Assembly (NCBI RefSeq): GCF_006538745.1
Contig: NZ_BJLR01000035.1
Location: 62,001-126,000, forward strand
From: Cellulomonas cellasea
Lineage (GTDB): Bacteria > Actinomycetota > Actinomycetes > Actinomycetales > Cellulomonadaceae
Length of the DNA: 64,000 nt
Direction: 5' to 3'
Both the position numbers and the translations under genes were made by a program. The notes beneath the pieces were generated by a model, which saw only the letters and a program-made list of their open reading frames with translations, was not told the origin of the DNA and made no database searches. Below, in pieces: positions 1 through 64,000 of this stretch; position 1 is the stretch's first letter, and each line of letters starts with the position of its first letter.

Positions 1-1108
1 CCTCCGTGTAGCAGGTCACGGTGAACCGTCGCGACGCCTCGTCGAGCCCGGCGGCGGCGAGCGCGGCCGCCCTCGCCGGGTCGTCGAGCAGGGACGCGAT
101 CGCCGCGGCGAGCGCCGCCGGGTCGTCCGGGGGGACCAGGAGCCCGGTGCGGCCGTCGTCGAGGACCTCGGCGAGCCCCTGGACACCGGACGCCACGACG
201 GGCCGGCCCGCGAGCATCGCCTCGACCGCGGTGTTGCCGAACGACTCGGAGCGCGACGGCACCAGCACCACGTCCGCCGCGGCGAGCTCGTCCCACGTCG
301 GGTGCACGTAGCCGGCCAGGGTCACCCGGCCCGCGAGGTCGGGGCGGGCGGCGCGCTCGCGCAGCTCGGCCTCGAAGAACTCGTACCCCGGGAAGACGGT
401 GCCGCACACCCGCAGCGAGACGTCCCGGCCGGCGGCGGCGAGCAGGCCCGTCGCCTCGAGCGCGACGTGCGTGCCCTTGCGCGGCGACATGCGCCCGACG
501 AGCGCGATCCGTGCCGGGTCGCCCACGGCGCGCGCTCGCAGCGCCGTCGGGCCGGCGGGCGGACCGGGCACCCCGTTGTGGACCACGACGACCGACCGGT
601 CGAGCCGGGGCACGACCTCCGTCACGGCGTGCCGCGAGGCCCCGCTGTTCGCGATGACCGAGCGCGCGAGGAGCAGCGGCGCGGTGAGGACCCGGCGGGC
701 GATCGGCGGGTACCCGTCGTCCGTCTCGTGCACGTGGCACGCGACGGGCCGTCCGGCGAGGCGCGCGGCGAGGAGCCACTCGGGGATCGTCACGGTGTTG
801 ACGTAGACCAGCGCCGGGTCGAGCCGGCGCGTGAGCCGGCGCAGGCGCAGCGTCGCGGCGAGCATGCGCCACGGCAGCCGGACCAGCTGCGCCGGGCGCA
901 GGAGCGCCTTGCGCAGGACCGGGAACTCCACGACGCGCACCCGCGCGCCGCGCGCCTCGAGCAGCTCGACGAGCGGCCCGGTGACCGGGAGGACGACCTC
1001 GACCCGCCACCCGCTGCCGACGGCCGCCGACACGGTCTCGAGCAGCTGACGGTCCGACCCGTACAGGTCCGGGGACGGGTGCGCGACGAGCAGCAGGGGC
1101 CCGGTCAC
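1..1108 (-). CDS. GT4-family glycosyltransferase, C-terminus cut by window edge
   Basis: About 369 codons of a retaining glycosyltransferase of the GT4/GT-B type; the last residues lie beyond position 1. The N-terminus (PLLLVAHPSPDLYGSDRQLL) is the usual first Rossmann strand of exopolysaccharide glycosyltransferases. Near the C-terminus the E-x7-E motif is readable (ESFGNTAVE, then MLAGRPVVAS and GLLVPPDD), which binds the nucleotide-sugar donor. The start is taken as the GTG at 1108; an in-frame GTG at 1117 is an alternative, and neither has a good Shine-Dalgarno. It is divergent from the secreted beta-helix gene at 1576 and lies in the same locus as a polyprenyl glycosylphosphotransferase, so a role in extracellular polysaccharide assembly is likely. 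Donor and acceptor sugars cannot be told. Confidence 0.85.
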   Translation of the reverse strand, partial: MTGPLLLVAHPSPDLYGSDRQLLETVSAAVGSGWRVEVVLPVTGPLVELLEARGARVRVVEFPVLRKALLRPAQLVRLPWRMLAATLRLRRLTRRLDPALVYVNTVTIPEWLLAARLAGRPVACHVHETDDGYPPIARRVLTAPLLLARSVIANSGASRHAVTEVVPRLDRSVVVVHNGVPGPPAGPTALRARAVGDPARIALVGRMSPRKGTHVALEATGLLAAAGRDVSLRVCGTVFPGYEFFEAELRERAARPDLAGRVTLAGYVHPTWDELAAADVVLVPSRSESFGNTAVEAMLAGRPVVASGVQGLAEVLDDGRTGLLVPPDDPAALAAAIASLLDDPARAAALAAAGLDEASRRFTVTCYTE

Positions 1109-1575
1109 CGGGTGCACCGGGCGCTCTGGGCCGGACGGGAGGCCGGGACCGACTTGATGAGATGTCTCTCATCCTTCTCCCTGTCGGGGATCCGGCTGAG
1201 TACGGTTGCCACGCAGGTGCTCATCCCTCGCGCCGCCGCTTCGCATCGTCCATGCACACAGCGTGCCCGATCTTCGACCACAGACCCAACAGCCGCCACC
1301 TCAACCGAACAGTCAGCCAGGGCGTGAAATGCGTCACGCATCCGTTACGCGACGAGAGTCGGGCGGACGTCCGAAAGCGCAGGTCGGGGCCTATGGCTGG
1401 CCCGGTCCGGGGCGCTGTCGCCTCCGCGGAGGCGTGATCCCGGTCACGGGAGACGTCACCCGAATGGCTTAGTGTCGACCGGGATGCGGCCGCTCGAGCG
1501 GCCATCGACCCCCCGCGCTTCGACGCGCACTGCGTGCGCCGACCACGGCTGCGCCGAAGAACAATGAGGAGTCCC
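1109..1575. promoter_or_regulatory. Divergent intergenic region, glycosyltransferase / beta-helix protein
   Basis: 467 bases without a convincing gene. The region is less GC-biased than its neighbours. It holds the promoters of the leftward glycosyltransferase and the rightward secreted protein. A TCACCCGAA word at 1456-1464 recurs upstream of the other surface-polysaccharide genes (3770-3832 and 7088-7116). An AGGAG just before the ATG at 1576 is the ribosome binding site of the next gene. No RNA gene seen. Confidence 0.5.
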
Positions 1576-3018
1576 ATGACGGGTAGACACGCGACCGGAG
1601 CGCCGACCCAGCGCTCGAGAGCACGACGCCTCGCCCTCACCTCGGTGGGCGCACTGATCATGGCCTTCGTCCCCTGGAGCGCCTCGCAGGCCACCACCCC
1701 GCTCACGGCGCCCGTCACCGCGCCGCCCGCGGACCCCGGGGCGAGCGCGGCGACCGCGCCCATGGTCTCGGCCGTGGCCGCAGCGACGGCGACGACCCCC
1801 ACGATCGGCGAGTTCGTCCTCCCCCCGGCGGGGAGCCGCACGGTGACGCTGCCCGGGGCCCCCGCGAACGCGACGTCCGTGACCCTCAAGGTCCGCGGCC
1901 GCTGGTCCTGGAAGCCGACGCGCATCTCCGTCTGCGCCGGCGAGACCGCCACCGAGACCTGCAAGAGCGCCGTGGCCCTCACGACGCCGGCGCAGCGCGC
2001 GAAGACCGTGACGGTCACCGTCACGCTGCCCGCCACGGCGAAGAACCGGGTCACGTTCTACAACGCCGACGCGAGCGTGCGGGTGCGCGCGGAGGTGCAG
2101 TCGTACACGACCCCGCCGCCGCCGCCGGCGCCCGCTCCGGCGCCGACCAAGGCCCCCGAGCAGCCCAAGCCCGCGCCCTCCGCGACGACCACCTCGCCCG
2201 CGCCCGCACCCGGTGCGGGCTCCGGCTCGGGCTCCGGCTCCGGCGGGTTCGCGAACGCCGGGTCGACCGGCGTCCCCGCCGGGACCGCGCTCACCACGCA
2301 CAGCGGTGACCTCGTGATCACCCAGCCCGGGACGGTCATCGACGCGCTCGACGTGCACGGCCTGGTCAAGATCCAGGCGGACAACGTCACGATCAAGCGC
2401 ACGATCATCCGGGGCCGGCCCCTCACGAGCAGCATGGCCCTCATCACCAACGAGCTCGGCCGGTACCGCTTCACGCTCGAGGACAGCGAGCTGCGCGCCG
2501 CGGACGCGTCCCCGCACGTCAGCGGGATCATCGGCAACAACTTCGAGGTCCGCCGCACGGAGATCGCGAACGTCATCGACTCGGTGCACATCACCGGCTC
2601 GAACGTCCTCGTCGAGAACTCGTGGCTGCACGACAACCTGATCTACATGCAGGACCCGAACCACAACGGCGGGCCGAGCCATGCCGACAACGTGCAGATC
2701 CAGGGCGGCTCGAACATCACGTTCCGCGGCAACACCATCGAGGGCGCCCACTCGTCGGCGTTCCAGACGACCCAGGACCGCGCCGCGGTCTCCGGCGTCA
2801 CGGTGACGAACAACAAGATCGACGGCGGCGCGTGCTCGATCAACGTCGCGTACGGCTCCAAGTACGGGCCGATCCAGGGCTTCACGGTGGCGAACAACGT
2901 CTTCGGCACCTCGCAGCGTCACGCGAAGTGCGCGATCATCGCGCCGAGCTCGAACACGATCGCCAACACGAGCAACACCTGGGTCGACGGCACGCCCGTC
3001 CAGGTGTCGCGCGGCTGA
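1576..3018 (+). CDS. Secreted right-handed parallel beta-helix protein (paralogue 1)
   Basis: 480 aa. ATG 1576 is chosen because AGGAGT lies just upstream; earlier in-frame ATGs have none. A signal peptide spans about residues 1-39 (Arg-rich, then ALTSVGALIMAFVPWSASQA). Residues about 55-175 form a beta-rich domain with two cysteines (ISVCAGE, ETCKSA) of no family I recognise. A Pro/Ala/Thr then Gly/Ser linker (about 177-230) leads to a beta-helix with short repeats such as NVTIKRTIIRG and NVLVENSWLHDN. This fold is shared by polysaccharide lyases, epimerases and adhesins. No catalytic set can be assigned. The 4029 paralogue has the same order of parts. Probably acts on or binds an exopolysaccharide made by the flanking enzymes. 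Confidence 0.8.
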   Translation: MTGRHATGAPTQRSRARRLALTSVGALIMAFVPWSASQATTPLTAPVTAPPADPGASAATAPMVSAVAAATATTPTIGEFVLPPAGSRTVTLPGAPANATSVTLKVRGRWSWKPTRISVCAGETATETCKSAVALTTPAQRAKTVTVTVTLPATAKNRVTFYNADASVRVRAEVQSYTTPPPPPAPAPAPTKAPEQPKPAPSATTTSPAPAPGAGSGSGSGSGGFANAGSTGVPAGTALTTHSGDLVITQPGTVIDALDVHGLVKIQADNVTIKRTIIRGRPLTSSMALITNELGRYRFTLEDSELRAADASPHVSGIIGNNFEVRRTEIANVIDSVHITGSNVLVENSWLHDNLIYMQDPNHNGGPSHADNVQIQGGSNITFRGNTIEGAHSSAFQTTQDRAAVSGVTVTNNKIDGGACSINVAYGSKYGPIQGFTVANNVFGTSQRHAKCAIIAPSSNTIANTSNTWVDGTPVQVSRG

Positions 3019-3111
3019 CGACGTCGTGACGTCCGGGCGCACCCACCCTCCGGGACGCGCCCAGGCCGGGGCGGCACCGCACGCCCCGGTCGACAGCTAG
3101 ACCCGCACGAC

Positions 3112-3152
3112 CCCGGCGCCCTGCGGCGAAGCCCCCACCGCAGGGCGCCGGG
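3112..3152 (+). terminator. Stem-loop terminator after beta-helix gene 1
   Basis: Perfect 15-bp stem, CCCGGCGCCCTGCGG at 3112-3126 with its complement at 3138-3152 and an 11-base loop. It lies about 95 bases after the stop codon. There is no T-tract, which is usual for terminators in this GC range. Confidence 0.6.
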
Positions 3153-3160
3153 CTTGGCCG

Positions 3161-3228
3161 TGGCTCGGCCCGGCTGGGAAGGGCTCGGCGGGCTCGGCCC
3201 AGTTCGGCGGGCTCGGCCCGGCTCGGCG
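3161..3228. repeat. Imperfect 19-bp GC-rich tandem repeat
   Basis: Degenerate copies of a unit like GGCTCGGCCCGGCTCGGCG, clearest at 3191-3209 and 3210-3228. They sit in non-coding DNA after the terminator. No coding potential is evident in 3153-3600; the open frames there have skewed, low-complexity composition. Confidence 0.5.
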
Positions 3229-3599
3229 TGCCCGCCGTCCCGGCCGCACGGCCCCGCAGAGCCACAGCACCACCGCGGCCCGCACGTCCCGCCGCCGGCT
3301 CCCGTCCGGCAGCCCGGGACGGCACTTCTCCCGCGGCGCTCGCCCGGCGCGGGACACCGCGCCGCCCGCGTCGCCGGGTGGGGGACCGGGCGCAACCCCT
3401 CGCCGGGTCCCGGACGCCGAGCCGCCCTCGTCGCCCGGCCGTGGCCGCCGCGGGAGGCCGACGGAGCCCTCGCAGCGCCTCCGCTTCCCGGTGTGTGGCC
3501 GGACGCCCGTCGATGCACGGGCGGATGCGACAGGAACAGACACAGCGGACGCCGCCGACGCGGTAGCCGCACCCCGTACCAGAGAGCAACGCCTCTCGC

Positions 3600-4028
3600 A
3601 CCGGGTGGACTCGGGAACCAGGCGAGCGAAAAGTGTCGGACGTGTCCGACGTCACCGGCGGAATTACTCAACTACGCCGTTCGCCTGCCGAGCGCATTCA
3701 CGCGTAAACACCCAAAACGTGAGCGAGCGCACGTCGGCGCCGGGCAGGCACCCGTACATTCTGGACGAATCACCCGAAAACCGGTGCCCGATTCCGCCGA
3801 CGGGTGAATATCTGCACCGCCGATCGGGTGAAGTTGCAGGTCACACGCTATCGCGGCGACAGCGGGCGACCGATTAGGCCCTACGAGTGAGAACGCTCAC
3901 TTACGAGTGTCGCACCGATGGCGTACTGTCCATTTCTCGGGACGCGGGTCGCAATTCGCGACGATATCCAGGCTGACGAGCATGGGCCGTGTGTTCCGCC
4001 CAGAACGCACCTGATGAGGAGATTGTTC
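3600..4028 (+). promoter_or_regulatory. Promoter and operator region of beta-helix gene 2
   Basis: GC drops sharply from about 3600, marking the control region. TCACCCGAAAA occurs at 3770-3780 and CGGGTGAA at 3801-3808 and 3825-3832, two direct copies 24 bases apart. Further down TACGAGTG is repeated at 3882-3889 and 3902-3909 (20 bases, two helical turns). A GTGAG-AACG-CTCAC inverted repeat lies at 3887-3900. GAGGAG at 4016-4021 is a strong ribosome binding site for ATG 4029. Which regulators bind is unknown. Confidence 0.55.
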
Positions 4029-5360
4029 ATGTTCGCAGTATCGCTCGACCGATCACGCACCACGCGTCGCGCCCTTGCGGTCGCCGTGCTGGGCGCGGTC
4101 CTGGCGGCCGGCGCCCCCAGCGTCTCCGCCCAGGCCGCATCGGTCCCGCTCAGCACCGTGACGAACACCGGTGCCGCGATCCCTGAGTTCACGCTCAGCT
4201 ACAGCTCGTCCAAGATCGTCACCCTGCCTTCCGTGCCGACGGGCGCGACCTCGGCGACGATGACGATCACCGGTCGCTGGGCCTGGAAGCCGACGACGCT
4301 GTCGGTCTGTGCCGGCTCGACCCTGACGGAGGCCTGCAAGGCCAACGCCGTCCTGACGACGCCCGTGCAGGACGCCGGCAGCGCGACGTTCACGCTCCCG
4401 CTGCCCCCGTCGGCCACCGGCAAGGTGATCGTGTACAACCGCGACGCGAGCGTGCGGGTCGTCGTGGCCGTCAAGAGCTTCGAGGTTCCCTCGGCGACGC
4501 CCACGCCCACGCCGACGCCCACGCCGACCCCTACGCCGACCCCCACGCCCACGCCGTCCCCGACGCCCACCGCCCCGGCGCTGCCGAAGTACGCCACCGG
4601 CGCGTCCACGGGTGTGCCGGCCGGCACCGCGCTCCGGGTCGTCTCCGGTGACCTCGTCGTCTCCACGCCCGGCGCGGTCATCGACGCCGTCGACGTGCGC
4701 GGCTTCATCAAGGTCAACGCGCCGAACGTGACGATCAAGCGCTCGATCGTGCGCGGTCGCCCGATCACGAGCAGCTTCGCGCTCATCACCAACTCGCTCG
4801 GTGCGTACCCGTTCACCCTCGAGGACAGCGAGCTCATCGCGTCCGACGCCTCGCCGCACATCGCGGGCATCATCGGCCACAACTTCACGGTCAAGCGCAC
4901 CGAGATCGCGAAGGTCATCGACTCGGTGCACATCACCGGCTCGAACGTCCTCGTCGAGAACTCCTGGCTGCACGACAACCTGTACTACGCCAGCGACCCG
5001 AACCACGGCGGCGGCGAGAGCCACTCCGACAACGTCCAGATCCAGGGCGGCTCGAACATCACGTTCCGCGGCAACACGATGGAGAGCGCCCAGGCGTCCG
5101 CCATCCAGATGACCCAGGACCGCTCCGCGATCTCCGGCCTCTCCGTGACGAACAACAAGATCGACGGCGGCGCCTGCTCGGTCAACGTCGCGTACGGCTC
5201 CAAGTACCCGGCGATCCAGGGCATCACGGTGTCGAACAACCTCTTCGGTACCGCCCAGCGCATCTCGCGGTGCGCGATCATCGCGCCGACCGGCAACACG
5301 ATCGTCAACACGAACAACGTGTACACCGACGGCGTCCTGGTCAAGATCTCGCGCGGCTGA
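4029..5360 (+). CDS. Secreted right-handed parallel beta-helix protein (paralogue 2)
   Basis: 443 aa. ATG 4029 is preceded by GAGGAG at seven bases, so earlier in-frame starts (3918, 4014) are not used. The signal peptide ends near residue 37 (VLAAGAPSVSAQA). The same N-terminal domain as the 1576 paralogue follows (FTLSYSSSKIVTLPSVPTG, ISVCAG-like LSVCAGS with EACKA). Residues about 156-184 are a Thr-Pro linker, in place of the Pro-Ala/Gly-Ser linker of paralogue 1. The beta-helix half is close to paralogue 1 and keeps blocks such as VHITGSNVLVENSWLHDN and VQIQGGSNITFRGNT, so one probably arose by duplication. Likely extracellular polysaccharide-active or structural; activity unassigned. Confidence 0.8.
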   Translation: MFAVSLDRSRTTRRALAVAVLGAVLAAGAPSVSAQAASVPLSTVTNTGAAIPEFTLSYSSSKIVTLPSVPTGATSATMTITGRWAWKPTTLSVCAGSTLTEACKANAVLTTPVQDAGSATFTLPLPPSATGKVIVYNRDASVRVVVAVKSFEVPSATPTPTPTPTPTPTPTPTPTPSPTPTAPALPKYATGASTGVPAGTALRVVSGDLVVSTPGAVIDAVDVRGFIKVNAPNVTIKRSIVRGRPITSSFALITNSLGAYPFTLEDSELIASDASPHIAGIIGHNFTVKRTEIAKVIDSVHITGSNVLVENSWLHDNLYYASDPNHGGGESHSDNVQIQGGSNITFRGNTMESAQASAIQMTQDRSAISGLSVTNNKIDGGACSVNVAYGSKYPAIQGITVSNNLFGTAQRISRCAIIAPTGNTIVNTNNVYTDGVLVKISRG

Positions 5361-5384
5361 CGCACCGCACCGCACGCACGCACG

Positions 5385-5430
5385 ACGAACGGGCGGGGCG
5401 CTCCCTCAGGGGAGCGTCCCGCCCGTTCGT
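5385..5430. terminator. Bidirectional terminator between convergent genes
   Basis: Long inverted repeat beginning ACGAACGGGCGGG at 5385 and ending in its complement at 5430, with an inner CGCTCCC/GGGAGCG stem and a tiny loop. It sits between the ends of the beta-helix gene (5360) and the glycosylphosphotransferase (5477), so it serves both directions. Confidence 0.75.
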
Positions 5431-5476
5431 CGTGGGCCCGCGGCCCGGCCGGCACCGGTGCCGCGGGGCCCGTCGC

Positions 5477-7009
5477 TCAGTAGGCCCCGGAGCCGCTCAG
5501 CACGGCGCGGCCGGTCTTCCACAGGATCATCAGGTCCATGGTGACGGACCAGTTGTCGACGTAGCGCAGGTCGAGCCGGACCGACTCCTCCCACGCGAGG
5601 TCCGCGCGACCGCTGACCTGCCACAGGCCCGTCAGCCCCGGGCGCACCCGCAGCCGCCGTCGCACGGCGTCGGGGTAGGCCTGGACCTCCTCGAGCAGCG
5701 GCGGCCGCGGCCCGACGAGCGACATGTCGCCCTTGATGATGTTGAGCAGCTGCGGGAGCTCGTCGATCGAGAACCGCCGCAGGAACCGGCCGACGGGCGT
5801 GATCCGCGGGTCGGCGTGCATCTTGAACATGAGCCCGTCGCGGTCGCTCGCGTCGAGCAGCGTCTCGCGGACCCGATCGGCGTCCGCGACCATCGTCCGC
5901 AGCTTCCACATCGTGAAGGTCCGGCCATCGACGCCGACGCGCGTCTGGCGGTAGAACGCGCCGCCCTTCGAGGTCAGCACGACCGCCGCCGCGGCCCCCA
6001 GGATCACCGGTGCGGCGACGAGGAGCGCGAGCACGCTGATCGTGCGGTCCATGACCGACTTCGCGAGCAGCCGCTCCCGCGGCGCCTCGATCTCGACCTG
6101 CAGGAGCGAGAGCCCCGCGGTCGGGCGCACGGTGAGCCGCGGGCTCGCGACCTCGACGATGTCGGGGGCGACGACGAGGTGCGCACCGGCACGCCCGAGC
6201 GCCCAGGACAGCCGCCGCAGGGCGTCGCCGCTGAGCGACGAGCCCGTGACGATGACGACCTCTGCGGCGCGGTCCGCGACGACCTGGACGACGTCCGCGA
6301 TCGCCCCGAGCACCGGCACGCCGCCGACGTCGCCGCCCGGCTCGGCCTCCGGCAGGCACATGCCCTCGATCTGGTAGCCGTGGTGCGTCGCCCCGCCGAG
6401 GTTCCGGGTGACGCGCAGCGCCGACGCCGAGTCGCCCACGACGACCGTCCGCATCATCGCCTGGCCCTGCGAGCGCTGGCGGTGCAGCCGGCGACGGTGC
6501 ACGTGCCGGACCCACCACGACAGCACCGCGAGCACGGGCACCCCGACCACGACGAGCGAGCGCGGCACCGGCGCCTTGAGCAGGAACCCCAGGACCATGA
6601 GCGCGCCGGCGAGGTGCAGGGTCCCGCGGAGCACCGACTGGAACTCGCGCGGGCCGTCACCGAGCGCCGAGCGCTGGTAGCCCTTGGCGCCCGCGACGAA
6701 CGACACGAACGCGACCGCGCCCACGACCGCCCACGCGGCGGTCGCCAGCGTCACGCCGGTCGACCAGCTCAGGACCGCGAACGTGACGCCCGCGGCGAGC
6801 ACCGCGTCGAGCAGCACGGCGGTGCGGGCGTACGCGACGCTGGCCCGCGCCCACCGCATCGGGTAGGTCGTCTCGTCGGAGTTGTACGGTGTCGGGCGTC
6901 GTTCGAACGGGAGGTCGGAGGCCCACGAGCGGCGGGCCTCCACCGATCTCGCGCGTCGCTCCTGCGTCCATTCCGACTCGTGCAGGCCTGGGTCTGCCGT
7001 CAGCGTCAT
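5477..7009 (-). CDS. Polyprenyl glycosylphosphotransferase (undecaprenyl-phosphate sugar-1-P transferase)
   Basis: 510 aa. Transfers a sugar-1-phosphate from a nucleotide sugar to undecaprenyl phosphate, the first membrane step of exopolysaccharide synthesis. The N-terminal half has about four membrane helices and a CoA-binding-like region (TVVVGDSASALRVTR). A further helix (VLALLVAAPVILGAAAAVVL) precedes the WbaP/CpsE catalytic block with AFYRQTRVG, MWKLRTM, FSIDELPQLLNIIKGDMSLV, GPRPPL and RPGLTGLWQVSGR, including the conserved Asp-Glu pair. ATG 7009 follows a GGGGGA; a TTG 23 codons earlier is also open. A TTCACCCG palindrome lies about 80 bases upstream. With the GT4 enzyme and beta-helix proteins it defines a surface-polysaccharide locus. 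Confidence 0.93.
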   Translation of the reverse strand: MTLTADPGLHESEWTQERRARSVEARRSWASDLPFERRPTPYNSDETTYPMRWARASVAYARTAVLLDAVLAAGVTFAVLSWSTGVTLATAAWAVVGAVAFVSFVAGAKGYQRSALGDGPREFQSVLRGTLHLAGALMVLGFLLKAPVPRSLVVVGVPVLAVLSWWVRHVHRRRLHRQRSQGQAMMRTVVVGDSASALRVTRNLGGATHHGYQIEGMCLPEAEPGGDVGGVPVLGAIADVVQVVADRAAEVVIVTGSSLSGDALRRLSWALGRAGAHLVVAPDIVEVASPRLTVRPTAGLSLLQVEIEAPRERLLAKSVMDRTISVLALLVAAPVILGAAAAVVLTSKGGAFYRQTRVGVDGRTFTMWKLRTMVADADRVRETLLDASDRDGLMFKMHADPRITPVGRFLRRFSIDELPQLLNIIKGDMSLVGPRPPLLEEVQAYPDAVRRRLRVRPGLTGLWQVSGRADLAWEESVRLDLRYVDNWSVTMDLMILWKTGRAVLSGSGAY

Positions 7010-7087
7010 ACGTCCCCCGTCCAGCGCTGAAGATGCTGGTGAAAGGGTAGGACGACCCCCTGGGCCTAACAACGCCAAATGTCCGAT

Positions 7088-7116
7088 TTCACCCGATGCC
7101 GAGGCATCCGGGTGAA
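7088..7116. promoter_or_regulatory. TTCACCCG...CGGGTGAA palindrome upstream of glycosylphosphotransferase
   Basis: TTCACCCGATGCC and GGCATCCGGGTGAA flank a central GA, a near-perfect inverted repeat. It lies 26 bases after the pth stop and about 80 bases before the glycosylphosphotransferase start, both leftward. It could therefore be the pth terminator, an operator, or both. The same half-site occurs upstream of both beta-helix genes, which favours a shared operator. Confidence 0.5.
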
Positions 7117-7142
7117 TGCTCGATGACGTTCCGGTGAGCCGG

Positions 7143-7760
7143 TCAGCCCTTGGTGTGGACGCGCAGCTGCGCCTTCTCGAGCCCGTCGACGACCACGAGC
7201 TCGACCGCGTCGGCCGCGGCGTCGACGAGCCAGGGCAGGTCCTTGCGCTCGGCCGCCGAGAAGTCGCGCAGCACGAAGTCGGCGGCGTCCATGCGCCCCG
7301 GCGGCCGGCCGACCCCGACCCGGACCCGCACGTAGTCCTTCGTGCCGAGCGCCTTGGACGTGTCGCGCAGCCCGTTGTGCCCGCCCTCGCCGCCGCCGCG
7401 CTTGAGCCTCAGCTCCGCGTAGGGGATGTCGAGCTCGTCGTGCACCATCACCACACGCTCGGGCGGCACGTCGTAGTACTGCGCGAGCGACGCGACCGGT
7501 CCGCCCGAGACGTTCATGTACGTCGTGGGCTTCGCGAGCACCACGCGCGGCCCCGGTGCCCCGCCGGGGAGCGTCCCGAGCCGCGTCTCGGCGACGACGG
7601 CCTGCGGGCGGCGCGAGAGGATCCCGCCGCGCGAGCCGAAGCTCGAGCCGGTGCGGCGCGCGAGCTCGTCGAGCACCATCTGGCCGACGTTGTGGCGGTT
7701 CCCGGCGTACTGCGCGCCCGGGTTGCCGAGGCCGACGACGAGCCAGGGGCCCTCGGTCAT
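7143..7760 (-). CDS. pth: Peptidyl-tRNA hydrolase
   Basis: 205 aa, the normal length. Releases tRNA from peptidyl-tRNA that drops off the ribosome. Signature parts are in order: [20 protein letters not shown] at the N-terminus with the catalytic His of NRHNVG, then [24 protein letters not shown] and [12 protein letters not shown] with the conserved Asn/Asp/His. ATG 7760 begins exactly at the conserved N-terminus. It follows rplY in the common actinobacterial prs-rplY-pth order, all leftward. Confidence 0.97.
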
Positions 7761-7800
7761 GACGGTCCTTCCGATCGGTCGGGTGCCCGGTGCACGCAGC

Positions 7801-7831
7801 GGCGCCCGGCACCGTGACGGTACCGGGCGCC
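7801..7831 (-). terminator. Terminator between rplY and pth
   Basis: GGCGCCCGG at 7801-7809 pairs with CCGGGCGCC at 7823-7831, with an inner ACCGT/ACGGT stem. It lies about 55 bases after the rplY stop, so pth may be partly uncoupled from rplY. Confidence 0.65.
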
Positions 7832-7887
7832 GTGGTGCGTCCGAGCGGGGTGCGGCGCGAGCGCGTCACCCCGAGCGCGCGAGTGGC

Positions 7888-8511
7888 TCAGGCCTCCGCG
7901 GCGGCGGCGGACGCGGCGGACTGCGACGCGGCCAGGTCGGCGGCGACGGCGTCGGCCTCGCGGTCCGCGGCCGTGGCCTGCGGCGCGCTGATCGCGACGA
8001 TCACGGCGTCGGCGTCCGTGACGAGGGTCGAGCCCTGCGGGAGCGCCAGCTGGCCGGCGGTCACGGTGGCGCCCGCCTCGAGGCCCTCGATCGAGACCTC
8101 GACGAACTGCGGCAGGTGCGTCGCCTCGGCCTCGAGGGTCACCGTCTGGTGCTCGACGATGTGGATGGTGCCCGAGAACGACTCGCCCGTGATGACGACG
8201 GGGATCTCGACGGTGACCGTCTCGCCCTTGGTGACGATGAGCAGGTCGACGTGCTCGATGACGTTGCGGACGGGCTCGCGCTGGACGTCCTTGGTGATCG
8301 CGAGGGTCGTCTTGCCGTCGATCTCGATCGCGAAGAGCGCGTTGGCGTGCTTGAGCGCGAGGAACGTCTCGTGGCCCGGCAGCGACACGTGCAGCGGGTC
8401 CGAGCCGTGCCCGTAGAGGACGGCGGGGATGCGGCCGGCACGGCGCGTGCGGCGCGCGGCGCCCTTGCCGAAATCGGTGCGGGTGGTGGCGACGAGCTTG
8501 ACCTCGGACAC
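7888..8511 (-). CDS. rplY: 50S ribosomal protein L25 (Ctc/TL5 form)
   Basis: 207 aa, the long form with an L25 domain (about 1-95) binding 5S rRNA plus the C-terminal TL5 beta domain (about 100-185). Landmarks are TRTDFGKGAARRTRRAGRIP at the N-terminus, AVLYGHG, and VEVSIEGLEAG later. GTG 8511 is chosen because GGGAG lies five bases upstream and the product then starts MSEVKL as in relatives; a TTG four codons earlier is less likely. The tail after about 185 is Ala-rich and poorly conserved. Often stress-induced in related bacteria. Confidence 0.95.
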   Translation of the reverse strand: MSEVKLVATTRTDFGKGAARRTRRAGRIPAVLYGHGSDPLHVSLPGHETFLALKHANALFAIEIDGKTTLAITKDVQREPVRNVIEHVDLLIVTKGETVTVEIPVVITGESFSGTIHIVEHQTVTLEAEATHLPQFVEVSIEGLEAGATVTAGQLALPQGSTLVTDADAVIVAISAPQATAADREADAVAADLAASQSAASAAAAEA

Positions 8512-8939
8512 GATGACTCCCAAGTGAGGACGGTGGTGCAGGGCGGCGAGCAGGGGGACGAGCCGCCCGGGGAGGACGGCCGCCGCTGATGATGGTCAGC
8601 GCAGGACGAGCAGGTGGTGGCCTCGACGCGGGGCGCAGGACGGGCACGCGGAGGCATCCGCCCAGTCGATCACGGAGATCGTGGCCCGATCGTGCGGGAC
8701 GAGCATCCCGCGACCTGACCGTCCGACGTCCCTCGCCGAGGCAACCTGACGATCTTACCCGCCCGGGGCCAGGACCCCAAGCCGGTCCCGGGTGAGGCGT
8801 CGGCGAGCCCGACTGTGCGGGGCCGCGGGCGGGCGCGGCCGGGCTCCCGTGGGCCCCGCGGCGGCACGACGACGTCCGGCCGGCCGGTCCGCACGAGGGT
8901 GCGGGCGGGCTGGCCGGACGGTCGTGCGGTGGGGGTGGG
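8512..8939 (-). other. rplY-prs intergenic region
   Basis: 428 bases without a gene I can support. At 8874-8919 GTCCGGCC pairs with GGCCGGAC around an inner CCGCAC/GTGCGG stem; just after the prs stop, it could be the prs terminator. The rplY promoter should lie in the less GC-rich part around 8650-8760. No RNA gene recognised. Confidence 0.4.
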
Positions 8940-9923
8940 TCAGGCCTGGCCGTCGAACAGCGATGTGACCGAGCCGTCGTCGAAGACCTCGCGGATCGCC
9001 CGCGCGATGAGCGGGGCGATCGACAGCACCGTGAGCTGCTCGAACCGGCGGTCGTCGGCGATCGGCAGGGTGTCGGTGATGATGATCTCGCGCGCGCCGC
9101 ACTGCGACAGGCGGTCGATCGCGGGGTCGGAGAGCACGCCGTGCGTCGCGGCGACGATGACGTCCTTGGCCCCGGCCTCGAGCAGCACGCGCACCGCGCC
9201 CGTGATCGTCCCGGCCGTGTCGATCAGGTCGTCGACGAGCACGCAGCTGCGGCCCTCGACGTCACCGACGACCCGGTTCGCCTTGGTCGAGTTCGGCCGG
9301 TTGATGTCGCGCGTCTTGTGCACGAACGCGAGCGGGCCGCCGCCGAGCTTCGCGGCCCACTGCTCGGCGACCCGGATGCGGCCGGCGTCGGGCGAGACGA
9401 CCGTGACGTTCGTCGTGTCGACGCGCGTGCGGACGTACTCGGTGAGGATCGGCATGGCCCACAGGTGGTCGACCGGGCCGTCGAAGAAGCCCTGGATCTG
9501 GGCCGCGTGCAGGTCGACGCTCATCATCCGGTCGGCGCCCGCGGTCCGGAACAGGTCGGCCATGAGCCGGGCCGAGATCGGCTCGCGACCCCGGTGCTTC
9601 TTGTCCTGGCGCGCGTAGCCGTAGAACGGCGCGACGACCGTGATGGTCTTGGCCGAGGCGCGCTTGAGCGCGTCGACCATGAGCAGCTGCTCCATGAGCC
9701 ACTGGTTGATCGGCGCGGCGTGGCTCTGCAGGACGAACGCATCCGAGCCGCGCACCGACTCCCCGAAGCGCACGTAGATCTCGCCGTTCGCGAAGTCGTA
9801 GGCGGTGGTGGGGACGAGCGAGGTCCCGAGCTCCTCGGCGACCGAGGTCGCCAGCTCCGGGTGGGCTCGGCCCGAGACGAGCACCAGCCGTCGCTCGCCG
9901 TCGTTCGACACGGTCCCGATCAT
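8940..9923 (-). CDS. prs: Ribose-phosphate pyrophosphokinase (PRPP synthetase)
   Basis: 327 aa. Makes 5-phosphoribosyl-1-pyrophosphate from ribose-5-phosphate and ATP for nucleotide, His and Trp synthesis. Class I features are all present: [16 protein letters not shown], the ATP flexible loop [18 protein letters not shown], the metal-binding [13 protein letters not shown], and the PRPP loop [17 protein letters not shown] 9923 overlaps the glmU stop codon as ATGA, so it is translationally coupled to glmU, an order conserved in many bacteria. Confidence 0.97.
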
Positions 9924-11572
9924 CGTGCGGTGTCCTTCGTGTCGGCCGGCAGGTCGTGGATCTCCGCGGGGTGGTCCGGGAGCGTCGGTGGAGGCGTGGG
10001 GGCCGGGCCGGCCGCGGCGCGCTGGGCGCGCTCGAGCTCGAGCCGGGCCTGCGGGGAGAGGTCCTCGGTGCTGCGGTCGCCCAGCGCGCGGGCGGCGGCC
10101 TCGGCGGCGGGCGTCCCGGCGCGGGCCCGCAGGACCCACGCGTCGATCGTGCGCTGCGGGCCGGCGCTCACGGCGAGCGCACCGGGCGGGACGTCGCGCC
10201 GGATGACGCTGCCCGCCCCGGTGTACGCGCCGTCGCCCACGGTGACCGGGGCGACGAACATGTTGTCCGAGCCGGTGCGGGCGTACGAGCCGATCGTCGT
10301 GCGGTGCTTGTTCACGCCGTCGTAGTTCACGAAGACGCTCGCGGCACCGATGTTCGTCTCGACGCCGATCGTGGCGTCCCCGACGTAGGACAGGTGCGGG
10401 ACCTTCGAGCCCTCGCCGATCTGCGCGTTCTTCGTCTCGACGAACGTGCCGATCTTGCCGCGGTCGCCCAGGTCGGTGCCGGGCCGCAGGTAGGCGAACG
10501 GGCCGACCGTGGCGCCCGCGCCGACGACCGCGCCGGAGCCGTGCGTGCGCACGACGCTCGCTCCCGCGCCGACCTTCACGTCGGTGAGCGTGGTGTCGGG
10601 GCCGACCGTCGCGCCCTCGCCGACCGTCGTGGCGCCGTGCAGCTGGGTGCCCGGCAGCAGCGTCACGTCGCGCGCGAGCTCGACGTCGACGTCGACCCAC
10701 GTGGTCGCCGGGTCGACGACCGTGACGCCCTCGCGCATCCAGTCCTCGAGCAGCCGGCGGTTGAGCTCGGCACGCAGCGCCGCGAGCTGGACGCGGTCGT
10801 TGACGCCCTCGACCAGCAGCGGGTCGTCGGTGCGCAGCGCGCGCACCCGGCCCCCGTCGGCGCGCGCGATCGCGAGCACGTCGGTCAGGTAGACCTCGCC
10901 CTGCGCGTTGTCCCGGCCCAGGCGGCCGAGCGCGGAGCGGAGCACGGTCGAGTCGAAGACGTAGACCGACGAGTTGATCTCGCGGATCTCGCGCTGCGCC
11001 TCGTCGGCGTCCTTCTCCTCGACGATGCCGAGCACGTCCGCCGTGCCGGCCTCGCGCAGGATGCGGCCGTAGCCCGTCGGGTCCTCGACCTCGGTCGTCA
11101 GCACCGTGACCGCGTTGGCGTCCGCGACGTGCGCGGCGAGCAGCTCCGCGAGCGTGTCGCCGTCGAGCAGCGGGACGTCGCCCGCGAGCACGACGACCGG
11201 GCCCTCGACCTGCAGGCCCACCGCGCTGCCGCTGCGGCCCGGGCCGTCGGTCGCCGCGGCCTGTCCGGCCTGGGCGGCGGCGTCGAGCACCGAGAGCGCG
11301 CACTGCACCGCGCGGCCGGTCCCCGGGATCGCGTCCTGGTCGGCGAGCAGGACCGTGGGGTCGAGCTCCCGGGCGTGGGCGGCGACCCGCTCCCGCTCGT
11401 GGCGGACGACGACGGTCACCCGCGCCGGCTCGAGCCGGCGGGCCGCGACGAGCGCGTGCCCGAGCAGGCTGCGGCCGGCGATCGTGTGCAGGACCTTGGG
11501 TGTCGCCGAGCGCATCCGGGTGCCCTCACCTGCGGCGAGGACGACGACGGCGGCTGGGCGGGGGGCTGTCAC
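9920..11572 (-). CDS. glmU: Bifunctional GlmU (N-acetylglucosamine-1-P uridylyltransferase / GlcN-1-P acetyltransferase)
   Basis: 550 aa, longer than the roughly 450-500 usual because of a disordered Pro/Ala-rich tail (after about residue 480). Makes UDP-GlcNAc for peptidoglycan. The N-terminal uridylyltransferase shows [13 protein letters not shown] and [14 protein letters not shown]. The C-terminal left-handed beta-helix has hexapeptide repeats, with [13 protein letters not shown] and [15 protein letters not shown] carrying the acetyltransferase residues. GTG 11572 is chosen because GAGGAG lies nine bases upstream and it starts right at the conserved [10 protein letters not shown] strand. 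The stop overlaps prs. Confidence 0.96.
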
Positions 11573-12083
11573 CTGTGGGTGCTCCTCGCGGACTGCCCGA
11601 GGGTTCGGGCGGCGGATCTGGCGCGAGTGCACTCTACCGCCGTGCGGAGGGCCCCCCGCGCCGCCCGGACCTCGCCGGGGGCCGGCCGGGCACCGCGCCG
11701 CCGGGTTCGCCCGGTTCGTCCGGCCCGGCCCTGGTGCCGGGCCCGACGGGCGCACGCGGCCCGGGCCACCCTGCTCCGCCCCCAGGATTCGAACCCGGAC
11801 CGCAAGGCACCAAAGGCCTGCGTGCTGCCGTTACACCAGGGCGGATTGTCGGCTCGCCACGCGCCGGACCGGCCCGTGCCGGGTCCGTGCCGTGCGGACC
11901 CGGGACGACCGGCACCGCTCGGCACCGACCGGCGCGGGCCGCACCGACCGACGGGCCCCCGCGGGGGCCGCGACCGCCACGAGCCGACGACGACCGACGG
12001 GACGACCGTCGGCCGACCAGTCTGCCAGCCCGGCGCCGCCCCGGCCCCGGCCGCCGTCCCGGCAGTGCTGCGATGATGGGCCC
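11573..12083. other. glmU upstream region and regulator promoter
   Basis: Contains the tRNA-Gln gene (11774-11845), the glmU ribosome binding site (GAGGAG at 11582-11587 on the minus strand) and, around 12010-12083, the promoter of the TetR-type gene. Between 11846 and 12010 I see only low-complexity GC-rich DNA. Confidence 0.4.
11774..11845 (-). tRNA. tRNA-Gln (UUG)
   Basis: 72-nt cloverleaf on the minus strand. The acceptor stem TCCGCCC pairs with GGGCGGA and the discriminator is G. The T-arm has the standard TTCGAAT loop. The anticodon loop CTTTGGT gives UUG, read as Gln. No CCA is encoded. It lies directly upstream of glmU, a frequent actinobacterial arrangement. Confidence 0.93.
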
Positions 12084-12722
12084 GTGGCTACCGAGACGAG
12101 GCGGACGACGCGTGCGCGCATGACCGGCGTGCAGCGGCGCGAGCAGCTGCTCGACGTGAGCCGGCGGCTGTTCGCGGAGAAGGGCTTCGAGCTCACGAGC
12201 GTCGAGGAGATCGCCGCGCGCGCCGAGGTCTCCAAGCCCGTGGTCTACGAGCACTTCGGCGGCAAGGAGGGCGTCTACGCCGTCGTCGTCGACCGGGAGA
12301 TCCGCGCGCTCACCGGTGCTCTGACGGCGGCGCTCGCCGGCGGGGGCCACCCCAAGGTGCTCGTCGAGCGCACCGCGCTCGCGCTGCTCACCTACATCGA
12401 GACGTCGACCGACGGCTTCCAGATCCTCGTGCGCGACTCCCCCGTGGCGCAGGCGACCGGGACGTTCTCGAGCCTCATCGGCGACGTCGCGACCCAGGTC
12501 GAGCACCTGCTCGCGGACCAGTTCAAGCGCCAGGGCCTCGACCCCAAGACCGCCCCGATCTACGCCCAGATGCTCGTCGGGATGGTCGCGCTGACCGGCC
12601 AGCACTGGCTCGACGCGCGCCGCCCCGGCAAGGCCGACGTCGCGGCGCACCTGGTCAACCTCGCCTGGAACGGGCTGTCGGGGCTCGAGCGCCGCCCGAC
12701 GCTCACGTCGACCGACAGCTGA
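12084..12722 (+). CDS. TetR/AcrR-family transcriptional regulator
   Basis: 212 aa. The N-terminal helix-turn-helix is typical: QLLDVSRRLFAEKGFELTSV, EEIAARAEVSKPVVYEHFGG, KEGVYAVVVDRE. The C-terminal ligand/dimer domain (about 80-205) gives no ligand clue. GTG 12084 has a weak ribosome site; ATG 12120 is a possible shorter start. It is followed by a MarR-type gene. Such a TetR gene downstream of glmU is common in actinobacteria, but its regulon is not evident here. Confidence 0.88.
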   Translation: MATETRRTTRARMTGVQRREQLLDVSRRLFAEKGFELTSVEEIAARAEVSKPVVYEHFGGKEGVYAVVVDREIRALTGALTAALAGGGHPKVLVERTALALLTYIETSTDGFQILVRDSPVAQATGTFSSLIGDVATQVEHLLADQFKRQGLDPKTAPIYAQMLVGMVALTGQHWLDARRPGKADVAAHLVNLAWNGLSGLERRPTLTSTDS

Positions 12723-12763
12723 CGCCGCGCCGCCGGCGGCACGCTGCCCGCGCCTGCCCGGTA

Positions 12764-12781
12764 TCTCGATGTCGAGTAACC
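12764..12781 (+). promoter_or_regulatory. MarR-type palindromic operator
   Basis: TATCTCGATGTCGAGTAA has a CTCGA-TG-TCGAG core (12765-12776), resembling operators bound by MarR/OhrR-family proteins. It lies just before the MarR gene at 12789, which suggests autoregulation from a promoter very close to the start codon. Confidence 0.55.
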
Positions 12782-12788
12782 TCGCGCC

Positions 12789-13466
12789 ATGACGGCTCGA
12801 GCGGCGGACGGACGGGGCGGCGGGCCCACGCGCACGCCCGCTGCCGGGCCGGACGCCGGGAGTACGGGCCCGGCCGGGTCCGCCGCGCGCGAGGGCGACG
12901 CGGGCAGCGCGGGCCCCGTCGGCGCGGCGGGCGCGATCGGCGGCACGGACGCGGGCGGCACCGCGGGTCCCCCGGTGCGGGACGAGGTCGACCGCATCGT
13001 CGAGGCGTGGGGACGGGTGCGCCCGGACCTCGACGTCACGCCGCTCACGGTGCTCTCGCGCGTGAGCCGCCTCGCGCGGCACCTCGACCTGGCCCGGCGC
13101 GGGGCGTTCGCCCGCCACGAGCTCGAGACGTGGGAGTTCGACGTGCTGTCGGCGCTGCGGCGGGCGGGCGCGCCCTACCGGCTCTCCCCCGGCGCGCTGC
13201 TGACCCAGACGCTCGTCACGAGCGGCACGATGACCAACCGGATCGACCGGCTCGCAGAGCGCGGCCTCGTCGAGCGGCAGCCGTCCCCCGAGGACCGGCG
13301 CGGCGTGCTCGTGCAGCTCACCGGCACGGGGCTCGCGCGCGTCGACGCGGCGTTCAGCGACCTGCTCGACGTCGAGCGCCGCCTGCTCGCGGTGCTGACC
13401 GAGGCCGAGCACGCGACGCTCGCGACCCTGCTGCGGGACGTGGTCGCCCCGTTCGACGCGCCCTGA
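12789..13466 (+). CDS. MarR-family transcriptional regulator
   Basis: 225 aa. Residues 1-60 are a Gly/Ala-rich, probably disordered extension. The winged helix-turn-helix follows: WEFDVLSALRRAG, LTQTLVTSGTMTNRIDRLAE and the wing LVERQPSPEDRRGVLVQLT, then a long dimerisation helix. A palindromic operator overlaps the upstream region, so it probably represses itself. It converges on the ABC-F gene. No adjacent divergent target gene suggests its inducer. Confidence 0.9.
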   Translation: MTARAADGRGGGPTRTPAAGPDAGSTGPAGSAAREGDAGSAGPVGAAGAIGGTDAGGTAGPPVRDEVDRIVEAWGRVRPDLDVTPLTVLSRVSRLARHLDLARRGAFARHELETWEFDVLSALRRAGAPYRLSPGALLTQTLVTSGTMTNRIDRLAERGLVERQPSPEDRRGVLVQLTGTGLARVDAAFSDLLDVERRLLAVLTEAEHATLATLLRDVVAPFDAP

Positions 13467-13500
13467 CGCCCTCCCGGGCGGACTCTCGCGGCGCGGGCGC

Positions 13501-15366
13501 TCAGCCGGCCGTCTCCGCCGCCTCGAGCCACGCCTCCTCGAGCTCCTCGCGCTCGGTCGCGAGCGCGCGCAGCTCGGCGTCGAGGGCCAGGACGGCCTGG
13601 TGGTCGGTCGCCTGCGCGGCCATCTTCTCGTGCAGCTTCCCCTCGAGCTCCGTGATCTTCGCGAGGCGCCGCTCGATGCGCTGGGTCTCCTTGCGCGCGG
13701 CGCGCTGGTCGGCCGCGGAGGGAGCCGGTGCACCGGCGTCCGGCCCGCCGCCCGCCTGCTCGGCGCCCGCGGCGGCTCCGGTGTCCGCGCTCACCGCCCC
13801 CGGGGCACCCGAGCCGCCGCCGCCCGCCATGGCCGCGCGCCGCAGCTCGAGGTACTGCTCGACGCCGCCGGGCAGGTCGCGCACCTGGCCGTCGCCGAGC
13901 AGCGCGACCTGCCGGTCGCACACGCGCTCGAGCAGGTACCGGTCGTGCGAGACGACGATGAGCGTGCCCGGCCAGCCGTCGAGCAGGTCCTCGAGCGCCG
14001 CGAGCGTGTCGGTGTCGAGGTCGTTGGTCGGCTCGTCGAGCAGCAGGACGTTGGGCTCGCCGACGAGCAGGCGCAGGAGCTGCAGCCGGCGCCGCTCGCC
14101 GCCCGAGAGGTCCCGCACCGGCGTGCGCGCGCGGTCCTTGGTGAAGCCCAGCCGCTCGACGAGCTGCGCGGCGGTGAGCTCCTTGCCGCCCGCGACGACG
14201 GTGCGCTTCTCCCGCTCGACGACCTCGACGACCCGCATCTCACGGAGCTCGTCGAGGTCCTCGACGTCCTGGGTCAGCTCGGCGACCTGGACCGTCTTGC
14301 CGCGCTTGACGCGGCCGCTCGTCGGCTCGAGGCGGCCCGAGAGCAGCTTGAGCAGCGTCGTCTTGCCCGCGCCGTTGACGCCCACGACCCCGTACCGGTC
14401 CCCCGGGCCGAGCCGCCAGGTCACGTCGTCGAGCAGCGTGCGCGTCGTCGTCGCCCCCGTCGCGTCGTCGGGCGCGTCGAAGCGCAGCGTCACGTCCTCG
14501 AGGTCGAGCACGTCCTTGCCGAGCCGGCTCGTCGCCATCCGCGTGAGCTCGAGGCGGTCGCGCGGCGGCGGCTCGTCGGCGATGAGCTCGGCGGCCGCGT
14601 CGAGGCGGAACTTGGGCTTCGAGGTCCGCGCCGGGGCGCCGCGGCGCAGCCACGCGAGCTCCTTGCGCAGCAGGTTCTGGCGCTTCTCCTCGGTGACCGA
14701 CGCGCTGCGCTGGCGCTCGGCGCGCGCGAGCACGTAGGCCGCGTAGCCGCCGTCGTACTGCTCGACGGACCCCTCGTTGACCTCCCAGGTCCGCGTGCAG
14801 ACCGCATCGAGGAACCAGCGGTCGTGCGTGACGACCACGAGCGCCCCGGTGCCGCGCGCGTAGCGGGCCACGAGGTGCTCCGCGAGCCACGCGACGCCCT
14901 CGACGTCGAGGTGGTTGGTCGGCTCGTCGAGCGCGAGGACCTCGTGGTCGCGCACGAGCAGCGCCGCGAGCGCGACCCGCCGGCGCTGGCCGCCCGAGAG
15001 GTTGGCGACGTCGTCGGTCAGGTCGAGGTCCGCGAGCAGGCCCGCGTGCACCGACCGGACGCGGGGGTCGCGGGCCCAGGTGTGCTCGTCGGCGTCGCCG
15101 TGCACGATCTCGCGGACCGTCGCGCCCGCGGGCAGCTCGTCGCGCTGGTCGAGGAGCGCGACGCGGACGCCGCCGGCGCGCGTGACCCGCCCGGAGTCGG
15201 CGGGCTGGAGGCCGGCGAGGACCCGCAGGAGCGTCGACTTCCCGGCGCCGTTGGGGCCGACGACGCCGACGCGCATGCCGTCGTCGACGCCGATGCTGAG
15301 CTCGTCGAGGAGCGTGCGGGTACCGAGGGTGAGCGACACGGAGTCCGCTCCGAGCAGGTGGGCCAT
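13501..15366 (-). CDS. ABC-F family ATPase
   Basis: 621 aa with two ABC ATPase domains and no membrane segment. Walker A motifs GPNGAGKST (about residue 36) and GVNGAGKTT (about 330) each pair with a signature (LSGGQRRR, LSGGERRR) and a Walker B ending LALDEPTNHLD or LLLDEPTNDLD. A charged linker (QNLLRKELAWLRRGAPART) lies between them and a coiled coil at the C-terminus. ABC-F proteins act on the ribosome as translation or antibiotic-protection factors. The place beside ispE and rsmA is a conserved actinobacterial housekeeping arrangement, so I favour a general Uup/Etta-like role over a dedicated resistance gene. ATG 15366 starts at the conserved region. Confidence 0.92.
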   Translation of the reverse strand: MAHLLGADSVSLTLGTRTLLDELSIGVDDGMRVGVVGPNGAGKSTLLRVLAGLQPADSGRVTRAGGVRVALLDQRDELPAGATVREIVHGDADEHTWARDPRVRSVHAGLLADLDLTDDVANLSGGQRRRVALAALLVRDHEVLALDEPTNHLDVEGVAWLAEHLVARYARGTGALVVVTHDRWFLDAVCTRTWEVNEGSVEQYDGGYAAYVLARAERQRSASVTEEKRQNLLRKELAWLRRGAPARTSKPKFRLDAAAELIADEPPPRDRLELTRMATSRLGKDVLDLEDVTLRFDAPDDATGATTTRTLLDDVTWRLGPGDRYGVVGVNGAGKTTLLKLLSGRLEPTSGRVKRGKTVQVAELTQDVEDLDELREMRVVEVVEREKRTVVAGGKELTAAQLVERLGFTKDRARTPVRDLSGGERRRLQLLRLLVGEPNVLLLDEPTNDLDTDTLAALEDLLDGWPGTLIVVSHDRYLLERVCDRQVALLGDGQVRDLPGGVEQYLELRRAAMAGGGGSGAPGAVSADTGAAAGAEQAGGGPDAGAPAPSAADQRAARKETQRIERRLAKITELEGKLHEKMAAQATDHQAVLALDAELRALATEREELEEAWLEAAETAG

Positions 15367-15510
15367 CAGGATCTTCCGCCGGGGGTGGGGTGCGGGTGCA
15401 CGAGCACGTGAGGGTACGGGGACGGTGCGGCCGTGCGTCGCCACGAGCCGCCGCAGCCGCCGGGAGGGGACGGGTGGGCGCACGCCGCGGCCGCGGCTCC
15501 GGTGGTCAGG

Positions 15511-16446
15511 TCACTCCGGCCCGGAGGTCACGACGCGCGCACCCGGGACCGGGCCGACCGCGGTGAGCACCGAGTCGGCGACGCCCGCCGCGGTCATGGC
15601 CGCGGCGATGACGAGGGCGTGCTGGCGGCTGCGGGCGAGGGCCGCGATCGTCGGGCCCGAGCCGGAGACGACGACGCCGAGCGCGCCCGCGTCCTCGGCG
15701 ACCGCCAGCGGCTCGGCGAGGTTCGGCGCGAGCTCGAGCGCCGCGGCCTGCAGGTCGTTGTGCAGCGCCCGCCCGAGCGCCCGCGGGTCGCCCGCGCGCA
15801 GCGCCTGCATGAGGCTGACCTCGGTCTCGTGGCCGCCGCCACCCATGTGCAGCTCGTCGAACGCCGCGTACACCGCGGGCGTCGAGAGGCCCTCGTCCTG
15901 CACCGCGAACGCCCAGTGGTACTCGCCGCGGCACAGCGCGGGCGTCAGCAGGTCACCGCGCCCCGAGCCGACCGCCGTGTGCCCGAGCAGCCCGAACGGC
16001 ACGTCGGAGCCGAGCGACGCCGCGAGCTCGTGCAGCTCGTCGCGGGACAGGCCCGTCCGCCAGTGCGCGTCGCACGCGATGAGCGCCGCCGCCGCGTCGG
16101 CCGAGCCGCCGGCCATGCCGCCCGCGACGGGCACCGACTTGTGCACGTGCAGGTGCACGCCCTCGTCGATCCCGGCGTGGTCGGCGAGCGCCCGTGCGGC
16201 GCGCAGCGCGAGGTTGGAGCCGTCGGTCGGCACGAGGTGCGCCTGCGGCCCGGTGACCGAGAGGGTCAGGCCCTCGCCGGGCGTCGCGACGACGTCCTCG
16301 TACACCGACACGGCCTGGAACACCGTCGCGAGCGGGTGGTAGCCGTCGGCCTCGCGCCGACCGACGCGCAGCGCCAGGTTGACCTTGCCGGGTGCGCGGA
16401 CCCGGACCTCACGGTCGGCGCGGATCTCCGTGGGGCTCGACGTCAC
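15511..16446 (-). CDS. ispE: 4-diphosphocytidyl-2-C-methyl-D-erythritol kinase
   Basis: 311 aa. Phosphorylates CDP-methylerythritol in the MEP isoprenoid pathway. GHMP kinase signatures: [13 protein letters not shown] at the N-terminus, [14 protein letters not shown], the ATP loop [16 protein letters not shown] (about residue 100) and [12 protein letters not shown] near the end. The GTG start at 16446 overlaps the rsmA stop as GTGA, so the two genes are translationally coupled. Confidence 0.96.
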
Positions 16447-17429
16447 GGTTCCACTGTGCCAGGTCCGCCCGGGGACGGCGCGGAGGCGTCGGCGAGCGGG
16501 GCGCGCGCCGCCGCGGCGTCGGCGAGCGCCGCGGCGATGCGGGCGAACCCGTCGACGTCGACGCGCTCGCCGCGGGCCTGCGGGTCGACCCCGGCGGCCT
16601 CGAGCGCGGCCACGGCGGCGTCCGCGGACCCCGCGAGCCCGGCGAGCGCCGAGCGCAGCATCTTGCGCCGCTGCGCGAACGCCGTGTCGACGACGGCGAA
16701 CACCTGCTCGCGCGTCGCGGACGTGGCCGGCGGCTCGCGGCGGTCGAGTCGCACGAGCGCGGAGTCGACGTTCGGCACGGGCCAGAACACGCTGCGCCCG
16801 ATCGTCGAGGTGCGGCGGGCGTCGGCGTACCAGGCGACCTTCGCGGACGGGACGCCGTAGACCCGGCTGCCGGGCGGCGCGGCGAGCCGGTCGGCGACCT
16901 CGGCCTGGACCATGACGAGCACGCGCTCGAGCGTCGGGAAGCGCTCGAGGAAGGTCAGGAGCACCGGGACGGAGACGTTGTAGGGCAGGTTCGCGACGAG
17001 GGCGGTCGGCGGGCGGCCGGGCAGGGTGCGGACGTCGAGCGCGTCGGCCAGCACGATCGTCAGGCGCGCGGCGGCGTCGACGGCGGCGTCCTCGACCGGG
17101 CGGTCGCCCTCGTGCGGCCCGGAGACCACGAGGTTCGGGACGTGCGCGCGCGCCGTCGCGGGGAGCAGCCGCGCGAGCACCGGGTCGATCTCGACCGCGA
17201 GCACGTCGGCGCCCGCCTCGAGCAGGCCCAGCGTCAGCGACCCGAGACCCGGGCCGACCTCGACGACCCGCTCCCCCGGCTGCACGGCCGCCTGCCGGAC
17301 GATCTTGCGCACCGTCCCGCCGTCGAGCACGAAGTTCTGCCCGAGGGTCTTGGTGGGACGGATGCCCGCGCGCTCGGCGAGCTGCCGGATCTCCGCGGGC
17401 CCGAGCAGGGGTCCGGGGGTGTCGGTCAT
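16443..17429 (-). CDS. rsmA: 16S rRNA (A1518/A1519) dimethyltransferase
   Basis: 328 aa (KsgA/RsmA). Dimethylates two adenines near the 3' end of 16S rRNA. Motifs in order: [14 protein letters not shown]-binding [28 protein letters not shown], catalytic [11 protein letters not shown], and the C-terminal [15 protein letters not shown] 17429 precedes the conserved N-terminus by the normal distance. Overlaps ispE by four bases. Confidence 0.96.
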
Positions 17430-17463
17430 GCGCAGGAGCCTAACCGGGGGCGCTCGGCGGGCA

Positions 17464-17509
17464 CGACGACGCCCCGCCCCCACCGAGGGGTGGGGACGGG
17501 GCGTCGTCG
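17464..17509 (-). terminator. Terminator of rpf-like gene
   Basis: CGACGACGCCCCG (17464-17476) pairs perfectly with CGGGGCGTCGTCG (17497-17509), with an inner CCCCACC/GGTGGGG extension. It starts a few bases beyond the stop of the leftward rpf-like gene and separates it from rsmA. Confidence 0.8.
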
Positions 17510-17514
17510 GTCGA

Positions 17515-18771
17515 TCAGGAGAACAGGTTCTTCCCGCAGTGCGGCCACTGGCCGGCACCCGAGCGGTTGTAGAGCATCTTGGCGCGCGCCGTCTGCTCCT
17601 CCGCCGACGCGTCGGACGGGAGGCCGGCACCGCCGACCGCCTGCCACGTCGCGACCGAGAACTGGTACAGGCCGTGGTACTTGCCCGTCGCGGACACGAT
17701 CGACGGGTTGCCACCGGACTCGCACTTCGCGAGCGCGGCCCAGTTGAGCGAGTCGGCGTCGCCGCCGGCCGTGACGGGCGAGCCCGTCGCCGGGGCGGAC
17801 TCGGCCGCAGGGGCCGCCGCCGCCTTGGGCGTGGGCGCCGGGCGCGGCTTGCTGCCGACCGCGACGACCTCGTCGACCGGGGCCTGCGTGACCTGGTCGG
17901 AGACCGGCTCGCGCGCCGTCTCGACGCCGTCGACCGTCGTGACGCGCTCGACGACCGTGCGGACCCCGGCGACGCCCTCGGTCACGACGGCCTTCTGGCC
18001 GACGAACCGCCCGGCGTCGTCCTGCGTCACCGACGCGAACGGCAGCTCGACGGTCGTGGTCACGTCCTGCACCACGACGCGTGTGACGACGACGGTCACC
18101 CGGCCGTCGGCACCGGGGCGGACGGCGACGGTGTCACGCTCGCCCAGCACCACGCCGAGGCGCTCGAGGGCCGTCGCGACGTCGGTCACGCCGTCGGGCA
18201 CCGGAAGGGTCTCGCCGTCGCGGAGCACGTCCGCGGGGCCGTCGAGCGTGAGGTCGCCCGCGAGGAACGGGCGGCCCGTGCCGTTGGAGCGCGACGCGAC
18301 GAGCTGGACGTCGCCGCCGCGGCCGGCGAGCGCCTCGAGGGCCTCGTCGGCGCTGAGCGCGGTGGTCCAGACGGACTCGTCGACGCCGTCGGTACGGACG
18401 GTCACGAGGCGCGCGTGGCGCACGACGACGTCGGAGCCGTCCTGCAGGGCGCCGTCGGGGGCGACCGTGTCGCGCGTGCCGACGGTGACGTCGTGCTCCT
18501 CGAGGAGTCCCTCGACGCTGCCGGCGAAGGTCGTGACCCGGGTCTCGACGCCGTCGACGTCGAGCGTGACGGTCTTGTGCGCCTGGGCCGTGACGGCCGT
18601 GCCGGTCGCGAGGACCAGGGCCGCGGAGAGCGCGGCGACGAGGCGGAGGCGGGCTCGGCCGGAGTCGGAGGACCCGGTGAGGCGCGAGCGCAGGGAGGCG
18701 GTCGGGGAGAGCTGGGGCTCGGTGGCTGTCTCGGCGGTGTCGCCGGCGGGGGTCAGGGAGGGGAAGCGCAC
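17515..18771 (-). CDS. rpfB: Resuscitation-promoting factor, RpfB-like
   Basis: 418 aa exported protein. A membrane/signal segment ([21 protein letters not shown]) is followed by DUF348 repeats ([18 protein letters not shown] and two more), a G5 domain (about 255-330) and an Ala/Pro linker. The C-terminal Rpf catalytic domain runs [16 protein letters not shown] to HCGKNLFS, with the glutamate of KCESGG as catalytic acid and paired cysteines. Rpf enzymes cleave peptidoglycan and help regrowth from dormancy. GTG 18771 is the best start; the cognate ribosome site is weak. A 19-nt element shared with the next cell-wall hydrolase lies 237 bases upstream. Confidence 0.93.
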
Positions 18772-19164
18772 ACGGTTCCAGACGTCGGTGGTCCCGGGCA
18801 CGGGGAGCGGACGCACCGCACGCGGCGCACGGCGGTGCCCCGTCGCCCGAGGGCCGGTGGCTCTGCACGTCCTGGAGGGAGGACACGCCCGTCGTTCCCG
18901 GATCCCCGATCCGGCCGTCAACGGCTCACGCGGAGGCGCGTGGGCCCGTCGCACGCGGTCCTTCCCGGCACCCCACGAGGGAGCGTCCGGCCGGTGCAGC
19001 GACACGCGACCGTAACCGACCCGTGATGTGGCGCCCAACCCTCTGTGCGCGAGATCACCCTGCTCGGGGACGCCAGACCGGGACAGACCCGGACATACGA
19101 GACGGGCACGGGCGGCCGTCGAGCGGCTCGGCCCGGGCGGGGTGCGGCCGGGAGCGCCCCTTCG
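18772..19164 (-). promoter_or_regulatory. Promoter and structured 5' leader of rpf-like gene
   Basis: 393 bases. GACCGTAACCGACCCGTGA at 19008-19026 (read leftward as TCACGGGTCGGTTACGGTC) recurs upstream of the sister gene. If transcription starts near it, the leader is more than 200 nt. That leader contains a CCGGATC-GGG-GATCCGG hairpin at 18898-18914 with outer pairing. I could not match it to the c-di-AMP (ydaO) riboswitch that controls rpf genes in some actinobacteria. Confidence 0.45.
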
Positions 19165-20484
19165 TCAGTACCAGTTCTTGGCCTGCGAGTGCGCCCACGC
19201 GCCGCACGGGTCGCCGTAGCGGCCCTCGATGTAGTTCAGGCCCCAGGTGATCTGGGTCGCCGGGTTGGTGCGCCAGTCGTCCGCGACCGTCGCCATCTTG
19301 CTGCCCGGGAGCGACTGCGGGATGCCGTACGCGCCCGAGGACTTGTTCTCGGCGTCGACGCGCCAGCCGCTCTCCTTCTTCCAGAGCGCGAGCAGGCACG
19401 CGAACTGGTCGTCGCCGAACCCGCGGGCCGCCGCCATCTCCTTGCCGAGCGCCTGCGCCGTGCCGGGCTCGACCGCGACCACCGACGGGTCCGGGAGCTC
19501 CGCGGTGCCGACCTTGACCACCTGGTCGACGGGGGCGACCGTGACGGCCGACGCGAGGACCGTCCGCTCCACGACGGCGCCCCCGACGACGGACGTCGCG
19601 TACGTCGTCTGGCGCTGGCCGGCCCGGCCCTTGGTCTCGACGACCTTCTTGCCCTTGACGAGCTCGGGGTCCTCGACCTCGACGGTCTGGAACGGCACGA
19701 CCTCGGTCACCGTCTGGTCGCCCTGGCTCGCGCGTGTGACGAGGACGACGAGGCCGTCGACCGCCGTCGCGTCGAGCGGGACCGACACGTGGTCACCCTC
19801 CTCGAGCACGAGGCCGATCTCGCGCAGCGCCTCGCGGACCGTCGGGGCGCTGCTCACGCCGTCGATGACCTGGCCGTCGACGACGAGGTGCAGCGTCTTC
19901 TCGGTCGACACGCGCAGCACGTCGCGCCCGAGGGACGCCGAGCGCGAGGCCGACAGCAGCGTGTCGCCGCCGCGCAGGCCGAGGCCCTCGACGGCCTCCC
20001 CGACGGTCAGCGCCGTGGTCCACACGGTCGTCTGCTCGCCGTCGACCTCGACCTCGAGCTCACGGCCGTGGCGCACGACGACCTGCGACCCGCTCGAGAT
20101 GTGCTCGTCGAGCCCGGGCGCGACGAGGTCGCCCTCCCCCACCTCGATCTCGGCGCCGGCGAGCACGTCGCCGACGGTCCGGCCGTACGCCGTGACCTCG
20201 ACGGGCGAGCCGTCGACGTCGACCGTGACGGACTTGTGCAGCACCGCGAACGCGCTCGTGCCGCCCGCGACCAGCGCGAGCACGACGCCCTGCGCGGCGA
20301 GCCGGACGGGGCGGGACACGGTGCGCGGGGCCGGGGCCGACACCGGGCGGCTCCTGCCGCTCCCGCCGCGGCGCGCCAGACCGGGCAGCGGGACGCCGGG
20401 GAGCGCCGGACGCGCCTGCGTCCGCTCGAGCGCCGCACGCTCGCGCCGGGTCATCGGCAGCGGCTCGGGCTCGGGCACGGGCAC
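19165..20484 (-). CDS. G5/DUF348 lytic transglycosylase-like cell-wall hydrolase
   Basis: 439 aa. A basic cytosolic tail precedes one membrane segment (LAAQGVVLALVAGGTSAFAV). Then come DUF348 repeats starting HKSVTVDVDGSPVEVTAYG, a G5 domain (about 250-325) and a C-terminal SLT-like domain with LLALWKKESGWRVDAENKSS (Glu about 371), GAYGIPQSLPGSKMA and GLNYIEGRYGDPCGAW. It has the architecture of an Rpf/YabE protein, but with a lytic-transglycosylase-like rather than an Rpf catalytic domain. GTG 20484 follows GAGAGGA at five bases; GTG 20478 is an alternative. It shares an upstream control element with the rpfB-like gene. Confidence 0.9.
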   Translation of the reverse strand: MPVPEPEPLPMTRRERAALERTQARPALPGVPLPGLARRGGSGRSRPVSAPAPRTVSRPVRLAAQGVVLALVAGGTSAFAVLHKSVTVDVDGSPVEVTAYGRTVGDVLAGAEIEVGEGDLVAPGLDEHISSGSQVVVRHGRELEVEVDGEQTTVWTTALTVGEAVEGLGLRGGDTLLSASRSASLGRDVLRVSTEKTLHLVVDGQVIDGVSSAPTVREALREIGLVLEEGDHVSVPLDATAVDGLVVLVTRASQGDQTVTEVVPFQTVEVEDPELVKGKKVVETKGRAGQRQTTYATSVVGGAVVERTVLASAVTVAPVDQVVKVGTAELPDPSVVAVEPGTAQALGKEMAAARGFGDDQFACLLALWKKESGWRVDAENKSSGAYGIPQSLPGSKMATVADDWRTNPATQITWGLNYIEGRYGDPCGAWAHSQAKNWY

Positions 20485-20563
20485 GGGCGTCCTCTCGGTC
20501 CTCGGTGGGTGCCGCGCCCGCGGTGCCGGCGCCCGAGGGCGCACGCTCCGCGCACGGCATCCT

Positions 20564-20582
20564 GACCGTAACCGATCCGTGA
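20564..20582 (-). promoter_or_regulatory. Element shared by both cell-wall hydrolase genes
   Basis: GACCGTAACCGATCCGTGA, 80 bases before the start codon, matches 18 of 19 bases of 19008-19026. Read leftward it holds TCACGG and TTACGG eleven bases apart. This recalls the GTnACG direct repeats bound by the response regulator MtrA, which controls rpf genes in mycobacteria; that link is an inference. Confidence 0.5.
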
Positions 20583-20660
20583 CCGTCGCGGGTAGCCGGA
20601 GCCGGACGCTTGTCCGGGTTCGCCGGGAGGTCTCACCCCTCGGCCGGCGGAGGCGACCGG

Positions 20661-21602
20661 TCAGGCTGGGCCGTACACCGCCTCGGAGGTCGCGCTCAGC
20701 GTCCGGCACAGCTCGTCGAGCCCGACGCCCCGCTCCGCCGCGACCCGCCGGACCGTCAGGCCGAGCAGGTACGGCGCATTCGGGCGACCGCGCAGCGGGT
20801 GGGCCGTGAGGTACGGCGCGTCCGTCTCGACGAGCACCCGGTCGAGCGGCACCGCCCGCAGCGCCGCCCGCAGCTCGTCGTTCGCCCCGAACGTCACGGG
20901 GCCCGCGAAGGAGAGGTACCACCCGCGGTCCGCGCACAGGCGCGCCATCGCGGCGTCGCCCGAGAAGCAGTGGAAGACGGTCCGCTCCGGTGCGCCGTCG
21001 CGCTCGAGGACGTCGAGCACCGCCGCGTGCGCGTCCCGGTCGTGGATCTGCAGCGCGAGGCCGAGCTCCTTGGCGAGCGCGACGTGCGCCCGGAACGCCT
21101 CGACCTGCACCTCGCGGCCGCGGGGTCCGGCGCGGAAGTGGTCCAGCCCGGTCTCGCCGACCGCCCGCACGCGGGGGTTGCTGCGCGCGACGTCGGCGAC
21201 GCGGGCGAGCGCCGCGTCGAGGTCGAGGTCGTGCCGCGGGTCGAGCGCGGGGTCGAGCCCGTCCGGTGCGACCTCGAGGACCTTCGCGTGCAGCACGGCC
21301 TCGTTGGGGTGGATCGCGACCGCGCCGAGCAGCCGGACGCCCGCGAGGCCGTCGGGATGGGCGCGCAGCAGCGCGTCGGTCCAGGCGATCGCGTCGACGT
21401 CGCAGCCGACCTGGACGACGGTCGTGACCCCCGCGGCGGCAGCCCGGCCGAGGTGGTCGTCGAGCGTGCGACCGCCGGCCGCGTCGTCGGGCACGTCGAA
21501 CGCGAGGACGCTCTCGAGGTGGGTGTGGTTGTCCCACACCGGGGACGGCAGCGGCTCGGGGTCGGCCGGCCAGCCGCGCTCGCGGCCGCGCGACCGGCTC
21601 AC
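20661..21602 (-). CDS. TatD-family metal-dependent hydrolase
   Basis: 313 aa. Amidohydrolase-fold TatD DNase family. Metal ligands are readable: DNHTHLES (HxH near residue 25), GETGLDH, LQIHDRDAH, VFHCFSGD and LVETDAPYL. GTG 21602 overlaps the metG stop as GTGA, so it is co-translated with metG, a pairing seen across actinobacteria. The first ~20 residues are Arg-rich and not part of the fold. Substrate could be DNA or D-aminoacyl-tRNA. Confidence 0.93.
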   Translation of the reverse strand: MSRSRGRERGWPADPEPLPSPVWDNHTHLESVLAFDVPDDAAGGRTLDDHLGRAAAAGVTTVVQVGCDVDAIAWTDALLRAHPDGLAGVRLLGAVAIHPNEAVLHAKVLEVAPDGLDPALDPRHDLDLDAALARVADVARSNPRVRAVGETGLDHFRAGPRGREVQVEAFRAHVALAKELGLALQIHDRDAHAAVLDVLERDGAPERTVFHCFSGDAAMARLCADRGWYLSFAGPVTFGANDELRAALRAVPLDRVLVETDAPYLTAHPLRGRPNAPYLLGLTVRRVAAERGVGLDELCRTLSATSEAVYGPA

Positions 21603-23227
21603 TGCTCGGCCGGCTCCTCGATCCGCGGGAACAGCGACGCGCCCTTGGTGACCGCGGTGCCGGCCGGGAGCACGCCGAAGCGGCCCGCGTCCGCGACGGG
21701 CTGCGCGGCGAGCGCCCCGAGCGCGGCCTCGGCACCGAGCGCCGCCCACAGCTGCTGTGCGGCCTTCGGCGTCACCGGGTGCAGCAGCACCGCGAGCGAG
21801 CGCAGCGCCTCGGCGGCGGTCACGAGGATCGTCGCGAGCCGTCCGCCCGCGACGCCGAGCCCGTCCTCACCGACCTCGCCGGGCGCCTTGGCGACCTTCC
21901 ACGGCTCCTGCTCGGTCAGGTAGAGGTTCGTCGCGTCGACGAGCGTCCACACCGCGCCGATGGCCTCGTGCAGCGCGAGCCGGTCGATCGCGGCCTCCGC
22001 GTCGGCGACCGCGCGCGCGGCGACCTCGGCCAGCGCCTCCTCGGCGGGCGTGAGCGGGCCGGCCTCCGGGAGCGAGCCGCCGAAGTTCTTGGCGATCATC
22101 GCCGTGACGCGCGAGGCCAGGTTGCCGAAGCCGTTCGCGAGCTCGGCGGTGTACCGCGCGTGCAGGTCCTCCCAGGAGAACGAGCCGTCCTGCCCGAACA
22201 CGATGGCGCGCAGGAAGTAGTAGCGGAACGCGTCGGAGCCGAAGGTGTCGATGATCTGGCTCGGCGCGATGCCCGTGAGCTTGGACTTGCTCATCTTCTC
22301 GCCGCCGACGAGCAGCCAGCCGTGCGCGAAGACCTGCCCGGGCAGCGGGAGCCCCGCGGCCATGAGCATCGCGGGCCAGATCACGGCGTGGAACCGCAGG
22401 ATGTCCTTGCCGACGAGGTGCACGTCGGCGGGCCAGACCCGCTCGAACCGCGCCTTCTCCTCGGGGTCGTCGGACCCGAGCCCGACGGCGGTCGCGTAGT
22501 TGAGCAGCGCGTCGAACCACACGTAGAGCACGTGGGTCGCGTCCCACGGGATCGGGATGCCCCAGTCGAACGTGTTCCGGGAGATCGACAGGTCCTGCAG
22601 GCCCTGGCGCACGAACGCGAGGACCTCGTTGCGCGCGCTCGCCGGCTGCACGAACGTCGGGTTGGCCTCGTAGAACTCGAGCAGGCGCTCGGTGTACGCG
22701 CTCATGCGGAAGAAGTAGTTCTGCTCGGAGAGCATCTCGACCGGCTTGCCGTGGATGGGGCAGACCTTCTGGCCCTCGTACTCGCCGGTCCCGTCGAGCA
22801 GCTCGCCGGGGAGCTTGTACTCCTCGCAGCCGACGCAGTACGGCCCCTCGTAGGAGCCCGCGTAGATCTCGCCCTTGTCGTGCAGGTCCTGGATGAACGA
22901 CTGCACGCGCGTCGTGTGGCGCTCCTGCGTCGTGCGGATGAAGTCGTCGTTGGCGACGTCCAGCGTCTGGAGCACGGGCTGCCACTGGCTCTCGACGAGC
23001 CGGTCGGCCCACTCCTGCGGCGTCACGCCGTGCGACTCGGCGGTGCGCATGACCTTCTGCCCGTGCTCGTCGGTCCCCGTGAGGAACCAGACCTGCTCCT
23101 GGCGCTGGCGGTGCCATCGGGTGAGGACGTCGGCCGCGACCGTCGTGTACGCGTGCCCGATGTGGGGGGCGTCGTTGACGTAGTAGATCGGCGTGGTCAG
23201 GTAGAAGGACGAGCGGGACTCGGGCAT
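21599..23227 (-). CDS. metG: Methionyl-tRNA synthetase
   Basis: 542 aa. Class I synthetase with the HIGH motif in APHIGHAYTTVAADVL, the insertion CVGCEEYKLPGEL...VCPIHGKPVE, WFDALLNY, and the KMSKS motif in GGEKMSKSKLTG (about residue 310). There is no C-terminal tRNA-binding EMAP domain, as expected for this short form. ATG 23227 is preferred over a GTG two codons earlier. Followed by tatD with a four-base overlap. Confidence 0.97.
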   Translation of the reverse strand: MPESRSSFYLTTPIYYVNDAPHIGHAYTTVAADVLTRWHRQRQEQVWFLTGTDEHGQKVMRTAESHGVTPQEWADRLVESQWQPVLQTLDVANDDFIRTTQERHTTRVQSFIQDLHDKGEIYAGSYEGPYCVGCEEYKLPGELLDGTGEYEGQKVCPIHGKPVEMLSEQNYFFRMSAYTERLLEFYEANPTFVQPASARNEVLAFVRQGLQDLSISRNTFDWGIPIPWDATHVLYVWFDALLNYATAVGLGSDDPEEKARFERVWPADVHLVGKDILRFHAVIWPAMLMAAGLPLPGQVFAHGWLLVGGEKMSKSKLTGIAPSQIIDTFGSDAFRYYFLRAIVFGQDGSFSWEDLHARYTAELANGFGNLASRVTAMIAKNFGGSLPEAGPLTPAEEALAEVAARAVADAEAAIDRLALHEAIGAVWTLVDATNLYLTEQEPWKVAKAPGEVGEDGLGVAGGRLATILVTAAEALRSLAVLLHPVTPKAAQQLWAALGAEAALGALAAQPVADAGRFGVLPAGTAVTKGASLFPRIEEPAEQ

Positions 23228-23499
23228 GCGCACATCGTAGGCGGGGGCACGGTGCGGGTCGCCGTGATCGACGCCCCGCGGACGTCGGCGCGGCGTGCGG
23301 GCGGGCGCCCCTCTCGACGCGGGTTCGCGGTGAGACTTCTCTAACGTTGTACAACTCGCGTTGACCCCCTTCCGAGCCCGCCCCTACGGTGGCGACGCCC
23401 CGCACCCCACGTCGGCGCGCGCCACCCCCGGGACCGCGCTGACCAGCGGGGACACCCCTCCGCGGCCCCCGGTCGCGGTCCGACGGAAGGTTCTCCCCC
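23228..23499 (+). promoter_or_regulatory. Divergent metG / pectate lyase promoter region
   Basis: Contains a perfect palindrome GTTGTACAAC at 23346-23355 followed by a TTGAC-like box at 23360-23365. GGAAGG at about 23484-23489 is the ribosome site for the pectate lyase GTG. The palindrome is a candidate operator for the lyase; the regulator is unknown. Confidence 0.45.
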
Positions 23500-24786
23500 G
23501 TGACCACATCACCCACCCGCGCCCGCAGGGGCGCACGGCTGCGCGCCGCGCTGACGGGCGCCGTCGCGCTGCTCGTCGCCGGCACCGGCGCCGTGCTGAC
23601 CGCGCCCGCGGCGAGCGCCGCGACGGTCGACACCAGCGCCTGGTACGTCCTCGTCAACCGCCAGAGCGGCAAGGCCCTCGACGTCCTGAGCAGCTCGAAG
23701 GACGACGGCGCGCAGATCATCCAGTACACGCGCGCCGACGCCGCCAACCAGCAGTTCCAGTTCGTCTCGTCGGGCAGCGGCTACTACCGGCTGAAGTCGC
23801 GGAGCTCGGGCAAGGTGCTCGACGTCTGGGAGTGGAGCACGGCCGCCGGCGCGCAGATCCGCCAGTACACGGACGCGAACGGTGACAACCAGCAGTTCAG
23901 GCTCGCCGACTCCGAGGGCGGGCGGGTGCGCCTGGTCAGCAAGCTGTCCGGCAAGGTCGTCGAGGTCAAGGACCGCTCGACCGCCAACGGCGCGCTCGTC
24001 GTGCAGGGCGACGACGGCAACCAGTACAACCAGCAGTGGCAGCTCGTGAAGGTCGGCTCGGGCACGACGAGCCCGACGACGCCGCCCGCGACGACCGCCC
24101 CGACCACGCCGACCTCGTGGCCGACGCCGCGGTCGTCGACCAAGGTGTCCTCGACGATCAAGGTCAGCGGGACCCGGGACATGGGCCTGGTCCGGTACTA
24201 CGGCATCTCCTCGGGCGACCAGGGCGAGAGCCAGCCGCCCATGTTCCAGCTCGAGAACGGCGCAGTCCTGAAGAACGTCATCCTCGGCACGGGCGCGGGC
24301 GACGGCATCCACTGCCTCGGGACCTGCACGATCGAGAACGTCTGGTTCGAGGACGTCGGGGAGGACGCCGCCACGTTCAAGGGCACCGCGGCCTCGCAGA
24401 CCATGACCATCAACGGCGGCGGCGCCCGCTCCGCCTCCGACAAGGTCTTCCAGCACAACGGCCCCGGCACCTTCGTCATCAAGAACTTCCAGGTCGCCGA
24501 CATCGGCAAGCTCTACCGCTCGTGCGGCAACTGCTCCAAGCAGTACGCCCGCACCGTCGTCGTCCAGAACGTCACGATCACGGCCCCGGCCAAGTCCCTC
24601 GTCGGGATCAACCCCAACCTCGGCGACAAGGCCACCCTGTCCGGCCTGACCATCGTCGGGGACCCCTCGAAGAAGATCGCGATCTGCGACGAATACAAGG
24701 GCGTCACCTCGGGCGAGCCCACCAAGGTCTCCTCCGGACCGTCCGCCGCGTGCGGGTACACCCCGTCCGCGATCGTCTACCGCTGA
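23500..24786 (+). CDS. Secreted pectate lyase (PL3) with ricin-type lectin domain
   Basis: 428 aa. Signal peptide about 1-40 (ALTGAVALLVAGTGAVLTAP...ASA). Residues about 45-185 form a ricin B lectin domain with three similar repeats (SGKALDVLSSSKDDGAQI, SGKVLDVWEWSTAAGAQI, SGKVVEVKDRSTANGALV) and QQFQF/QQFRL/QQWQL ends. A Thr/Pro linker leads to a PL3 lyase domain (about 210-428) with DGIHCLGTCTIENVWFEDVG, EDAATFKGTA and cysteine pairs. It cleaves pectate by beta-elimination and needs calcium. GTG 23500 is supported by GGAAGG upstream. Next to a cellulase, so part of plant-cell-wall degradation. Confidence 0.93.
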   Translation: MTTSPTRARRGARLRAALTGAVALLVAGTGAVLTAPAASAATVDTSAWYVLVNRQSGKALDVLSSSKDDGAQIIQYTRADAANQQFQFVSSGSGYYRLKSRSSGKVLDVWEWSTAAGAQIRQYTDANGDNQQFRLADSEGGRVRLVSKLSGKVVEVKDRSTANGALVVQGDDGNQYNQQWQLVKVGSGTTSPTTPPATTAPTTPTSWPTPRSSTKVSSTIKVSGTRDMGLVRYYGISSGDQGESQPPMFQLENGAVLKNVILGTGAGDGIHCLGTCTIENVWFEDVGEDAATFKGTAASQTMTINGGGARSASDKVFQHNGPGTFVIKNFQVADIGKLYRSCGNCSKQYARTVVVQNVTITAPAKSLVGINPNLGDKATLSGLTIVGDPSKKIAICDEYKGVTSGEPTKVSSGPSAACGYTPSAIVYR

Positions 24787-24791
24787 CGCGC

Positions 24792-24837
24792 CAGGACGCC
24801 CCGCCGCAGCCCGGTCCGGCTGCGGCGGGGCGTCCTG
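24792..24837. terminator. Bidirectional terminator, pectate lyase / cellulase
   Basis: Perfect 20-bp stem (24792-24811 with 24818-24837) and a six-base loop between two convergent genes. Confidence 0.85.
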
Positions 24838-24858
24838 CTGTCCGCCCTCGACCCGGGG

Positions 24859-25995
24859 TCAGCTCGCGGCGCAGCTCACCGCCGGCGTGCCGGACGACGT
24901 GCCGCTGACCTGGAACCCGAAGGTCGTCGAGGCACCGGGGGCGAGCGCGCCGTTGTACGACTCGTTGCGCACCGTCACGCTCGAGCCGCTCTGCGTGAGC
25001 CGCCCGTTCCACAGGCTCGTCACGCTCTGGCCGCTCGGGTAGGTCCAGCCGGCCGCCCAGCCCGAGATCGCCGTCGAGCCGCTGTTGCGGACCGTCACCG
25101 AGCCCTGCGAGCCGCCGGGCCACGCGTTGACCGTCGTGTACGTCGCCGTGCACGCGCGCGTCCCGGACGGCGGCGGGGTCGGGTTGGTCGGCGGGGTGGG
25201 GTTGGTCGGCGGCGGCGTCGAGCCCGTCGTCACCGAGAAGTTGTTCACGGCGAGGCCCGTCCCGCCGATCCACGGCTCGAAGCCGGCCTGGACGCTCGTG
25301 AGCCACCACGAGTTCTGCCCGAGCCCGCGGCTGACGACGTCGTCCCAGAAGGTCTTGACGTTGAAGCTCAGGTTGGTCGTGGGCTGCGTCCGCACGTACG
25401 AGATGACGTTCCAGCCGATGTTGCCGGACCACACCTCCCACGTCGCGCCGTTGAGGTTCGCCGTGCCGACGCGCGAGCCGATCGGCTGGATCGAGCCCTG
25501 GCGGTTGAGCCAGATCATGAGCTCGGCACCGTTGTTCTGACCGGTCGTCGACGACGGCCGGCTCTGGTGGAACCAGATGTCGTAGGCGGCGTTGTAGGTG
25601 CCGCTGCTCGGGTAGCTCATGCTCACGCTCGTCGAGATCCCGGCGAACGCGGGGTCGCTCGCCTGGAGCCCGTTCGTGAGGATGTTGCCGCTCGTCGAGC
25701 AGACGCCGTAGTGGCAGCCGTAGTAGACGGTCGGGTACGACTTCGGGCTGCCGTTCGTGGGGTTGCTCCCGTCGGCCTGGGTGACCCGGAAGCCGGTCGA
25801 GGTCGTGTCGATGCACTGCGTGGCACTGCTGCCCCAGCGGTTGTTGCCGACGATGTAGCGGCCGTTCTGGATCGGCGCGCTGCCGTACTGCTCGCAGATC
25901 ACGGCGGCGGTCGCGGGTGCGGCCGCCGCGAGCGCGGACGCGCCGAGCCCGAGGCTCAGCAGGCCCGTCAGGAGGGTGGTGCGCAGGGATCTCAT
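24859..25995 (-). CDS. Secreted GH12 endoglucanase with CBM2
   Basis: 378 aa. Signal peptide about 1-31 (TTLLTGLLSLGLGASALAAA). The GH12 domain (about 32-255) shows VICEQYGSAP, YNAAYDIWFHQSRP, GAELMIWLNRQG with the nucleophile Glu, and SVQAGFEPWIGG with the acid/base Glu. A Pro/Thr linker (PPPTNPTPPTNP) joins a C-terminal CBM2 (about 278-378) with the usual N- and C-terminal cysteines (RACTATYTTVNAWPGG, AVSCAAS). It hydrolyses beta-1,4-glucans such as cellulose or xyloglucan. ATG 25995 has AAGGAG four bases upstream. A LacI-like site at 26146-26157 may control it. Confidence 0.94.
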   Translation of the reverse strand: MRSLRTTLLTGLLSLGLGASALAAAAPATAAVICEQYGSAPIQNGRYIVGNNRWGSSATQCIDTTSTGFRVTQADGSNPTNGSPKSYPTVYYGCHYGVCSTSGNILTNGLQASDPAFAGISTSVSMSYPSSGTYNAAYDIWFHQSRPSSTTGQNNGAELMIWLNRQGSIQPIGSRVGTANLNGATWEVWSGNIGWNVISYVRTQPTTNLSFNVKTFWDDVVSRGLGQNSWWLTSVQAGFEPWIGGTGLAVNNFSVTTGSTPPPTNPTPPTNPTPPPSGTRACTATYTTVNAWPGGSQGSVTVRNSGSTAISGWAAGWTYPSGQSVTSLWNGRLTQSGSSVTVRNESYNGALAPGASTTFGFQVSGTSSGTPAVSCAAS

Positions 25996-26343
25996 GTCGC
26001 TCCTTGGTCCGTGCGGGGACGGCGAGGAAGGTGCGTGGCGCCGCAGGGGTGCGGCCCGGCGGGCGGTCGACGGCGCGGCGCTGCGCTGCGCTGCGACGGG
26101 GTGCCCTCGGCCATGCAAGCACCGTGCTCCCGCGGGCGCGCGACGCGAAACGATTCGGCACTCAGCAGGACCAGGACCGCCCGGGCGTCCGCCGACCGGC
26201 GCAGCAGTTCCCCGCTCGGCATCCGTCGCTCGCCCGCCTCCCGCCTTGCGTGCTCGCCTGCCGCCTGCCCGCTGAGCACCCGGACCGGACCGACCAGCAG
26301 CCCGCTCGTTGACGGGGAGAGGGCGGGCCGGGATCGTCGTGCC
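25996..26343 (-). promoter_or_regulatory. Divergent cellulase / hypothetical upstream region
   Basis: 348 bases without a gene. CGAAACGATTCG at 26146-26157 has the CGAA...TTCG symmetry and central CG of LacI-family operators and lies about 150 bases before the cellulase start. GGAGC at about 25999-26003 on the minus strand is the cellulase ribosome site. Confidence 0.4.
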
Positions 26344-27012
26344 ATGCACTTCGTCCCGGACGACAGCCTCGTGCCCGCGCTCCCGGCCTGGGCGGCGGGT
26401 CCGCCGGAGAACGAGGTCCCCACCCCCGTCGCGGTGCACGCGGTCCTCGCACGGACCGAGGACTTCGCGGTCGCGCTCGTCGGCGGGCACGTGTACTCGA
26501 CGGGCGTCGAGCTCGACCTCGCGGTGCGCCGCCGCCGCGACGACCCGGCGGCGCCCGACCTCTTCTCCCTCGTGGAGGGCCACGGCCACCGGCACGGCGT
26601 GCACGCCGCGCCCGACCGGCTGCTGCTCGGCGTCGAGCTCGCGGACGGGAGCGTCACGACGAACGCGGGTCCGGAGCCCGACCGCGACGACGCCCCGCGC
26701 CTGGGCGACCGCGGAGGGCACGGCGGCGGACGGAGCGTGGACAAGAAGCTCTGGCTGACGCCGGTGCCGCCCGACGGCGACGTGGTCGTGGTGTGCGCGT
26801 GCGAGGCGCTCGGCATCCCCGAGACCCGGACCGTGATCCCGGCGGCGACGTTCTCCGGCGCGCGGGACGGCGTCGTGACGCTGTGGCCGGTCGAGCCGCG
26901 CGCCGAGCACACGGAGCCCCCGCGCCCACCGCTGGACCTGCCCGCGGGCGGGTGGTTCGAGCGCGTGCTCGGGCGGCAGGAGCCGCCGGGCGAGCCGGGG
27001 TCGCGGGGCTGA
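26344..27012 (+). CDS. Hypothetical protein, unknown function
   Basis: 222 aa, soluble, no signal peptide or membrane segment. I do not recognise a family. The N-terminus (MHFVPDDSLVPALPAW) is followed by a beta-rich domain (AVALVGGHVYSTGVELDLAV), a Gly/His/Asp-rich low-complexity stretch near residue 115, and a second beta block (DKKLWLTPVPPDGDVVVVCA). The end is Pro/Glu-rich. Codon use with GC-rich third positions over the whole frame supports a real gene. Flanked by unrelated genes, so context gives no clue. Confidence 0.75.
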   Translation: MHFVPDDSLVPALPAWAAGPPENEVPTPVAVHAVLARTEDFAVALVGGHVYSTGVELDLAVRRRRDDPAAPDLFSLVEGHGHRHGVHAAPDRLLLGVELADGSVTTNAGPEPDRDDAPRLGDRGGHGGGRSVDKKLWLTPVPPDGDVVVVCACEALGIPETRTVIPAATFSGARDGVVTLWPVEPRAEHTEPPRPPLDLPAGGWFERVLGRQEPPGEPGSRG

Positions 27013-27056
27013 CGACGAGGCGGGTCGTCGCCGCGCCGTGCGCGTCCGGCGCGCCG

Positions 27057-27959
27057 TCAGGCGGCAGAGCCGAGCGCGGCCCGCGGGAACGTGACGCCCG
27101 TGAGCTCCTCCGAGACGTCCCACAGCCGCGCCGCGAGCGCACGGTCCCGGGCCTTCGCGGACCGGCCGACGAGCGTCGGCGCCCCGCGCCCCTCGAGCAG
27201 GCCGCCCGGCCCGGCGTAGGAGTCGCCCGGCACGTCGGCGACCGCGGCGAAGAGCGTCGGCAGCGCGCCCTGCTCCTCGCTCTGCGACATCAGCCGGCTC
27301 ACGGCGCGCTCGACGGCGTGCCGCGCGCGGCTGCGCCCCTCGGACCGCAGCAGGTTCGTCGCCGCGAGGCCGGGGTGGGCGGCGGTCGCGATCACCGGGG
27401 AGCCGGCCTCGTCGAGGCGGCGCTGGAGCTCGGTGGTGAACAGCAGGTTCGCGAGCTTGGACTGCGCGTACGCGGTCATCGCCCGGTACGGCTTGCGCTC
27501 CCACTGGAGGTCGGCGAAGTCGATGGACCCCATCCGGTGGCCGTTGGAGGAGACCGTCACGACGCGCCCCCGGATCCGCGGCAGGAGCAGGTTGGTGAGC
27601 GCGAAGTGACCGAGGTGGTTGGTCCCGAGCTGGAGCTCGAAGCCGTCGGCGGTCCGCGTGAGCGGCGGGATCATCACGCCCGCGTTGTTGATCAGGACGT
27701 CGACGTCCTCGGTGAGCTCGCTGGCGAAGGTGCGGACCGACCCGAGGTCGGCGAGGTCGAGCCGGCGCACCTCGACGTCGCCGGTCATCCCCGCCGCGGC
27801 CTGACGGCCCTTCTCGGGGTCGCGCACCGCGAGCACGAGGCGTGCGCCGCGCTCGGCGAGCACCTGCGCGGCGACCCGGCCGATCCCGCTGTTGGCGCCC
27901 GTGACGACGACGGTGCGCCCGGTCATGGCGGGGACGTCCGCCGCGGAGAATGTTGTCAT
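27057..27959 (-). CDS. Short-chain dehydrogenase/reductase
   Basis: 300 aa. SDR with TGANSGIGRVAAQVLAERG (cofactor loop TGxxxGIG), DVLINNAGVMIPP, catalytic VVTVSSNGH and YAQSK. The sequence resembles the retinol-dehydrogenase/WWOX-like SDRs common in actinobacteria; substrate unknown. ATG 27959 gives MTTFSAADVP; ATG 27968 is also possible and neither has a clear ribosome site, so the mRNA may be leaderless. The start lies inside a palindromic operator shared with the divergent TetR gene. Confidence 0.9.
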   Translation of the reverse strand: MTTFSAADVPAMTGRTVVVTGANSGIGRVAAQVLAERGARLVLAVRDPEKGRQAAAGMTGDVEVRRLDLADLGSVRTFASELTEDVDVLINNAGVMIPPLTRTADGFELQLGTNHLGHFALTNLLLPRIRGRVVTVSSNGHRMGSIDFADLQWERKPYRAMTAYAQSKLANLLFTTELQRRLDEAGSPVIATAAHPGLAATNLLRSEGRSRARHAVERAVSRLMSQSEEQGALPTLFAAVADVPGDSYAGPGGLLEGRGAPTLVGRSAKARDRALAARLWDVSEELTGVTFPRAALGSAA

Positions 27960-28008
27960 GTGCAACATGGTAGGCAGGGGCCACCGATGTCGTCAATGAC
28001 AACATCGG
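27950..28008. promoter_or_regulatory. Two TetR operators between SDR and TetR genes
   Basis: Site 1, 27950-27968: ATGTTGTCATGTGCAACAT, dyad ATGTTG/CAACAT, overlapping the SDR start. Site 2, 27984-28008: CCGATGTCGTCA-A-TGACAACATCGG, a 25-bp dyad with one mismatch. Both share the half-site TGACAACAT or its variant. The divergent TetR protein is the obvious ligand and would repress both genes. Confidence 0.75.
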
Positions 28009-28023
28009 CGGTAGGCTGACGGC

Positions 28024-28659
28024 GTGCCCGAGACGACCGACGAGCGCCGCTACCACCACGGCAACCTGCGCACCGCCCTGCTCGACGCCGCGGAGCAGCG
28101 CCTCCGCGCGACCAGCCCCGACCAGGTGACGCTGCGCGACCTCGCCCGGGAGATCGGCGTGAGCCACGCCGCGCCGCGCCGGCACTTCGCCAACCGGCAG
28201 GCGCTGCTCGACGCGCTCGCCGAGGCCGGGTTCGCCCGCCTCGACGCCGCGCTGCGTGGCGCCGTCGCTGACGCCGGAGCCGACGTGCGCGACGCCGTCG
28301 CAGATGCCGGAGCCGACTTCCCCGCTCGCCTGCGCGCCGCGATGACCGCGTACGTGCGCTTCGCGACCGAGAACGCCGCGCTCCTCGAGCTCATGTGGAC
28401 GAGCAAGCACCGGGCCGGCGCGGAGCGGATCGTCGAGGCCGCCTCGGCCCCGTTCACGCTCATGCACGGGCTGGTCGTCGAGGGTCAGGAGCTCGGCGCG
28501 CTGCCCGCCGGGGACCCCGAGCGGACCGGCCTCGTCGCGTTCGCGACGCTCCAGGGCATCGCGTCGATGATCAACGGCGGCCTCGTCCGGCCCGAGCTGC
28601 TCGACGGGCTCGTGGAGACCGCCGTCGAGCAGCTGCTGCACAGCGCCCCCGCCGGTTAG
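28024..28659 (+). CDS. TetR-family regulator, WHG-type C-terminal domain
   Basis: 211 aa. Helix-turn-helix region RTALLDAAEQRLRATSPDQV, TLRDLAREIGVSHAAPRRHF, ANRQALLDALAEAGF is typical of the TetR_C_33/WHG group. Residues about 79-98 carry an internal near-repeat (AVADAGAD twice). GTG 28024 starts PETTDERRYHHGNLR, a conserved N-terminal form. It is divergent from the SDR gene and two palindromes lie between, so it most likely represses the SDR and itself. Its stop overlaps the stop of the convergent sugar dehydrogenase gene. Confidence 0.92.
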   Translation: MPETTDERRYHHGNLRTALLDAAEQRLRATSPDQVTLRDLAREIGVSHAAPRRHFANRQALLDALAEAGFARLDAALRGAVADAGADVRDAVADAGADFPARLRAAMTAYVRFATENAALLELMWTSKHRAGAERIVEAASAPFTLMHGLVVEGQELGALPAGDPERTGLVAFATLQGIASMINGGLVRPELLDGLVETAVEQLLHSAPAG

Positions 28660-29879
28660 GCCGCCGGCACGACCGTGACGCGCAGGATGCGGTCGTCGCC
28701 GTCGCGCACCCGGCCACGGCCGTCGGTGTTGCCCGTGACGACCCACAGCGAGCCGTCCGGTGCGACCTCGACGGCGCGCAGGCGGCCGTGCTCGCCGTCG
28801 AGCAGCGCCTGCGGCTCCCCCACGCCGTCGGCCCGCAGCGGCACGCGCCACAGCCGCTCGCCGCGCAGGCCCGCGAGGTAGACGCCCTCGTCGGTGACCG
28901 CGAGCCCGCTCGGCGACGCGTCCGACGTCGCCCACGTCGCGACCGGTGCCACGAAGCCCTCGTCCTCGCCCCCGGGCCCCTCGACGACGGGCCAGCCGTA
29001 GCTGCTCCCGGGCGTGAGGACGTTGAGCTCGTCCCAGGTCTCCTGGCCGAACTCCGAGGCGAACATCCGCCCGTCTCCCGCCCAGCCGATGCCCTGGACG
29101 TTGCGGTGCCCGAGCGTCCACACCGGCGAGCCCGGGAACGGGTTGCCCGGCGCGGGCTCGCCCTCGGAGGTGATGCGCAGGACCTTGCCGCCGAGGCTGT
29201 CGCGCTCCTGCGCGAGCTGGGTGTCGTACGTGTCGCCGGTCGTGACGTAGAGGAACCCGTCAGGGCCGACCTCAAGGCGCCCGCCGTTGTGGTTCTGGCC
29301 CTTCGGGATGCCGGTGAGGACCTCGGTGACCTCGCCGAGCGTCGTGCCGTCGAGCGCGGCGGTGAGCACGCGGTTGTCGCGCGCGGCGGTGAGGTAGACG
29401 GCGACCGTCGTGCCGGCACCCGGGCCGGCGCCCGCCCCGTCCGACGCGTCCTCGGCGGGCAGGACCGCGACGCCGAGCAGCCCGCCCTCGCCCTGCGCGT
29501 CGGTCGCCCCCGCGATCGCCTCGGCACCCGGTCCGACGACGTCCGTCACGTCGCCCGCGGGGTCGACGACGACGAGCCGGCCCGCGTCGCGCAGCGTCAC
29601 GAGCGCGCGGCCGTCGGGCAGGAAGTCCAGCCCCCACGGCACGTCGAGCCCGGCGGCGACCTCGTCGACCCCGGCGACCTCGACCCGCGGGACCTCGGTC
29701 AGCGGCGCCCCGGTGCCCGCGGGCGCGGTCGGCACGGCGGAGCTCGCCGGGCTCAGCCCCGGCGTCGCGGCGTCGTCCCCCGAGCCCGATGCCGAGCACC
29801 CGGTGAGCAGCAGAGCGCCGACCGCGAGCGCGACCGCGCCGTCCACCCCTCGACCGTTCGACCGCGTCCGCCCGTTCAT
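28656..29879 (-). CDS. Lipoprotein PQQ-type glucose/sorbosone dehydrogenase
   Basis: 407 aa. The lipobox LLTGC near residue 25 follows a hydrophobic stretch, so the mature protein is anchored outside the membrane. The six-bladed propeller of soluble glucose dehydrogenases follows: GLDFLPDGRALVTLR, GQNHNGGRLEVGPDGFLYVTTGD, RNVQGIGWAGDGRMF and SYGWPVVEGPGGEDEG. These enzymes oxidise aldose sugars with PQQ; whether this host has PQQ is not visible. ATG 29879 is chosen because the lipobox then falls at the right distance. Overlaps the TetR stop convergently. Confidence 0.9.
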   Translation of the reverse strand: MNGRTRSNGRGVDGAVALAVGALLLTGCSASGSGDDAATPGLSPASSAVPTAPAGTGAPLTEVPRVEVAGVDEVAAGLDVPWGLDFLPDGRALVTLRDAGRLVVVDPAGDVTDVVGPGAEAIAGATDAQGEGGLLGVAVLPAEDASDGAGAGPGAGTTVAVYLTAARDNRVLTAALDGTTLGEVTEVLTGIPKGQNHNGGRLEVGPDGFLYVTTGDTYDTQLAQERDSLGGKVLRITSEGEPAPGNPFPGSPVWTLGHRNVQGIGWAGDGRMFASEFGQETWDELNVLTPGSSYGWPVVEGPGGEDEGFVAPVATWATSDASPSGLAVTDEGVYLAGLRGERLWRVPLRADGVGEPQALLDGEHGRLRAVEVAPDGSLWVVTGNTDGRGRVRDGDDRILRVTVVPAA

Positions 29880-30014
29880 GCCCGCCAGCCTCGCGGCTCG
29901 CGGGCCGCACCGCCTCCCGACGGTGCGGGCGTGCGGCACGGGCGCCCGCCGACGGTCCCGGAGCGTCAGGCGTCAGCCGTCAGGCGTCAGGCCGCGATCC
30001 TGCGCGCGCCCAGG

Positions 30015-31199
30015 TCAGCCCAGCCGCGTGAGCCCGCGCCGCAGCCCGCGCACCGCCTGCGCGATCCGCTGCTCGTTCTCGATGAGCGCGAACCGCACGT
30101 GCCGGTCACCGCCGGGCCCGAACCCGACGCCCGGCGAGACCGCGACGTCGCACTCCCGCACGAGGTGCTGCGCGAACTCGATCGACCCCATCTCGGCGTA
30201 CTGCTCGGGGATCCGCGCCCAGGCGAACATCGTGCCGCGCGGCTTGAGGATGTCCCACCCGATGCGCGTCAGGCCGTCGTAGAGCGCGTTGCGCCGCGAC
30301 TCGTAGACGGTGTTGAGCTCGGCCGGGTAGTCCGCGGCCTCGTTGAGCGTCACGGTCGCCGCGATCTGGATCGGCTGGAAGGTGCCGTAGTCGAGGTAGC
30401 TCTTGAGCTTCGCGAGCGCGCCGACGACGTCCGGGCGCCCGACGAGGAACGCGACGCGCCAGCCCGCCATCGAGAACGACTTCGTCATCGAGTACAGCTC
30501 GACGGCAACCTCCTTGGCGCCCGTGCACTGCAGGATCGACGGCGGCGTCCACCCGTCGAAGCACATGTCGGCGTAGGCGAGGTCGTGCACGAGCACCACG
30601 TCGCGCTCGCGCGCCCAGTCGACCAGGCGCTGCAGGTCGGGCAGGTCCACGGTCGTCGTCGTGGGGTTGTGCGGGAACGAGAGCACGACGACGCGCGGCT
30701 TGGGCCAGCCGAGCTCCCACGCCTCCATGACACGGTCGATGTACCCCGCACCGTCGTCGCCGTCGCCGATCGGGACCTGCCGGGCGTCGGCCCCCGCGAA
30801 GTACGGGCCCCAGATGTGGATGGGGTAGCTCGGCGTCGGGACGATCGCGGCGTCGCCCGGCTGCAGCAGCACCCACATGAGGTGGCTGAAGCCCTCCTTC
30901 GCGCCGATCGTCGAGATGACCTCGGTCTCCGGGTCGAGGCTCACGCCGAAGCGGCGCTGGTACAGGTCGGCGACGGCCTGGCGGAGCTTGGGGATGCCGC
31001 GCGACGAGGAGTACCGGTGGTTGCGCGTGTTCTGGGCCGCCTCGGTGAGCTTGTCGACCGCGACCTGCGGGCTCGGCAGGTCCGGGTTGCCGAAGCCGAG
31101 GTCGATCACGTCGTGGCCGGCGCGGCGGGCCTCGAGCTTGAGCGAGTCGATGATCGTGAACACGTAGGGCGGCAGGCCCGGGATGCGACGGAACTCCAT
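30015..31199 (-). CDS. PLP-dependent class I/II aminotransferase (AlaC-like)
   Basis: 394 aa. Fold-type I aminotransferase. N-terminus LPPYVFTIIDSLKLEARRAG and DLGFGNPDLPSP match the AlaC/YfdZ alanine-transaminase group. PLP residues include YSSSRGIPKLRQA, VVVLSFPHNPTTTTV, and the Schiff-base lysine in YSMTKSFSMAGWRVAF (about Lys240). ATG 31199 begins at the conserved N-terminus. Alanine or a related amino acid with pyruvate/2-oxoglutarate is the likely substrate. Divergent from the nicotinamidase gene. Confidence 0.93.
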   Translation of the reverse strand: MEFRRIPGLPPYVFTIIDSLKLEARRAGHDVIDLGFGNPDLPSPQVAVDKLTEAAQNTRNHRYSSSRGIPKLRQAVADLYQRRFGVSLDPETEVISTIGAKEGFSHLMWVLLQPGDAAIVPTPSYPIHIWGPYFAGADARQVPIGDGDDGAGYIDRVMEAWELGWPKPRVVVLSFPHNPTTTTVDLPDLQRLVDWARERDVVLVHDLAYADMCFDGWTPPSILQCTGAKEVAVELYSMTKSFSMAGWRVAFLVGRPDVVGALAKLKSYLDYGTFQPIQIAATVTLNEAADYPAELNTVYESRRNALYDGLTRIGWDILKPRGTMFAWARIPEQYAEMGSIEFAQHLVRECDVAVSPGVGFGPGGDRHVRFALIENEQRIAQAVRGLRRGLTRLG

Positions 31200-31293
31200 G
31201 GACCGACGCTAGTGCCCACGTCCGCGCGCGCACCCGCTCCGCCACGCTGCGAGACTCGGGACGCAGACCGCCCGCACGACCCGGAGGAGCACC

Positions 31294-31974
31294 GTGACGC
31301 AGCAGGACCCGCAGGCACAGCCGGCGCGCGACGGCGCCACCCCCGGGCCGGCCCCGACGGCCCCGGACGCCGCTCCCAGGGCAGCGGCTTCCGACGCCGG
31401 ACCCGTGCGCGCGCTGCTCGTCGTCGACGTGCAGCCGACCTTCTGCGAGGGCGGCTCGCTCCCGGTCGAGGGCGGCAACGCCGTCGCCGCCGCGATCGCG
31501 CGCTACGTCGAGGTGCACCGCGACCGGTACCCGCTCGTGGTCACGACGCAGGACTGGCACGTCGACCCGGGCGCGCACTTCAGCGACACCCCGGACTTCG
31601 TCGACACCTGGCCGCCGCACGGCGTCGCGGGCACCCCCGAGGCCGCGATCCACCCCGCGCTCGCCGCGATGCTGCCCGACCTGAGCGTCCGCAAGGGTGA
31701 GTACGCCGCCGCCTACTCGGGCTTCGAGGGCGTCGACGCCGACGGCCGCCCGCTCGCGGACCTGCTCCGCGAGGGCGGCGTGACCGACGTCGACGTGGTC
31801 GGGATCGCCGAGTCGCACTGCGTGCGCGCGACCGCGCTCGACGCGCACGCGCTCGGCCTGCGGACCCGGGTGCTGACCGACCTGACCGTGCCCGTGACCC
31901 CCGAGCTCGGGGAGCAGGCGCGCGCCGAGCTCGCCGCCGCGGGGGTCGGGCTCGTCGCGTCGTACGACGCGTGA
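31294..31974 (+). CDS. pncA: Nicotinamidase / isochorismatase-family hydrolase
   Basis: 226 aa. Converts nicotinamide to nicotinate in NAD salvage. The catalytic triad is visible: Asp45 in LLVVDVQPTFCEGGSLPV, Lys134 in VRKGEYAAAYSGFEG and Cys176 in AESHCVRATALDA. Metal ligands Asp87, His89 and His95 are in TQDWHVDPGAHFS. Residues 1-38 are a Pro/Ala-rich extension not found in most relatives, so the true start may be later. The DUF402 gene begins within its stop codon (GTGA). Confidence 0.93.
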   Translation: MTQQDPQAQPARDGATPGPAPTAPDAAPRAAASDAGPVRALLVVDVQPTFCEGGSLPVEGGNAVAAAIARYVEVHRDRYPLVVTTQDWHVDPGAHFSDTPDFVDTWPPHGVAGTPEAAIHPALAAMLPDLSVRKGEYAAAYSGFEGVDADGRPLADLLREGGVTDVDVVGIAESHCVRATALDAHALGLRTRVLTDLTVPVTPELGEQARAELAAAGVGLVASYDA

Positions 31975-32702
31975 GCGCGTCCCGACCGGCGCCCCGCACC
32001 GACGTCGGCGTGCCCGCCGAGGCCCGGGCCCTCTACCCCGAGGTCGTGGCAGCGAGACCCGTCGACGGCCGTGGGCCGCACTGGGAGCCGGGGGACGTCG
32101 TGTTCTGGCGCGAGTCCCGCCATCGCGGGCACCCTGTCCGGGTGGTGCGGGACGACGCTCGCGGACTCGTCGTCTGGCTGCCTCGCGGGTCCGAGTCCGT
32201 CGTCGCCCGGCTGCCGGACGGCCGGGACGTGCGCGCCGTGCGGCCGTCGGAGCGGGACCTCGACACCGAGATCCCCACCCGGAGGCGGTGGCAGGGCGGG
32301 GGCCAGGTGCGCGTCGCCCCGACGGGTGCGCCGTGGTCGTTCTGGTTCTTCACGGGCGCCGACGGCGGGTGGACCGGTGTCTACGTCAACGTGGAGCTAC
32401 CGCACCGGCGCGGCGCACGGACCACGGTGACTCACGACCTCGTGCTCGACCTCCTGGTCCACCCGGACGGGTCCTGGCAGTACAAGGACGAGGACGAGCT
32501 CGCCGACCTGGAGGGGGCGGGCACGATCTCGCCGGAGCTCTCGGCCTGGGTGCGCGCGCAGGGCGCCGCGGCCGCGGCGGTCGTCGAGCGCCGAGGCTGG
32601 CCGCTCGACGAGGGGTGGGGCTCGTGGCGCCCACCGACCGGGTGGGACGAGCCCCTGCCCCTGCCCGACGACGTCCGGTACGCGGCGGACGAGCTCAGCT
32701 GA
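31971..32702 (+). CDS. DUF402 domain protein
   Basis: 243 aa. The second half has the DUF402 pattern: WTGVYVNVELPHRRG, VTHDLVLDLLVHPDGSW and QYKDEDELADLEGAG, with conserved acidic residues that bind metal. Characterised DUF402 proteins include FomD-type and ribonucleotide phosphohydrolases, so a nucleotide-phosphate hydrolase role is possible but not shown. Starts with GTG 31971 inside the pncA stop, so it is translationally coupled to the nicotinamidase. Confidence 0.88.
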   Translation: MSASRPAPRTDVGVPAEARALYPEVVAARPVDGRGPHWEPGDVVFWRESRHRGHPVRVVRDDARGLVVWLPRGSESVVARLPDGRDVRAVRPSERDLDTEIPTRRRWQGGGQVRVAPTGAPWSFWFFTGADGGWTGVYVNVELPHRRGARTTVTHDLVLDLLVHPDGSWQYKDEDELADLEGAGTISPELSAWVRAQGAAAAAVVERRGWPLDEGWGSWRPPTGWDEPLPLPDDVRYAADELS

Positions 32703-32762
32703 CCCCGCCCGCGTCAGGCGCCGACGGCGCGACCCGCCGCTACGACGGCAGCGCTCGCCCGC

Positions 32763-34529
32763 TCAGCCCGCGAGCGGCCCCATCGCGTGCAGCTGCGCGT
32801 ACGCGCCCCCGCGCGCGACGAGCTCCTCGTGCGCCCCGATCTCGACGAGCCGCCCGTCGCGCATCACCGCGATGCGGTCGGCGCCCTGGATCGTGGTGAG
32901 CCGGTGCGCGACGACGAACGTCGTGCGGCCCTTCATCAAGCGCGCCAGGGCCTCCTGGACCAGGCGCTCCGACGCGGTGTCGAGCGCGGACGTGGCCTCG
33001 TCGAGCACGAGGACCCGCGGGTCGCGCACGAGCGCGCGGGCGATCGCGAGCCGCTGGCGCTGACCGCCCGAGAGGCGTGCGCCGCGCTCCCCGATCACGG
33101 CGTCGAGCCCGCCCATGGCGTCGACGAACTCGAGCGCGTTGGCGTCCCGGAGCGCGGCGCGGACCGCGTCGTCCGACAGGTCCGGGCTCCCGTACGTGAC
33201 GTTGGCGCGCACGCTGCCCTCGAACAGCAGCGACTCCTGCGGCACGACGGCCAGGAACCGGCGGTAGGTGCGCAGGTCGAGGCCCGCCATGTCGCGGCCG
33301 TCGAGCAGGATGCGCCCCTGGGTCGGGGCGAGGAACCCGATGACCATGTTGAGGACCGTCGACTTCCCCGAGCCGGAGGGGCCGACGAGCGCGACCGTCT
33401 CCCCCGCCGCGACGTCGAGCGTCAGCCCGTCGACCGCGTGCTCGTCGGGCGCGTCGTCGTACGCGAACCGCACGTCCTCGAAGCGCACCGCACCCGCGAC
33501 GTCGGCCACCTCAGCCTTGCCGGCGTTGCGCTCGAGGTCGGGCTCGGTCAGGACCTCGCCCATCGACCGGATCGACTCGAGACCCTTGGTCACCACGGGC
33601 GCGAGGCTGAGCAGCGCGGTCACGGAGCCGGTGAGCGCCATGAAGTAGCTCGAGAGCATCACGACGTCGCCCGGGCTGACGGCGAACACCCCGGTCCACG
33701 CGACCCACGCGGCGCCGACCAGGCACGCGACGCTGAGCAGCTGGAACGTGATCCACGCGAGCGCGCCGAACTTGCCGTTGACGACGTCGAGCCGGATCCC
33801 GGCCTCCCGGACCCCGACGAGCGAGCGGTCCATGCGGTCGAGCTCGTCGGTCTCGAGCGCGTGCGCGCGCGTGATCGGGATGAGGTGCGTCATCTCGCTC
33901 ACGCGCGCCGACATCTGCTCGACCTGCGCCCGGAACGCCGCGTTGCGCGCGGTCATGCGCCGGCGCATCGCGACGACGAGCAGCGCCGACGCGGGCACCG
34001 CGACCGCGAACACGGGCAGGAACTCGGGGACGCGCACCGCGGTGATGACGATCGCGCCGGCGAGGGTCGTGACCGCCGCCATGCCGGAGTCGAACGTCTG
34101 CCGGGTGCTCTCGACGACGTTCTCGACGTCGCGCACGATCTTCGCCTGGAGCACGCCGGCGCTGATCCGGCGGTGGTAGCCGATCGAGAGCTCCTGCAGG
34201 CGGCGGCACAGCGCCATGCGCAGGTTCGTCTCGACGGTGCGGACCGAGAGGGAGAGCTGGCGGATGAACAGGACGCTCAGCGGGTAGTTCTGGCCGATGA
34301 ACAGCGCCATGAGCGCGGCGGCCCACCACAGGTCCCGCAGCGGGCGGTGCTCGACGACGATGTCGATCACCTCGGCGGTGAGCACCGGCATGATCCACAC
34401 CGGCGAGTGCTTGAACGCGAACGCCACCGCGGCGACGAGGAGCCGCCGGCGCTGGCCCGTGAACAGGTACGCGAGCGTGCGCAGGGGTCGGCCGCCCTGG
34501 TAGCGGTCCTCGAGCAGCTCGCCGGTCAC
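32763..34529 (-). CDS. ABC exporter, fused permease and ATPase
   Basis: 588 aa half-transporter. Six membrane helices (about 20-310; LLVAAVAFAFKHSPVWIMPV is the first) precede the ATPase with GPSGSGKST (about 380), PQESLLFEGSVR, RLSGGQRQRLAIARAL, VLVLDEATSALD and the H-loop VVAHRLTT. It probably works as a homodimer exporting lipid, peptide or drug; substrate unknown. GTG 34529 is a few bases after a mixed AT-containing region (ATCGTTACGATG), the likely promoter. Stands alone, convergent with DUF402. Confidence 0.93.
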   Translation of the reverse strand: MTGELLEDRYQGGRPLRTLAYLFTGQRRRLLVAAVAFAFKHSPVWIMPVLTAEVIDIVVEHRPLRDLWWAAALMALFIGQNYPLSVLFIRQLSLSVRTVETNLRMALCRRLQELSIGYHRRISAGVLQAKIVRDVENVVESTRQTFDSGMAAVTTLAGAIVITAVRVPEFLPVFAVAVPASALLVVAMRRRMTARNAAFRAQVEQMSARVSEMTHLIPITRAHALETDELDRMDRSLVGVREAGIRLDVVNGKFGALAWITFQLLSVACLVGAAWVAWTGVFAVSPGDVVMLSSYFMALTGSVTALLSLAPVVTKGLESIRSMGEVLTEPDLERNAGKAEVADVAGAVRFEDVRFAYDDAPDEHAVDGLTLDVAAGETVALVGPSGSGKSTVLNMVIGFLAPTQGRILLDGRDMAGLDLRTYRRFLAVVPQESLLFEGSVRANVTYGSPDLSDDAVRAALRDANALEFVDAMGGLDAVIGERGARLSGGQRQRLAIARALVRDPRVLVLDEATSALDTASERLVQEALARLMKGRTTFVVAHRLTTIQGADRIAVMRDGRLVEIGAHEELVARGGAYAQLHAMGPLAG

Positions 34530-34675
34530 CGCGTCATCGTAACGATTCGACCGCGATCCCACCGGGTGATCCCGCGGACCGGCGCCCGCGCGCGCCGCTG
34601 TCCCGGACGCGCCGGTCGTGCAGCGGGCGGACGAGCAGGCGCCCGACGAGCCCGGGCGGCCGGCGCCCCCGAGCC

Positions 34676-35533
34676 TCAGCGCGAGCGCGCCGCCAGCGCC
34701 GCCGCGTACAGGTCCCGCTTGGCGACCTGGCCCGCGACCGCGACGTCGGCCACGGCGTCCTTGAGCCGCTCGCCGCCGTCGGCGCGCGCGAGCACCTCGA
34801 CGACGAGGTCCGCCATCGACGTCGCGGCCGGCCCCGCGACCCCCGCGACGACGACTGCGATCTCCCCGCGCACCTCGCCGTCGGCGGCCCATGCCGCGAG
34901 CTCCGCGACCGGGCCGCGGAGCACCTCCTCGTACGTCTTGGTCAGCTCGCGGCACACCGCGGCGGGCCGGTCGTCACCGAACGCCTCCGCCATCGCCGCG
35001 AGCGTCTCCGCGAGCCGGTGCGGCGCCTCGAAGAACACCATCGTGCGCCGCTCGGTCGCGAGGGCCGCGAGCGCGCGCGACCGCTCGCCGGCCTTGCGCG
35101 GCGGGAAGCCCTCGAAGCAGAACCGGTCGGTCGGCAGCCCGGACAGCGCGAGCGCCGTCAGCACCGCGCTCGGCCCCGGCGCCGCGGTGACGCGCAGCCC
35201 GGCCTCGACCGCGGCGGCGACGACCCGGAAGCCGGGGTCGGACACCGACGGCATCCCGGCGTCGGTCACGACGACCACGGTGCCGCCCTGCGCGACGACC
35301 TCGAGCAGCTCGCGCGCGCGGGCCGCCTCGTTGTGCTCCTGATAGCTGACGACCCGCCCGCCGACGGTCACGCCCATGCGCGCCGCGAGCGCCCGCAGCC
35401 GGCGCGTGTCCTCGGCGGCGACGACGTCCGACTCCTCGAGCAGCCGGCGCAGGCGCGGAGAGGCGTCCTCGACGTCGCCGATGGGGGTCGCCGCGAGGAC
35501 GAGCCGGCCGGCCGGGGTGCCTGGTGTGCTCAC
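34676..35533 (-). CDS. rsmI: 16S rRNA (cytidine1402-2'-O)-methyltransferase
   Basis: 285 aa. SAM-dependent tetrapyrrole-methylase-fold enzyme that 2'-O-methylates C1402 of 16S rRNA. Motifs: RLVLAATPIGDVEDASPRL, VAAEDTRRLRALAARMG, VVTDAGMPSVSDPGFRVV, APGPSAVLTALALSGL and FEAPHRLAETL. GTG 35533 gives the conserved N-terminus MSTPGTPAGRL. Divergent from the PMT gene with about 130 bases between, the usual actinobacterial arrangement. Confidence 0.96.
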   Translation of the reverse strand: MSTPGTPAGRLVLAATPIGDVEDASPRLRRLLEESDVVAAEDTRRLRALAARMGVTVGGRVVSYQEHNEAARARELLEVVAQGGTVVVVTDAGMPSVSDPGFRVVAAAVEAGLRVTAAPGPSAVLTALALSGLPTDRFCFEGFPPRKAGERSRALAALATERRTMVFFEAPHRLAETLAAMAEAFGDDRPAAVCRELTKTYEEVLRGPVAELAAWAADGEVRGEIAVVVAGVAGPAATSMADLVVEVLARADGGERLKDAVADVAVAGQVAKRDLYAAALAARSR

Positions 35534-35664
35534 GCCGCAAGCCTGCCACCCGGCGGCCGCGGCCCCGACCCGGGGTCCTGACGCGGGTCGACGGGCGCCC
35601 ACGGGGCGGACGGATCGGGCGCAGCGGGGGGCGCGCGCGGAAGCGCTCCCCCTACGATGACCGG

Positions 35665-37554
35665 GTGCCGCGCACCTTCGACGACGACGCCGCGCCCACG
35701 GGCGCCTCGACGTCCACCGACCCGGCAGGTCCCCGCACGCCTGGGGAGCAGCCCCCCGCCGACGGCGGCGCACGCCTCGCGGGCCGCGCTCCGCGGGGCA
35801 GCGGCTCCAGCCGCGCCGAGGAGGCGGACGCGCCGGACGACGGCCGCCCGTCCCACGCGGTGCTGACCGCGAAGGTCCGCGCCGCCGGTGACGCCGAGGC
35901 CGACGAGGCCATCGGTCCGGACCGCGACGACGCCGCCGACGCGGCCGACGCCGGCCCGATCGTCGCGACCGAGACCCGGCTGCTGCGCCGCCTGCTCGGC
36001 CCCGCGACGCTCGAGCTCGACGCCACGCCCCGCGCGCGGCTGATGGGCTGGCTGTGGCCGCTCGCCGTCACCGCGCTCGCGGCGGTCCTGCGCCTGTGGG
36101 ACCTCGGGCGCCCGCGGACGCTGGTGTTCGACGAGACGTACTACGTCAAGCAGGCGTACTCGATGCTCGAGCGCGGCTACGAGGCGCAGTGGCTCGGCGA
36201 CGACGCGAACCAGCGCTTCGCCGCGGGCGACCCCGGCGCGCTGCAGGTCGCGGCGGAGTACGTCGTGCACCCGCAGGTCGGCAAGTGGATGCTCGCGCTC
36301 GGGCTGCAGCTCGGCGGCGGCGTCGAGAACCCGGCGGCGTGGCGCCTCGGCGCGGCGATCGCCGGGATCCTCAGCGTGCTCATGGTCGCCCGCATCGGGC
36401 GACGGCTGTTCGCCTCGACGGCCCTCGGCACGCTCGCGGGGCTGCTGCTCGCGGTCGACGGCATGGCGATCGTGCACTCGCGCATCGGCCTGCTCGACGG
36501 CTTCGTCATGTTCTTCGCGCTCGCCGCGTTCGGCGCGCTGCTCCTCGACCGCGAGCAGGCCCGGCGCCGGCTCGCGGCGCGCACCGCCGTCATCCTCGAC
36601 TCGGGCGCCGCGCTGCGCTGGGGACCCGGCATGGGCGTGCGCGGGTGGCGGCTCGCCGCGGCGGTGCTGCTCGGGCTGTGCGCCGGGACCAAGTGGTCGG
36701 GCGTGTACTTCCTCGCGGTGTTCGGGCTGATGAGCGTGCTGTGGGACGCGACGGCCCGCCGCGCCGTCGGGGTCCGCGCGTGGCCGCTCGCGGCGTTCGT
36801 GCGCGACGCGGTCCCGGCCGGCCTCGCGATGGTCGCGATCACGGTCGTCACCTACGTCGGCACGTGGTGGTCGTGGTTCCGCTCGCCCGACGCCTACGGC
36901 CGCCTGTGGGCGGAGCAGAACCCCGGGCAGGGCGTGCAGTGGCTGCCCGAGGGGCTGCGCTCGCTGTGGAAGTACCACTCGGACATGTGGGCGTTCCACA
37001 CCTCGCTGAGCGCCGAGCACTCCTACGCGGCGCACCCGCTCGGCTGGATCGTGCAGTGGCGCCCGACGTCGTACTTCTACCCGTCCGAGGTCTCGACGCT
37101 GCCGCCCGACCAGGCGCGCGAGGCGTGCGGGGCCGACGCGTGCGCGCAGGCGATCACGTCGCTCGGCAACCCGCTGATCTGGTGGGCCGGGGCCGCCGCG
37201 ATCGTCGTCGCACTGGGCTGGCTCGTGTGGCAGCGCGACTGGCGTGCGGGCGCCGTGCTCTCGGGGATCGTCGCGGGCTGGCTGCCGTGGTTCGCCTACA
37301 CGCACCGCACGATCTTCGCGTTCTACTCGATCGCCTTCACGCCGTGGGTCGTGCTGACGCTCGCGTACGTGCTCGGGCTGTTCATCGGCGAGCGGGACGG
37401 CGACCCGGTGCACCGGCGACGGGCCATCGCGGGGGTGTCGGCGTTCGTCGTCGTGATCGTCGCGGTCAGCGGGTTCTTCTACCCGATCTGGACCGCGTGG
37501 GTCATCCCGTACTCGTTCTGGCACGCGCACATGTGGCTCGACACCTGGGTCTGA
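35665..37554 (+). CDS. Dolichyl-phosphate-mannose-protein mannosyltransferase (PMT/GT39)
   Basis: 629 aa membrane protein. Transfers mannose from polyprenyl-phosphate-mannose to Ser/Thr of secreted proteins. The first ~120 residues are an acidic disordered cytosolic tail. Membrane segments start at LWPLAVTALAAVLRLW, followed by the catalytic loop LVFDETYYVKQAYS with its Asp-Glu, HPQVGKWMLALG, and GLLDGFVMFFALAAFG. The C-terminal signature PYSFWHAHMWLDTW is present. GTG 35665 follows the divergent promoter; a shorter start inside the tail cannot be excluded. Likely glycosylates the many secreted enzymes of this host. Confidence 0.94.
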   Translation: MPRTFDDDAAPTGASTSTDPAGPRTPGEQPPADGGARLAGRAPRGSGSSRAEEADAPDDGRPSHAVLTAKVRAAGDAEADEAIGPDRDDAADAADAGPIVATETRLLRRLLGPATLELDATPRARLMGWLWPLAVTALAAVLRLWDLGRPRTLVFDETYYVKQAYSMLERGYEAQWLGDDANQRFAAGDPGALQVAAEYVVHPQVGKWMLALGLQLGGGVENPAAWRLGAAIAGILSVLMVARIGRRLFASTALGTLAGLLLAVDGMAIVHSRIGLLDGFVMFFALAAFGALLLDREQARRRLAARTAVILDSGAALRWGPGMGVRGWRLAAAVLLGLCAGTKWSGVYFLAVFGLMSVLWDATARRAVGVRAWPLAAFVRDAVPAGLAMVAITVVTYVGTWWSWFRSPDAYGRLWAEQNPGQGVQWLPEGLRSLWKYHSDMWAFHTSLSAEHSYAAHPLGWIVQWRPTSYFYPSEVSTLPPDQAREACGADACAQAITSLGNPLIWWAGAAAIVVALGWLVWQRDWRAGAVLSGIVAGWLPWFAYTHRTIFAFYSIAFTPWVVLTLAYVLGLFIGERDGDPVHRRRAIAGVSAFVVVIVAVSGFFYPIWTAWVIPYSFWHAHMWLDTWV

Positions 37555-37615
37555 GCCGCCAGGCTCACCGCTCCAGGGTGCGCGCGGCGCTCACCGGGAT
37601 CCGTGCTCCCACCGC

Positions 37616-38959
37616 TCACGGCTCCGCCGGGACCCAGTCGACCTCGGGCGAGGGCGTCCACTCGAGGCCCGCGCGCTCCCAGAGCACCCCGTGGTGCGCG
37701 AGCCGCCCGCGGAACCCCGCCCAGTCGTGCAGCGCGGGCGCGGACCAGCCGACCTCCGCGACCGCGGCGAGCCGGGGCAGCAGCAGCGTCATGAGCTCGT
37801 CGAGGTCGTGCACGTCCCGCGTCCGGACGACCCCCTCGACGCCCAGCACCGCGGAGGCCGGCAGCCCGGGCACGTGCGCCGCCGGGTCCCACGCGCCGCA
37901 GTCCCGCACGCCGGCGGGCCCGTCGAGCCGCGCGTGCGCGTCCGGCGCGAGGACGACCCGCACCCCGGCGCGCGCGGCCGCGACGAGCGGCGCGGGGTCG
38001 CGGGCGTCGTCGTGGTGCTGCAGGACGCTCCCCCGGGGCAGAGGCACGGCGGCGAGCTCCGCCCAGCCGACCACGGTGTGCGCCGACCCGACGACGGCGT
38101 CGACCGGCTCCGCCACGCGCCGCAGGTCCTCGACCGTCGGGACCGGGGCGACGTCGCGACCGCCGACGTGCAGCCAGGGCCCGGGCGTCGCGCGCGCCAC
38201 CTCGGCCACGGCGTCGCGCACGGACCGGTCGCGCTGCGCGGCCGGCGCTCGGGGCGTCAGGACATCGACCTCCGGCAGGACCGTCACGCCGTGCAGCTCG
38301 GCGAACCCCACGAGCTCGGCGTACGCCGGCGTGCTGCACCAGCCCCCGGCTCCCCCGCCGTCTCCGCCGCCGTCCCAGCCGCCGTGCTCCGGGACCCGCA
38401 GGTGCAGGACGTTGAGCTTGTACGCCGCGAGCAGCGTCGCCACGACCTTGAGGTCGTCGACGTCGAGGGCCTCCGGCGGCACGTCGACGCACAGCCCACG
38501 CCAGGCGTACCGGGGCGCGTCCTCGACGAGGACCGCGGGTGCGCCGACCGCCCCGCCGACGCCCCCCGCGAGCAGCTGGACGAGGGTCGCGAGCCCGCGC
38601 ACGAGCGCGGTCGTCGAGGCACCGTCCACGGTGACCCGTCCCGGCTCGACGCGCAGCACGTAGCGCTCGTCGGCCCCGGCCGGCCCGGTCGTGGGGCCCG
38701 TGCCCGGCGGGCGGCCGGGCCGCTGCCGCACCCGCAGGACGACCACGTCGTCGACCACGTCCGCGCCGTCCGCCCCCACGAGGAGCTCGACCGGGCACCG
38801 CCCGAGCCGGCCGAGCAGGTCCGCCGCGACGTACCCGACCGCGATCTCGCCGGGCGAGTCCCCGACCGCGACGCTCGTCGCCGCACCCAGCGCGAACGGC
38901 CCGCCGTCGAGCGGCTCGCACCGCAGCGGGGCCGGCACGAGGGCGATGGGGCTGGTCAC
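37616..38959 (-). CDS. GH20-like protein with degenerate active site
   Basis: 447 aa. Looks like a beta-N-acetylhexosaminidase: an N-terminal alpha/beta domain (ALVPAPLRCEPLDGGPF) and a TIM-barrel start (PRYAWRGLCVDVP, LLAAYKLNVLHLRV). However the Asp-Glu pair of GH20 (usually HxGGDEV) reads HVGGRDV near residue 260, so the acid/base Glu is missing. The barrel motif usually NxxHLHLTDDQGW reads NVLHLRVPEHGGW. There is no signal peptide. It is probably an inactive or repurposed relative. GTG 38959 has GGAGG nine bases upstream. Stands alone, convergent with PMT. Confidence 0.8.
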   Translation of the reverse strand: MTSPIALVPAPLRCEPLDGGPFALGAATSVAVGDSPGEIAVGYVAADLLGRLGRCPVELLVGADGADVVDDVVVLRVRQRPGRPPGTGPTTGPAGADERYVLRVEPGRVTVDGASTTALVRGLATLVQLLAGGVGGAVGAPAVLVEDAPRYAWRGLCVDVPPEALDVDDLKVVATLLAAYKLNVLHLRVPEHGGWDGGGDGGGAGGWCSTPAYAELVGFAELHGVTVLPEVDVLTPRAPAAQRDRSVRDAVAEVARATPGPWLHVGGRDVAPVPTVEDLRRVAEPVDAVVGSAHTVVGWAELAAVPLPRGSVLQHHDDARDPAPLVAAARAGVRVVLAPDAHARLDGPAGVRDCGAWDPAAHVPGLPASAVLGVEGVVRTRDVHDLDELMTLLLPRLAAVAEVGWSAPALHDWAGFRGRLAHHGVLWERAGLEWTPSPEVDWVPAEP

Positions 38960-39122
38960 GGCTGCTGCCCTCCCGCTCGGGCCGACGGTGCTGCCGCACC
39001 GTACGCCGCGCGTCACGCGTCCGCGCGGCCGGACGGCCCCCTGTGCAGCGATCGGATGACGGAACCGTCACGATCGGGCCACGACCCCCCGTCCGCGCGC
39101 CGCCCGCCCCTACCGTCGCCGC

Positions 39123-40223
39123 ATGAGACGACACCACGCGCGAGGACGCAGGACCGCACTGCTGGCCGCCGTTCCCCTGCTGCTGGTCGGGGTCCTCGCG
39201 GGCTGCTCCGCGAGCGACTCGGGGGGCTCCGAGGCTGCGTCCGACGCGGCCGGCCCGCTGCAGGAGGCGCCGCAGGCCGCCGACGTCGCCGGGGGCGAGG
39301 CCGGTGCCGAGCGCGCGGCGGAGGACGTGGGGTCGGGCTCCCGGCAGGTCGTCACGAGCGGCGAGGTGCTCCTCACGTCGGAGGAGCCGCGCGACGCCGC
39401 CGACGAGGTGGTCCGGCTCGTGGAGGCGGCCGACGGGCGCGTCGACGAGCGCTACGAGCGCGCCGCGACCTCGGGGCAGGGGGCCGGCGCCGAGCTGCTG
39501 GTCCGCGTGCCGTCCGACGACCTCACCCCGACGCTCGACGCGCTCGAGCAGATCGGCACGGTCGAGTCGGTCAACCTGTCCGCGGAGGACGTGACGGCGC
39601 GCAGCACCGACCTCGACGCCCGGATCCGGTCGCTGCAGATCTCGGTCGCCCGCATGGAGGACCTGCTCAGCAAGGCTACGACGAGCGAGGACCTCATCAC
39701 CGCCGAGGTCGCGCTGTCCGAGCGGCAGACGAACCTCGAGACGCTGCAGGGGCAGCGCGCCCGCCTCGCGGAGCAGGTCGCGCTCTCGACGCTGCGGGTG
39801 TCGATCACCGAGCCGTCCGAGGAGCCGGAGGTCGCCGCGCCCGCGCCCGAGGGGTTCCGCGACGGGCTCGCCGTCGGGTGGGAGTCGCTCGTCTCGATGC
39901 TCCGGGGGCTCGTGGTCGTGCTCGGCGTGCTGCTGCCGTGGCTCGTGCTCGGCGGGCTCGTGGCGTTCGGCGTCGTCCGCCTGACCCGGTGGGTGCGCAG
40001 CCGCCGGCCGGACCCCGTGCCGCAGCCGTACCCGTCGGGTCCGTGGGTCGGTGCGCCGTCGACCGGCACTCCGCCCGCGTACGGTGCCCGCGCGCCGCAG
40101 CCGGGTCCGTACGGCGGCCCGCCTGTCGCGCAGCCCGAGGCGTCCCCGGAGCAGTCCCCGGGCGCGCCGGCCGCCGAGCAGCCGGCGCCGGACCCGACGC
40201 CGAACCCGGCGCAGGAGCGCTGA
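39123..40223 (+). CDS. DUF4349 lipoprotein with C-terminal membrane segment
   Basis: 366 aa. A lipobox (VGVLAGC, Cys28) follows a basic start. An Ala/Gly/Ser linker leads to the DUF4349 domain (about 74-235): VVTSGEVLLTSEEPRDAADE, a coiled coil (TDLDARIRSLQISVARMEDL, QTNLETLQGQRARLAEQVAL). One strong membrane helix (LVVVLGVLLPWLVLGGLVAF) is followed by a Pro-rich cytosolic tail. Function of DUF4349 is not established; envelope association is certain from the sequence. Confidence 0.9.
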   Translation: MRRHHARGRRTALLAAVPLLLVGVLAGCSASDSGGSEAASDAAGPLQEAPQAADVAGGEAGAERAAEDVGSGSRQVVTSGEVLLTSEEPRDAADEVVRLVEAADGRVDERYERAATSGQGAGAELLVRVPSDDLTPTLDALEQIGTVESVNLSAEDVTARSTDLDARIRSLQISVARMEDLLSKATTSEDLITAEVALSERQTNLETLQGQRARLAEQVALSTLRVSITEPSEEPEVAAPAPEGFRDGLAVGWESLVSMLRGLVVVLGVLLPWLVLGGLVAFGVVRLTRWVRSRRPDPVPQPYPSGPWVGAPSTGTPPAYGARAPQPGPYGGPPVAQPEASPEQSPGAPAAEQPAPDPTPNPAQER

Positions 40224-40238
40224 CCGGACGACGTCTCC

Positions 40239-40265
40239 CCGCCGCCCGGGAGCACCGGGCGGCGG
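40239..40265. terminator. Bidirectional terminator
   Basis: CCGCCGCCCGG (40239-40249) and CCGGGCGGCGG (40255-40265) form an 11-bp perfect stem between the convergent DUF4349 and transporter genes. Confidence 0.75.
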
Positions 40266-40277
40266 TGGGCCGCCGCG

Positions 40278-41306
40278 TCAGGCCGTCCGGGCGACGACCT
40301 CGTCCGGCTCGGTGCTCGCGAGCCTCCGCGCGAGGACCGCGCACGTCGCGAGCTGCAGCTGGTGGAACACGATGACGGGGAGCGCGACGCTGGCCGCGAC
40401 GACCGGGCTGAACAGCACCGACGCCATGGGCAGCCCGGTCGCGAGGCTCTTCTTCGACCCGCACATGAGCAGCGCGATCCGGTCGGGCCGGTTCAGCCCG
40501 ATCCGCCCGCCGACGCCCCACGTCGTCGCGAGCATGACGGCGAGCAGCACGGCGCACACGACGAGCAGCACGACGAGCGACACCCACGTGATCTCGTCCC
40601 ACGCGCCCGAGACCTGCGCCTCGCTCACCGACGCGTACGCGACGAGCAGGATCGCGGCCCGGTCGGTCACGAGGGTCAGCGGCCGGTGCGCGCGCACCCA
40701 CCGCCCGATCCACGGCTGCACGGCCTGCCCGACGACGAACGGCACGAGCAGCTGCAGAAGCGTCGCGGCGGCGGACCCGCCGAGCGGTCCCCCGGTCCGG
40801 CTGAGCAGCACCGCGACGAACAGCGGCGTCAGCACGATCCCGAGCACGTTCGACACGGTGGCGCCGCAGATCGCCCCGGCGACGTTGCCGCGCGCGATCG
40901 AGGTGAAGACGACCGACGACTGGATGGTCGACGGCAGCACGGACAAGAACAGCAGCCCGGTCTTGAGCTCGTCGGCGAGCACCGCATCGGGCAGCAGCTG
41001 GATCGCCAGGCCCAGCAATGGGAAGACGAGGTAGGTCGAGGCGAGCATCGACCCCTGCAGCTTCCAGGCGCGCAGCCCGTCCCACACCTCGCGCGTCGCC
41101 ATGCGGGCGCCGTAGAGGAAGAACAGGACGACGATCGCGGCGGTCTTCACCGTGCCGAGCACGTCGGCGGCGACGCCGTCGGCCGGGAGCACGAGCCCCA
41201 GGACGAGCACCGCGACGATCATGACGACGAGCGGGTCGATCCACGCCTTCACGGCGGACCAGGTGCGGCGCGCGCCGCCGGGGGACTCGGAGGGGCTGCC
41301 GGGCAT
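40278..41306 (-). CDS. SBF-like (bile acid:sodium symporter family) transporter
   Basis: 342 aa with about ten membrane helices. It belongs to the SBF-like/YfeH branch: IVVLFFLYGARMATREVWDG, LLFLSVLPSTIQSSVVFTSI, the crossover region GNVAGAICGATVSNVLG and LLMCGSKKSLATGLPMASVL. Probably a sodium-coupled uptake system for an organic anion; substrate unknown. ATG 41306 is the only good start. Confidence 0.9.
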   Translation of the reverse strand: MPGSPSESPGGARRTWSAVKAWIDPLVVMIVAVLVLGLVLPADGVAADVLGTVKTAAIVVLFFLYGARMATREVWDGLRAWKLQGSMLASTYLVFPLLGLAIQLLPDAVLADELKTGLLFLSVLPSTIQSSVVFTSIARGNVAGAICGATVSNVLGIVLTPLFVAVLLSRTGGPLGGSAAATLLQLLVPFVVGQAVQPWIGRWVRAHRPLTLVTDRAAILLVAYASVSEAQVSGAWDEITWVSLVVLLVVCAVLLAVMLATTWGVGGRIGLNRPDRIALLMCGSKKSLATGLPMASVLFSPVVAASVALPVIVFHQLQLATCAVLARRLASTEPDEVVARTA

Positions 41307-41666
41307 CGCGTCATCATGCCACCGGGAGGTTTCGTCCCCGGCACGCGCTCACGCCGGCCCGTCGTCTCCCCGACGGTTCCTGCCTGCGGGCTCGGCCGGG
41401 CCTCGACTGCCGTCCCCACGGCCCCGCAGGTAGCCGCTCTGTCCCAGCTCTGGCGCGGATCGTCCGGATAGTCTTACTATCCAGAAAGTAAGTTGCTCCC
41501 AACGTCGGGAGCAGGCTGCGCCGTCGTACCGCACCACCGGACTCACAAGGTCGTGACCGTCCCCCGCTGCAGGTGCACCACCGTTCGCCTGCGGTCCCCC
41601 TGCCCCGCGGCACCCGTGCGCCGCGGGTCCTCCGCGTGCCCTCTCCGAGCTGTCAGGAGCCTCTCC
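41307..41666 (+). promoter_or_regulatory. Control region of discoidin/beta-helix gene
   Basis: 360 bases without a gene. GGATAGT-CTT-ACTATCC (41467-41483), a perfect 7-bp dyad in an AT-richer patch, is the best operator or promoter candidate. AGGAG at 41655-41659 is the ribosome binding site for ATG 41667. The leader between them is about 180 nt. Confidence 0.5.
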
Positions 41667-44321
41667 ATGGCCCGATCTGCAGGAACCGTCCCCCGCGTGG
41701 CGCTCACGGCGCCCACCTGGCGCCGGCCCGTCCTCGTGCTCCTCCTCGTCGCGACGCTCCTGTCGTTCGCGACCCTCACCCCCCTCGTCCCGGTCGCGCA
41801 CGCGGCCGGCCCGCTGATCTCCCAGGGCAAGCCCGTGACGGCGTCGTCCGTGGAGAACGCGGGCACCCCGGCCGCGAGCGCCGTCGACGGCGACACGGGC
41901 ACCCGCTGGTCGAGCGCCTCGGCCGACCCGCAGTGGATCCAGGTCGACCTCGGCGGCACCTACGCGATCGACCAGGTCGTGCTCCGCTGGGAGGCCGCGT
42001 ACGCGCGGTCGTACCAGGTCCAGGTCGCGAGCTCGCCGACGGGCCCGTGGACGGACGTCCACGCGACGACCACCGGCGACGGCGGCGTCGACACCCTCGC
42101 GGTGACCGGCAGCGGCCGCTACGTGCGCGTGCTCGGCACGCAGCGCGCGACAGGCTACGGCTACTCGCTGTGGGAGCTCCAGGTCTTCGGGACCGGGACG
42201 ACGACGCCCACGTGCAGCACCGGCACGAACGCGGCGCTGGGCAAGGCGGCCTCCGCCTCCTCGACGGAGAATGCGGGCACCCCGGCGTCCGCCGCGGTCG
42301 ACGCGAGCACGACGACGCGCTGGGCGAGCGCCTTCTCCGACCCGCAGTGGATCCAGGTCGACCTCGGCAGCACGCAGAGCATCTGCCGCGTGGTGCTGAG
42401 CTGGGAGGCGGCGTACGGCCGCGCCTACCAGATCCAGACGAGCGGCTCCGCGAGCGGCCCCTGGACGACGATCTACTCGACGACGACGGGCGACGGCGGC
42501 ATCGACACCCTCGCCGTCGAGGGCAGCGGGCGCTACGTCCGGATGAACGGCACGGCCCGCGGCACCGGCTTCGGGTACTCGCTGTTCGACTTCCAGGTCC
42601 TCACCACGACGACGGGCGGCACCACGTGCGCCGCGCAGCCGACGGTCCCGGACTTCGGCCCGAACGTCCGCATCTTCGAGGACAGCACGCCCGACGCGAC
42701 GATCCAGGCGTCGCTCAACCAGGTCTTCGAGGCGCAGAAGGACACCCAGGCCCACCAGTTCCACGACCGGCGCGACGCGCTGCTGTTCAAGCCCGGCTCA
42801 TACGACATCTACGCGAACATCGGCTTCAACACCTCGATCCAGGGTCTCGCGCAGAACCCCGACGGCGTCACCATCAACGGCGCGGTCACGGTCGACGCGT
42901 TCAACGCGAGCGACGCCGGCAACGCGACGCAGAACTTCTGGCGCAGCGCCGAGAACATGACGATCAACACGAACGGCGGCCGCAACCGCTGGGGCGTCTC
43001 CCAGGCCGCACCGTTCCGCCGCATGAACGTCCTCGGCGGCCTCGACCTGTTCCCCGCGTCGTACGGCTGGTCGTCGGGCGGCTACATCTCCGACACCCGC
43101 GTCACCGGCTCGGTCGAGTCCGCGTCGCAGCAGCAGTGGTTCACGATGAACAGCAACCTCGGCAGCTGGAGCGGCTCCAACTGGAACATGGTCTTCTCGG
43201 GCGTCAACGGCGCCCCGGCGACGAACTTCTCGACCTCGCCCAGCGGCGTGCACCACACGAACGTCGGCAGCACGCCGGCCTCGCGCGACGTCCCGTACAT
43301 CTACGTCGCGGGCAACGAGTACCGCCTGTTCCTGCCGTCCCTGCGCACGAACGCGACCGGCGCCAGCTGGGCCGTCGGCTCCCCGACGCCGGGCTCGTCC
43401 GTGAGCTTCAGCCAGGTGTTCGTGGCCCGCCCGTCGGACAGCGCCGCGACGATCAACGCCCGCATCGCGGGCGGCTGCCACGTCGTGTTCACGCCCGGCA
43501 TCTACGACCTCGACGCCCCGATCGTCGTGAACCGGGCCGACACGGTCCTGCTCGGCATGGGCTACGCCACGCTCGTCCCGCAGGGCGGCGTCACGGCCAT
43601 CGCGGTCGGCGACGTCGACGGCGTCCGCGTGAAGGGCATGTTCATCGACGCCGGCACCACGAACAGCACCGCCCTCATGACGGTCGGCACCACCGCGGGC
43701 ATCGGCACCAACCGCGCCGCCAACCCGGTCACCGTCCAGGACGTGTTCTTCCGCATCGGCGGCCGCGTGGCCGGCAAAGCGACGAACTCCCTCGTCGTCA
43801 ACAGCAGCAACACGATCGTCGACCACACCTGGATGTGGCGCGGCGACCACGGCAACGCGGGCACGATCGGCTGGACCATCAACACCGCCGACACCGGCCT
43901 CGTCGTCAACGGCAACAACGTGCTCGCGACCGGCCTGTTCGTCGAGCACTACCAGAAGTACGAGGTCATCTGGAACGGCCAGGGCGGCCGGGTCATCTTC
44001 TTCCAGAACGAGAAGCCCTACGACCCGCCGAACCAGGCCGCGTGGATGAACGGCAGCCGCCAGGGCTACGCGTCCATCAAGGTCGCCGACTCGGTCACGT
44101 CGTTCCGGGCGCAGGGCCTCGGCAGCTACGTGTTCTTCCAGAACAACCCGTCGGTCAACCTGTTCCACACCTTCGAGGCGCCGGTGAACCCGAACGTGCG
44201 CTTCGAGAACATGGCGGTCGTGTCACTCGGCGGGGTGGGCAGCATGTCCCACGTCATCAACGGCACGGGCCCGGGGGTGAACAGCACGACGATGAACGCG
44301 TACATGCCGAGCTACCCGTGA
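41667..44321 (+). CDS. Large secreted protein: two discoidin (F5/8C) domains plus beta-helix
   Basis: 884 aa. Signal peptide about 1-47 (LVLLLVATLLSFATLTPLVPVAHA). Two F5/8 type C/CBM32 domains follow (about 48-182 and 188-316), each with NAGTPA(A/S)..., DPQWIQVDLG and GRYVR...GYGYSLWELQ-type ends. The rest (about 330-884) is a beta-helix with HFDRRDALLFKPG-like sequence (HDRRDALLFKPGSYDIYANI) and a pectate-lyase/GH55-like layout (HVVFTPGIYDLDAPIVVNRA). Probably a polysaccharide hydrolase or lyase with lectin-like targeting; exact activity not assigned. Similar proteins are often mislabelled adenylyl cyclase. AGGAG seven bases upstream fixes ATG 41667. Confidence 0.85.
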   Translation: MARSAGTVPRVALTAPTWRRPVLVLLLVATLLSFATLTPLVPVAHAAGPLISQGKPVTASSVENAGTPAASAVDGDTGTRWSSASADPQWIQVDLGGTYAIDQVVLRWEAAYARSYQVQVASSPTGPWTDVHATTTGDGGVDTLAVTGSGRYVRVLGTQRATGYGYSLWELQVFGTGTTTPTCSTGTNAALGKAASASSTENAGTPASAAVDASTTTRWASAFSDPQWIQVDLGSTQSICRVVLSWEAAYGRAYQIQTSGSASGPWTTIYSTTTGDGGIDTLAVEGSGRYVRMNGTARGTGFGYSLFDFQVLTTTTGGTTCAAQPTVPDFGPNVRIFEDSTPDATIQASLNQVFEAQKDTQAHQFHDRRDALLFKPGSYDIYANIGFNTSIQGLAQNPDGVTINGAVTVDAFNASDAGNATQNFWRSAENMTINTNGGRNRWGVSQAAPFRRMNVLGGLDLFPASYGWSSGGYISDTRVTGSVESASQQQWFTMNSNLGSWSGSNWNMVFSGVNGAPATNFSTSPSGVHHTNVGSTPASRDVPYIYVAGNEYRLFLPSLRTNATGASWAVGSPTPGSSVSFSQVFVARPSDSAATINARIAGGCHVVFTPGIYDLDAPIVVNRADTVLLGMGYATLVPQGGVTAIAVGDVDGVRVKGMFIDAGTTNSTALMTVGTTAGIGTNRAANPVTVQDVFFRIGGRVAGKATNSLVVNSSNTIVDHTWMWRGDHGNAGTIGWTINTADTGLVVNGNNVLATGLFVEHYQKYEVIWNGQGGRVIFFQNEKPYDPPNQAAWMNGSRQGYASIKVADSVTSFRAQGLGSYVFFQNNPSVNLFHTFEAPVNPNVRFENMAVVSLGGVGSMSHVINGTGPGVNSTTMNAYMPSYP

Positions 44322-44370
44322 CGGCTACCGCCCCGGGCGCTCCGCCTTTGTAGGTCCCCGCACGTCGAGC

Positions 44371-44405
44371 ACGCCGGCCGGCCCGTCCGACGGGTCGGCC
44401 GGCGT
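44371..44405 (+). terminator. Terminator after discoidin/beta-helix gene
   Basis: ACGCCGGCCGGCCCG (44371-44385) pairs with CGGGTCGGCCGGCGT (44391-44405), one mismatch, five-base loop, about 50 bases after the stop. Confidence 0.65.
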
Positions 44406-44559
44406 CGTCGTGTCGGCCCTCCGACGGGTCGACCGCGCCGCGCGGTGCACGTGAAGGCGGGGCGACCGCGCGAGCCTTGACGGCCTCGAGGCACACGCGG
44501 AGCGTCGGACGTGGCCGTCGTGCCGTCGGCCGCACGCCCGCTCGACGTCAGGAGCCGCC

Positions 44560-45084
44560 ATGCGTAAGCCACTCGCCGCAGCCGTCGCCGCCGTGCTCGG
44601 GGCGGTCGCCCTGACGGGTGCGTCCGTCGGGGGCGACTCGGTCGACCGGGGCCGGGGCCACGACCGCACCCTCACCTTCGACGTCCAGTTCTCCGGCTTC
44701 TTCCTGCTCGACTTCGGGCCGGACGGGGTGCGCGAGGTCACGTCGATCACCGACCCGGACCTCAGCCCGAGCCGCGGCGACCAGATCGTCTTCGAGGACG
44801 CCCTGCTGCGCGGCGGCCGGGAGGTCGGCGCCGGCGGAGGGACGTGCACGGTCACGGCCGTCGTCCCCGCCGACCCGCCGCTCGCGCTCGCGTGCCAGGT
44901 CAGCTACCAGCTGCCCGACGGGCAGATCACCGCCCAGGGCCGGGCGTCGAACGCTCCGGTGAAGACGCTCGCCGTCGTCGGCGGGACCGGGCGGTACGTC
45001 GGCGCGAGCGGCGAGCTCGTCCTGACCGAGCTGGGCAACGAGGAGAACACCGGGCGGCTGGTGATCACGCTCACCCGGCGGTGA
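44560..45084 (+). CDS. Secreted AOC-barrel/dirigent-like protein
   Basis: 174 aa. Signal peptide about 1-25 (AAAVAAVLGAVALTGASVGG). The mature part is an eight-stranded barrel of the allene-oxide-cyclase/dirigent type: LTFDVQFSGFFLLDFGP, GDQIVFEDALLRGGREVG, CTVTAVVPADPPLALACQVS and VVGGTGRYVGASGELVLTEL. Two cysteines may pair. Bacterial members lack an assigned function. AGGAG upstream of ATG 44560 supports the start. Confidence 0.85.
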   Translation: MRKPLAAAVAAVLGAVALTGASVGGDSVDRGRGHDRTLTFDVQFSGFFLLDFGPDGVREVTSITDPDLSPSRGDQIVFEDALLRGGREVGAGGGTCTVTAVVPADPPLALACQVSYQLPDGQITAQGRASNAPVKTLAVVGGTGRYVGASGELVLTELGNEENTGRLVITLTRR

Positions 45085-45369
45085 CCGCGTGGCGGTGCGG
45101 CCGACCGTCGCCCGTCGCGAGGCGCCCGTCGGCCGTCGGCGGTCGGCGAGGCGCCCGCCTGACGGGGCCTTGCGCGCCGAGCCCGGTCGGGGCGACGCTG
45201 GGGCATGGCCTGCGCACACGGACCCCGCACCCCGGGTCTGCTGCGCCCTGCGTTCGTACGCTAGCCCTCGCCGTCCTGCCGGACACCGGGCGAGGGCTCT
45301 CCTGTGCTCGTCGAGCAGACCTCGACCGAGCGGCTACCCCCAGGACCCAGGACGAACGGACGCACGACC
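45085..45369 (+). promoter_or_regulatory. Leader of valyl-tRNA synthetase-like gene
   Basis: 285 bases without a gene. AGCCCTCGCC (45263-45272) pairs with GGCGAGGGCT (45289-45298), a 10-bp stem about 70 bases before the start. This could be a terminator or attenuator in a synthetase leader. No T-box core or Val-rich leader peptide is apparent to me. Confidence 0.4.
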
Positions 45370-47499
45370 ATGACTGCCTCGACGACCCCACCCCCGACCG
45401 CCACCCCGACGACCCCACGCGAGCGCTACCGGCGCTGGCAGGAATCCGGCGCCTTCGCGCCCGACCGCACGCCCGGATCGCCGGCCTGGTCGATGATCCT
45501 CCCCCCGCCGAACATCACGGGCGACCTGCACCTGGGTCACGCCTACGAGCACACGCTGTCCGACACGCTGACCCGCTGGCACAGGATGCAGGGCGAGAGC
45601 ACGTTGTGGCTCCCCGGGCTGGACCACGCCGCCATCGCGACGAACGCGCTGCTGGAGCGCCAGCTCCGCGCCGAGGGCACGAGCCGTGCCGAGATCGGCC
45701 GGGAGGAGTTCGCGCGGCGGGCCTGGGCCTGGAAGGACGCGTGCGAGGCGGGGATCACGACCCAGATGCGCGACCTCGGCGCGAGCCCGGACTGGGACCG
45801 GCTGACGTTCACCCTCGACGAAGGTCCGAGCCGGGTGACCCGGACGGCCTTCACCCGGCTGTTCGACGACGGGCTGATCCACCGCGCCCGGCGGGACACA
45901 CTCTGGTGCCCCGGCTGCGCGACCACGCTCTCGGACATCGAGGCCGACCACGCCGGGACGCAGCCGGCGTGCTCGCGGTGCCGCTCCCGGCTGGAGATCC
46001 GGTCGACCCCGCAGTGGTACCTGCGCACGTCGGACCTGGCCGCAGCAGCGACCGACGCGGTGACCGGCGGCGCGACGCGGATCGACCCCCCCGACGCGCT
46101 CCGGGACTACCTGCGGTGGGCCGCGGACCTCGACGACTGGTGCATCTCGCGGCAGCTCTGGTGGGGCCACCGCATCCCGATCTGGTACGGACCCGGCGGA
46201 CAGACCTGCGCGTTCCCGTCGGACGAGCAGATCCCCGACAGCTGGACGCAGGACGAGGACACGCTCGACACGTGGTTCTCCTCCGCGTTGTGGCCGCTGT
46301 CGACGCTGGGCTGGCCCGACGACACCGCGGACCTCCGCCGGTTCTACCCGAACAGCCTCCTCGTCACCGGCAACGACCTCATCTTCTTCTGGGCGTTGCG
46401 GATGACGCTGCTGTGCACCTACCTGACCGGGCAGCCCCCGTTCCGGCGGATGCTCTTCCACGGCATGATCCGCGACGCGCACGGCCGGAAGATGAGCAAG
46501 AGCCTCGGCAACACGGTCGACCCGCTCCCGCTCATCGCCGAGCACGGGCCCGACGCGCTCCGGCTCGCGCTCGCGCGCAGGTCCCGTCCCGGCGCCGACA
46601 TCCCGTTCGGCGACGACGACCTCACCGGTGCACGCGCGTTCCTGACCAAGCTGCGCAGCATCACGGCGCTCGCGGGGAGGTTCGGGTGCACCTGGCGACG
46701 GACGCGACCGGCACCGTCGCACCTGCTCGACCGCTGGCTGCTGACCCGGCTCGACGCCGCGCTGGCACCGGCACGCACCGGGTACGACGCCGGGGACCTC
46801 GCGACCGCCGGCGACGCACTGACCCGGTTCGCCGAGGACGACCTCTCGGGTCTGCACCTCGAGGCTCGCAAGGACGAGCTGTACGCCGGCGACGCGTCGG
46901 CACGGGCAGCGCTCTCGTACACCCTGACCACGCTGCTGACCGCGCTCCACCCGATGCTGCCGTTCACCACCGAGGAGCTCGCCGAGACGCTCGGCTGGTC
47001 CGGGAACCTCGACCATGAGCCGTGCCCCGAGCCGGGTGCGCTCGACCCGGAGGCGGCGGCAGCCGGCGAGCAGCTGCGTGCCCTCCGCGACGCCACGCGC
47101 TCCCACCGCGTCCGCCAGGGCTTCTCGACCGCGCCGCTGCCCGCACGCGGACACGGGATCCCGCTGTGGACCGAGCTGTGCCGCATCGCCGGGCTCACCG
47201 ACACGGCCCGACTCACCGACACGGCACCCGGCCCGGACCCCGCAAGCGAGCTCAGCGTGCTCGGGGGGACGTTGACGCTCCCTGCACGGGCCGAGCTCGA
47301 CGCCACGCAGCGCCGCCTTCTGCTGCGTCGTCTCGAGCACGCGCAGACGCAGGTCGACCGGCTCTCCGCACGCCTCGCCGACCCCGGGTTCCGCGAGCGT
47401 GCACCGGCCGCCTCGCAGGAACGGGCACGGGCGGACCTCGACGCCAACACCCGCGAGCAGCGGCGGCTGCAGGCGATGCTGGAGCTGACCGCAGGGTAG
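45370..47499 (+). CDS. Valyl-tRNA synthetase-like protein lacking the CP1 editing domain
   Basis: 709 aa against about 850-900 for normal ValRS. Catalytic motifs are intact: PPPNITGDLHLGHA (HIGH at 54-57), DDWCISRQLWWGHRIPIWY and GRKMSKSLGNTVDP (KMSKS 374-378), as is the C-terminal coiled-coil tRNA arm. Where CP1 should be, TLSDIEADH (residue ~186-194) runs straight into SRCRSRLEIRSTPQWYL (~202-218). The TTRPET-type editing motifs are absent. Two Cys pairs (CPGC 180-183, CSRC 201-204) form a likely zinc knuckle bridging the deletion. It is probably a paralogue of the host valS, possibly for a special substrate or for resistance. Adjacent to a mobile-element boundary. ATG 45370 is a reasonable start. 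Confidence 0.88.
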   Translation: MTASTTPPPTATPTTPRERYRRWQESGAFAPDRTPGSPAWSMILPPPNITGDLHLGHAYEHTLSDTLTRWHRMQGESTLWLPGLDHAAIATNALLERQLRAEGTSRAEIGREEFARRAWAWKDACEAGITTQMRDLGASPDWDRLTFTLDEGPSRVTRTAFTRLFDDGLIHRARRDTLWCPGCATTLSDIEADHAGTQPACSRCRSRLEIRSTPQWYLRTSDLAAAATDAVTGGATRIDPPDALRDYLRWAADLDDWCISRQLWWGHRIPIWYGPGGQTCAFPSDEQIPDSWTQDEDTLDTWFSSALWPLSTLGWPDDTADLRRFYPNSLLVTGNDLIFFWALRMTLLCTYLTGQPPFRRMLFHGMIRDAHGRKMSKSLGNTVDPLPLIAEHGPDALRLALARRSRPGADIPFGDDDLTGARAFLTKLRSITALAGRFGCTWRRTRPAPSHLLDRWLLTRLDAALAPARTGYDAGDLATAGDALTRFAEDDLSGLHLEARKDELYAGDASARAALSYTLTTLLTALHPMLPFTTEELAETLGWSGNLDHEPCPEPGALDPEAAAAGEQLRALRDATRSHRVRQGFSTAPLPARGHGIPLWTELCRIAGLTDTARLTDTAPGPDPASELSVLGGTLTLPARAELDATQRRLLLRRLEHAQTQVDRLSARLADPGFRERAPAASQERARADLDANTREQRRLQAMLELTAG

Positions 47500-47525
47500 G
47501 ACGGCCGTGCGGCCGGCACGAAAAA

Positions 47526-47554
47526 GGCCCCCGGCGCTCAGGGCACCGGGGGCC
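47526..47554 (-). terminator. Rho-independent terminator of the disrupted tRNA
   Basis: On the minus strand GGCCCCCGG and CCGGGGGCC form a 9-bp stem followed by TTTTT (the AAAAA at 47521-47525). Its orientation fits a leftward tRNA whose 3' end lies at 47564, not the rightward synthetase gene. Confidence 0.85.
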
Positions 47555-47561
47555 GATCGTG

Positions 47562-47607
<46 letters not shown>

Positions 47608-47943
47608 CGTGCTGTGCGGTGCGCAGGGTGGTTGCGCCGCAGGTCGGGCGCTGCATAGGAGCGCCGGCAGTCGCGAGTTTTCAGGCCCGGGGGGCACCAG
47701 GGGGGCACGAGCTCACCACCCCGCTCGGAAGTCGCTCTTGCGACTCCGCCTCCTCTCTGCTCAGGTGGGACCGAGGCGCCTCGCCCGTGCGACGCGTCAT
47801 CGGAGTGGCCCGTGATGAAGCGGGGGGGCTTGTTGGGCGCAACGACGCGCCCGACGGAGTTCGAGCACACGTGCTCGACGTCATGAGGCGCAGTGCGTCC
47901 CACACGACAGAACTGGTACGTACTCATCCACACGGAGGCAGTC
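47608..47943 (+). promoter_or_regulatory. Element left end and promoter of the transfer operon
   Basis: 336 bases without a convincing gene. Contains a 12-bp direct tandem repeat GGGGGGCACCAG/GGGGGGCACGAG (47689-47712), possibly integrase arm sites. AGTCGC-TCTT-GCGACT forms a hairpin at 47731-47746. A dyad TCGAGCAC-AC-GTGCTCGA (47861-47878) is a good operator candidate for the following operon. GGAGG (47934-47938) is the ribosome site of the first transfer gene. Confidence 0.5.
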
Positions 47944-48213
47944 ATGATGACTGTGGCGCGCGCGTATGCCCTGACGGCGACGGAGGGCGGTTTCGGAACG
48001 ACCGGGCTGTCGGCCTGGATCCAGAACAACGTCATCACGATCATCCTGCTGATGATCGCGGCAACGGCCCTGTGGGCCGGGAAGAACGGCAACATCTCCA
48101 AGGTCGTGACGATCGCGGCCTGCGCGGTGGTCGGTGTGACCGTCCTCGCGCTGGCGACCACTGGGGCGGCCATGGACGTCGGCGCCTGGCTCGTGGGTCT
48201 GTTCCGGGCCTGA
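47944..48213 (+). CDS. VirB2/TrbC-like small membrane protein
   Basis: 89 aa. Starts MMTVARAYALTATEGG, then two membrane helices (ITIILLMIAATALWAG and VVTIAACAVVGVTVLALATTG) separated by a short polar turn (KNGNISK). That size, topology and first place in a type IV secretion operon match the pilin-like VirB2/TrbC subunit of actinobacterial conjugative elements. ATG 47944 is fixed by GGAGG five bases upstream. Family assignment rests on topology and context rather than a motif. Confidence 0.7.
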   Translation: MMTVARAYALTATEGGFGTTGLSAWIQNNVITIILLMIAATALWAGKNGNISKVVTIAACAVVGVTVLALATTGAAMDVGAWLVGLFRA

Positions 48214-48221
48214 GGTGCGCC

Positions 48222-48653
48222 ATGCGCCTCCCGGACGATGACGAGATCTACGACGTCGACCAGACCTATCTCGGTCCTCCCGGCCGGTACATCGGCCGCT
48301 TCCGCTACCGCGCGATCCTCATCGGGCCCGTGGTGTTCCTGCTCGGGCTGGTCACGGTCAACCAGAGCGGCATCGGCTACTCGTTGCTGTCGGTGGGCAT
48401 GCTCACGATCGGCACCGCCTGGCTGACGGGCTGGATCGTCGACCACACGAGCCAGGAGCGCCCGGTCGGGGTGCTGATCCGGACCATGTCGCACGAGCTC
48501 ACGGCACGCCGGGCCGTCGTGAAGGGGCACCGCAGCCGTCGCACGCCGGCGTTCCGCGCTCCGACAACGGAGGTGGGCGCAGCCCACGACCTCCCCGTGC
48601 GCCGCCGGCGGTGGCGGTCGTACGCGAATCACGCAGCAGGTCAGGGGTCATGA
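48222..48653 (+). CDS. VirB3/PrgI-like small membrane protein
   Basis: 143 aa. An acidic N-terminus (MRLPDDDEIYDVDQTYLG) precedes two adjacent membrane helices (AILIGPVVFLLGLVTV and LLSVGMLTIGTAWLTGWIV), then a basic cytosolic tail. Such a protein next to the VirB4-like ATPase is expected for VirB3. The start is eight bases after the previous stop with GAGGT between. The stop overlaps the next start as ATGA. Confidence 0.65.
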   Translation: MRLPDDDEIYDVDQTYLGPPGRYIGRFRYRAILIGPVVFLLGLVTVNQSGIGYSLLSVGMLTIGTAWLTGWIVDHTSQERPVGVLIRTMSHELTARRAVVKGHRSRRTPAFRAPTTEVGAAHDLPVRRRRWRSYANHAAGQGS

Positions 48654-51367
48654 TGCACGTCAACCTCAAGGCTCTCTTCGTCAAGGGCACGTCGCAGCCG
48701 GAGGACGAGCCGCTGATCGACTACGACCCCGCGGAGGAGGAGGCGACGACCGGCCGGGCACCCAAGGCCGGCCGCCGTCGCCCCTCTCACCCCGATGTGC
48801 CGAAGCCGCGCGGTGCCGAGATGGGGTGGTCGCTCTCCCGGGTCGCCGGCCATGTCACGTTCACCGACCGCCGCATGACCGCGTGGTACCTGCTGGACCC
48901 GCAGATGTGGAGCTTCCGGTCGGTTGCCGATGGTGAGGCACTGATCACCGCCATGGCGGCGCAGCTCGCGGAGCTCACGGGGCGCACGATGTACGGGCGG
49001 ATCACGAGCCGTCCGTATCCCGTGGCGAGCTGGGCGGCGGCGGCGTACAACAACTCCCCCGCTCCCACCCAGGGGTTCGAGAAGATCCTCGAGCGCGACC
49101 AGCTCCAGCTCGCGACCCGAATGCAGAGCGACAAGCTCGTGTACTTCGGGGTCGACCTGGGCACCCGGTCGGCGGTCGTCGACGTCACGTCACGCATGGT
49201 CTCCGACGTGGCACGGCGTGAACGCGAGGCATTGCAGGCCAAGCTCGACGAGACCGACGCGATCATGGCCGGCCCCGGCATCGAGGCGATCCCTGCCGTC
49301 GGGAACGACATGGCGTGGCTGCTGGCCCGGTCGTTCGCGCTCGGGTGCCCGGTTCCGCATCAGGACAGCGTCGAGGAGTTCTCGTGGACGAAGGAGGACC
49401 TCGACGAGTTCGCCGGCGCGGTCGACTGGACGGCCGAGCCGCTGGCTCTGTCGACCCGGATCGAGTCGACGATGGGCGACGGCCGGATCACCCGGCACGT
49501 CGTCGTGCTCACCGTGGGGCGGATGGGCGAGCTGCTGATCCCGGAGAAGGAAGAGCCGTGGATCGCCAAGACGGACAAGCTCCGCTTCCCGGTGGAGTGG
49601 TCGTTCCGGATCGACGTGCGTCGACCCGAGGACACCTCTCGTGAGATGAACAAGCTCTCGGACCGGATCGTGGCGCAGATCGACCACTACGTGAAGGACC
49701 ACGAGAAGGACCCGCCTCGTCAGCTCAGCCGCCAGTCGGCTCGGGCGAGCGAGGTCGAGGACGAGATGCGCTCCGGGTTCGACGGGCTGCGCACGCGGGT
49801 CCGCGGCTGGTTCCGGATCGCTGTCTCTGGTCCGACAGAGGATGAGGCGCTAGCCCGGGCAACAGCGGTCCAGAACCTCTACAAGCCGAACATCCGGGTC
49901 GAGCGCGAGTTCGACCAGTACCGGTTGGCGCGCGAGTTCGTGCCAGGCGAGCCACTGGCGAACTTCGGCCACACGCGGCGGATGCCCGTGTTGAAGTTCG
50001 CCGCCGGCGTGCCCGCGGCGACCGCCGAGGTGGGCGACAAGCGCGGGGTGCTGCTCGGGTACACGGCCGGGTTCGCGGAACGGGCTGTCACGTGGGACCC
50101 CTGGTACGGGCCCGAGGTCGTCGAGGGTTCGGGTCTGGTCCCGCTCGTCGGCGGGCTGGGCGCCGGGAAGTCCTGGCTGATGGGCGGGGTCGTCTACAAG
50201 ACGTGTGCGCAGGGCGTGACTTGGACGATCATGGATCCGTCGGGGCGCCTGGGAGCGCTGACGACGCTGCCCGAGTTCCGTGGGATGGCGCTGAACGTCA
50301 ACCTGCTGGACTCGGAGCCGGGCACGCTGAACCCCTACGCGATGGTGCGCAACCCGCTGAAGCAGTGGTTCAGGGACGAAGAGAACCCCGAGGTCGCGTG
50401 GCGCCTGGCGATGAGCGCTGCGGAGGCTCAGCGGCGGGACTTGGCCTACGACACCTTGCGGTGGTGCCTGCCTCCGGCGACGGCGGTACGTGAGGAGGTG
50501 CAGAGCGTCCTTCGTGACGCGATCTCCGCGGCGCCGGCACTGGGAAGCTCCACGGTTGAGGCGGTGATGTCGGCGCTGAACGGTCGAGCGACCCGGGACC
50601 AGGACTCCATCGCCCGCACGATCCACGCCCGGCTCTGCGAGGCGAAGGAGCGTGAGCTGTCCCGCCTCTTCTTCGCCACGCCCGGTCGGGGCCACGACGG
50701 CGGCGACGTCAGCACGCCGCGGTTGACGGTGTTCAACCTCAAGGGGCTCGTCCAGGCGCAGGAGGGCAAGCCGCGGGAGGACTGGTCTTACGACGAGCTA
50801 ATGAGCCGGCCGATCATGAACCTCGCTGCCTGGTCGGCGCTGCGCAACGTGTACCGGGCCGACGTGCACGAGCGGAAGGGCATCGCGATCGACGAGGCCC
50901 ACGAGATCACCAAGGTCGGCACCGGCGCGACGCTCGTGCAGAAGGTCGCCACCGACACCCGCAAGCACAACATCGCGGCCCTGCTCTCGACCCAGAACGC
51001 CAGCAACGTCTTGGGCCAGAACATCAACAACTTCGTCGGCGCCGCCTTCGTCGGGAAGACGACCGACGAGCAGGCTCAGGCCGACGCCTGCCGGCTGCTG
51101 GGACTTCCGGTCGGTGTGGGCTACGAGACCGTCATGGGCCGGCTCAGCCCTCGGTCGCGCCGCTCGCACGAGCGCACCCAGGAACCGCGCGAGTTCATCT
51201 TCCGTGACGGCATGGGAGGCGACGGCGGCCGCGGCGGCATCGAGGAGATCCGCATCGACTTCACCAACCACCCTGGGCTGTCGGCGGCGCTGGACACGAC
51301 GGCGGATCCGACCAAGCGTCGTTCCCTGCGCCTGCTCGACGAGAGCGCCGAGGGGGTCGCGTCATGA
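48650..51367 (+). CDS. VirB4-like conjugation ATPase
   Basis: 905 aa. N-terminal half (about 1-470) is the divergent VirB4 region with SCO6880-like sequences (SWSLSRVAGHVTF-type, MGWSLSRVAGHVTFTD). The RecA-like motor follows with Walker A PLVGGLGAGKSWLMGG (about 500), Walker B KGIAIDEAHEITKV (about 743) and LLSTQNASNVLGQNINNFVG. It powers assembly of the mating channel. ATG 48650 overlaps the preceding TGA. It shares a four-base overlap with the next gene, so the transfer genes are translationally coupled. Confidence 0.9.
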   Translation: MMHVNLKALFVKGTSQPEDEPLIDYDPAEEEATTGRAPKAGRRRPSHPDVPKPRGAEMGWSLSRVAGHVTFTDRRMTAWYLLDPQMWSFRSVADGEALITAMAAQLAELTGRTMYGRITSRPYPVASWAAAAYNNSPAPTQGFEKILERDQLQLATRMQSDKLVYFGVDLGTRSAVVDVTSRMVSDVARREREALQAKLDETDAIMAGPGIEAIPAVGNDMAWLLARSFALGCPVPHQDSVEEFSWTKEDLDEFAGAVDWTAEPLALSTRIESTMGDGRITRHVVVLTVGRMGELLIPEKEEPWIAKTDKLRFPVEWSFRIDVRRPEDTSREMNKLSDRIVAQIDHYVKDHEKDPPRQLSRQSARASEVEDEMRSGFDGLRTRVRGWFRIAVSGPTEDEALARATAVQNLYKPNIRVEREFDQYRLAREFVPGEPLANFGHTRRMPVLKFAAGVPAATAEVGDKRGVLLGYTAGFAERAVTWDPWYGPEVVEGSGLVPLVGGLGAGKSWLMGGVVYKTCAQGVTWTIMDPSGRLGALTTLPEFRGMALNVNLLDSEPGTLNPYAMVRNPLKQWFRDEENPEVAWRLAMSAAEAQRRDLAYDTLRWCLPPATAVREEVQSVLRDAISAAPALGSSTVEAVMSALNGRATRDQDSIARTIHARLCEAKERELSRLFFATPGRGHDGGDVSTPRLTVFNLKGLVQAQEGKPREDWSYDELMSRPIMNLAAWSALRNVYRADVHERKGIAIDEAHEITKVGTGATLVQKVATDTRKHNIAALLSTQNASNVLGQNINNFVGAAFVGKTTDEQAQADACRLLGLPVGVGYETVMGRLSPRSRRSHERTQEPREFIFRDGMGGDGGRGGIEEIRIDFTNHPGLSAALDTTADPTKRRSLRLLDESAEGVAS

Positions 51368-53430
51368 GGGGCGCCCGGAGCACTGTGTGGACCCGTCGAG
51401 TCGGTGCTCTCGTGGTCGCGCTCGGGGTGCTGCTCGGGGCGCCGGCGCTGGCTGCCTCGGCGGTGGCGTCGCCTGTCACTGCTGGACCCACGGTGTCGGC
51501 GATCAAGGCGTGCGCGCCGGCCCCGGCGCCGAACCGGCCGAGCGCAGGTCTGCCCGGCAAGCTGACGCCACCTCCGCCTGGGAGCAGCCCCGGCGATCCG
51601 TTCTCGGATCCCGACGTCGCGATCTCCGACGTGTACGGCTACAGCTACCGCTGGGTGAACTACGACAACGGCTGCGTTCCCGGGGCCAGCTGGGGGCCCG
51701 GATTCGTGACCGGCATCGGGAACCTGCTGCTTGCTGGGTCGGCCGCCACCAACGCGCTGGTGCACAGCACGCTCGGCTTCGTTGTCGACCCGACCTGGCT
51801 CGACCCGCTCGACCAGACGATCACGGAAGCGACCGACGCGGTCCGGACCGGGGTGTGGGCGCCGTGGATCACGGTCGCGCTCGTTCTCGTCGCGGCGACG
51901 GTTCTCGCTGCGGCGGCCAGGGCCGAGGTCTCGAACGCGGTGACGTCAGCCGCGTGGGCGCTCCTCGTCCTCGTGGCCACGACGTACGTCATGAGCTACC
52001 CGATCTCCTCCGCGCGAGCGGTGGACGGCCTGATCCAGCAGACCGTGACCGCCTCGGCTCAGGCGACGTCGACCGACGACGCGGACGACGCGACGGATGC
52101 GCTGACCCGTCAGATGGACACGATCAACCGGAACAGCCTGTACAGCGCCTGGGTCGAGGGAACCCTCGGCTCGTCGGACAGCGCCGTCGCACGCGACTAC
52201 GGACCCGACCTCTTCCGCGCGTCGCACATGACCTGGTGGGAGGCGGAAACGCTCGACGCGGACGCGACCGCTGGGCAGGCGCTCATCGAGGAGAAGAAGA
52301 CGCTGTGGAGTGAGACCGCGGCGAAGGTGGAGAGCGCCGACCCGCTTGCGTACCAGCAGCTCACCGGGAACCAGGGGCGGTGGGACGCCGCGGCGACCGT
52401 CGCGATCATGACGGCAATCACCATGCCGTTCCTGCTCGTGGCCGGCGTCTTCGTCGTCATCGCCTACACGGTGACCAGGCTGTTTATCCCCCTTGCACCG
52501 GCGCTAGGGGTGTTCGGGATGCTCGAGCTGGGACGTGGCTGGGTCATCGGCGTCGTGGGGCAGCTCGGGCGGTTCCTCATCATGGGTCCGCTGTACTGGA
52601 TCGGGGCGCTGCTGAACCTCGCCCTGATCTCGTCGGTATTCGCATCGGACGTGCCCTTCGCGTTGCAGGCCGTCATCGCCCTGGCGCTCCCGTTGATGCT
52701 GTTCAAACTCCTGCGCCCGAGGACGTCCGTGCCGGGCTCCAGGCTCGCGCGACGCCTCGGCCGGCTGGCGGTGCGGACCGCCGCGACCAAGGGGGCGGTC
52801 AAGGCCGGCGTCGACGACGCGATCACGCCCGATACGAAGGTCGGCGCCAGCAGCGCCGGGCCTGTCGCTCATGTCCCGTCGACCGGGGATGACGGGAACT
52901 CCGCACGTCAGGCTGCGCACGCCACGGCATCATCGCCCGCGCTCATTGGGGCCGCGGTTGATGGGCGCGGAACGTCCAGAGCACGCCCGGAGCTCATCGA
53001 GTGGGCTGAGCAACCACGTTCGGGTCAGGATCTGGAGTTCGCGATGGGCGGGGGTGCTGCGGCTCGACGAGCTGGTGCTGCCACGGTCGCTGTCGAGCAG
53101 AGGGTGAGAGCGACCGAGCTCGACCGAGCGGAGGCATGGCGCGAGCACCCGGCCCTCACGCCAGGCGAGGGCTTGGATCGGCCACACGGACCGGTCATGC
53201 GAGACGGGAAGACCGTCGCAGCGTCGCACTCGGCGTCCGCCGGCGACGAGGAGAACCTGGCAGCGCCCGCCGCCTCACGGCTCGTGGGTCCTGAAGACCA
53301 CGTGCCCGTGGATATCGCAGAAGCGAATGTCCGTGAAGAGGGCGGCGAGCACGTCTTCGTCCTCTGGCGACCCGATCCGGCGGGCAGGACTTCGAGCGCT
53401 GACGCGGATGACCGGGGAGGTGGGCGCTGA
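51364..53430 (+). CDS. VirB6/TrbL-like polytopic channel protein
   Basis: 688 aa. Signal-like helix at 1-35 (VGALVVALGVLLGAPALAAS), a Pro-rich extracellular segment, then helices ITVALVLVAATVLAAAARA, SAAWALLVLVATTYVMSY, TAITMPFLLVAGVFVVIAYT and a cluster near 390-460. The C-terminal ~210 residues are hydrophilic and probably cytosolic. Position after VirB4 and topology match VirB6/TrbL. Starts with ATG overlapping the VirB4 stop (ATGA). Confidence 0.78.
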   Translation: MRGARSTVWTRRVGALVVALGVLLGAPALAASAVASPVTAGPTVSAIKACAPAPAPNRPSAGLPGKLTPPPPGSSPGDPFSDPDVAISDVYGYSYRWVNYDNGCVPGASWGPGFVTGIGNLLLAGSAATNALVHSTLGFVVDPTWLDPLDQTITEATDAVRTGVWAPWITVALVLVAATVLAAAARAEVSNAVTSAAWALLVLVATTYVMSYPISSARAVDGLIQQTVTASAQATSTDDADDATDALTRQMDTINRNSLYSAWVEGTLGSSDSAVARDYGPDLFRASHMTWWEAETLDADATAGQALIEEKKTLWSETAAKVESADPLAYQQLTGNQGRWDAAATVAIMTAITMPFLLVAGVFVVIAYTVTRLFIPLAPALGVFGMLELGRGWVIGVVGQLGRFLIMGPLYWIGALLNLALISSVFASDVPFALQAVIALALPLMLFKLLRPRTSVPGSRLARRLGRLAVRTAATKGAVKAGVDDAITPDTKVGASSAGPVAHVPSTGDDGNSARQAAHATASSPALIGAAVDGRGTSRARPELIEWAEQPRSGQDLEFAMGGGAAARRAGAATVAVEQRVRATELDRAEAWREHPALTPGEGLDRPHGPVMRDGKTVAASHSASAGDEENLAAPAASRLVGPEDHVPVDIAEANVREEGGEHVFVLWRPDPAGRTSSADADDRGGGR

Positions 53431-54056
53431 TGTGGCACCTGTTTGGCCCGATCGTGCGCTGGCCACTGCACTCCCCCGGGCGCCTGCTCGGTGTCATCGC
53501 CATGGCAGTCGCGGCAGTCCTGGCTCTGGGGGCGATCAACGACCGCGGGTCGACGTCCGACGCGGTCTCCCCGGAGGCCTCCACATCGACGCCGAGCACC
53601 ACGCGGTCGCCCTCGAACGAGCCGTCCACTCCGTCGCCGGACCGCACCGCGGCACCACAGAGCACGGGTAAAGCAAGCTCGACGAGCGCCGGCACCGACG
53701 CCTTCAGTGAGGACCCGGCAGCCAACAGCGCCATCGTCGCGGCACAAGACGCCGCAGCGGAGTTCGTCGCTGCGTGGGCGCGCCCGGACCTGGACCCGGC
53801 GACGTGGCAGAGCGGCCTGACTCCGCACGCGACGCCCGAACTCCGGCAGGCCCTCGCGGACACAGACCCGGCCAACGTGCCCGCGGTGACCGTCTCCGGG
53901 CAGCCCGTCCAGGTCGCCATCAACGCCGAGGCCGGCGTGTTCGACGTACCGACCACGGGCCGGTTCGTCCGAGTGTTCGTCGAGCTCGTCGACGGGATCT
54001 GGCTTGCCTCCGACGTGCAATCGACGGCCGCGCCGGAAGTCGCCGCGGGCGGCTGA
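53430..54056 (+). CDS. Single-pass membrane protein, VirB8/TcpC-like by position
   Basis: 208 aa. One helix near the N-terminus (LLGVIAMAVAAVLALGAI), a Ser/Thr/Pro-rich linker (about 45-90), then an NTF2-like-sized domain: AQDAAAEFVAAWARPDLDPA, ALADTDPANVPAVTVSG, and GRFVRVFVELVDGIWLASDV. VirB8 and TcpC proteins have this single helix plus NTF2-like fold, so that role is inferred. The ATG shares one base with the previous stop (TGATG). Confidence 0.65.
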   Translation: MWHLFGPIVRWPLHSPGRLLGVIAMAVAAVLALGAINDRGSTSDAVSPEASTSTPSTTRSPSNEPSTPSPDRTAAPQSTGKASSTSAGTDAFSEDPAANSAIVAAQDAAAEFVAAWARPDLDPATWQSGLTPHATPELRQALADTDPANVPAVTVSGQPVQVAINAEAGVFDVPTTGRFVRVFVELVDGIWLASDVQSTAAPEVAAGG

Positions 54057-54057
54057 C

Positions 54058-55377
54058 ATGGACGTCCTGACGTCGATCGGTGCGTGGGCCGCCCAACAGG
54101 GCGCGTCGTGGCTGGTTCGCAACCGTGGCCGGATCGCAGCCCTCGTCGGCATCCTTGCGGCCGGTGCATTCCTCGTCGGTGCTGGGATCGGCGCGAGCGT
54201 GTCCGGTCAAGGTTCCGACGAGCAAGCTCGAGCGACCTGCCGGGCGATGGGCTTCACCGTCGCGAACAGCCCTGGAGGTGCCGAAGGGGGGTACGTACCC
54301 GCACCGGTCAACGCTGCTCCCGCGATCCCCGAGGGCGGCCTCGTCGACGGGTTCGGTCCAGGCGAGAACGAACAGATCGCCGTCGCACAGGCAATCGTCG
54401 CCGCGGGCACTGCGGCCGGCGTTGGCACACGCGGGATGACCGTCGCCATCGCCGCGGCACTACAGGAATCGGGACTCCGCCAGCTCGACTATGGCGATCG
54501 TGACTCGCTCGGGCCCTTCCAGCAGCGCCCATCGCAGGGATGGGGCACCCCGGAGCAGGTGACCGACGCCAACTTCGCAGCACGCGCGTTCTTCGGTGGC
54601 GCCAACTCCCCGCACTTCGACGCCGCTCGAGGGACGGCCAGTCCAGGCGGGTTGATCGAGGTGGTCGGCTGGGAGCAGATGCCGGTCACCGTGGCCGCGC
54701 AAAAGGTGCAGCGCTCGGCGTTCCCCAACGCGTACGCCAAGCACGAGGTCAGAGCGACACGGATCGTCGCAGCACTCACGGGCGGCGCACCGATCCCAAC
54801 CTTGCTGCCGGCGGACAGCACTGGCACCGGTGGAAGCAGCGACGCGGCCATCGTCACGGCCGAGAACTACCGAGCGAGCGGCTTCGACATCGACGGCTTC
54901 TGCGCTGCGAATACAGCCAACCCCAGCGCCTTGATGAGCGGTGGCGAGACGATCCCCGCAGGCGCGTGGACCGCTCCCCTGGCGAGCTTGATCACCTCGG
55001 AGTTCGGGATGCGGCTGCACCCGATCCACCACGTATGGAAGCTCCACGAGGGGACGGACTTCGCCGCGGCAGTGGGGACGCCTCTGCGCGCGGCCTCGGA
55101 TGGCGTGGTCAAGAAGGTGACCTGGTACGGCGGTGGTGGGCTGATCGTCGCTGTGGAGCACGCGGGTGGGGTGGAGACGTGGTTCCTCCATCTGTCGCAA
55201 GTTGTGGTGGCTCCGGGTGACGCGGTCGCTGGTGGACAGGTGATCGCTCTGTCAGGGAACAGCGGCACCGGCACTGGGCCGCACTTCCACCTGGAGACGC
55301 ATGTCGGCGGGGTTCCGGTCGACCCCGTGCAGTTCATGCGTGAGCGAGGCGTCGAACTGACGGGAGGGGCGCCGTGA
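54058..55377 (+). CDS. Conjugation cell-wall hydrolase, lysozyme-like plus M23 peptidase
   Basis: 439 aa. A membrane helix (IAALVGILAAGAFLVGAGIG) anchors it. Residues about 100-235 resemble a lysozyme-like module (MTVAIAAALQESGLRQLDYG, SLGPFQQRPSQGWGTPEQV, with a candidate catalytic Glu). The C-terminus is an M23 zinc peptidase: GMRLHPIHHVWKLHEGTDFA (HxxxD), VAVEHAGGVETWFLHLS, and the second metal motif GPHFHLETHV. It opens peptidoglycan for the mating channel, like VirB1/TcpG. Starts one base after the previous stop. Confidence 0.88.
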   Translation: MDVLTSIGAWAAQQGASWLVRNRGRIAALVGILAAGAFLVGAGIGASVSGQGSDEQARATCRAMGFTVANSPGGAEGGYVPAPVNAAPAIPEGGLVDGFGPGENEQIAVAQAIVAAGTAAGVGTRGMTVAIAAALQESGLRQLDYGDRDSLGPFQQRPSQGWGTPEQVTDANFAARAFFGGANSPHFDAARGTASPGGLIEVVGWEQMPVTVAAQKVQRSAFPNAYAKHEVRATRIVAALTGGAPIPTLLPADSTGTGGSSDAAIVTAENYRASGFDIDGFCAANTANPSALMSGGETIPAGAWTAPLASLITSEFGMRLHPIHHVWKLHEGTDFAAAVGTPLRAASDGVVKKVTWYGGGGLIVAVEHAGGVETWFLHLSQVVVAPGDAVAGGQVIALSGNSGTGTGPHFHLETHVGGVPVDPVQFMRERGVELTGGAP

Positions 55378-56048
55378 GTGAGTCGTGGGATGCCGAGGTG
55401 TTCCGGGTTCCGGACATTGCCTGGCAGGCGGAGGTACCGCCGGCGCGGCACCCCATCCCGGTGCAGTACGCGCCGGACCTCGGTGTCGGCGACGAGCTCA
55501 CGATTGGGTTGCCAGGGCGCTACTTCATCGACGGGCAGCTCCTCGCGCGCGCCGAGCGGGAGGTGATCGCGCTGCACGGGCAGGCTGACGACCTCGAGTC
55601 GCTGGCGGTTGCGGCGCCGTACGCCTTCTGGCTGGCGAAGGCCTACCCGAGGGCAGGCCTCACGATGCAGTGGTGGCCCATCGCGTACTCCTGGATCTAC
55701 CGCGACGCGGTGCGGCCGGATGAGCAACGTCCTGACGTAGCAACGGCGGCGCGCCTCAACGAGACGGAATCCTGGCTCAATCATGTGCGCCCAACGCTGG
55801 ACGAGCCTCCGGTCCGGCGGCCGACTCCCGCACGCATGGCTGGGTCACTGTCTGGTCGCGTCGTCCGCATGCAGCATGATCGTGGGCTGTGGTCGTGGTG
55901 GGTCGCAGTGAGCGAGCCGATCGACGACGGCGGAGACTTCCTGGTTCACGTGGTGAGTCCCCGGAACTACTGGCTGTCGCAAGTCACATTCGACCCTGCT
56001 GTGAGGCAAGAGGCTGTTTCGCTCCACCGACTGTTCACGTACGAATGA
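55374..56048 (+). CDS. Hypothetical protein of the transfer operon
   Basis: 224 aa, soluble, no membrane segment. I do not recognise it. Features: an N-terminal acidic/aromatic block (WDAEVFRVPDIAWQAEVPPA), a middle helical part rich in Trp and Tyr (GLTMQWWPIAYSWIYRD), and a beta-rich end (LVHVVSPRNYWLSQVTFD). GTG 55374 overlaps the M23 gene stop (GTGA), so it is part of the same translationally coupled operon. It is the last gene before the GC drop. Confidence 0.75.
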   Translation: MSESWDAEVFRVPDIAWQAEVPPARHPIPVQYAPDLGVGDELTIGLPGRYFIDGQLLARAEREVIALHGQADDLESLAVAAPYAFWLAKAYPRAGLTMQWWPIAYSWIYRDAVRPDEQRPDVATAARLNETESWLNHVRPTLDEPPVRRPTPARMAGSLSGRVVRMQHDRGLWSWWVAVSEPIDDGGDFLVHVVSPRNYWLSQVTFDPAVRQEAVSLHRLFTYE

Positions 56049-56185
56049 TCGTCAGCACAGCACATCTGCGCCTATAGACGAACTTCGTGCCGCTCTTGCG
56101 CACCTGGCAACGCCACGCCTCGGGGAAAACCATCTGGATAGTCGCGGCATATGCGCGAAACACACACTGGGCGACGGCTGGTACC

Positions 56186-57250
56186 ATGCGCAGCATGGGC
56201 GACGGGGAAGACAGGCGACAGCAGCGCGAAGTTGACTCGGACATGCGGCTCGCGCAGCTTGCACAGGCCTTGGAAGGCGCGATCGCTGGTAAACAGGATG
56301 GCCGAACCAGCGGCACACCCGTCGAGATTGGAGATATGACGATCTTTTGCGCCGGGTCCTTCGCCCGAGGCGAAGGTTCACCGCATTCGGATATCGACCT
56401 GTTCTTCGCCTATCCTGACGACGGAGCTGCGCCGGATCTTCCGCGCACTAACGAACTCAAGCTCTTTGGCCGACTCATCGATGTTGTGGACGAACTCGGC
56501 TTCCCGCCCTTTTCCCGGGATGCCATGTACTTGGAATCCGTCCGCACAAACAGCCTGATGCCGCACCTCGGCGGTCCGAAGGATGACGACACAAACTTCT
56601 TCACCCTTCGAATGCTCATGCTTTTGGAGAGCCGCTGCCTGGTTGGCCGTGAGTCCTACAATGCGATAGTAAGCCAAATCCTAGACTGGTACTTCTACGA
56701 CGCCCCTAAGCACGAAGAAGATTTCGAGCCGTGGGCTCTATACAACGATATCATCCGCTACTGGCGAACAATGCTTCTCAACTATGAGAACGCAAACTTC
56801 CGGAAGCGAGGGGCGCCGGAAGGAGAGCGCGCCGATGAAGCGGAGAGGCAAGCAGAACGTCGCGCACGGAAGTTCAAGCTCAGTTTCAGTCGAGCTACTA
56901 CGTGCTTCGCAACGATTGCAGCGATCGCCGCCGCGGAGCGTCCGGCGACAAAACAGAGCATCACCGAACTCGTTGCGATCTCGCCGATGGCCCGCTTGCA
57001 AACCGTTCCGAGAAGTGTTCCCGCAACAGCGCCGATTGTGAACCTGTTGACTCACGACTACGAGTGGTTCCTTAGCCAAACCGCACAGAGCAAAGCAGAT
57101 CTTCACGCGGCCATGTCCGATGATGAAAGCCGCAAGGGGCTAAGCGAACGGGCCCGCGTGTATGGTGACAGGCTTTACGAGCTGCTGTGCGCAATCGACT
57201 CGAATCGCACTTCCGGAGCGCGCGGCCTCGTTCGCTACCTGGTGGTTTGA
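56186..57250 (+). CDS. GlnD/DUF294-type nucleotidyltransferase (defence cassette gene 1)
   Basis: 354 aa. The nucleotidyltransferase signature is clear: FCAGSFARGEGSPHSDIDLFF, with GS at 57-58 and catalytic Asp69/Asp71. Sequence around it (SRDAMYLESVRTNSLMPHLG, MLMLLESRCLVGRESYNAIV) resembles the GlnD/DUF294 group of uridylyl- or adenylyltransferases rather than CD-NTases of CBASS. The C-terminal half is helical. Start is either ATG 56186 or 56195; neither has a clear ribosome site. Base composition is visibly lower in GC than the transfer genes. The stop overlaps the next gene start, and a methyltransferase and a patatin follow, so it likely makes or transfers a nucleotide signal or mark. 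Confidence 0.82.
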   Translation: MRSMGDGEDRRQQREVDSDMRLAQLAQALEGAIAGKQDGRTSGTPVEIGDMTIFCAGSFARGEGSPHSDIDLFFAYPDDGAAPDLPRTNELKLFGRLIDVVDELGFPPFSRDAMYLESVRTNSLMPHLGGPKDDDTNFFTLRMLMLLESRCLVGRESYNAIVSQILDWYFYDAPKHEEDFEPWALYNDIIRYWRTMLLNYENANFRKRGAPEGERADEAERQAERRARKFKLSFSRATTCFATIAAIAAAERPATKQSITELVAISPMARLQTVPRSVPATAPIVNLLTHDYEWFLSQTAQSKADLHAAMSDDESRKGLSERARVYGDRLYELLCAIDSNRTSGARGLVRYLVV

Positions 57251-59487
57251 CGTTGTCACGACGCTCGGCCTACCTGCTTCACCTGCCAAGCGGCGACGCA
57301 TCGAGTTGCTTGGAACTGATGCGCCGCCTCCTCCAACCTCGCTCTCGATCCTTGCCTCACGTCACGGTGCGATACACCGCGAACATGTTGCGACAAACGG
57401 ACGTCGACGACATGTACGAGGGATTCAAGGTGGATGATCTGACGATCGCTGAGCCAACCACCTTTGACGCCTTCGGAACCACCGAACCCGCGCTCAAGAC
57501 ACTCCTCTTTCGTTGTGAATCCGAGAGCATTGAGCATCTCTCGTACCGGCCCCGGTTTACCGACAGCTTCTTTCATTTGACGGTCTACGACGGTCCACGA
57601 AGCATCCTCGCTCGTCAGGCGATGGGCGCGCTGCGGGACCAGATGACCGGATACCTCCTCGATCTGAGGGGAACGGCTACCATCTCGAGAATTCGACCGG
57701 CGGTTCCGCGCATTACCGTTGGCGAACAATGGATTTACATGACGGATGAGGCGCGGCGGTTCGCTGCGAATCGACTCGGCTTAACACCAGAGGACATGAT
57801 CGGGCTGGGCGCTTCGGAGCGTCTCGTTGCGATACGAGAGCTGACATCGCTATTAATGGCTAGTCACGACATCGTGGTATCGGAGGATTCGTCCCGCCCA
57901 CAGCTGAAGCCCTTCCGCCACCTCGAGCACGAGCCACAAGGACTTGCCGCTCAGTTTCTGCAGCCGTCATTCTGGCACGACAGCGAGATCCCGGGCCAAC
58001 CAAGTGAGGCAGAAGAGAAAGCGATGCGCAGGGCAACCGGCACGGTATTGACGCCGCCGGAAATCGCCCTAGATATGGCCTTTGAAGGCGTCCAACTGCA
58101 CGATGACGGCCCGATTTTTATGGGCGACCCTGCGGTCGGAACTGGCCTTCTCTACGCTGCGCTTAAGAACGTGGCCGGCGAGGCACGGATCGCGCACGCG
58201 GAGGGCTTCGAGCGCGACACGGCGCGTGCGCTAGCGACAGCGAGAAGATGGAGAAGGGGAGACCTAGAGGTAGTGGCTCGCGACTTCTTGCAGGCGAGTC
58301 TTAGCCAGCACGCCGTTGACAGAAGCCTGATCCTCGCAAATCCCCCGTATCTGCGATACGAAAAGCAAGATCGGGAGGAACTACACGCCGTTTCAGAACT
58401 CCTCCGGTCAAAGCTGGGAATCACTCCGCCGCCACGATCAAACCTGTACGTTCACTTCATCCTTTCGGCACACCTCTGGATGAGGCCTGGCGGGGTGGGT
58501 GTCTGGCTGCTTCCCGCTGAGTTCATGAATACCGGCTATGGACGAGCATTGCGCGAGTACTTAACGCAGCAGGTGACTCTCGTGAGCGTTCATGTGTACT
58601 CGGACAGCGAATTGATGTTTGATAACGCGCGAGTCGCCCCGACCTTGGTGGCATTCAAGAATGTCGCCCCTTCCGAGGAGGCGACGGTGCGCTTCTCGTT
58701 CGGGAGCCGCGCACGGACACCACAACGCTTGCGACTCGTCGATGTGCCGCTTCTGCGGATCAGTGCTTCGTGGGACCCCTACGTGCCGTGGCGCGAGGCA
58801 GAGCCCAGCCCGCCTCCGAGTGAAGGTGTTCAGATCGGCGACATATTCCACGTACGTCGCGGATTGGCTACCGGCGGAAACGCGTTCTTCGTGATCAGCA
58901 CAGCCCTAAAGAACGAGCTTGGAGTGCCCGATCGTTGGGTGAAGCCTGTGCTACCTAAGTCAAGGTTTATCGAGTCCGGGATCGTCGAGGCGGATGCGGA
59001 TGGGCTCCCGATCTTGCCTCGCGTCGACTGGCTTATCGACTCTGGCGAACCTGTCGATCGAGTTAAAGAAGAAGCGCCGCAGTTTGCGGCCTACTTGAGG
59101 GAAGTTCCGGCCGCGGTTGCGCGCGGCTACCTGGTTCGACGCAGAGGCTACATCTACAGGCAGGAGAATCTTGAGTCTCCCATGTTTGTTTTTGTATCCA
59201 TGGCGCGCGCGGCGCGGACGAGCAGCGGTGGAAGATTTATTTATAACAAGTCTCGGGCACTAGCACTAAATAACTACCATGTGCTCATACCGAAGGCCCG
59301 AACGCTGCAATGGATCGAGTCTGGAATCGTTACGCCGACAGCGCTGTATGAAGCTCTTCGTTGCATCAGCGTCGAGCAGTACGACTTTGTGGGCAGGAGA
59401 CACGCGTCAGCTCTGATGAAGATTGAGCCAGGTGCGCTGCGCAGCTTGCGGATACCCATCGTCGACATCCCTCCCAGCGAAGGGTAA
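57247..59487 (+). CDS. 2H-phosphoesterase-like domain fused to N6-adenine DNA methyltransferase
   Basis: 746 aa from TTG 57247, which overlaps the previous stop (TTGA); TTG 57253 is the alternative. Residues about 1-135 hold two H-x-T motifs, PHVTVRY (about 38) and FFHLTVYDG (about 110), the mark of 2H phosphoesterases. Then ATGTVLTPPEIALDMA precedes methyltransferase motif I GDPAVGTGLLYAAL (293-300) and motif IV LANPPYLRYEK (NPPY 365-368), giving an Eco57I/TaqI-like adenine methylase. The C-terminal ~250 residues should be the target-recognition domain. No nuclease motif seen, so not an ordinary restriction enzyme. Central gene of the cassette. Confidence 0.85.
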   Translation: MTLSRRSAYLLHLPSGDASSCLELMRRLLQPRSRSLPHVTVRYTANMLRQTDVDDMYEGFKVDDLTIAEPTTFDAFGTTEPALKTLLFRCESESIEHLSYRPRFTDSFFHLTVYDGPRSILARQAMGALRDQMTGYLLDLRGTATISRIRPAVPRITVGEQWIYMTDEARRFAANRLGLTPEDMIGLGASERLVAIRELTSLLMASHDIVVSEDSSRPQLKPFRHLEHEPQGLAAQFLQPSFWHDSEIPGQPSEAEEKAMRRATGTVLTPPEIALDMAFEGVQLHDDGPIFMGDPAVGTGLLYAALKNVAGEARIAHAEGFERDTARALATARRWRRGDLEVVARDFLQASLSQHAVDRSLILANPPYLRYEKQDREELHAVSELLRSKLGITPPPRSNLYVHFILSAHLWMRPGGVGVWLLPAEFMNTGYGRALREYLTQQVTLVSVHVYSDSELMFDNARVAPTLVAFKNVAPSEEATVRFSFGSRARTPQRLRLVDVPLLRISASWDPYVPWREAEPSPPPSEGVQIGDIFHVRRGLATGGNAFFVISTALKNELGVPDRWVKPVLPKSRFIESGIVEADADGLPILPRVDWLIDSGEPVDRVKEEAPQFAAYLREVPAAVARGYLVRRRGYIYRQENLESPMFVFVSMARAARTSSGGRFIYNKSRALALNNYHVLIPKARTLQWIESGIVTPTALYEALRCISVEQYDFVGRRHASALMKIEPGALRSLRIPIVDIPPSEG

Positions 59488-59491
59488 CTTC

Positions 59492-60409
59492 GTGTTTCAT
59501 GTCTTAGCACTTGATGGCGGAGGGGCGAAGGCCCTCTTCACCGCCCATGTCCTTGCCCGCGTCGAAGAGGACCTGAGCGTCGATATCGCATCGAACTTCG
59601 ACCTAATCTGTGGCACGTCAGCAGGTGGCATTGTGGCGCTCTGCTTGGGCAAGGGCGTCGGCCCAAGCACAGTCGTTGAGGACTTCTCAAGGCTGGTCGG
59701 AACGGTGTTTCCGGCTCGCAGGCGGAGCGTGCGTCTCGGCCTTGGCGCAGTACGACCGATGTATAGCGGAGCGTCGCTCCGGTCCGCCCTCGCAGACGTC
59801 CTTGGAAGCACGACGATGTCTGAGAGCCGGGTGAGGCTCGCGATTGCAGCGTGGGACACACTCTCGAGCCGCCCTCAGGTCTACAAGACGCCGCATCACG
59901 CCGACATACGGCGAGATGGCAGGCTCTCCATGGTGGACGTCGCGCTGGCCACCTCGTCCGCCCCCGCCTACTTCCCAGCTGCTGCGGTGGATTCTCAGCA
60001 CATGATCGATGGAGGTGTTTGGGCCAACAATCCCTCTCTGATCGGAGTGGCCGAGGCGGTCGGCGTGCTGGGCGTCCCGCTTGACGAGGTCAAGGTTTTG
60101 AATATCGGTACCACGGAGGCTAGCTACGACCATTCGCGGAGTTTGTCTTCAGGGGGTTGGGTGCAATGGTCGACGAGAGCGACCGGTCTGATCCTTCGTG
60201 CTGGTAGCAAGGGCGGCCAGGGCGTAGCGCGCTATCTCCTCGGCAGCGAGCGTTACCATCGATTTGACGCTCGCGTGCCAGCGGGCCGATTCAAGCTCGA
60301 CCACGTGGGCTCGTCCGAAATCAACGCCATCGCCAGCTTCGCCAGTCGTCACGTTGTTCCGACATACGAGCGCGAGTTCGCAGATCACGTCGCCCCATCC
60401 TGGACGTAA
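59492..60409 (+). CDS. CapV-like patatin phospholipase (defence cassette gene 3)
   Basis: 305 aa. Patatin fold with the oxyanion loop LALDGGGAKALFTAHVL (GGG 9-11), nucleophile GTSAGGIVALCLGKG (Ser43) and the dyad Asp in MIDGGVWANNPS (Asp173). It closely resembles the phospholipase effector CapV of CBASS, which degrades inner-membrane lipids when activated by a cyclic nucleotide. GTG 59492 lies four bases after the methylase stop with AGGG upstream. By analogy it is the killing effector of the cassette. Confidence 0.9.
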   Translation: MFHVLALDGGGAKALFTAHVLARVEEDLSVDIASNFDLICGTSAGGIVALCLGKGVGPSTVVEDFSRLVGTVFPARRRSVRLGLGAVRPMYSGASLRSALADVLGSTTMSESRVRLAIAAWDTLSSRPQVYKTPHHADIRRDGRLSMVDVALATSSAPAYFPAAAVDSQHMIDGGVWANNPSLIGVAEAVGVLGVPLDEVKVLNIGTTEASYDHSRSLSSGGWVQWSTRATGLILRAGSKGGQGVARYLLGSERYHRFDARVPAGRFKLDHVGSSEINAIASFASRHVVPTYEREFADHVAPSWT

Positions 60410-60928
60410 GGGCACGTCTTCGGAAGGCCAGCACATCGAGGGGTCGGTCCGCGGCTTGGGGCGACGCACGGGACGGGCAGCCGAGGACGGCGCGTCAGCG
60501 CCGCCCGCAGGCGCCGCGCCGGCGGAGCCGGCGCCTTGATCCTCGAGAGGTCAACTCGGCAGCCGCGCAACAGGGCGTGCGTCTCCTCGGGCTCGGACTT
60601 CCCTGAGTGCGTCCGGCCTCAGCGGCGGCCAGCGCGCTCGGTCCCGGCAGGCGGCTGGATGCACTCGTTCATCGGCGCGATGGGCGGATGACGCGTAAGC
60701 GGACGGGTAGTCCACTGCGTCGGTGCCGCGCCATCGCCATGTCGCCGCCGAGTGGTACGTGTTCGGGCTGGCCGCCGCAGCTGAGGACACATAGGCATCC
60801 GGACGACCCCGCCGGCATCGTGACGGGTCTACTTCCGGATCATCGATCCGTGGGTTTCCCGCGCCGCACAACATCGGCGCTACCTTCGGGCTGATATGCG
60901 CTGGCGTGCCATTGTGCTAAGAAGGCTC
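60410..60928. other. Gap between two cargo modules
   Basis: 519 bases without a gene I can support; short open frames on both strands have no recognisable product. AGGCGCCG (60509-60516) pairs with CGGCGCCT (60529-60536), a likely terminator for the patatin operon. The promoter of the following operon should lie in 60840-60925. GAAGG (60921-60925) precedes ATG 60929. GC is higher than in the flanking genes, suggesting a junction between separately acquired pieces. Confidence 0.4.
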
Positions 60929-61888
60929 ATGGCCCAGGTGGTGCTCGTGCATGGCATAGCGCAGGAACAGATTGGCGCCGACCGCCTGGAGGGTGAGTGG
61001 ACCACTGACCTCGCGAGCGGCGTCCGAGCCACACGTCGGCCGGGCGCGCACGAGGTTGCAGATCGACTCGTGCGGTCATGGCGGCATGGTGATGGCGGCG
61101 CCCTGACCGTCAGGATGGCGTTCTACGGCGACCTGTTCCTCGATGAGACGGCCCAGGGGCCTAACGCCTCGCTCCGGGGCCTGAGTACCGAACAGATCGC
61201 CGTCGCCGAGGCCCTGGCGACGGAATGGTTGGCGCGCGCCGCCTCGCGGAGCGGACATCCCGATCGAGACCGCGCGGCGATGGAGCTCCGCTCACTCGAG
61301 GCAGCTCCCGGGGACCAAGGGCTGCACCATCGGACTGCAGCATCGGCGATACGTGCCGCATCGCGGGTTCCGTGGCTGGCGTACCTCGGGATGGGGGTTG
61401 CACAGTCGTGCGTGAACCACAGCCTGAGGCAACTCACGGCGTATCTGACGGATCCGATCCTCCGCGTCCGTGCGCAGGACCGGATTCACGAGTGGGTGGG
61501 CAACGAGACCGAGGTCATCGTGAGCCACTCCCTCGGGACGATCGTAGCCTTCGAGTACCTGCACGCTCATCCGGAGGTCAAGCTCCGCCTCCTCCTCACT
61601 CTGGGAAGCCCTCTCTCGCTCCGCTCCATCGTCTACGAGCGCCTGACCCGCCGGACGTATCCCGACAACGTCGCGCTGTGGGTCAACCTCGCGGATCGGA
61701 ATGACCTGGTCGCCGCCGACCCCGACCTGCTCCCTGGCTTCGGAGAGGGAGCCGATGGTCGGCTTCGGTCGACCCTGACGGTGGACAACGGGGCCAAGCC
61801 GCACGAGGCTCGCTTCTATCTGACCAAGGCGCAGACAGCGTCTCCCTTGCTCGATATTCTCGAAACCACCGACTTCCGCGGCAGGTAG
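60929..61888 (+). CDS. Alpha/beta hydrolase paired with caspase-STAND protein
   Basis: 319 aa. Starts AQVVLVHGIAQEQIGADRLE, the first strand and oxyanion region of an alpha/beta hydrolase. The nucleophile elbow is VIVSHSLGTIVAFEYL (Ser201). LWVNLADRNDLVAADP may carry the catalytic Asp, and the His is probably in the last 40 residues. No signal peptide, so it acts in the cytosol. ATG 60929 is preceded by GAAGG. The stop is three bases before the next gene, so the two are one operon; the hydrolase may be an effector released or activated by the caspase-like partner. Confidence 0.82.
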   Translation: MAQVVLVHGIAQEQIGADRLEGEWTTDLASGVRATRRPGAHEVADRLVRSWRHGDGGALTVRMAFYGDLFLDETAQGPNASLRGLSTEQIAVAEALATEWLARAASRSGHPDRDRAAMELRSLEAAPGDQGLHHRTAASAIRAASRVPWLAYLGMGVAQSCVNHSLRQLTAYLTDPILRVRAQDRIHEWVGNETEVIVSHSLGTIVAFEYLHAHPEVKLRLLLTLGSPLSLRSIVYERLTRRTYPDNVALWVNLADRNDLVAADPDLLPGFGEGADGRLRSTLTVDNGAKPHEARFYLTKAQTASPLLDILETTDFRGR

Positions 61889-61891
61889 CTC

Positions 61892-64000
61892 GTGTCGGCC
61901 CGACATGCGCTTGTCATCGGCTCGTCCTGCGACGGACTGCCCGCGAACCCGCTGAAGTTTGTGACGTCCGATGCCCAAGCGCTGTTTCAGGCTCTAACCG
62001 ACCCAACGAAAGGGGGATGCGAGCACGACAAGAGCGTGCTGTTGCTGAATCCACCGCTTGCCGAATTGAGCAGCCAGATCAAGCGAAGCGTGCACCATGC
62101 CGGCCGGGCCGGCGCAAGCCTAGTGCTCAGCTTCCTGGGTCACGGCGTGAGCGTCGGAACAGATCTGACCGGAAGACGCCTTTACCTTTTGCCGCGCGAT
62201 GGCAGCCCTACGCCTGACACCGACAGCGGCTACGAGATCGGTCGCCGGCTTACCGAGATCCTTATGACGGAGGACGCCTATGGGCTCGACGGACTCCTGC
62301 TGATCCTCGATGTGTGCCACGCCGGCGTCGGCATATTGAACTGCGCGCAGGACGCAGCAGCAGCAGCAGCCCAGGCCGATGTACGGGTTGAGATGCTGGC
62401 GGCCGTCTTCGATCAGGTCGCGCGCCAAGGCTGCATGACTAAGACCATCACGCGGGCCATACGGCATGGTCTGCCTGCGCTCTCTTCGGACTTCATCACC
62501 ACCTTCGAAGCCGTCGACACCGTCGCTGAAGCGTGCTTGAATGAAGAGGAGCCGCTCCGGTTCGCGATGGCGCGTGGAAGGCGGATCTCGAACGACCCGA
62601 GTCTGTGGATTGCTCGCAACACGGCCTCGGCGCACAACTGGTCGCTGGCTGGCACCCACGCGGGGGGCCTCGCCGTGGAGTTGACTCGTGCGTACCAGGC
62701 AACCGCAACGCTTAGACAGACGGTAGCGTCCGTAGAACAACACCCCGTCACCCTCGTCGAGGGTTCCGCCGGGGCCGGTAAGTCCACGATCATCGCCGCG
62801 CTCGCTCGCCCGGAGTCAGCACCCAAGTTAATACCTACGGCGTACCTGGCGGCAACGGCCTTCTGCGAACTCGTGTCCTCGCTCGGTGAGCTCGCGCAAC
62901 AGCTGCATAACCAACTGCTTCGACTGGAGGTGTTTCGGGACGCTGCCAGTGACTACGCCGCCGGGTTCACCTTCCAACGGGAATTGCTCATCCAATCGCC
63001 GCTGCAGCGGCTCGTCTTGGGTCCGCTGACGAAGGTCCGGCTCGACGAGGCAGATCCAATCCGGATCGCCATCGATGCCATCGACCGGTTGCCGCCCTCC
63101 GCGGAGCGTGAGCTCGTTCGGGCAGTTCGCGAGTGCACTGAGGAGCGGCCCGCCGAGTGGCAGGTGCGCTTTATCATGTCCGGTCGTCCCACGATGCTGG
63201 CAAGTGATGCTCGGGGACCCGACACCGCCTTACACACCGTGAGCCTCAGCCCTCCCACTGCACCGGAGATTGACCGGTTCCTCACCGCGACGGGCCGCTC
63301 AGCGGTTGCCCTCGACCTCATCGCCGATAGCGCACAGTCATGGCTGGACGTGATCGTGCTTCAGGAGGCGATGGCCGACGTAGCGCCGGACGACCTTGCG
63401 CGCGCCGGCCACATCTCCGATCTCTACGAGGCTGTGCTGGGGCCGGCGATTCGTGACCCTCAGACCAGTGCGGTCCTCACGGTACTCGCCACGACGGGTT
63501 CCGGCCCGGTCCTGCCGATTGGAGTGCTCGCTGGAGTCTGCGAGCAGATCAGCGGCTCGAGCGAGGGTGCGCAGATTGGCAACGCCCTCGCACAGCTGGG
63601 CCGGTGGGTCGTACGCTCGAAGCCGGGAACCCCCGAGGAGCACTTGGGACTGTGCCACGAGTCTCTAGTCGCATGGATGCGGGCGAGGGTCAACCTGGAG
63701 GGCGGGGGCAACGCGGCTCACGACGAGGTGTTGCGGTATCTCGAGCAGGCGTCCGATGACGCAGCAGCGAGCTACCGAGCTCGATATGAGGTCGAGCACA
63801 TCTGGCTGCTGGCCAAGTACTCCGACGCCCTTGAGCTGATTCTGCAGCAACGCACGTCTCGTCCAGTCGACAACATCGCGCGACTGGGCGCCTGGATGGA
63901 TCGCTTCACTTCCGAGCTCGGGCCAGACCACCCGACGATCGTCCAGTTGAAGCTGGAGATCGCTTGGTGGACCGGTCGATCCGGTGCGCTATCGGAGGCA
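61892..64000 (+). CDS. Caspase-like / STAND NTPase / TPR protein, runs off the window
   Basis: 703 codons visible, open to the right edge. N-terminal caspase-like fold (1-240): first strand HALVIGSSCDG, catalytic His in LVLSFLGHGVSVG (His84) and Cys in LLLILDVCHAGVG (Cys142). The NTPase follows with Walker A LVEGSAGAGKSTIIAAL (291-299) and Walker B RIAIDAIDRL (about 391-400), then winged-helix-like sequence. From about residue 640 the chain looks like the start of TPR repeats (DRFTSELGPDHPTIVQLKLE). This layout matches bacterial NLR-like immune sensors with a protease effector. GTG 61892 is the start. Confidence 0.88.
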   Translation, partial: MSARHALVIGSSCDGLPANPLKFVTSDAQALFQALTDPTKGGCEHDKSVLLLNPPLAELSSQIKRSVHHAGRAGASLVLSFLGHGVSVGTDLTGRRLYLLPRDGSPTPDTDSGYEIGRRLTEILMTEDAYGLDGLLLILDVCHAGVGILNCAQDAAAAAAQADVRVEMLAAVFDQVARQGCMTKTITRAIRHGLPALSSDFITTFEAVDTVAEACLNEEEPLRFAMARGRRISNDPSLWIARNTASAHNWSLAGTHAGGLAVELTRAYQATATLRQTVASVEQHPVTLVEGSAGAGKSTIIAALARPESAPKLIPTAYLAATAFCELVSSLGELAQQLHNQLLRLEVFRDAASDYAAGFTFQRELLIQSPLQRLVLGPLTKVRLDEADPIRIAIDAIDRLPPSAERELVRAVRECTEERPAEWQVRFIMSGRPTMLASDARGPDTALHTVSLSPPTAPEIDRFLTATGRSAVALDLIADSAQSWLDVIVLQEAMADVAPDDLARAGHISDLYEAVLGPAIRDPQTSAVLTVLATTGSGPVLPIGVLAGVCEQISGSSEGAQIGNALAQLGRWVVRSKPGTPEEHLGLCHESLVAWMRARVNLEGGGNAAHDEVLRYLEQASDDAAASYRARYEVEHIWLLAKYSDALELILQQRTSRPVDNIARLGAWMDRFTSELGPDHPTIVQLKLEIAWWTGRSGALSEA

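Follow-up and report, generated by a model that had tools for sequence, protein, structure and literature searches.

The gene studied here, valS2, occupies positions 45370..47499 (+) of the window, by which we mean the whole 64,000-nucleotide stretch of Cellulomonas cellasea DNA that was analysed. Its open reading frame is intact, running from an ATG at 45370 to a stop at 47497-47499, and encodes a 709-residue protein of the valyl-tRNA synthetase (ValRS) lineage. The translation, aligned to T. thermophilus (Tt) ValRS (1GAX), contains a HIGH motif (HLGH, residues 54-57; 45529..45540, +) and a KMSKS motif (residues 374-378; 46489..46503, +). The protein matches Pfam PF00133, PF08264 and PF10458, with the anticodon-binding domain and the ValRS C-terminal arm both found. 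Consistent with this, Pfam, alignment and a structural model all describe a class I core carrying both signatures, followed by an anticodon domain and the ValRS arm, much as a preliminary description had recognized.

What valS2 lacks is the CP1 editing domain. Residues 21-197 align to Tt 18-193 and residues 192-703 to Tt 335-857, leaving Tt residues roughly 194-334 unmatched. The spacing between the second and third cysteines of CP1 is 17 residues in valS2 and its six relatives, compared with 158-169 in 48 full-length homologues (a set from which L041-L044 and L046-L048 were omitted as partial, odd or other synthetases). The preliminary description was thus right that the editing insertion is missing and that a short stretch stands in its place, although its figure of about ten residues was a slight undercount. 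It had also taken a four-cysteine knuckle for a replacement of the editing domain. These cysteines (C180, C183, C201 and C204, with the 17 residues at the usual insertion point; 45907..45981, +) instead align to Tt C176/C179 and C344/C347, identifying them as the ordinary CP1 knuckle, whose two halves normally flank the editing domain. Nor has the domain moved elsewhere in the chain, since both the alignment and an AlphaFold model (mean pLDDT 81.4, pTM 0.79) show the ValRS core and arm filling it. The model has a ValRS fold and, among PDB entries, is closest to 1GAX (Z 36.6, rmsd 9.5 over 660 aligned residues), which is the best sequence match as well. Compared with that canonical bacterial enzyme, valS2 is alike in catalytic core, knuckle, anticodon domain and C-terminal arm, but it has no editing domain, is purged of valine and differs at several residues that are invariant in full-length homologues. 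One of these lies in the segment GNDLIFFWA (residues 334-342; 46372..46398, +), aligned to Tt GYDILFLWV (488-496), where all seven valS2 members have Leu (residue 337) in place of an Ile that is found in 48 of 48 full-length homologues. The Tt counterpart, I491, is a residue that we take to line the valine pocket. To our knowledge, and in the literature searched, valS2 is the first ValRS-lineage enzyme seen with its CP1 editing domain missing altogether.

The genome of the window also encodes a full-length ValRS (G000:C19:240908-243616), which passes the NCBI alt_ValS cut-off (1490.9 vs 900 bits) and is of the alternative type. The two ValRS proteins are only 30% identical over their best 409 positions. 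All seven valS2 carriers have a full-length ValRS of this alternative type, 81-83% identical to that of the window's genome, which rules out valS2 as the housekeeping enzyme. Because a full-length ValRS is present in the same genome, valS2 is a second copy, and by its sequence an auxiliary one beside a housekeeping enzyme of another ValRS lineage. This agrees with the earlier proposal of a second, non-editing copy and lends weight to the special role suggested for it.

The seven known members lie in two genera, are all intact and all stand behind a conserved leader. In a ValRS tree they form one clade with a stem branch of 2.32, nearest to the actinobacterial bacterial-type ValRS; because of the long stem and odd composition, any finer placement is unsure. 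In five pairs of members dN/dS is 0.23-0.27, pointing to purifying selection. A protein search within the family found the gene in 4 of 200 genomes, and it is present in 6 of 60 genomes of genus g20 and in 1 of 7 of the window's own genus, counts to which leaderless members might be added from genomes searched by leader only. At strict thresholds, wider samples of 396 genomes from the phylum, 396 from the order and 394 from the class gave contiguous matches in the window's own genome only. Of the 36 phylum matches, the other 35 begin at query residue 185-206 and so cover just the region C-terminal to the editing domain; all 19 of these that were inspected have an editing domain. Four of the five order matches span the full length and contain 8.1-8.9% Val, and the class sample returned the window's own genome alone. 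A scan of named genomes, in which records near the window may be absent, gave 36 loci, not one of them a close relative. A phage origin is not indicated, as none of 31 pattern matches in viral contigs was confirmed as a relative. A plasmid origin was likewise rejected: 271 plasmid records matched, all below 60% identity, and the best 40 of the 271 were two- or three-piece matches.

Just downstream, a 44-bp copy of the 3' part of tRNA-Ala(CGC) (47562..47605, +) resembles the attachment-site end of a conjugative element. It is identical at 44 of 44 positions to L074:8973-9016 (G000:C35:134973-135016), within the tRNA-Ala gene of L094. The element lies to the right of this end, and valS2, 60 bp outside it, is not part of the element. 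The surroundings of four of the seven carriers, with genes predicted by a GC3 rule, share no gene; the only matches between them are weak (28-40% identity) and involve non-neighbouring reading frames. Annotated neighbours include an AOC-like protein, an F5/8 type C protein, an SBF-like transporter and a conjugation-type ATPase, and neither a shared partner gene nor a biosynthetic cluster is seen across the four surroundings.

The composition of valS2 is also unusual. The seven members contain 7, 1, 4, 2, 10, 1 and 3 Val in 709, 692, 696, 706, 692, 696 and 699 residues, respectively. Nineteen full-length homologues contain 63-84 Val each, counted in stop-to-stop frames, which slightly inflates these numbers but leaves the core-column percentages unchanged. 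Over the same core columns, Val makes up 6.0-8.8% in the 48 full-length homologues vs 0.1-1.4% in the seven valS2 members. Val is conserved at 23 columns, where 70% or more of these homologues have it, yet none of the 23 is Val in at least four of the seven members, while 204 of the 268 other conserved columns are kept. Divergence as such does not account for this, since other ValRS on long branches show no such depletion (L038 6.9%, L034 7.7%, L032 6.1%). Within each of the four surroundings (36, 22, 26 and 32 genes), valS2 has the lowest Val share among predicted genes of at least 100 aa. The missing domain is itself Val-rich in homologues, with 15-19 Val in 158-165 residues. By these comparisons valS2 is nearly purged of valine, and the change of composition is specific to that residue. 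A related tendency has been described for amino acid biosynthetic enzymes, which restore a scarce amino acid and contain little of that one (PMC4209129). That bias is statistical, and the main text uses the term 'tRNA synthetase' 0 times; the purge of valS2 is near-total and affects a synthetase.

Valine also marks the region upstream. A leader reading frame of 19 codons (45205..45264, +), MACAHGPRTPGLLRPAFVR followed by a TAG stop, is gap-free over its 19 codons in all seven members. Its penultimate codon, codon 18 (45256..45258, +), is GTA in all seven leaders. This is a rare valine codon, used 13 times among the 1,426 Val codons of the 36 genes predicted in the window. Two further Val codons precede it in two of the seven leaders, so that in the remaining five the regulatory Val codon is single rather than part of a run. 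Conservation of the peptide extends beyond this codon. The variable columns of the 19 codons number 7, 11 and 8 at the first, second and third positions; as there is no third-position excess, the substitution pattern alone does not prove translation. A search of 221 family genomes with a leader model, using stricter filters at which weak matches are lost, matched seven, each directly upstream of valS2. Farther 5', a promoter-like pair read by eye, TTGCGC (45170-45175) and GACGCT (45194-45199) separated by 18 nt (45170..45199, +), has GTGCGC-like and CACA(A/C)T counterparts at similar distances from the leader ATG in the relatives. This putative promoter would start transcription at or beside the leader ATG, giving a leaderless message.

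Between leader and gene, three pairings can form. Hairpin 1:2 (45263..45298, +) has 10 bp and a 5' arm that starts inside the leader stop codon; it is paired in all cells counted and shows one compensatory change (L076, U-A to C-G). Hairpin 3:4 (45306..45331, +), also of 10 bp, has all pairs in all seven members with none varying, so that together the two hairpins are paired in 138 of 138 cells. A third pairing, 2:3 (GGCGAG with CUCGUC; 45289..45312, +), competes with both and could be an antiterminator-like form; it is paired in 42 of 42 cells, with one column varying (A-U to G-U) and covariation not beyond shuffles. Among these seven closely related sequences, covariation in the hairpins was not significant, as 62 of 500 shuffles scored as high. 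No U-tract follows hairpin 3:4. In a crude simulation of a stalled ribosome, the mean unpaired probability of the start region rose in six members and fell in one (L077), and the change was small; we did not adopt the idea that a stalled ribosome frees the ribosome-binding site, this effect being weak and not uniform. With no U-tract and so small an effect, switching is not established at either the transcriptional or the translational level. No T-box stands upstream of valS2, the sole Rfam hit in the window at the gathering score being one tRNA. In its organization the leader looks like a valine-shortage switch.

This arrangement has a parallel in actinomycete tryptophanyl-tRNA synthetases. 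An auxiliary, indolmycin-resistant TrpRS1 of Streptomyces coelicolor, under ribosome-mediated attenuation, was reportedly described by Kitabatake in 2002 and by Vecchione and Sello in 2009 and 2010, and it is the 2010 work that is said to have placed the auxiliary antibiotic-resistant enzyme under this control. We surveyed 22 TrpRS copies in 11 actinomycete genomes, omitting L149 as weak. Nine are preceded by a leader in which two neighbouring Trp codons lie close to the end, e.g. MTTRTCTQLWWAA, and these nine contain 0-1 Trp each; of the other 13, ten contain 2-3 Trp, two contain 1, and one partial copy contains 0. TrpRS1 and valS2 are alike as second synthetases beside a housekeeping enzyme of low identity, in the short leader frame with cognate codon(s) just 5' of the stop, and in a gene poor in the cognate residue. 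They differ in amino acid and synthetase, in that no inhibitor is known for the valS2 case, and in that most valS2 leaders carry one rare GTA rather than tandem codons. The purge in valS2, of ~50 core residues, is far deeper than a change from 2 Trp to 1, and an entire editing domain is gone. Attenuators 5' of trpS and leuS have been described in Streptomyces (PMC1262725).

Other duplicate synthetases share some features with valS2. Stress induces Anabaena ThrRS T2, a duplicate with impaired editing that mischarges and coexists with an editing-proficient housekeeping copy (PMC4787780); here too the editing domain is absent in valS2 only and the housekeeping copy is full length. By that same account (PMC4787780), T2 is controlled by the zinc repressor Zur, its editing domain is degenerate rather than deleted, it forms a heterodimer with the housekeeping subunit, and no cognate purge is reported; for valS2, stress induction is something we only infer. 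Mupirocin-resistant IleRS2 (PMC9437257) and agrocin-resistant LeuRS AgnB2 (PMC5059758) are likewise divergent second synthetases that replace an inhibited first one, although neither is described as cognate-purged in the parts of those sources available. IleRS2 keeps editing (PMC9437257), so loss of editing is not a usual mark of resistance.

We consider it probable, reading gene and leader together, that valS2 is an emergency, auxiliary ValRS, induced by a shortage of Val-tRNA and able to escape an inhibitor of the housekeeping enzyme. During normal growth, the full-length alternative-type ValRS would charge tRNA-Val, and a ribosome would quickly pass the leader and exit at its stop; hairpins 1:2 and 3:4 would then form and valS2 expression would be low. 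When charged tRNA-Val is scarce, the ribosome would stall at the rare GTA of codon 18, its footprint would hide the 5' arm of hairpin 1:2, pairing 2:3 would form instead, and valS2 would be expressed. Since its frame has almost no Val codons (1-10 Val in ~700), the enzyme could be finished almost without valine, under conditions in which ordinary proteins (~9-10% Val) would stall. As a ValRS of another lineage (~30% identity to the housekeeping enzyme) with an altered pocket, it would be spared by the inhibitor and would replenish the supply of Val-tRNA. The Val-rich editing domain would be dispensable in such an emergency role, at the likely cost of some mischarging with Thr; its absence may matter for function or may be merely an affordable loss. 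The trigger would most plausibly be an antibiotic or other inhibitor that blocks the housekeeping ValRS; one literature search found no natural ValRS inhibitor, its single hit dealing with the charging of tRNA-Gln, and the trigger is therefore hypothetical. Among the three roles proposed in the preliminary description, namely an unusual amino acid, a tRNA-dependent biosynthetic step and resistance to a ValRS inhibitor, the last fits best because the gene is poor in Val codons and its leader carries a conserved rare one.

The same features admit other readings. During a valine famine, a non-editing valS2 might load Thr or alpha-aminobutyrate on tRNA-Val, its own frame avoiding Val codons to escape their misreading. 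For this, an enzyme would have to be without its editing domain, as valS2 is, and a ValRS that requires Val is no use when valine itself runs out; the Ile to Leu change in the pocket of all seven members, the enrichment of Thr in valS2 (9.0% vs 5.6% in the homologues' core) and the stress-induced, mischarging ThrRS T2 (PMC4787780) all lend this some appeal. However, valS2 retains the catalytic signature and the majority of conserved residues (148 kept columns), in keeping with ordinary charging with Val, and a wrong residue at every Val codon would be costly. We regard this reading as unlikely. It is more doubtful still that the leader responds to a drug acting on the ribosome, or to translational stress in general, rather than to Val-tRNA, with valS2 as one of several stress-induced translation genes. 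Leader frames of similar size do control drug-resistance genes (PMC4191407, PMC12421871), and the peptide is conserved beyond the Val codon, but neither the valine purge nor the conserved rare GTA would be explained. A role dedicated to tRNA-dependent biosynthesis or to an unusual amino acid seems improbable. Second synthetases with altered pockets do serve such pathways in general, and pocket residues are altered here, but the four surroundings compared hold no common neighbour gene, and a Val-codon leader and an almost Val-free frame would be unexpected. That valS2 is a decaying duplicate whose editing domain was lost by chance is scarcely credible: it has a long stem and scores below the NCBIfam valS cut-offs NF004349 and TIGR00422 (608.2 vs 704 and 539.7 vs 612.1 bits), which the cost of the missing domain accounts for, but it is intact in seven genomes of two genera, with motifs and leader conserved, dN/dS well below one and a change of composition specific to valine.

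Returning to the emergency enzyme, we lean towards viewing valS2 as a bootstrapping synthetase, from which selection would have removed valine together with the Val-rich proofreading domain and which it would have set behind a Val-codon switch, in response to a natural ValRS-blocking agent that awaits discovery. If so, valS2 would resolve, in the case of one amino acid, the dilemma of a repair enzyme that needs its own product. It would be a naturally occurring enzyme made without the amino acid that it uses as substrate, and thus a direct and testable answer to how a cell restarts after losing one aminoacyl-tRNA, and it makes the cost of absent proofreading measurable in a natural setting. 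It would also predict a so far undescribed natural inhibitor of valyl-tRNA synthetase, and would supply a rule for genome mining: a duplicate synthetase, purged of its own amino acid, behind a leader with the cognate codon. By analogy with the attenuated TrpRS, purging of the cognate residue may generally mark emergency synthetases and the antibiotics behind them.

Window 45370-47499 (+), here valS2, had been taken in the preliminary description for a valyl-tRNA synthetase (ValRS) without an editing domain and suspected of being a second copy, and both points were borne out. The predicted 709-residue product has a class I ValRS core, an anticodon domain and a C-terminal arm. When it is aligned to T. 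thermophilus ValRS (1GAX), it skips from residue 193 of that enzyme to 335, and the inner cysteines of its knuckle, which is the normal ValRS knuckle, lie 17 residues apart versus 158-169 in 48 full-length homologues. The structure model (pLDDT 81.4) has 1GAX as its best match (Z 36.6). The 4.73 Mb genome (50 contigs; the window is C35:62001-126000) also contains a full-length ValRS at C19:240908-243616, so valS2 is not the housekeeping enzyme. This full-length ValRS belongs to the alternative type (alt_ValS score 1490.9 bits, cut-off 900), as does one found in all seven valS2-carrying genomes, and it shares 30% identity with valS2 over the best 409 positions. In this the pair resembles resistant synthetases, which, according to a review, typically coexist with a housekeeping partner at ~30% identity (PMC9437257).

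Of 200 family genomes, 4 carry valS2, as do 6 of 60 from another genus of the family (g20) and 1 of 7 from its own genus, seven genomes altogether. Among 396 genomes sampled from the phylum, 396 from the order and 394 from the class, the thresholds applied yielded no additional contiguous match. The relatives share 73-75% identity with the window's protein, none of the seven members has the editing domain, and five pairs gave a dN/dS of 0.23-0.27. In the tree, the seven form one clade (100/100) adjoining actinobacterial bacterial-type ValRS; its stem is long, at 2.32 changes per column, and its composition is odd. No neighbouring gene is common to the four surroundings compared.

The members, 692-709 residues long, contain only 7, 1, 4, 2, 10, 1 and 3 valines, versus 63-84 in 19 full-length homologues, of which 15-19 fall within the editing insert. 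Over the shared core columns, valine makes up 0.1-1.4% in valS2 versus 6.0-8.8% in the 48 homologues (z = -10.7), the next largest shifts being Thr (z +5.0) and Leu (z +4.1). Where at least 70% of homologues have Val, none of 23 columns stays Val in at least four members, whereas 204 of 268 other conserved columns are kept (Fisher p 8.7e-14, relatedness ignored). Long-branch ValRS show no depletion (6.1-7.7% Val), and valS2 has the least valine among the predicted genes of each of four surroundings. The only reason known to us for so specific a loss is a need to be translated without Val-tRNA.

The 165 bp upstream of valS2 are kept in all seven members, while DNA farther upstream is not conserved. 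This leader contains a 19-codon ORF in which codon 18 is GTA in all seven, with an Arg or Pro codon and then TAG after it. In two members it is the last of three consecutive Val codons. GTA is rare, making up 13 of the 1,426 Val codons in genes predicted in the window and 1.1-2.4% of those in three other surroundings, and a tRNA-Val(UAC) gene is present among the 30 of 49 tRNA matches that were typed. After the ORF come hairpin 1:2, whose 5' arm begins inside the stop codon, and hairpin 3:4 (138 of 138 cells paired), with a competing pairing 2:3 (42 of 42). The window's leader folds more stably than shuffles (z -3.95), one relative's less clearly so (z -2.09). Covariation in the hairpins was not significant with seven sequences, no U-tract is present, and changes in the leader ORF are not in excess at third codon positions; the ORF is gap-free across members, while the DNA 3' of it has several gaps. 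Simulated stalling slightly raised start-region exposure in six leaders and lowered it in one. A leader covariance model matched 7 of 221 family genomes, namely the seven with valS2, each time directly upstream of it; the only Rfam match in the window was a tRNA.

A comparable association occurs among 22 TrpRS copies (from 23 matches) in 11 large actinomycete genomes. Nine follow a leader with two neighbouring Trp codons 1-4 residues before its end, such as MTTRTCTQLWWAA, and contain 0-1 Trp. Among the remaining 13 copies, ten contain 2-3 Trp, two contain a single one, and a partial copy contains none. The parallel serves as a positive control, but the Trp numbers are small, and we regard it as a pointer. 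Eight of the nine cases (L140-L146 and L150; L149 excluded) are second TrpRS genes with 1 Trp each behind leaders like MTTRTCTQLWWAA, which are attenuators of the known trpS kind. A divergent TrpRS (L148, G306:C3:341473-342435; ~35% identity to other copies), with no Trp in its 380-aa frame and a WW pair in a short ORF before it, may be another emergency synthetase free of its cognate residue. Attenuators upstream of Streptomyces trpS and leuS have been published (PMC1262725), and ribosome-mediated attenuation is known for an auxiliary, antibiotic-resistant TrpRS (PMC9437257; title cited in PMC4787780).

Several side observations concern nearby or related genes. The 3' part of tRNA-Ala(CGC) forms a 44-bp direct repeat (window 47562-47605 and G000:C35:134973-135016, L074:8973-9016) that marks the ends of a ~25 kb conjugative-type element. 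This element includes a PF12846 ATPase (window 48611-51367), and valS2 is located immediately beyond its end. At G000:C29:11555-11990 (L101), four successive tRNA genes (Arg CCG, Met CAT, Pro TGG, Arg ACG) score below chromosomal ones and are perhaps an extra, mobile set. The valS model also matched a methionyl-tRNA synthetase at window 21599-23233 (-), probably the housekeeping MetRS. Annotated valine--tRNA ligases in plasmid records (e.g. Tsukamurella, Paenibacillus polymyxa, Xenorhabdus) give valS2 matches split in two, like full-length enzymes, and represent further cases of a second ValRS carried by mobile DNA.

We class valS2 with the known auxiliary, attenuated synthetases. Its near-total purge of the cognate residue is, to our knowledge, a feature not described before: searches of the open-licence PubMed Central literature listed no ValRS that lacks the editing domain or is purged of valine. 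Low cognate bias is already a known principle for biosynthetic enzymes (PMC4209129). Neither 'valyl' nor 'ValRS' occurs in the duplicated-synthetase review PMC9437257.

Apart from the lost valines, every member departs from the 48 homologues at positions where these are invariant: 337 (Ile to Leu), 343 (Ala to Leu or Met), 178 (Asn to Leu or Pro), 430 (Asn to Ser), 489 (Trp to Glu) and 495 (Trp to Leu). Residue 337 aligns with T. thermophilus I491, which we take to be part of the valine pocket; beside the pocket, at 335, the usual Tyr is Asn in six members and Thr in one. Judged from sequence, these changes would suit an altered active-site response to a small molecule, or an altered specificity. 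The main rival explanation is that valS2 mischarges in plain valine famine. Since a second ValRS would be useless in such a famine unless it mischarged, the likeliest trigger is an inhibitor of the housekeeping ValRS, which valS2 would resist. The sequences show the second copy, the loss of the domain, the valine purge, the leader and its co-occurrence with the gene, from which leader translation, stalling, switching, enzymatic activity and resistance are inferred. We consider valS2 most likely an emergency ValRS: upon a shortage of charged tRNA-Val, a ribosome translating the leader would stall at GTA, covering most of hairpin arm 1 if its footprint is the usual one, and valS2 would be let through. 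As a result, the almost valine-free enzyme could be completed and would refill the Val-tRNA pool.
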